From the IMG/VR virus record IMGVR_UViG_3300023116_000419, positions 1 through 21,381 of that record: 21,381 bases of DNA; one strand, 5' to 3'. Each line of letters opens with the position of its first letter. Within the stretch, counting starts at the first letter, position 1. This document shows, in pieces, positions 1-21,381 of the stretch. The translations under genes and the position numbers were made by a program. Under the pieces are notes generated by a model. It was not told the DNA's origin and did no database searches. It was given only the letters and a program-made list of their open reading frames with translations. The DNA is from a virus.

Positions 1-205
1 GAAAGAAGAGAACAGTACAGATGCTGTTCCGGGTAGCGATGCAGGACTACGTAGTGTAGGTGTTACACCAGCAGGCATTGATGCAGACTTAGAAACTGCT
101 GAACCTCCAGCGGCACCTGAAGAAGGCGGAGAAGCACCCGCAGATGCAGGAATGGCCCCTGTTGCACCAGAAGCGGCAGCCAGTCCAGTTCCGCCCGCTC
201 AATAA
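1..205 (+). CDS. C-terminal end of portal protein (gp20-like), 5' truncated
   Basis: An open frame enters from the left edge (first full codon at base 2) and stops at TAA 203-205, giving 67 residues. The tail is low-complexity, rich in Pro, Ala, Glu and Gly, and ends PVPPAQ. No catalytic or structural motif is visible. The portal assignment rests on position: in T4-like phages the portal gene 20 lies immediately before the prohead core, gp21, gp22 and gp23 genes, which all follow here in that order. A disordered Pro/Ala-rich C-terminus is compatible with that. The body of the gene lies outside the window, so another head-gene identity is possible. Confidence 0.55.
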   Translation, partial: KEENSTDAVPGSDAGLRSVGVTPAGIDADLETAEPPAAPEEGGEAPADAGMAPVAPEAAASPVPPAQ

Positions 206-219
206 TAAATAATACTATT

Positions 220-438
220 ATGTTATTAACTGAATTCTTAAATAAACATGAAGACGAAAGTTATCCTAGTAATAACGACGATAAGAGCGTTTATAAACTA
301 AGTGACTTGCGTAAAACTAGGCTCACATTGGCACAATTAAATAAGCTCAGAAATATAAGGGACGTTAAAAAAGTAGAAGCAGAAAAAAAGATTAAAGATA
401 TTAGGCAACAGTATAGGCCCGCACCACAGGCAATGTAA
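220..438 (+). CDS. small conserved-type protein between portal and prohead core genes
   Basis: A 72-aa protein starting 14 bases after the portal-end stop. It has an acidic/Asn-rich N-terminus (about residues 10-22), then a basic helical stretch (about 28-64) rich in Lys, Arg and Leu with the pattern RKTRLTLAQLNKLR, and ends PAPQAM. This looks like a short DNA- or protein-binding helix pair, not an enzyme. Small basic ORFs in this position are, to my recollection, usual in marine T4-like phages, but I cannot name its function. No clear ribosome site precedes the ATG (AT-rich AATACTATT), so translation may depend on coupling to the upstream gene. Its position corresponds to the T4 gp67/gp68 region, so a minor prohead-core component is one option. 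Confidence 0.7.
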   Translation: MLLTEFLNKHEDESYPSNNDDKSVYKLSDLRKTRLTLAQLNKLRNIRDVKKVEAEKKIKDIRQQYRPAPQAM

Positions 439-443
439 TTTCA

Positions 444-519
444 GCAAAATGACTCCATGATTTGGCGTTTCTACGTCAAAACCACTCAAAAAACCATCAT
501 TTTGCAGGGTATTCCTGCA
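444..519 (+). other. inverted repeats / possible RNA structure upstream of gp67-like gene
   Basis: Three pairings lie in the 126-base gap. GCAAAATGA (444-452) is the exact reverse complement of TCATTTTGC (497-505). Inside it is a hairpin, TTTGGCG/CGTCAAA (461-467 with 474-480, one G-T pair, loop TTTCTA). TGCAGG/CCTGCA (503-508 with 514-519) forms a second hairpin that competes with the outer stem. No U-tract follows, so this is not a standard terminator. It overlaps the possible 31-aa ORF. Function unknown. Confidence 0.35.
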
Positions 520-552
520 CCTCCGTTAAATACTACTATAATACTACTATAG
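457..552 (+). CDS. possible 31-aa small ORF before the acidic core gene
   Basis: ATG 457 to TAG 550-552 would encode 31 aa beginning MIWRFYVKTTQK and containing LQGIPAPPLN, a protein-like composition. It is in the same frame as the preceding 72-aa gene, and that frame is open from just after its stop. Its stop overlaps the GGAG ribosome site of the following gene, a packing common in phages. Against it: no Shine-Dalgarno sequence precedes the ATG, and the interval also contains hairpins and a late-promoter motif that could be the real reason the gap exists. Low-confidence call. Confidence 0.3.
   Translation: MIWRFYVKTTQKTIILQGIPAPPLNTTIILL
526..532 (+). promoter_or_regulatory. candidate T4-type late promoter for the prohead core/gp21/gp22 genes
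   Basis: TTAAATA followed by CTA, 32 bases upstream of the acidic core ATG. It matches the NTAAATA(CTA) motif found before several other transcription units in this window (4645, 4645-type copies at 5804, 11919 and 17766). A start about 6 bases downstream, near 538, would give a short leader carrying the AGGAG ribosome site at about 550-554. Confidence 0.5.
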
Positions 553-564
553 GAGTAACTTCGC

Positions 565-1284
565 ATGAGTAAAAAGTATGAACAGTTGATTGAATATATC
601 ATCAACGATGAAGAGGACAAAGCAAAAGAACTCTTCCACGATATCGTAGTTGAAACAAGTCGTGACATCTACGAGAATCTAATTGACGAAGAAGATTTTG
701 CTGAAGAAGAATCAGTAGAAGACATGTCTGACGCTATCGAAGCTGATGAAGAAGGTATCAGTGAAGAAGACGACGAGATGGAAATGGACATGGAAATGCC
801 AATGGACATGGGCGACGAAGAAGCTGAAGAGGAAGGTGAAGAAGCTGAAGAGGAAGAGCTCGAAGATAGAGTTATGGACTTGGAAGACGCTTTAGACGAA
901 CTCAAAGCTGAATTTGACGCTTTAATGGACGAAGAAGGCAAAGAAGAAGAACACGATGACATGGAAATGGAATCTGTTGAAGAATCAGAAGAGACTGTTG
1001 AAGAAGACGCTGTTGAAGAATCAGAAGAAACAGTTGAAGAATCAGAAGAAGAAGCTGAAGTTGTTAAAGAGTATGTTGACAAAGTTGCTCAACCTGCTAA
1101 CAATTCAGAGGCTTCTACAAGTCCAGTAGCAGGTAAGAACGACATGGGTGGTAAAGCAGTCGATCCTACAGGTGAAGAAAATGGTGGTTCAACACCTAAA
1201 GTTGACGGCGGCGATTCTTACCAGAACACAGCTGGCGGTAGCAAGAAGTTAGAAAAAGCACCTGCCCCTAAAAAGGAAGGTTAA
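565..1284 (+). CDS. acidic prohead core protein, gp67-like
   Basis: A 239-aa, extremely acidic protein. Residues 1-40 (EQLIEYIINDEEDKAKELF) resemble the T4 gp67 N-terminus, a short helix in which a small core protein contacts the scaffold. Residues about 40-165 are almost all Glu, Asp, Met and Ser with imperfect repeats of VEESEETVEE. Residues about 170-239 are Gly/Ser/Asn/Pro-rich and probably disordered, ending in a Lys-rich tail. T4 gp67 is only about 80 aa, so this homologue would be expanded through its acidic middle. In T4 the protein sits in the prohead core and is degraded by gp21 during maturation. The ribosome site is AGGAG, 10 bases before ATG. Identity is inferred from composition, N-terminal pattern and position. 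Confidence 0.7.
   Translation: MSKKYEQLIEYIINDEEDKAKELFHDIVVETSRDIYENLIDEEDFAEEESVEDMSDAIEADEEGISEEDDEMEMDMEMPMDMGDEEAEEEGEEAEEEELEDRVMDLEDALDELKAEFDALMDEEGKEEEHDDMEMESVEESEETVEEDAVEESEETVEESEEEAEVVKEYVDKVAQPANNSEASTSPVAGKNDMGGKAVDPTGEENGGSTPKVDGGDSYQNTAGGSKKLEKAPAPKKEG
976..1056 (+). repeat. imperfect tandem repeats inside acidic core gene
   Basis: Units built on GTTGAAGAATCAGAAGA recur at about 976, 1012 and 1033, encoding VEESEE repeats. This is coding microduplication that lengthens the acidic tract, not a mobile repeat. Confidence 0.7.
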
Positions 1285-1309
1285 TTAGAGTTTAACTGAG
1301 GATAAACAA

Positions 1310-1933
1310 ATGGCTTTATTAAAAGAACACTTAACATTTGATGCGGCCCGTATGGTAACAGAAGGCTCTGAAGATGGTAAGGACTTGTTTATGAAGGGAA
1401 TTTTCATTCAGGGTGGTGTTAAGAATGAAAATAAAAGAGTTTATCCTGTTTCAGAAATCTCTAATGCAGTTACTACTATTAATGAACAGATCAAGGGTGG
1501 CTACTCCGTTTTAGGCGAAGTAGATCATCCTGATGATCTGAAAATTAATTTAGATCGTGTTAGCCACATGATTACTGAAATGTGGATGGACGGACCAAAC
1601 GGTTTTGGTAAACTTAAGTTACTTCCTACACCGATGGGTAACTTAGTTAAAACCATGTTAGAATCCGGCGTTAAACTTGGGGTTAGCTCTAGAGGCAGTG
1701 GTCAGGTCTCAGAGTCCACAGGCGACGTAAGTGATTTTGAAATAGTAACGGTGGATGTAGTTGCACAGCCTAGTGCTCCTAATGCATATCCAACAGCAGT
1801 ATATGAAGGGCTGATGAATATGAAAGGTGGACACAAGGTTCTCGAGATGGCGGCTGATGCCAGTGCAAATCAAAAAGTACAAAAGTATTTAAAAGAGCAA
1901 GTAACACGCTTAATTAAAGACTTAAAAATTTAG
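1310..1933 (+). CDS. 21: prohead core serine protease, gp21-like
   Basis: A 207-aa protein matching the T4 gp21 prohead protease family. Visible hallmarks in order: GGVKNENKRVYP near residues 35-46; GEVDHP with the likely catalytic His73; GVSSRGSG with the candidate nucleophile Ser126 or Ser127; and TVDVVAQPSAP with Asp149, typical of the family C-terminal core. It would be built into the prohead core, self-activate, then cut scaffold, core proteins and gp23 after (L/I)xE. Length is close to the T4 protein. ATG 1310 follows GAGGA at about 1298. It lies 25 bases after the acidic core gene and 9 bases before the scaffold gene, in one operon. Confidence 0.92.
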   Translation: MALLKEHLTFDAARMVTEGSEDGKDLFMKGIFIQGGVKNENKRVYPVSEISNAVTTINEQIKGGYSVLGEVDHPDDLKINLDRVSHMITEMWMDGPNGFGKLKLLPTPMGNLVKTMLESGVKLGVSSRGSGQVSESTGDVSDFEIVTVDVVAQPSAPNAYPTAVYEGLMNMKGGHKVLEMAADASANQKVQKYLKEQVTRLIKDLKI

Positions 1934-1942
1934 GAGATCCGT

Positions 1943-3037
1943 ATGTTAGAAGCAATCAAACCATTGCTAGATAGCGGAATTATTAACGAAGAAACAGAAA
2001 CAGCAATTAATGAGGCTTGGGAAGCAAAACTTTCTGAAGCCAAAGAGACTGTACGTGCTGAACTTCGTGAGGAATTCGCACAACGCTATGAGCATGACAA
2101 GTCAGTCATGGTTGAGGCTTTAGACAAAATGGTCAACGAATCTTTATCTAAAGAACTTCAGGAATTCGCTGAAGACAAGAAGAGATTAGCAGAAGATAGA
2201 GTTAAGTACAACACTAAGATGTCTGAGACAGCAGATAAGTTCAAAGGTTTCTTAGTTGGTAAACTAACTGACGAACTCAAAGAGTTACGTGAGGACCGCA
2301 AAACAATGGCCGGTACAATGGCTAAAGTTGAGCAGTTCGTTATTCGTCAACTTGCTGAGGAAATCAAAGAGTTCGAGCAAGACAAGAGAGACGTTGTGGA
2401 AACAAAGGTCAAACTTGTTGCTGGTGCAAAAGAAAAGTTAGACGAACTTAAAACTAAATTCGTTGCTCGCTCATCTGCTTTAGTTAAAGAGGCAGTTGCT
2501 ACAAATCTAGAGTCTGAGTTAACTCAACTCAAAGAAGACATCCAGACTGCTCGTGAGAACATGTTTGGACGTAGATTGTTTGAAGCATTCGCAAGTGAAT
2601 TTGCTGGTACTCATTTAAATGAGAACAAGGAAATTAAGAAACTTCAAAGCATTATTGCTGAGAAGGATGAAAAACTTGCAGAAGCAACTCAAGCAAGTGA
2701 AGATGCTAAGAAATTAGTTGAATCAAAAGAGAGCGAAATTAAAGTGATTAAGGAATCTAGTGAGAGAAAAGAAACACTCAACGGATTGCTTAAGACATTA
2801 AACAAAGAGAAAGCCACTGTAATGAGTGACTTACTCGAATCTGTGCAAACTGAAAAACTTCAGTCTGCATTTGACAAGTATTTGCCAGCAGTTCTTAACA
2901 ATTCAAAGATTGAACAAGCCGCAAAGCAAGTTCTTTCAGAGAATAAGAAAGAAGTAACTGGTGATAAAACTGCGAAAGACGCTGTAAAAGAAGATGGTAC
3001 AAACATCATTCAGTTAAAGCGTTTAGCAGGGCTATAA
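1943..3037 (+). CDS. 22: prohead core scaffolding protein, gp22-like
   Basis: A 364-aa protein, overwhelmingly Glu/Lys/Ala/Leu with heptad-like spacing from about residue 25 to 300, as expected of the coiled-coil gp22 scaffold that fills the prohead and is removed by proteolysis. Candidate gp21 cuts of the (L/I)xE type followed by a small residue include INE/A at residue 24, LAE/A near 246 and LLE/S near 297. It is longer than T4 gp22 (269 aa). The ribosome site is AGGAG just before ATG. It sits between protease and capsid genes as in T4. Sequence similarity is weak by nature, so identity depends on composition and synteny. Confidence 0.85.
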   Translation: MLEAIKPLLDSGIINEETETAINEAWEAKLSEAKETVRAELREEFAQRYEHDKSVMVEALDKMVNESLSKELQEFAEDKKRLAEDRVKYNTKMSETADKFKGFLVGKLTDELKELREDRKTMAGTMAKVEQFVIRQLAEEIKEFEQDKRDVVETKVKLVAGAKEKLDELKTKFVARSSALVKEAVATNLESELTQLKEDIQTARENMFGRRLFEAFASEFAGTHLNENKEIKKLQSIIAEKDEKLAEATQASEDAKKLVESKESEIKVIKESSERKETLNGLLKTLNKEKATVMSDLLESVQTEKLQSAFDKYLPAVLNNSKIEQAAKQVLSENKKEVTGDKTAKDAVKEDGTNIIQLKRLAGL

Positions 3038-3040
3038 ATT
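3033..3040 (+). promoter_or_regulatory. candidate late promoter for major capsid gene
   Basis: TATAAATT, one mismatch from the T4 late element TATAAATA, overlapping the gp22 stop codon and 26 bases before the gp23 ATG. The predicted start is near 3046, leaving a 20-base leader with the AGGAG ribosome site. T4 also has a late promoter in front of gene 23. Confidence 0.45.
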
Positions 3041-3065
3041 AGTAAAACTATTAGGAGAAACTGAA

Positions 3066-4250
3066 ATGTCAGATAATTTACTAGAAGGCCGTTGGGGTGA
3101 GACCAAAGATGCCCTGTTAGAAGGTTTACAAGGTTCTCGCCGTACAACAATGGCTTCTGTGTTAGAAAACACAAAGAAGCACTTGGTAGAATCCGCAACA
3201 GGCGGTGCAACAACTAGTGGTAACGTTGCTACTCTTAACAGAGTTATTCTTCCAGTAATTAGACGAGTTATGCCAACTGTTATCGCTAACGAAATCGTTG
3301 GTGTTCAGCCAATGACTGGTCCAGTTGCACAAATTCACACATTACGTGTACGTTATGCTGAAACAGCAACATCAACAGCATCTGCTCCGTTTGATACAGA
3401 TACAGTTGCTGGTGACGAAGCTCTTTCACCATTCAAAATTGCTACAGCATATTCAGGTAGTTTAACTACTGGTCGTGCTGACAGCACAGCAACACTTGAA
3501 GGTTCACCAGGACGTAAGATTAACGTTCAGATCTTAAAGCAAGTTGTTGAAGCTAAGACCAGAAAGCTATCAGCTCGCTGGACATTTGAAGCCGCTCAAG
3601 ACGCACAGTCAATGCACGGCTTAGATGTTGAAGCAGAAATTATGGCTGCTTTAGCTCAAGAAATTACTGTTGAAATCGACCAGGAAGTACTTGGTTCTTT
3701 AAGAAGCCTAGCCGCTACTGAAGAAACATACAACCAGGCAGCAGTTTCAGGTACAGCTACATACGTTGGTGACGAGCATGCCGCTCTTGCTGTTTTAATT
3801 AACAGAGTTGCTAACAAGATTGCTCAAAGAACAAGACGTGGTGCAGGTAACTGGGCAGTTGTTTCCCCAGCCGCATTAACAGTTCTTCAGAGCGCAACAA
3901 CATCTGCATTTGCACGTACAACTGAAGGCACATTTGAAGCACCTACAAACACTAAGTTTGTTGGTACATTGAATGGTGCAATGAAAGTTTACGTTGATTC
4001 ATATGCAAGCGACACAACAGCAGTTCTAGTTGGTTATAAGGGTTCAAGCGAAGCTGATGCAGCCGCTTTCTACTGCCCATATATTCCATTAATGAGCTCT
4101 GGTGTTGTTTTAGATCCAGCAACATTTGAACCAGTTGTAGGCTTTATGACCAGATACGGTTATGTTGAGCTTACAAACACAGCGTCATCTCTTGGTAACG
4201 CTGGTGATTATGTTGGTGAGATTGCAATGAGCAACCTTTCTTTCTCATAA
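3066..4250 (+). CDS. 23: major capsid protein, gp23-like
   Basis: A 394-aa protein with clear gp23 signatures: VIRRVMPTVIANEIVGVQPMTGPV at about residues 66-89 (split here as VIRRVMPTVIAN and EIVGVQPMTGPV), a helix with RKLSARWTFEAAQDAQSMHG (about 161-180), then LDVEAEIMAALAQEI, and a C-terminal part including YCPYIPLMSSG. The N-terminus has a removable segment: LVE/SATGG places a gp21-type cut after Glu42, with two further LxE/G sites at Glu7 and Glu19. It is distinctly shorter than T4 gp23 (521 aa), suggesting that the inserted surface domain is reduced or absent. ATG follows AGGAGAAACTGA. The gene ends 46 bases before a strong terminator, and no gp24 copy follows. Confidence 0.95.
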   Translation: MSDNLLEGRWGETKDALLEGLQGSRRTTMASVLENTKKHLVESATGGATTSGNVATLNRVILPVIRRVMPTVIANEIVGVQPMTGPVAQIHTLRVRYAETATSTASAPFDTDTVAGDEALSPFKIATAYSGSLTTGRADSTATLEGSPGRKINVQILKQVVEAKTRKLSARWTFEAAQDAQSMHGLDVEAEIMAALAQEITVEIDQEVLGSLRSLAATEETYNQAAVSGTATYVGDEHAALAVLINRVANKIAQRTRRGAGNWAVVSPAALTVLQSATTSAFARTTEGTFEAPTNTKFVGTLNGAMKVYVDSYASDTTAVLVGYKGSSEADAAAFYCPYIPLMSSGVVLDPATFEPVVGFMTRYGYVELTNTASSLGNAGDYVGEIAMSNLSFS

Positions 4251-4296
4251 TTCATTATTTGAAAGCAATTTCCTGTTCGGAATGGGAAAACAAATT

Positions 4297-4319
4297 AGGG
4301 GTCGCAAGACCCCTTTTTT
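4297..4319 (+). terminator. rho-independent terminator after gp23
   Basis: Stem GGGGTC/GACCCC (4298-4303 with 4308-4313) with loop GCAA, followed by six T (4314-4319). A textbook intrinsic terminator that closes the head operon and insulates the riboswitch cassette that follows. Confidence 0.93.
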
Positions 4320-4343
4320 GTTGACTTTATATATAGGATAGTG

Positions 4344-4351
4344 TATAAATA
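4344..4351 (+). promoter_or_regulatory. T4-type late promoter of the riboswitch cassette
   Basis: A perfect TATAAATA. With the usual late-promoter spacing, transcription would start near 4357, one base before the first aptamer stem begins at 4358, so the RNA would carry almost no sequence 5' of the aptamer. Confidence 0.75.
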
Positions 4352-4357
4352 TATACA

Positions 4358-4407
4358 CGTTCAGCTGTAAGGCCGGAAGTAGACTTCATTATTAGTCGAA
4401 GGAACGC
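4358..4407 (+). promoter_or_regulatory. glutamine riboswitch aptamer 1 (glnA-type)
   Basis: Matches the glutamine (glnA / downstream-peptide) aptamer core: outer stem P1 CGTTC (4358-4362) with GAACG (4402-4406); a short P2 GCT/GGC closed by GTAA; conserved CGGAAGTAG (4374-4382); P3 GACT/AGTC (4382-4385 with 4393-4396) with an 8-base loop; then CGAAGGAACGC. P2 is weak (3 bp with one G-U), so this copy may bind less well than the second. This RNA class binds free L-glutamine in cyanobacterial and marine sequences (established). Binding here is inferred. Confidence 0.85.
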
Positions 4408-4415
4408 ATTATCAT

Positions 4416-4464
4416 CGTTCATCTCGAAAGAGACGGAAGTAGGTAATGGTTACCGAAGGAACGC
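4416..4464 (+). promoter_or_regulatory. glutamine riboswitch aptamer 2 (glnA-type), tandem copy
   Basis: The second copy starts 8 bases after the first. P1 is CGTTC (4416-4420) with GAACG (4459-4463); P2 is TCTC GAAA GAGA, a stable tetraloop hairpin; conserved ACGGAAGTAGG (4433-4443); P3 is GGTAA TGG TTACC (4442-4446 with 4450-4454); then CGAAGGAACGC (4454-4464). Every conserved element of the class is present. Tandem arrangement is known for glnA RNAs and is thought to sharpen the response. It sits 28 bases upstream of the peptide start codon. Confidence 0.9.
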
Positions 4465-4492
4465 ACCTAACTGTAAAAAGGAGGGTGTTAAC
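4463..4492 (+). promoter_or_regulatory. expression platform and strong ribosome binding site of the peptide gene
   Basis: AAGGAGG at 4478-4484, 8 bases before ATG 4493, is the strongest ribosome site in the window. No terminator lies between aptamer and ORF, so control is probably translational. GCACCT (4463-4468) can pair with GGGTGT (4483-4488), with two wobble pairs, covering the 3' end of the ribosome site. It uses the last P1 base, so it could compete with the folded aptamer. This mechanism is inference. Confidence 0.5.
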
Positions 4493-4600
4493 ATGACAAT
4501 GTGGACTCGCTATTGTAGAGAGCAAGCACAGAAAGACTATCATAAGTCTCAAATGCTTAAAATCTTATTGTTACGTGCAATACACGAAACAGATAAGTGA
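4493..4600 (+). CDS. 35-aa peptide under glutamine riboswitch control
   Basis: ATG 4493 to TGA 4598-4600, beginning MTMWTRYCREQAQKDYHK and ending in a Leu-rich helix and HETDK. Net positive (seven Lys/Arg against four Asp/Glu). Residues about 9-31 could form an amphipathic helix; there is no signal peptide. It is supported as a real gene by the strong AAGGAGG, the riboswitch upstream and a terminator starting 5 bases after the stop. In cyanobacteria the downstream-peptide class of glutamine riboswitch precedes short ORFs, and in Synechocystis it controls a small glutamine-synthetase inactivating protein (established). Whether this peptide touches host nitrogen metabolism is unknown. It is one of only two frames here ending in TGA. 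Confidence 0.8.
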   Translation: MTMWTRYCREQAQKDYHKSQMLKILLLRAIHETDK

Positions 4601-4605
4601 ACTTC

Positions 4606-4629
4606 AAGGGGCTGAAACGCCCCTTTTTT
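4606..4629 (+). terminator. rho-independent terminator after riboswitch peptide
   Basis: Stem GGGGC/GCCCC (4608-4612 with 4619-4623), extended by two A-T pairs, loop TGAAAC, six T. It ends the cassette and separates it from the next late promoter at 4644. Confidence 0.92.
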
Positions 4630-4643
4630 GTGACTAACATTTC

Positions 4644-4651
4644 TATAAATA
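4644..4651 (+). promoter_or_regulatory. T4-type late promoter for 144-aa protein
   Basis: A perfect TATAAATA followed by CTA, 15 bases after the terminator. The predicted start is near 4657, about two bases before the first leader hairpin. Confidence 0.75.
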
Positions 4652-4656
4652 CTATT

Positions 4657-4744
4657 GTTCAGTAGTTAGGTAAAACTGACTTATGCTGTCCCAACAGCGT
4701 AGCGACTAGAACTCGCATTGGACTTCTTAACAAGGAGAAAACAA
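4657..4744 (+). promoter_or_regulatory. structured 5' leader with sequestered ribosome site
   Basis: Four successive hairpins: TCAGT/ACTGA (4659-4663 with 4675-4679); ATGCTGT/ACAGCGT (4683-4689 with 4694-4700, loop CCCA); GCGA/TCGC (4702-4705 with 4713-4716); and CTTCTT/AAGGAG (4723-4728 with 4732-4737, loop AAC, one T-G), which encloses the whole Shine-Dalgarno sequence. The loop of the first hairpin holds GTTAGG (4665-4670), complementary to CTTAAC (4726-4731) in the ribosome-site hairpin, so pairing there would free AAGGAG. I do not recognise a known riboswitch family. The switching behaviour is inference. Confidence 0.45.
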
Positions 4745-5179
4745 ATGGGAAGACCTTTAAAATTAGCAGAAACAGTTGACGGCAACTTAAAAGTTCCTTC
4801 AGCAAACACATCAGGTACTATCGGTAATACAGCACTTAGTGGTTCTACACAGATCCAATTTACAGGTTACGTTACTGGTGGTTCAGCAAACACTGGTTAT
4901 GCTTCTAAGCAAACAGGTAGCAAAACATTCAAAGTTACTACAAGTGACGGCACAGAAGATTTGTTATTAACAGCAGTTGCCAGCGGTAGTTTAGCCGCAG
5001 GACAATGCCAGTTAACAGCAACAGATAGCGCAGGTGGAACATACTATGTAAGTAAAATTACATCACGTTATGTTACACTAGTTCCTAATGACGGTACACA
5101 GTGGTCATCCGGTCAAAAAGCATTGTGGGTAGCAAGTGGTCCTTCATTGAACACTTCAGTTAGTATCCCAATGGCATAA
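4745..5179 (+). CDS. putative small virion structural protein
   Basis: A 144-aa protein starting MGRPLKLAETVDGNLKVP. ATG 4745 was chosen over ATG 4718 because AAGGAG (4732-4737) lies 7 bases before it, while 4718 lies inside the structured leader with no ribosome site. The sequence is Ser/Thr/Gly-rich with alternating beta-type segments and no catalytic motif, ending VSIPMA. It is a single-gene unit with its own late promoter and terminator next to the capsid gene, consistent with an abundant head or decoration protein, but no family is recognised. A neck or tail component is equally possible. Confidence 0.75.
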   Translation: MGRPLKLAETVDGNLKVPSANTSGTIGNTALSGSTQIQFTGYVTGGSANTGYASKQTGSKTFKVTTSDGTEDLLLTAVASGSLAAGQCQLTATDSAGGTYYVSKITSRYVTLVPNDGTQWSSGQKALWVASGPSLNTSVSIPMA

Positions 5180-5236
5180 TAGTTAATTTTTTAACTACTA
5201 AAGGCTACAGTGATAATTACATTGTAGCCTTTTTTT
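5180..5236 (+). terminator. double hairpin terminator after 144-aa gene
   Basis: Directly after the stop, TAGTTAA/TTAACTA (5180-5186 with 5191-5197) forms a hairpin with loop TTTT. It is followed by the stronger AAGGCTACA/TGTAGCCTT (5201-5209 with 5223-5231), running into a seven-T tract at 5230-5236. The T tract abuts the ATG of the next gene. Confidence 0.88.
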
Positions 5237-5821
5237 ATGACACCAATAGCATTTATTATCGGAAACGGACGCAGTAGATTAGACATAGACTTGGAAAGTC
5301 TAAGAGGTCGAGGCATGATCTACGGATGTAATGCCTTGTATAGAGACTTTACTCCCGATGTATTAATAGCAACAGACGGTGGTATAGCAAAAGAGATACA
5401 AGAATCTGGTTATGCAAAAACAAATAGATTTTATACACGTAGGCCTATAGAAGGATTGGGAGCGAAACCCATTGAACATAACTACGGTTGGTCAAGCGGA
5501 CAAGTAGCCTTAAGTTATGCTTGCCATGCTAAACACAGTTACTTGTACATGATTGGATTTGATCTAGCAGGATTGAACGAACATCAAAAGTTCAATAATG
5601 TTTATGCAGATACCGATCACTATAAAAACTCAACAGAGAAACCAACGTTTTACGGTAACTGGTTAAAACAAATACATCAAACTGTAACAGAGTTTAAAAA
5701 CAAGCGTTTTGTTAGAGTAATAGCAGAAGATGGCTATGAACCTCCTGAGCTTAAACCTTTAAAAAATATGCAACACATGTCTACAAACGAATTTAAAACC
5801 GTGCTAAATACATTGAAATAG
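5237..5821 (+). CDS. GNGxSR-family protein, putative glycosyltransferase-like (copy 1)
   Basis: A 194-aa protein. The N-terminal Rossmann-like motif IIGNGRSRLDIDL (residues 7-19) is followed by YGCNALYRDFTPDVLIATD (29-47), SSGQVALSYAC and YMIGFDL in the middle, and NNVYADTDHY. The GNGxS...D...CN pattern resembles the nucleotide-sugar-binding half of DUF115/Maf-like and GT42 sialyltransferase-like proteins, so a role in sugar transfer is a reasonable guess, not a demonstration. A paralogue with the same motifs lies at 19904-20626. The start is odd: ATG immediately follows the terminator T tract with no ribosome site, yet no later start keeps the GNG motif. It precedes the fibre genes by 10 bases. 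Confidence 0.75.
   Translation: MTPIAFIIGNGRSRLDIDLESLRGRGMIYGCNALYRDFTPDVLIATDGGIAKEIQESGYAKTNRFYTRRPIEGLGAKPIEHNYGWSSGQVALSYACHAKHSYLYMIGFDLAGLNEHQKFNNVYADTDHYKNSTEKPTFYGNWLKQIHQTVTEFKNKRFVRVIAEDGYEPPELKPLKNMQHMSTNEFKTVLNTLK
5804..5811 (+). promoter_or_regulatory. candidate late promoter for fibre-like genes
   Basis: CTAAATAC within the last codons of the preceding gene, 28 bases before ATG 5832. Same 7-mer as the sites at 11919 and 17766. The predicted start is near 5816. Confidence 0.4.
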
Positions 5822-5831
5822 GTAAAAAAGA

Positions 5832-6170
5832 ATGGCTACAACTAAACGTGTTTCCGGTGATTATAACATAAGTTCAGTAGATGCTAGTACAGACAATGTT
5901 GTCATTACTACGCATACTGTCACGGTAAATGGCAACTTAACGGTTACAGGTAATACAACATCTGTTGAAACAACAAATACCGAAATCACTGATTCTGTTA
6001 TTACACTTAATAAAGGCGAATCGGGCGCAGGTGTAACTACAACGTACTCAGGATTTGAAGTGGATCGTGGTAGTGCAAATGACGTAGCAATACGTTGGAA
6101 TGAAACATCCGATATTTGGGAATTAACAACTGATGGTGTAACATACACTGAAATTACTACATCATCTTGA
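5832..6170 (+). CDS. fibre-like structural protein, N-terminal part ending at in-frame TGA
   Basis: A 112-aa frame carrying the module NLTVTGNTTSVETTNTEITD...LNKG...SGFEVDRGSANDVAIRWNE, which also opens the 1869-aa fibre (NLTVSGTTTTVDSATT...SGIVIERGDDNNVAMIWDE). It stops at TGA 6168-6170, but the same frame then continues for 104 more codons with standard fibre sequence (see 6171-6485), so the intact protein would be 217 aa. The ribosome site is weak (AAAAAAGA before ATG). The module is found in phage fibres and related appendages of marine T4-like phages. Whether the short form is functional is unknown. Confidence 0.7.
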   Translation: MATTKRVSGDYNISSVDASTDNVVITTHTVTVNGNLTVTGNTTSVETTNTEITDSVITLNKGESGAGVTTTYSGFEVDRGSANDVAIRWNETSDIWELTTDGVTYTEITTSS

Positions 6171-6485
6171 GCAGGTATCAGCGACGTTGTTTCAGACACT
6201 ACACCACAACTAGGCGGCGATTTAGATATTAATGGATTTAATATTACTAGTGCAGTTTCAAATCAAAATATTGTTATTGATCCTAGCGGTACTGGTAAGT
6301 TAGAAGTCAGCAGTGAGTTAAAACTGCTAGAAGTTGTAAGCGATCCTACAGCAGAAACCGCATACACTTATGTATATGCGAAAGATCCTGGTGCAGGTCA
6401 AACAGGTTTGTATGTAGCAAACACAACAAGAACAGACGAAGTAGCCTCAAATAAGAGAGCTAGATTATACGGATTAATTTTTTAA
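6171..6485 (+). pseudogene. in-frame continuation of fibre-like gene beyond TGA
   Basis: Directly after TGA 6168-6170 the same frame reads AGISDVVSDTTPQLGGDLDINGFN...IVIDPSGTG...VYAKDPGAGQTGLYV...ARLYGLIF and ends at TAA 6483-6485 (104 aa). DTTPQLGGDLD also occurs in the 1869-aa and 702-aa fibres, where it is not interrupted. In the 702-aa protein the residue matching the stop is Gly (NTGAGIGNVV), and GGA to TGA is one base. No ATG or ribosome site restarts the frame. Hence: nonsense mutation, assembly error, or stop readthrough. Confidence 0.7.
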
Positions 6486-6497
6486 TAGGAACACAAG

Positions 6498-6806
6498 ATG
6501 GCATTAGCAAACGTAGCAGTTGGAAATACCAATACAGACATTTATACTTCAAGTGGCGAAACTTGTGTTGTAACTATGTACTTTTGCAATTACACTGGAA
6601 CAGCAAGAACAGTTTCTATCTATGCTGTAGCAAGTGGTGGAAGTGCCGACGATACGACAGTCATTGTTAAAGATGTTGATATCGTTGCATACGATACTTA
6701 CACATTATCAACAGATAGACTCATACTTGCTAATGGTGATAAAATTACAGCGATTGCAGATGCAGGATCGGCAGTCACAGCAACAGTAAGTTATGCGAGT
6801 GTATAA
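6498..6806 (+). CDS. small beta-rich structural protein
   Basis: A 102-aa protein beginning MALANVAVGNTNTDIYTSSGETCVV, continuing CNYTGTARTVSIYAV and ending with a GDKITAIADAGSAVTATVSYASV strand pattern (quoted in part). The alternation of short strands suggests a single beta-sandwich. Small proteins of this pattern occur in the structural regions of marine T4-like phages by my recollection, but the exact place in the virion is unknown. AGGAACACAAG precedes ATG. Its TAA overlaps the next ATG (TAATG at 6804-6808), implying translational coupling and matched amounts. Confidence 0.75.
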   Translation: MALANVAVGNTNTDIYTSSGETCVVTMYFCNYTGTARTVSIYAVASGGSADDTTVIVKDVDIVAYDTYTLSTDRLILANGDKITAIADAGSAVTATVSYASV

Positions 6807-7225
6807 TGGCTAAACCAGGTAGATTCATAAAGAACACAAAGGTTAACAACTCAGCACAGAGTGTTATCACACTGCCAACTGGTACCGCAGGCGAAAGACC
6901 TGCAACACCAGAAAATGGTCAGATACGTTACAATACTTCAGACAACGTTATGGAAATGTATGTCGATGGTGCATGGGTTACAGTAGCAAAGGTCGGACTA
7001 GTTAGTATAGTAAAAGACACGTTTACTGGTGACGGATCAACAACTGCTTATACAGCAAGTCAAAGTATTGCAGACGAGCAAGATGTTATTGTGCATGTAG
7101 GTAACGTGCACCAGAATCCAGGAGTTGCATATACAGTAAGTGGAACAACAATTACATTTACAAGTCCTCCACCAGATACACATACAATTATAGTACAGCA
7201 CGGATACAATAGTACTGGTGCGTAA
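6806..7225 (+). CDS. fibre-associated structural protein with phage-appendage modules
   Basis: A 139-aa protein made of two recurring modules. Residues about 28-57 (RPATPENGQIRYNTSDNVME, then YVDGAW) match a short phage-appendage repeat also seen in the 428-aa and 1869-aa proteins. Residues about 70-130 contain FTGDGSTTAYT, VIVHVGNVHQNPG and YTVSGTTITF, again shared with those two proteins. It is likely a small appendage or adaptor subunit; no enzyme motif. Coupled to the upstream gene by a TAATG overlap. The next gene follows after 10 bases with an AAAGGA ribosome site. Confidence 0.75.
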   Translation: MAKPGRFIKNTKVNNSAQSVITLPTGTAGERPATPENGQIRYNTSDNVMEMYVDGAWVTVAKVGLVSIVKDTFTGDGSTTAYTASQSIADEQDVIVHVGNVHQNPGVAYTVSGTTITFTSPPPDTHTIIVQHGYNSTGA

Positions 7226-7235
7226 AGGATAAAAC

Positions 7236-10200
7236 ATGGCAATTGGTAGAATATCAGGACCCATGCTCAAATCCAACCTAGAACGTCTAGGAGTGGATCT
7301 TGCAGTTGAAACAAGTCTTTTGTATGTAGATGTTACCAATAACAGAATTGGTATCAATACAGCCAGTCCTACTCAAAGCCTTCAAGTTGATAACGTAACA
7401 ATAGCAGGTAGTCAGATACGTAGTACTTCCGGCGCATTAGATTTAGGTTCTAATAGTGATATAAGCATCACAGGCGGTAGTAACGGACAAGCACTATCAA
7501 CAGACGGTAGTGGTAACCTTACCTGGATAAGTGTTTCACAGGACGGACAATCCCTAGTACTTGGTACAGCAGAAGATAGCGTATGGACAGATGGCGCAGT
7601 CAACACTTGGACTGAAACAACACCTATATCATATGCCGTTGATGATGTCAATGAGTGTATGCTTAACATCATGAACAATACAGCAGTTGCCAATATGGAC
7701 TTTACTGCTGATACAACTTCAGGTGGTGCAGGCACAGTAGTAACATTAACTATTACAGCAGACGGTAACCCAAACAGATATGACATCACTTGGGGAGATG
7801 GTGATACCACTTCAGCAACATCAGATAGCACACCAACACATACATATTCTACTAACACAGGTTCTCCATTTGATGTAACTGTTAGAGCATACAATAGTGG
7901 TGGTAGTGGTGCTTGTAGCGAAATCAGCAAGACACGTACAGAATACATTATTATCTATACAGCAGATCCTGTTGTAAGTTTTGCGGCTTATGCGGCAAGT
8001 TCAGGTGGAAGTCCTATTACACAGTGGGACGATGGCGACACAATTTATTTTGAAAACACAACTACTAACACAAGTGGTGCAACAGTTCAATATACTTGGG
8101 ACTGGGGAGACGGTAGTAGTGACGATGTAGTATCTAGTGATGCATCCGCAGGTGGTGTAGGTGGTGGTAGACTTGCCCACACATTTACTGCCAGCACAGA
8201 ACAAGAACAAACAAGAACTGTAACACTCACACTAGATAGCCACAGTACAGCGTTACCTGCAAGTATTCCAACAAGTGATACTTCAAATGTTAAAATTTAT
8301 GATGATCATACACCTAGTGTAACACTAGATGACAATAGTGGCGTTAATGAAGATGCAACATCGGGACATGTTGTTACATTTACTAACACAACAGAAAGTA
8401 CTATTGGTAGTTACGCTACATACGGTATTCAATATCAATACCAGTGGGGAGATGGCACAAGTAATACAACAGTCAATGTTGGCTCTGGTGCCGATGGAGA
8501 TACAAGCGGAACAATTAGTCATACATTTGCTTTAAGTGCAAGTGATCAAGCAAATGGAATTGCACAGGACTTTACAGGTAACTTAAGAGTTATCAGTAAC
8601 CATACAAGTTCGCCGTTTATTAGTTCAACATTTACAGTACACGTTGAACCAGACGTTAGAGCAAACATTGCGGCTACAGCAGTTACTACAAGTGATAGAA
8701 CTGGCGACAATCAATACGACTTATACGACTTTACAGACTTAAGTGGTAATAATCGTGCATTAGTACGTGCAACTAACACGTCACAAAATGCTGATGACTA
8801 CGAATACGATTGGGCAGATGGTAGTACTAACGACACAGTAACAGAAGACGGATCAGCGGCAGGCTCTATTGGTGCAACTTTAGATCATGACTATGCTGGA
8901 GAATCAACAGGCGATTACAATCTCACATTCACAGCAAACGGTACTCCGGACATAACTGCACAAACAGATACAGATACTAGCATAACATTTACAATGAATG
9001 CTACACCAAGTGCTCCAAGTAACTTGAGTACATTTAGTATTACATTGGCAGATGCTTTCCAAGGCACAAGTCCTCGACTGTGCTCAGGATTTGACGACAA
9101 TTCGTCAAGTAATCCATTAAGTGCTGGCGCCGCACTAACGACGACAACAGCAAGACGATACACAAGTGGTACTATCGATACAAGTACTGTGAACAATGCA
9201 TACAACGGTGCATCAGGAACGCTCAGTGCTAATATCAATGGTTCTACAGCAGGTAGTAAAACATTTACAACTGCAACAGGAGAGACGGGTACATTTACTA
9301 GTTTGGTAATTAGTCAACAGGATGATGCACACAATACTATTAGTGCAAGTACATATCCTAGTGATTTTTATCAAACATTCGATGCTAAAATTACACAAGC
9401 ACTCGCAAGTTATACCGTAGGTGTAAACGATGAAAGACTAGAGCACGATGCAACAGGCAATACAAACTATGTTGCAGTTGTATATGATGACATAACATCA
9501 AGTCCTAGCATTTCAAGTGCAGGAACACTGGCAGAAGGCACTGGCGGAACAAAACGTTACATATCAGGTATCCCATATTATAATTCAGGATCACCTACGC
9601 TAACTTGGTCAGGTGTTGAAATCAGTAACTTAACTGGTCAGGCATACACAGACCAAAGTAACATTGTTGAAGTTGACAACGGTACTAACCAAGAAGGTAC
9701 GAGTTCTGCAGGTACAACAAACACAGATTACACTTACAGCGACATAGACGGTGCAAGTACGATGCTTACACTAGGTGTACCTAATGTAGACACTGGTGTT
9801 GCTAGTGCCTATGCAATAGGAGACTTAAGTGTTCCTATTACATCAAGTTCAGTAAGAACTATTGACAGAGTTAAAATTAGAGCAAGAAACTGTAATGGCA
9901 TTAGCTCATATACAGAAAACACAACAAACATACAGGTGCATACATCAGCACAAAGTGGTATAAGTGAAATTGCTATTGCAGTTAGTGATAGTTTAGGTAA
10001 CGGCACATTTACGGATGACGGTGTGCGTGTATTTGACTTTAATGCTGATACGACAGACACTCCGAGTTATACTGGTGCTACAAACTTCTACACTAACGAT
10101 CCTTACACAGAAGCAAGCGATCCGGGTGTGTCAGGTACAAAAGAAGCAACTATTAGATTAGGTGTTTTGAAGTATGATGTTACAGATTATAGTTCAGGAT

Positions 10201-10628
10201 ATCTCCCAGTAGGTCCAGATAGATCAAGCGATACAGGCACACAATACTTTACATTTGCATTTCGCAGACAGGTTGTTGCCAACTTTGATATTAATATTAC
10301 AAGTTCGGGCATTGCAGGTTTATGGATAGCGGCACCAGGTACTGCTATTGATTCAGCATCATCACTTAACGGTTGGTTAGATGCAAGTACAACATACGGT
10401 GGTTCAGGTGTACCAGGTGCTAATACAGGCAGTGGTGGTAATGGTTCTAACGGATGTGCATTTACATCAGGTGATAGGATTGCCGCTAGTACATCACTAA
10501 GTGGTGGTTACACAATGACACTGGGTAGTGAGAACATGACAAACGCTACAGGTAATGTTGTTTTAGTGAGAATAGCATTAACAAGTGGTCAGAGTGTTAC
10601 TGCACTTAGCATAGGAGTAGCGGCGTAA
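7236..10628 (+). CDS. large virion protein with PKD-like domains
   Basis: An 1130-aa protein. The N-terminus (residues 1-50) has LLYVDVTNNRIGINTASPTQ, the marine fibre attachment-type motif. From about 150 to 590 come four PKD-like Ig folds, marked by ITWGDGDTT (about 183), WDWGDGSSDD (about 286), YQWGDGTSN (about 400) and YDWADGSTN (about 523), each followed by an HTY/HTF/HDY strand. The middle (590-1000) is Ser/Thr-rich beta sequence. The end (about 1030-1130) has LWIAAPGTAID, NGWLDAS and GGNGSNGCAF, a tip-like conserved segment. PKD domains usually mediate surface or glycan contacts. A neck, fibre or baseplate-linked adhesin role is inferred. It overlaps the next gene by TAATG. Confidence 0.8.
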   Translation: MAIGRISGPMLKSNLERLGVDLAVETSLLYVDVTNNRIGINTASPTQSLQVDNVTIAGSQIRSTSGALDLGSNSDISITGGSNGQALSTDGSGNLTWISVSQDGQSLVLGTAEDSVWTDGAVNTWTETTPISYAVDDVNECMLNIMNNTAVANMDFTADTTSGGAGTVVTLTITADGNPNRYDITWGDGDTTSATSDSTPTHTYSTNTGSPFDVTVRAYNSGGSGACSEISKTRTEYIIIYTADPVVSFAAYAASSGGSPITQWDDGDTIYFENTTTNTSGATVQYTWDWGDGSSDDVVSSDASAGGVGGGRLAHTFTASTEQEQTRTVTLTLDSHSTALPASIPTSDTSNVKIYDDHTPSVTLDDNSGVNEDATSGHVVTFTNTTESTIGSYATYGIQYQYQWGDGTSNTTVNVGSGADGDTSGTISHTFALSASDQANGIAQDFTGNLRVISNHTSSPFISSTFTVHVEPDVRANIAATAVTTSDRTGDNQYDLYDFTDLSGNNRALVRATNTSQNADDYEYDWADGSTNDTVTEDGSAAGSIGATLDHDYAGESTGDYNLTFTANGTPDITAQTDTDTSITFTMNATPSAPSNLSTFSITLADAFQGTSPRLCSGFDDNSSSNPLSAGAALTTTTARRYTSGTIDTSTVNNAYNGASGTLSANINGSTAGSKTFTTATGETGTFTSLVISQQDDAHNTISASTYPSDFYQTFDAKITQALASYTVGVNDERLEHDATGNTNYVAVVYDDITSSPSISSAGTLAEGTGGTKRYISGIPYYNSGSPTLTWSGVEISNLTGQAYTDQSNIVEVDNGTNQEGTSSAGTTNTDYTYSDIDGASTMLTLGVPNVDTGVASAYAIGDLSVPITSSSVRTIDRVKIRARNCNGISSYTENTTNIQVHTSAQSGISEIAIAVSDSLGNGTFTDDGVRVFDFNADTTDTPSYTGATNFYTNDPYTEASDPGVSGTKEATIRLGVLKYDVTDYSSGYLPVGPDRSSDTGTQYFTFAFRRQVVANFDINITSSGIAGLWIAAPGTAIDSASSLNGWLDASTTYGGSGVPGANTGSGGNGSNGCAFTSGDRIAASTSLSGGYTMTLGSENMTNATGNVVLVRIALTSGQSVTALSIGVAA

Positions 10629-11914
10629 TGGCGATTCAAGATTCCCAAAAAGTTGACTACTTATGGAAAAAACTAGGTTACTCTGCCGCTAAGACAGATA
10701 CTAACGCTATTAAGAAAGCACCTAACGAAGCCATCACCAGTCCTCTGTTAATGCGTATTGACACACTTTGGGCAAAGTCTGGAGATATTCCTAGTGTCTT
10801 GCCAGGCAGTTCAACAGGTGTAGTTACAGTTTATCCGACAAGTAACCCTGTAGAGTGTACAGAAGATACTTCTGCAACAGCCAACAGGACTTGGAAAACA
10901 GGACAGACTAACTGGATTAGTCCAGAGTTTGGATCAACATATCAGGTAAAAGTCTATATACATACTACTAGTGACGCCGCAGGCGCAAGTGGTGGTGACC
11001 AAGTATTTGCAACTGGTTCAGGAAATGACGATGAATGGTTCTTTGACTACCAGTCAGGTGTGCTACACTTTATTGGTGACAACTTACCTAACGGTGTAAG
11101 TTTTACAGGTAAGAGTGTTTATATAAGTGGTGGTAGATACACAGGTGATATTGGTGGTAATTTTTCAGCATCAACAATGGGAGACTTGACTACAATAGGT
11201 TCTCCTCAAACTACATTAACACCAACTGTAACAAATGCAGACATAGGACTAGATCCAACTGGAACAGGACAAGTTATCATTACAGGCACAAATGCTATTA
11301 CTATCCCTAGTGGTAGTACAGCGGCAAGACCTAGCGGATCAACAGGTGATCTTAGAGTTAACTCAGCTACTGGCAACTTAGAATACTATGCGAGCGGACA
11401 GTGGAATGTTTTAGATCCGAGTGCTGGAACGGCAACTGCATTAGACTCCTTCACTGGAGACGGTAGCACAACAACATTTACACTTAGTGCAGAATCTTCT
11501 ACAGACAGTGTTATTGTTACTGTACAAGGTGTGGTACAGAAAGCAACGACTACATATACAGTAAGTGGTACTACACTTACATTCTCAGAAGCACCGTTAT
11601 TAAACGAACAGATTGAAGCAAGGACAGTGTCAACCACATACACCTTAGGTGACAAGGTTTCTGACAGCGATGGCGATACAAGAATACGAGTAGAAGAAAG
11701 TGCTGATGAAGATACTATTCGTTTTGATGCCGCTGGTACTGAAGTAGCAACAATGACAGATACTGTTACTACTTTTTCTACAGCAGTTAAAGTCGCTAAC
11801 ATGACAACTACAGCGAGAAATGCACTAAGCCCTGCAAACGGATGGGTAATATACAACACAACCGACAATAAGTTCCAAGGATATGCTAACGGTTCTTGGG
11901 TAGATTTTCACTAA
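10628..11914 (+). CDS. virion structural protein, fibre-associated
   Basis: A 428-aa protein. N-terminal about 60 residues (MAIQDSQKVDYLWKKLGYS, then SPLLMRIDTLW) are helical and look like a docking domain. Residues about 65-175 form a beta region with TWKTGQTNWISPEFGSTYQV and DEWFFDYQSGVLHFIG. Residues about 215-335 carry TAARPSGSTGDLRVN...LEYYASGQW and FTGDGSTTTFTL...YTVSGTTLTF modules shared with the 139-aa and 1869-aa proteins. The end (about 398-428) has GWVIYNTTDNKFQGYANGSW. It is probably an adaptor joining fibre to virion. ATG overlaps the TAA of the PKD protein, so the two are co-translated. Exact location unknown. Confidence 0.78.
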   Translation: MAIQDSQKVDYLWKKLGYSAAKTDTNAIKKAPNEAITSPLLMRIDTLWAKSGDIPSVLPGSSTGVVTVYPTSNPVECTEDTSATANRTWKTGQTNWISPEFGSTYQVKVYIHTTSDAAGASGGDQVFATGSGNDDEWFFDYQSGVLHFIGDNLPNGVSFTGKSVYISGGRYTGDIGGNFSASTMGDLTTIGSPQTTLTPTVTNADIGLDPTGTGQVIITGTNAITIPSGSTAARPSGSTGDLRVNSATGNLEYYASGQWNVLDPSAGTATALDSFTGDGSTTTFTLSAESSTDSVIVTVQGVVQKATTTYTVSGTTLTFSEAPLLNEQIEARTVSTTYTLGDKVSDSDGDTRIRVEESADEDTIRFDAAGTEVATMTDTVTTFSTAVKVANMTTTARNALSPANGWVIYNTTDNKFQGYANGSWVDFH

Positions 11915-11918
11915 TTGA

Positions 11919-11925
11919 CTAAATA
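11919..11925 (+). promoter_or_regulatory. candidate late promoter (distal) for the giant fibre
   Basis: CTAAATA with TTGA before it, 5 bases after the preceding stop. The predicted start near 11931 falls two bases before the hairpin AAAGAG/CTCTTT (11933-11938 with 11946-11951). Confidence 0.5.
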
Positions 11926-12033
11926 TTAAAGTAAAGAGTGCAATGCTCTTTTAACCCGCCTAGAACGCACATTTCACATAATATTAGCAGTTTCCGTTAG
12001 GAAGGTGTATAGCCACGATTTTGGGTCATTTTG
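11926..12033 (+). other. non-coding leader region before giant fibre gene
   Basis: No credible ORF. Contains the hairpin AAAGAG/CTCTTT at 11933-11951, a small TTCC/GGAA hairpin (11992-12003) and otherwise unassigned sequence. CCTAGAACGCACATT (11959-11973) loosely resembles ACTAGAACTCGCATT in the leader at 4705-4719, which may be chance. Confidence 0.5.
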
Positions 12034-12066
12034 GTAAATACTGATAAGTGCCAAAGGTGGCACTTA
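12034..12066 (+). promoter_or_regulatory. candidate proximal late promoter plus 9-bp hairpin
   Basis: GTAAATA (12034-12040) is followed 4 bases later by TAAGTGCCA/TGGCACTTA (12045-12053 with 12058-12066), a 9-bp perfect stem with loop AAGG. A start near 12046 would place the stem at the RNA 5' end. The stem lacks a T tract, so it is not a terminator. The ribosome site GAGGAAA follows at about 12089. Confidence 0.5.
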
Positions 12067-12100
12067 CTAATTAGTAAAATATAACCTTGAGGAAACTAAA

Positions 12101-15100
12101 ATGGCTGTTACTAGAATTAAAAACAACCAGATTACAGACTTAACCATTGAAACAGGCAAGATCGCTAACAACGCCATTACCGGTGGCAAGTTAGAGGATA
12201 ACATGACTTACGGGTCAAACTTGACTATTAGTGGTAATTTGACTGTATCTGGAACAACCACTACAGTTGATTCAGCAACTACTACTCTTGCTGATCCATT
12301 AATGTTACTTTCAAAGGGAGCAACTGGTTCTGCAAGCGTAGACTCCGGTATCGTTATAGAACGTGGTGACGATAACAACGTTGCTATGATCTGGGACGAA
12401 TCCGCAGATCAATTTGTAGTTGCTACTACTGCGAGTGAAGATGGAACAACTGCTGGGGATGTAACTATTACAAGTTACGCAAACTTCCAAGCGGCTACTG
12501 TTACTGCCAGTGCTATGTCACTAACAGGAACATTTGACGCTGATAACATTAGAATAGATGGAAACACAATTTCATCGACAGACACAAACGGTGCAATTAA
12601 CCTAACACCTAACGGAACAGGTGAAGTTGTTGCCGCAACATTGACTGTTAGTGATTTAACAGACAATAGAATCGTTATTGCTGGATCAAGCGGCGCACTT
12701 GAAGATGATGGCAATTTAACATTCGACGGAACTACATTGGCGGCTACTGCCGCTGTTGACATTACAGGTGATTTGGATGTCGACAACATTAATATTAATG
12801 GCAACACAATCATTTCAACTGATACAAATGGCGACATTAACCTAACACCTAATGGTACTGGTGAAGTTGTTATGTCAACAGCAACAGTTAGTGATTTGAC
12901 AGATAATCAAATCGTTGTTGCTGGCACAGGCGGTATCTTAGAAGGTGGTACAGGTCTTACATGGGACGGCACTGACTTAACAACAAGTAGTATTGTAGTT
13001 TCTGACTTAACAGACAACAGAGTACTAATTGCTGGTACATCAGGTGCTATTGAAGATGACGCTAACTTCACATTTAATGGTACAACACTTGCTTTAACAG
13101 CAGGCATGGACATTACTGGTGATTTAGACGTTGACAACATCAACATTAACGGCAACACAATTATTAGTACTGATACAAATGGTAACATTTCACTCACTCC
13201 AAACGGAACAGGTGAAGTCGTTGCTTCAACATTAACAGTAAGCGATTTAACTGACAATCGTGTTGTTATCGCTGGAACAAGCGGTGCATTAGAAGATGAT
13301 GCTAACCTAACATGGGACGGAAGTACATTAACAGCAGGTGGTGATGTTAGCTCAACTACACTACAAACAAGTGGCGAAGCAACATTAGCAAGTGCTATTG
13401 TTTCTGACCTAACAGATAACAGAATCGTTGTTGCAGGTACTTCAGGTGCATTAGAAGATGACGCAAATCTTACCTGGGACGGCTCAGATATGGGTGTTAC
13501 TGGTGGATTAAACGTTACTGGCGACCTAGCAGTCGATAACATTGCTATTAACGGCAATGCTATTACATCAACAGACACAAATGGCAATATCACAATTACT
13601 CCAGACGGAACTGGTGACCTAGTACTTGATGGCTTAAATTGGCCTCAAGCAGACGGCACAGCAGGATACGTTATTAAAACAGACGGTTCTGGACAGTTAA
13701 GTTGGGTTAGTGTACTTACAGACCTAGTGTTTGACACAACACCTCAGTTAGGTGGTGATTTAGATGTAAATGGACAAAAAATTGTTACTGCTAGATCAAA
13801 TGAAGACATCGTACTTGAGCCTAATGGAACTGGTGAAGTTGTTATGTCAACAGCAGTTGTTAGTGACTTAACAGACAATAGAGTTGTTATTGCTGGTGCT
13901 TCAGGTGCATTAGAAGATGATGCTAACTTCACATTTGACGGTACAACAATGGCAATTACTGCCGCAGTTGATGTCACAGGTGACTTAGATGTCGACAACT
14001 TAAACTTAGACGGTAACACAATTTCATCAACAGACACAAACGGAGCAGTTAATGTAACACCTAACGGTACAGGTACTATCGAACTTGGTGGTACAAGTAC
14101 AGTAGTTAACATTAACGGTACAACAGGATCAACAGGTTCTGCTAGCGGTGCGTTAGTAGTAGACGGTGGTGTTGGTATTGCTGAAAACTTAGAAGTTGGT
14201 GGTAACATTGTTGTTGCTGGTAGCTTAACAGTTGAAGGTACAACTACAACAGTTGACTCCGTAACAACACAAGTTGTTGATCCAATCTTCCAGATTGGTG
14301 GTGGAGCAGGTGGTGCCGCACTTTCATCATCAGACGCTAAAGACAGAGGTATGTCTGCCAAGTATTATGATGGTGCTGAAAAGACTGCTTTCTGGGGTTA
14401 TGATGATTCAACAGGCTACTGGACATTTGTACCTGATGCTACAATCGCTAGTGAAGTTGTTTCAGGCTCAAAAGGTACACTAGATGTTGGTAGCATTTTA
14501 AACGCTAACTTAACAGACAATAGAGTTGTTATTGCTGGTACAAACGGCGTTTTAGAAGATGATGCTAACTTTACTTTCGACGGAAGTACATTAACAGTAG
14601 GCGGTGATGTAAGTTCAACTACTTTACAGACAAGCGGTGAAGCAACATTAGCAAGTGCCATAGTCAGTGACTTAACAGACAATAGAGTTGTTATTGCTGG
14701 CTCAAGCGGTGCACTTGAAGATGATGCTAACTTTACATTTAATGGCACAACATTAGCATTAACAGCCGCTATGGACATCACTGGCGACTTAGATGTTGAT
14801 AATATTAACATTAACGGTAATACTATCATTAGTACTGATACTAATGGCAATATTAGCCTAACACCAAACGGTACAGGTGAAGTTGTTGCTAGTACTTTAA
14901 CAGTCAGTGACTTAACTGACAACAGACTAGTTGTTGCAGGTACAAGTGGTGCATTAGAAGATGATGCTAACTTGACTTGGGATGGCTCAGATATGGGTGT
15001 TACTGGTGGCTTAAATGTTACTGGTGACTTAGCAGTTGATAACATTGCAATTGATGGTAACACAATTTCATCAACAGACACAAATGGCGACATTAACTTA

Positions 15101-17710
15101 ACACCAAATGGTACAGGTGAAGTTGTTGCCGCAAGTGCTACAGTTAGTGACTTAACAAGTGGTAGAATTGTTACTGCTGGTACAAGCGGTGCATTGGAAG
15201 ATAGTGCTTCTCTACTTTGGGATGGTACAGATTTAACAGCAGGCTCTGCTATTATTTCTGACTTGACAGACAATAGAGTTGTTATTGCTGGTACAAGTGG
15301 TGCTCTTGAGGACGATGCTAACTTCACATTTAATGGTACAACATTGGCATTGACAGCCGCTATGGATATCACAGGCGACTTAGATGTAGATAACATCAAT
15401 ATTAATGGCAACACAATCATTAGTACTGATACAAATGGCGATGTTAACATTACACCAGACGGAACAGGTGAAGTTGTTATGTCTACAGCAGTCGTTAGTG
15501 ACTTAACAGACAACAGACTAGTAGTTGCAGGAACTTCAGGTGCATTAGAAGATGATGCAAACTTAACTTGGAGTGGAACAGCACTTGCTGTTACTGGTGG
15601 TGTTGATGTAACTGGCGACTTAGACGTAGATAACATCAACATTAATGGCAACACTATTATTAGTACTGATACAAATGGCGATGTTAACATTACACCAAAC
15701 GGAACTGGTGAAACAGTTATTGCAACAGCCGCAGTTAGTGACTTAACAAGTGGTAGAATTGTTACTGCTGGTACAAGTGGTGCTTTAGAAGACAGTGCTT
15801 CATTGCTCTGGGACGGCACAGACTTAACTGCTGGTAGTGCTATTGTTAGTGACTTGACAGCAGGTAGAGTTGTATTAGCAGGTACTTCAGGTGCTATTGA
15901 AGACAGTGGTAACTTAACATTTGATGGTACAACATTAACTGTTACAGGTAACATTGCTGTTGACAACTTAGACTTAGATGGTAACAACATCACTGCAACA
16001 GCAGGTGGTGAAGTTACTATTAACGATGCAGGCGCAGACGTTGACTTCAGAGTTGAAGGCGACACTGACACAGCATTGTTCCACGTTGATGCAGGTGGTG
16101 ATGTAGTAAACATTGGTACTACAACATCAACAACTGGTGCTAAGTTAAAGATTAGCTCAACGGACTCTGTGATGATTCCAGTTGGTTCAACTGCTGAGCG
16201 TCCAGGTACAGGCGTTGACGGTATGTTGCGTGTTAACTCATCAACAAACAAGATGGAATACTATGCTAACAGTGAATGGAAGTCAGCTGACGCATCATTT
16301 ACAGTTATTGCTAGTGATACATTTGACGGTGATGGTTCAACAACAGCGTTTACACTTGGTGATTCACAAACAACAGCAGGTTGTGTGGTTAGTATCAACG
16401 GTGTGGTGCAGTTACCTACATCAGCATATGGTGTTAGCGGAACTACTTTAACGTTTACTGAGGCACCAGCAAGTGGTGACAAGATTGAGGTACGTAGATT
16501 TACTACTACAGTAACAGTTACTGACATTGCTAGTGGCGATGGTTACCAAGCAGTTGAAGCAGTAGATGCAACAGGTGTTCGGATTTCAACAGGCACAAGC
16601 GCACAAAATCTACGTTGGACATTTGACACAAGTGGTCACTTAATTCCTAATGGCGATGAACTATTTGACATTGGTGATGCAAGTAATAAAGTTAGAAGTC
16701 TTTATGTTGGTGGTGGTACAGTTTACTTAGGTGATTTACAACTTAAGGATAACGGTGACAACACACTTGGTGTATTCCAGAGTGATGGCACAACTCCAGC
16801 TGGTACAGTAGTTAACGACTTTGTTACTGGTGCACAAGGTGATGTACGCTTTATGGACGCTGACAGTAGTAACTTTGTTGCATTCCAAGCCCCTGCTACA
16901 GTGAGCTCAAATGTAACTTGGACACTACCAGATGCAGACGCAAGTGTAAGTGGTTACGCTCTTGTTAGTGACGGCGCAGGCACACTAAGTTGGGCAGCCG
17001 CAGGTGCAACTATTAGTCAAGATGAAACAACAAATACAAACTTTAACTTGTATTTTGCTTCAACTACTAGTGGTGCATTAACATCAGTTAATTACGACAC
17101 AGGCCTGAGCTATAATCCAAGCACAGGTACATTAACAACCTCAGTATTCTCTGGTACTGCTACAACAGCAACAAATGTTACTGCAACTGCTAACGACACA
17201 ACAAATGAGACAACATACATCACATTTGTTGACGGTGCTACAGGAGCGCAAGGCATTGAGACTGACACAGGCTTAACCTACAATCCAAGTACTAACACAT
17301 TAACAACCTCAGTATTCTCTGGTACTGCTACAACAGCACAATACGCTGACTTGGCAGAGATGTACGCTAGTGATACAGAGATTGAAGCAGGCACAGTTGT
17401 ACACTTTGCTGGTAACGGTAAAGTTGCACCATGTGATGTTGATATGTGTTCTAAGGTTGCAGGTATTGTTTCTACTGATCCAGCACACTTGATGAACAGC
17501 TCACAAGAAGGTACTCCTTTAGCGTTGGCTGGTCGAGTTCCATGTAAAGTCGTTGGTCCTGTTAGCGCAGGTGACTTAATGGTATCAGCTGGCAACGGTA
17601 TGGCAAGAGCTGAGGCAGATCCAAAGTTAGGCACAGTTATAGGCAAAGCAATCGAAGATTTCTCAGGCGAAGGAGAAGGCGTAATAGAAGTTCTAGCATT
17701 AATGATGTAA
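12101..17710 (+). CDS. giant repeat-containing tail-fibre-type protein
   Basis: An 1869-aa protein. The N-terminus has ITDLTIETGKIANNAITGGK and the NLTVSGTTTTVDSATT module. Residues about 180-1276 hold about 14 repeats built on SDLTDNRVVIAGTSGALEDD, many with a trailing TGDLDVDNININGNTI and STDTNG...TPNGTGEV; DTTPQLGGDLDVNG and SLTVEGTTTTVDS modules interrupt the array. Residues about 1360-1460 have TAERPGTGVDGMLRVNSST and FDGDGSTTAFTL modules. Residues about 1670-1745 contain two YNPST..TLTTSVFSGTATTA copies. The last 123 residues (YADLAEMYASD...VIEVLALM) form a domain shared with the 702-aa fibre. Length and repeats suit a long trimeric fibre for host adsorption (inference). Own late promoters upstream, terminator downstream, ribosome site GAGGAAA. 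Confidence 0.85.
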   Translation: MAVTRIKNNQITDLTIETGKIANNAITGGKLEDNMTYGSNLTISGNLTVSGTTTTVDSATTTLADPLMLLSKGATGSASVDSGIVIERGDDNNVAMIWDESADQFVVATTASEDGTTAGDVTITSYANFQAATVTASAMSLTGTFDADNIRIDGNTISSTDTNGAINLTPNGTGEVVAATLTVSDLTDNRIVIAGSSGALEDDGNLTFDGTTLAATAAVDITGDLDVDNININGNTIISTDTNGDINLTPNGTGEVVMSTATVSDLTDNQIVVAGTGGILEGGTGLTWDGTDLTTSSIVVSDLTDNRVLIAGTSGAIEDDANFTFNGTTLALTAGMDITGDLDVDNININGNTIISTDTNGNISLTPNGTGEVVASTLTVSDLTDNRVVIAGTSGALEDDANLTWDGSTLTAGGDVSSTTLQTSGEATLASAIVSDLTDNRIVVAGTSGALEDDANLTWDGSDMGVTGGLNVTGDLAVDNIAINGNAITSTDTNGNITITPDGTGDLVLDGLNWPQADGTAGYVIKTDGSGQLSWVSVLTDLVFDTTPQLGGDLDVNGQKIVTARSNEDIVLEPNGTGEVVMSTAVVSDLTDNRVVIAGASGALEDDANFTFDGTTMAITAAVDVTGDLDVDNLNLDGNTISSTDTNGAVNVTPNGTGTIELGGTSTVVNINGTTGSTGSASGALVVDGGVGIAENLEVGGNIVVAGSLTVEGTTTTVDSVTTQVVDPIFQIGGGAGGAALSSSDAKDRGMSAKYYDGAEKTAFWGYDDSTGYWTFVPDATIASEVVSGSKGTLDVGSILNANLTDNRVVIAGTNGVLEDDANFTFDGSTLTVGGDVSSTTLQTSGEATLASAIVSDLTDNRVVIAGSSGALEDDANFTFNGTTLALTAAMDITGDLDVDNININGNTIISTDTNGNISLTPNGTGEVVASTLTVSDLTDNRLVVAGTSGALEDDANLTWDGSDMGVTGGLNVTGDLAVDNIAIDGNTISSTDTNGDINLTPNGTGEVVAASATVSDLTSGRIVTAGTSGALEDSASLLWDGTDLTAGSAIISDLTDNRVVIAGTSGALEDDANFTFNGTTLALTAAMDITGDLDVDNININGNTIISTDTNGDVNITPDGTGEVVMSTAVVSDLTDNRLVVAGTSGALEDDANLTWSGTALAVTGGVDVTGDLDVDNININGNTIISTDTNGDVNITPNGTGETVIATAAVSDLTSGRIVTAGTSGALEDSASLLWDGTDLTAGSAIVSDLTAGRVVLAGTSGAIEDSGNLTFDGTTLTVTGNIAVDNLDLDGNNITATAGGEVTINDAGADVDFRVEGDTDTALFHVDAGGDVVNIGTTTSTTGAKLKISSTDSVMIPVGSTAERPGTGVDGMLRVNSSTNKMEYYANSEWKSADASFTVIASDTFDGDGSTTAFTLGDSQTTAGCVVSINGVVQLPTSAYGVSGTTLTFTEAPASGDKIEVRRFTTTVTVTDIASGDGYQAVEAVDATGVRISTGTSAQNLRWTFDTSGHLIPNGDELFDIGDASNKVRSLYVGGGTVYLGDLQLKDNGDNTLGVFQSDGTTPAGTVVNDFVTGAQGDVRFMDADSSNFVAFQAPATVSSNVTWTLPDADASVSGYALVSDGAGTLSWAAAGATISQDETTNTNFNLYFASTTSGALTSVNYDTGLSYNPSTGTLTTSVFSGTATTATNVTATANDTTNETTYITFVDGATGAQGIETDTGLTYNPSTNTLTTSVFSGTATTAQYADLAEMYASDTEIEAGTVVHFAGNGKVAPCDVDMCSKVAGIVSTDPAHLMNSSQEGTPLALAGRVPCKVVGPVSAGDLMVSAGNGMARAEADPKLGTVIGKAIEDFSGEGEGVIEVLALMM
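12640..15930 (+). repeat. protein-coding tandem repeat array, about 14 units
   Basis: The SDLT(D/S)(N/G)R(I/V)V(I/T/V)AG..GALED unit recurs 14 times with long (about 80 aa) and short (about 37-53 aa) spacers. Units are nearly identical as protein but differ at many third codon positions. For example, the LDVDNININGNTI segments at 12772, 13126, 14791, 15382 and 15625 use different codons. Confidence 0.85.
17129..17338 (+). repeat. 42-bp exact direct repeat, 168-bp spacing
   Basis: Bases 17129-17170 recur unchanged at 17297-17338 (ACATTAACAACCTCAG ... ACAACAGCA). The spacing is exactly 56 codons. It encodes TLTTSVFSGTATTA in the C-terminal part of the giant fibre and is likely a recent in-frame duplication. 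Confidence 0.85.
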
Positions 17711-17730
17711 GACTTCTACAAGTAGTAGGT

Positions 17731-17763
17731 AAGAGGGAGGGCAAACGCTCTCCCTTTTATTTT
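17731..17763 (+). terminator. rho-independent terminator after giant fibre
   Basis: Stem GGGAGGGC/GCTCTCCC (17735-17742 with 17747-17754, one G-T), loop AAAC, extended by four pairs into A/T flanks, followed by TTTTATTTT. Confidence 0.88.
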
Positions 17764-17765
17764 GA

Positions 17766-17772
17766 CTAAATA
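17766..17772 (+). promoter_or_regulatory. late promoter for the 702-aa fibre unit
   Basis: CTAAATA followed by CTA, immediately after the terminator and 24 bases before ATG 17796. The predicted start is near 17778, so the leader is short and includes AAAGGA. Confidence 0.6.
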
Positions 17773-17795
17773 CTAAACAAAGGATTATTTTTAGT

Positions 17796-19904
17796 ATGGC
17801 ATTAACTCGACCTAAAGCGGCGCAGATTAACTTCGATTTAACGAATATAACCGATCCGGTTATACGGTTAAACTCCGATCACACAGGCGCTAACGACACA
17901 GATGTTGGATTTATATTCGAGCGTGGTTCCTCAGGAGATAATGCGGTACTAATATGGGACGAATCAGCGGCGCAATTTGTAGTAGGAACTACAACAGCAA
18001 CGGGTGTTACTCAGGGCGATTTAACAGTTACCAACGGTAATCTACAAGTAGACACAATTAAAAATAGAGAACAGCGTTATACAACTTCGAACATGATGAA
18101 GTTTAACCAGTTATACACTGGTGCGGCTTCAGGCAGTTACTTTGAACAAAACGAATATCAAAAGATTGTAACAATCATTCCTAGTGCGGCTTCTCAAAAC
18201 TATCAAGTGTCGGGACGCATCTTGTGTCAAACTGCTGGTTCAATACAGACCATAAACTTTATAGCGGCACTAAGATCAAACACACTTCCCGATCTAGATT
18301 GGTCAATTACCTACACAGAACAACACAACGGTACAGCACACTTTAAACCTCAGTTATGGACAAAAGAAACTACAACAGCAGGATTTATTTTTGCTATACA
18401 AAAGATTTCCAGTGGTAGTCTATATGGAACTGTAACAGTTGATTTAGACGTTATACCTAGAGCAAGTAGCCAACTAGACAATGTTACTGTAAACACCACG
18501 CAGGACAGTGAACAAACATCAATTGACGCAGGATATACTGCAAACGATATGACTTTAGTGCAAAGCATATCAGGAAGTGCTATTGAGTTTAGCAATGCGT
18601 ATACCTTTCCAACAGCAGATGGTAGTGCTAACCAAATATTGCAAACAGACGGTAGCGGCACACTAAGTTTTGTTGACAACACTGGTGCAGGTATTGGCAA
18701 CGTTGTAGAAGACACCACACCACAACTTGGCGGAGATTTAGATTTAAACTCTAGTGATATTACAGGTACAGGTAATATTAATATTACAGGAACTGCTACA
18801 TTATCTGGTAATCTAACAGTTGATACAAACACACTTTTTGTCAATGCTTCAAATAATAGAGTCGGTATTGGAACAGCAAGTCCAGCATACCAAGTAGAAA
18901 TAGAAAACACCAGTGCAAACGCATTATTGGTGTTAGATAGAACAGACGGTGCTTCTACTTTCATTGAAGGTGGTGCCACTGATTCGGTGATTGGTTCTGT
19001 TGGATCCAACGATGTAAAAATAGCCTACAATAGTGTTCCAGTGGTCACAATTGGATCAGGTGGTGCTATTACAACATCAGGTGATGTAACAGCAGGTACT
19101 CTAACTGTATCAGGTGAATTAACAGTAGACACCGACACGCTCTATGTAGACTCTACAAATAATAGAGTAGGTATTGGGACGACTAGTCCTACTTCTTTAT
19201 TACATTTAAAATCTACTGGTCCAGCAATATTAACATTAGAAGCAGATTCAGATAATGCGACTGAAACTGATAACGCTAGAATAGAATTATCTCAAGATGG
19301 TGGGGTAGTTACAGGAAGTATTGGATACGCTAATAATACAAATTCTATTGAACTATGGAATAATTATGCTGACCATTTAATTTTTGGCACTAATAACACA
19401 GAACGCATGCGTATCGACTCTTCTGGTAACGTAGGGATTGGTACGGCTAGTCCTTCTACTGAATTAGAAGTAGTTGGAACAGTAACAGCAACATTGTTTG
19501 ATGGAACAGCAACATCAGCTAGGTACGCTGACTTGGCAGAGAATTATGTTGCAGACGCTCAGTACGAACCAGGTACAGTTTTAATATTTGGTGGTCAACA
19601 CGAAGTAACAGCCAGCAGACAACCAGATAGCAACAAGATTGCTGGAGTAGTTTCTACAGCACCAGGTGTATTAATGAACAAAGACTGCGCAGGTGAGTTT
19701 GTTGTTGCTCTAGCATTTACTGGACGAGTGCCTACAAAAGTTAAGGGTACTATTAGCAAAGGCGACATGATGGTAAGCAGTAACATTGAAGGTGTTGCTG
19801 TAGCCAGTAACAATCCTCAAATAGGAACAGTTATAGGAAAAGCATTAGAAAACTACGATAGTGAGGAAGTTGGCGTTATTGAAGTTGTTGTAGGAAGACT
19901 CTAA
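17796..19904 (+). CDS. tail-fibre-type protein, 702 aa
   Basis: The N-terminus (about residues 8-70) has VIRLNSDHTG, GFIFERGSSGDNAVLIWDESAAQF (shared with the giant fibre). Residues about 85-260 are unique beta sequence. DTTPQLGGDLDLN is near 308. Three copies of the VGIGTxSP element lie at about 349, 454 and 546; these are typical shaft joints in marine phage fibres. The C-terminal about 130 residues (SARYADLAENYVAD...VIGKALENYD...VIEVVVGR) match the last domain of the giant fibre. It is probably a receptor-binding or companion fibre (inference). ATG follows AAAGGATTATTTTTAGT, a loosely spaced ribosome site. Its TAA overlaps the ATG of the next gene, linking it to the GNGxSR enzyme-like protein. 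Confidence 0.85.
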   Translation: MALTRPKAAQINFDLTNITDPVIRLNSDHTGANDTDVGFIFERGSSGDNAVLIWDESAAQFVVGTTTATGVTQGDLTVTNGNLQVDTIKNREQRYTTSNMMKFNQLYTGAASGSYFEQNEYQKIVTIIPSAASQNYQVSGRILCQTAGSIQTINFIAALRSNTLPDLDWSITYTEQHNGTAHFKPQLWTKETTTAGFIFAIQKISSGSLYGTVTVDLDVIPRASSQLDNVTVNTTQDSEQTSIDAGYTANDMTLVQSISGSAIEFSNAYTFPTADGSANQILQTDGSGTLSFVDNTGAGIGNVVEDTTPQLGGDLDLNSSDITGTGNINITGTATLSGNLTVDTNTLFVNASNNRVGIGTASPAYQVEIENTSANALLVLDRTDGASTFIEGGATDSVIGSVGSNDVKIAYNSVPVVTIGSGGAITTSGDVTAGTLTVSGELTVDTDTLYVDSTNNRVGIGTTSPTSLLHLKSTGPAILTLEADSDNATETDNARIELSQDGGVVTGSIGYANNTNSIELWNNYADHLIFGTNNTERMRIDSSGNVGIGTASPSTELEVVGTVTATLFDGTATSARYADLAENYVADAQYEPGTVLIFGGQHEVTASRQPDSNKIAGVVSTAPGVLMNKDCAGEFVVALAFTGRVPTKVKGTISKGDMMVSSNIEGVAVASNNPQIGTVIGKALENYDSEEVGVIEVVVGRL

Positions 19905-20626
19905 TGCAAAAACTGTATCGCACCGACTACGAAGGTGAGTTTATAATTGATGGATACGTCTTAAAAGAAGGCAGACGTTACGAAAACAGAGAGTTTATAC
20001 CCAACACCATAGTAAACAATCAGCACACAGGCAGAGCTGTGGTCATAGGCAACGGCACTTCTAGACTAGCAGTAGACTTACGAAAGATAGAACGTCATGC
20101 TGGCGGACATCTAGGTAAACGACGCTTACAAAGTTATGGCTGTAATGCACTATACAGAGACATGAATCCAGAATTTCTTGTGTCTACCAATAATTTTATG
20201 GTCAATGAAATTGTTAGAAGTGGATATGCAGATAAGCACATTGTTATGTCAAACAGTAACAACTGCATTAACCATCCAGGCAAAGTACATCTCATACCAT
20301 ATGCAATTAATTTGTGTGCCGGCGCAACAGCACTCTATCTAGCATGCTTCGACGGACACAAGACTGTGTATATTTTAGGTTTTGACAACCAAGACGGCGA
20401 CATTAATAACAATGTATATGCAGGAACAACCAACTACGCAGACAAAGAGCATAAAGTCAGTAGCAAAAAGTGGGAAGGACAAACCAAACGTATTATTGAT
20501 ACATACGATGATGTAGATTTTGTCTGGATTACGGGTGGTCGTTCACGATTTCCTGAACAGTGGAAGCATTGTGTAAATTTGCGTGAGATAACTGTGCGAG
20601 ACTTTTCGTTAGAAGTGGACTTATAA
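19904..20626 (+). CDS. GNGxSR-family protein, putative glycosyltransferase-like (copy 2)
   Basis: A 240-aa paralogue of the 194-aa protein at 5237. Shared motifs: VVIGNGTSRLAVDL (46-59), YGCNALYRDMNPEFLVST (78-95), AGATALYLACFDGHKTVYILGFD (about 136-158, quoted in parts: AGATALYLAC, YILGFD) and NNVYAGTTNY. It has an extra N-terminal about 44 residues (MQKLYRTDYEGEFIIDGYVL) not in copy 1. The motif set recalls DUF115/Maf-like or GT42-type nucleotide-sugar binders; substrate unknown. It is translationally coupled (TAATG) to the 702-aa fibre, suggesting it acts on, or with, fibre proteins (inference). Its 3' end overlaps the convergent Nudix gene by 6 bases. Confidence 0.78.
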   Translation: MQKLYRTDYEGEFIIDGYVLKEGRRYENREFIPNTIVNNQHTGRAVVIGNGTSRLAVDLRKIERHAGGHLGKRRLQSYGCNALYRDMNPEFLVSTNNFMVNEIVRSGYADKHIVMSNSNNCINHPGKVHLIPYAINLCAGATALYLACFDGHKTVYILGFDNQDGDINNNVYAGTTNYADKEHKVSSKKWEGQTKRIIDTYDDVDFVWITGGRSRFPEQWKHCVNLREITVRDFSLEVDL

Positions 20627-21049
20627 AACTTTATCCATAGTATCTAACTTTCCCTTTACGACCTCAAAGTTAAATGTTTTCCAAACGCCAGGGTGTAGTG
20701 GTCTCGGGTGATCTTCTAAGTATACCCAACAATAACCTTTATGTTCTTCATTTAATACAGGAGTAAATTCTCTGTCTACAGTTAAGAGTACTGTGTGGTA
20801 TACAAACTTTTTATCTTCGCTGGTAAACGTTTCAATAGGTATAAATTTTTCGTACAGTAACTCGCTACCTAGCTCTTCTTCACATTCACGTTCTAATGCT
20901 TGTAGAGTAGACTCCCCTTTCTCAAACTTACCACCAGGAAGTCCCCAAGTGTTGCCGTAACTACACTTGTCTCTCAACAAAAATAAGTATCTTCCAGTTT
21001 TATTTGATCTTATTAATGCACCACAACTGTTTATAATGCGAGGCTCCAA
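20621..21049 (-). CDS. Nudix hydrolase
   Basis: A 142-aa protein with a complete Nudix box: Gly40, Glu46, Arg54-Glu55, Glu58-Glu59 and Gly61 in the GX5EX7REUXEEXGU spacing, preceded by NTWGLPGG. The final hydrophobic position is Ser. Nudix enzymes cleave nucleoside diphosphates linked to another moiety; phage members act on ADP-ribose, dinucleoside polyphosphates or modified nucleotides, but the substrate here cannot be told. The start is TTG at 21049-21047, supported by AAGGAGGG (21060-21053) four bases upstream; no in-frame ATG lies between it and an upstream TGA. It lies inside the end of the upstream minus-strand gene (19-base overlap), so it is co-translated, and it opposes the fibre operon. 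Confidence 0.92.
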   Translation of the reverse strand: MEPRIINSCGALIRSNKTGRYLFLLRDKCSYGNTWGLPGGKFEKGESTLQALERECEEELGSELLYEKFIPIETFTSEDKKFVYHTVLLTVDREFTPVLNEEHKGYCWVYLEDHPRPLHPGVWKTFNFEVVKGKLDTMDKVL

Positions 21050-21381
21050 TAGCCCTCCTTGTATTGACCTTCATAAGACCTAACCCATGCAGAGCCAGTC
21101 CACTTGTATTGATAATTTGTATTTAAGTTGCTAACATAGTGAGTGCCTGTTTGTGTACTAGCATCAAAACTAACACGCCACATGTCACCATCGTACTCTA
21201 TAATATCGTTACTATCTGCTATAAGATCATCTGTGCTGGAATCTGGTAGTAATCCTTTCCAAGCATCAGCACCGTCTACATTATTTGAGTTGCCAATTGG
21301 ATTAGTTAATAAGTATCTTGTTCCTGCTGTAGGCGTACTTAGCCCGCTATTAGGACCTACTCTGTCAGGGTCTATAATAGC
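21031..21381 (-). CDS. C-terminal part of an unidentified, probably structural protein
   Basis: A minus-strand frame open from the right edge to TAA (21033-21031), 116 residues visible. It reads AIIDPDRVGPNSGL, TAGTRYLLTNPIGNSN, ADAWKGLLPD, NDIIEYDGDMWRVSFDAST, THYVSNLNTNYQYKWTGSAW, ending GYWSLAL. The repeated aromatic/beta pattern (IIEYDGDMWRV, YKWTGSAWV) is typical of phage virion proteins, and I believe similar C-termini occur in large structural proteins of marine T4-like phages, but I cannot name it. Its last codons contain the ribosome site for the Nudix gene, indicating a minus-strand operon. Confidence 0.75.
   Translation of the reverse strand, partial: AIIDPDRVGPNSGLSTPTAGTRYLLTNPIGNSNNVDGADAWKGLLPDSSTDDLIADSNDIIEYDGDMWRVSFDASTQTGTHYVSNLNTNYQYKWTGSAWVRSYEGQYKEGYWSLAL

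Follow-up and report, generated by a model that had tools for sequence, protein, structure and literature searches.

The window, that is, the whole stretch of viral DNA that we analysed, is a complete IMG/VR record of 21,381 bases. A gene for a T4-superfamily major capsid protein (gp23; phrog_138, E 1e-101) occupies positions 3066-4250. Its nucleotide similarity is mostly to jumbo phages, for example 121Q and Munch, and one closely related locus (L282) sits in a 289-kb contig. Directly downstream of the capsid gene lies a cassette on the plus strand, which consists of a promoter, a tandem riboswitch of the glutamine-I class, a gene for a small basic protein, and a terminator.

Elements of the cassette

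The cassette is separated from its neighbours by intrinsic terminators on both sides, one after the capsid gene (4297-4314, a 7-pair stem AGGGGTCGCAAGACCCCT followed by TTTTT) and one at its own end (4606-4625, a 7-pair stem followed by a T tail); there are three terminator-like hairpins with T tails in the region, compared with 0.3 expected. The initial annotation of this DNA had described a tandem glutamine riboswitch in a self-contained phage unit between two terminators, with a small protein encoded beside gp23, and all of these elements were located. A survey of relatives for the same arrangement, which it had also proposed, found 16 or more related contigs (capsid identity 83-100%) with the cassette 3' of the capsid gene; in other relatives the slot after gp23 is filled by other, unrelated inserts.

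The type of promoter, however, has to be revised. The octamer TATAAATA, which had been read as a late promoter, is present at 4344-4351, but it overlaps a sigma-70-type promoter, TTGACT-N17-TATAAA (4321-4349), in which TTGACT (4321-4326) stands exactly 17 nt before TATAAATA. Both the hexamer and the 17-nt spacing are kept in 14 of the 16 phage cassettes that carry the octamer and encode a peptide of the same family as the window's (family A, below), while the sequence of the 17-base spacer varies; thus, we read the promoter as sigma-70 type. The octamer occurs twice in the window, as often as by chance (mean 1.67). We therefore rejected a T4-type late promoter, consisting of TATAAATA without a -35 element, for the window copy, for which the term 'late' is unsupported. 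TTGACA-like hexamers were also seen, by eye, upstream of the family-A cassettes of bacteria. If the standard spacing holds, transcription would start at about 4357, one base before the P1 helix, so that the RNA would begin at the edge of the riboswitch. In the cassettes of other peptide families, TTGACT at 17 nt was found in none of 34 with the octamer. There the octamer stands alone and is mostly found 14-17 bases upstream of the GTTC in P1, which makes a T4-late role plausible in those families. Over all families, 46 of 54 octamers lie at -17 to -14 relative to this GTTC, and ATAAATA was seen 92 times compared with 9 expected.

The two aptamers lie at 4356-4410 (P1, 4358-4362/4402-4406) and 4414-4467 (P1, 4416-4420/4459-4463). 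In a covariance search they scored 47.8 and 61.1 bits, respectively, against RF01739, whose gathering score is 35 bits, in agreement with the annotation of two complete glnA aptamers. From this family membership we infer that they would bind glutamine. A covariance search with the Downstream-peptide (glutamine-II, RF01704) model gave no match in the window even at E<=1, and weak Rfam matches to DUF2693 and SNORA29 were discarded as far below threshold.

Downstream of the aptamers, the Shine-Dalgarno (SD) sequence AAGGAGG (4478-4484) precedes an open reading frame of 35 codons (4493-4600), both as annotated. The encoded basic protein, MTMWTRYCREQAQKDYHKSQMLKILLLRAIHETDK, belongs to family A, in which M1, W4, Y7, C8, and A12 are invariant in 18 phage and host sequences. 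Over nine 35-aa family-A coding sequences pN/pS was 0.43, and close relatives differed by 3 synonymous and 0 nonsynonymous changes in one case and by 5 and 1 in another. These values indicate purifying selection, and the reading frame is thus very probably coding. The window peptide matched no family in Pfam or PHROG, including DUF4278 (PF14105) at the Pfam cutoff, and had no tblastn match in known phages. Homology of family A to the cyanobacterial inhibitors IF7 and IF17 was rejected, because the hhalign probability against cyanobacterial IF17-like proteins was 0.1%.

Two further features of the window were noted. A freshwater-2 RNA (RF02980, 70 bits), a cis-regulatory motif, lies at 4664-4747 and ends at the ATG (4745) of the next gene, with the second TATAAATA (4644) just upstream of it; this RNA was also found in six relatives (L001, L003, L013, L051, L057, and L074). 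Elsewhere, the genes at 5237-5821 and 19904-20626 are both similar to phrog_30607 and about 30% identical to each other, possibly as the result of an ancient split or duplication.

Folding of the leader and direction of the switch

A hairpin, P4 (CACCU/GGGUG, 4464-4487, -8.7 kcal/mol), begins at the base right after the 3' strand of P1 of aptamer 2 and pairs bases in or just 3' of the SD sequence, which lies partly within it by sequence and by pairing probabilities. A P4 of at least 5 bp was found in 87 of 108 distinct leaders, compared with at most 56 in 500 swaps of the pairing partners between leaders. The mean fold energy of P4 was -6.6 kcal/mol versus -1.8 in shuffles, and the first base after P1 was paired in 82% of the real leaders versus 15% of the shuffles. 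The swap controls leave shared ancestry uncorrected, but the many distinct compensatory types (CACCU-GGGUG, CAUCU-AGAUG, CACUU-AAGUG, CACUC-GAGUG, CAAUC-GAUUG, and CAUUU-GAAUG) argue against shared ancestry alone as the explanation. The aptamers are thus coupled to the downstream gene by an expression platform, an SD hairpin with compensatory changes, and the results indicate translational control via P4. In the mechanism that we propose, the riboswitch would control translation of the 35-aa protein through this hairpin abutting P1 of aptamer 2.

As for the sign of this control, we lean slightly toward glutamine raising translation rather than lowering it. On its own, P4 is a stable hairpin (median -7.6 kcal/mol in flush leaders), and this speaks for a switch by which it is opened. 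The C after P1 is also conserved in aptamers without P4, so the aptamer may compete for this base, and both of the experimentally tested classes of glutamine riboswitch activate (PMC6316151). The same cassette with the opposite sign is the best of the alternatives and has a real, though minority, chance of being correct: P1, stabilised by the ligand, would stack flush on P4 and lock the SD sequence, and the peptide would be made only when glutamine is scarce. There is indeed no gap between P1 and P4, and such flush stacking by itself predicts glutamine-induced repression; moreover, for amt and glnA, which stand under the same aptamer class in bacteria, one would expect glutamine to act as a repressor. 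A longer P1, with bases -1 and +2 paired, was considered as the cause of the switch direction and rejected, because it is inconsistent across aptamers, with A-A in many.

The two aptamers of the tandem are linked by CAUUAUC (4407-4413), which complements P3/L3 of aptamer 2 (GGUAAUG, 4442-4448). Together with the 3' strand of P1 of aptamer 1, the linker forms a helix of 12 bp with which neither aptamer can take its native fold. The lowest-energy fold of the window copy is not that of the two aptamers: 4401-4413 pairs with 4442-4454, in P3 of aptamer 2 (p 0.89-0.97), and the 5' strand of the first P1 pairs weakly with the 3' strand of the second. The forced native fold lies 7.5 kcal/mol above this minimum, before ligand and tertiary energy are counted. 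The complementarity is retained in relatives through compensatory changes (CAUUAUC/GGUAAUG, CAUUGUU/GGCAAUG, UAUUAUC/GGUAAUA, and CAUUACU/GGUAAUG), and linkers of the CAUU/UAUU type complement P3 of aptamer 2 by at least 5 bp in 28 of 29 viral cases. Linkers of the CAUC type complement the SD sequence in 11 of 11, and 10 viral tandems with CCGA, CCAC, CACT, or TACT linkers fit neither pairing. In contrast, the tandems before amt and glnA in bacteria have an unrelated linker (CAUGCAAAG...), and their native folds are mostly about 0-4 kcal/mol from the minimum. The alternative helix is thus characteristic of the peptide cassettes. Without ligand, the 3' strand of the first P1 and the linker would pair with P3 of aptamer 2, so that both aptamers would fold together or not at all; ligand binding would then be cooperative, and a sharper response would be expected.

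Peptide cassettes in phages and bacteria

By pattern scans of viral contigs, we found at least 166 distinct aptamer runs, of which at least 62 were tandem; at least 153 of the runs had an SD sequence and a short reading frame downstream. The peptides after the viral aptamers are basic, 28-78 aa long, and fall into at least six families: A (LWTRYCR), B (ending in PFYP/PWY), C (YRG repeats, DUF4278), D (WCY/WCF), E (GTSGY), and F (DPRLQKI), with 20 others among the matches listed. The 134 distinct complete peptides among the matches listed have a median length of 49 and a median net charge of +7, and 97% carry +3 or more. Family A is related to a small WxDYC group (hhalign 97%) and possibly to family D (78%). 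Phage peptides of family C match DUF4278 (36.9 and 37.5 bits, cutoff 25.3) and the N-terminus of IF17; the C-terminus of IF17 is the IF7-like part. In L106, L154, L196, and L335, which comprise some phages (with a GTG start) and a contig labelled Rickettsiales, a different and less basic protein of 77-78 aa follows the aptamer.

Counterparts of these cassettes exist on bacterial chromosomes. Among the matches listed in a genome scan, the genes behind the aptamer in marine alpha- and gammaproteobacteria included amt, glnA, and gltB, besides others, and in cyanobacteria they were IF17-like DUF4278 genes; the amt, glnA, gltB, and IF17-like identities were read from translated starts and not from family searches. 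Peptide cassettes were found in SAR86 (family B and a KKDVFFPYYL group) and, of the YRG/DUF4278-like type, in SAR92 and SAR86, again among the matches listed. Eight alphaproteobacterial sequences (L304, L328, L342, L350, L352, L358, L366, and L396) contain a pair of tandem glutamine riboswitches with about 2 kb between them, which precede what look like two ammonium-transporter genes.

Family-A cassettes were found in marine betaproteobacteria (L307 and L386) amid ordinary chromosomal genes; no nitrogen genes were evident, by eye, among the reading frames neighbouring the host cassettes. In one marine betaproteobacterial family, 8 of 17 genomes had a single tandem, which in every case preceded a family-A peptide and was the only glutamine riboswitch of the genome. 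The leader, peptide, and terminator of one betaproteobacterial copy (L424) closely resemble those of the phage cassette. This likeness suggests exchange of the cassette between phage and this bacterial family, which is thus a candidate host of the phage. In L424, two fused or duplicated family-A peptides are present in one reading frame of 72 aa.

GlnE, the adenylyltransferase of glutamine synthetase (GS), is the usual off-switch of that enzyme. It was absent in 8 of the 8 betaproteobacterial carriers and in 2 of the 9 non-carriers of the same family, seven of which have it (Fisher P 0.002). In the family of a SAR92 genome with a DUF4278-like cassette (G004), GlnE was absent in 4 of 4 genomes with the riboswitch and in 30 of the 108 genomes without it (P 0.007). 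One of the four (G315) was scored as negative because it was not among the listed positives, and this genome was counted by its riboswitch with the downstream gene unread. Both comparisons are limited by confounding with phylogeny and by the incompleteness of metagenome-assembled genomes. GlnE was also absent in two SAR86 carriers and in G004 itself, while each of the 20 genomes in the first set had PII and GS. In most non-carriers with GlnE the adenylylation loop of GS is NLYDLPPEE or NLYDL, and in carriers it is DLYTM(S/T/A)PEE (one TREE), with the adenylylated-type tyrosine retained in the betaproteobacterial carriers. One non-carrier (G008) also has no GlnE and shares the altered loop of the carriers.

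Possible role of the protein and comparison with known systems

The presence of host cassettes in bacteria without GlnE suggests that the protein tunes host nitrogen assimilation. Our main reading, to which we give a probability of about 0.5, is that of a self-contained cassette of host origin whose small protein is made under the control of glutamine and acts on nitrogen assimilation; most likely it would stand in for GlnE as a brake on GS in bacteria that lack this enzyme. It is built on the aptamers, the covariation of hairpin and linker, the coding sequence, the host cassettes, and the anticorrelation with GlnE that we computed here. The loss of GlnE and the change in the GS loop point to GS as the target, and the role as a brake is considered most likely by analogy with IF17, whose gene is controlled by an aptamer of this class; as with IF7 and IF17, the peptides may, at high glutamine, target GS or proteins that regulate it. 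Several findings count against the GS-brake reading: family A has no homology to IF7/IF17, the cassettes are not beside nitrogen genes, the loop tyrosine is kept, and G008, a non-carrier, also lacks GlnE and has the altered loop.

It is possible, though rather unlikely, that the peptide targets another nitrogen protein (PII, AmtB, GOGAT, or a transcription factor) instead of GS. PII occurs in all carriers examined, and a cyanobacterial small protein, PirA, is described as a PII interactor (PMC8092223); the GlnE and GS-loop differences speak for GS. We consider it improbable that the peptide is a small morphogenesis or lysis protein of the phage, matched to amino-acid supply, for which the place after gp23 matters. 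Such a role would fit the conserved position after the capsid gene and the lysis timing proposed by the authors of the report on phage Melnitz (PMC9004378), but bacteria carry peptides of this family on their chromosomes and the slot itself accepts unrelated inserts. That the aptamers are degenerate or have another ligand, leaving the cassette constitutive, is very improbable: binding by the window copy is deduced from its family, but the core CGGAAGUA...GAAGGAACG is intact and P1-P3 are kept with stem changes in 100 distinct aptamers, in the gathering of which this core was part of the search pattern.

If the GS-brake reading is true, a riboswitch-driven micro-protein would account for the post-translational control of GS in streamlined marine bacteria without GlnE, and, as it is widespread in phages, viral infection would respond directly to the nutrient state. 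In its broadest form, which we regard as doubtful, a new class of micro-proteins under glutamine riboswitches would replace adenylylation by GlnE as the feedback on GS in marine beta- and gammaproteobacteria with streamlined genomes, and many lineages of phages, jumbo phages among them, would carry such regulators to take over host nitrogen assimilation in the course of infection.

A glutamine riboswitch in a phage is not unique to the window, as such elements have been reported earlier (PMC9004378, PMC9964418), although the reports covered here do not describe the peptide reading frame and the expression platform; glutamine riboswitches associated with peptides are also known. We found no description of the P4 hairpin abutting P1, the alternative fold of the linker, the family-A host gene, the anticorrelation with GlnE, or the wide range of peptide families in the literature that we covered, outside which lies PMC6212724 with the main experiments on glutamine-I; parts of the platform may have been described before. 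The cassette provides a tandem riboswitch whose aptamers are joined by a predicted mutually exclusive helix.

The closest known RNA is the glutamine-I riboswitch of cyanobacterial gifB (RF01739), which shares the core, P1-P3, and a small basic protein downstream, and for which tandems are known (PMC2864571, PMC6316151). The window copy differs in being phage-borne, in the SD hairpin abutting P1, in the helix between the linker and P3 of aptamer 2, and in a peptide family unrelated to IF17. The Downstream-peptide RNA (RF01704) of marine picocyanobacteria likewise senses glutamine and lies upstream of short peptides, but the window does not match it. IF7 and IF17, which control cyanobacterial GS, are also small basic proteins; they inhibit the enzyme, and the glutamine riboswitch that governs IF17 is an activating one (PMC6316151). 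Family A has no sequence homology to them, and only the DUF4278 phage peptides match the N-terminus of IF17. Finally, the cultured marine T4-like phages Melnitz and Mosig (PMC9004378) also have a glnA aptamer with an SD sequence and a peptide downstream, but each has a single aptamer and a peptide of another family. In Mosig the aptamer precedes a family-F gene, Mosig_00116. In Melnitz (L410 2499-2668) the aptamer (2499-2547) is followed by an SD sequence and, at 2570, by an unannotated family-D reading frame of 32 aa (MTLYQQWCYLKAQKEYRRRQKILMYFRIRLKG). The Melnitz riboswitch was published as controlling tmRNA (PMC9004378); this link may be incidental, and our analysis suggests a new reading of that riboswitch.
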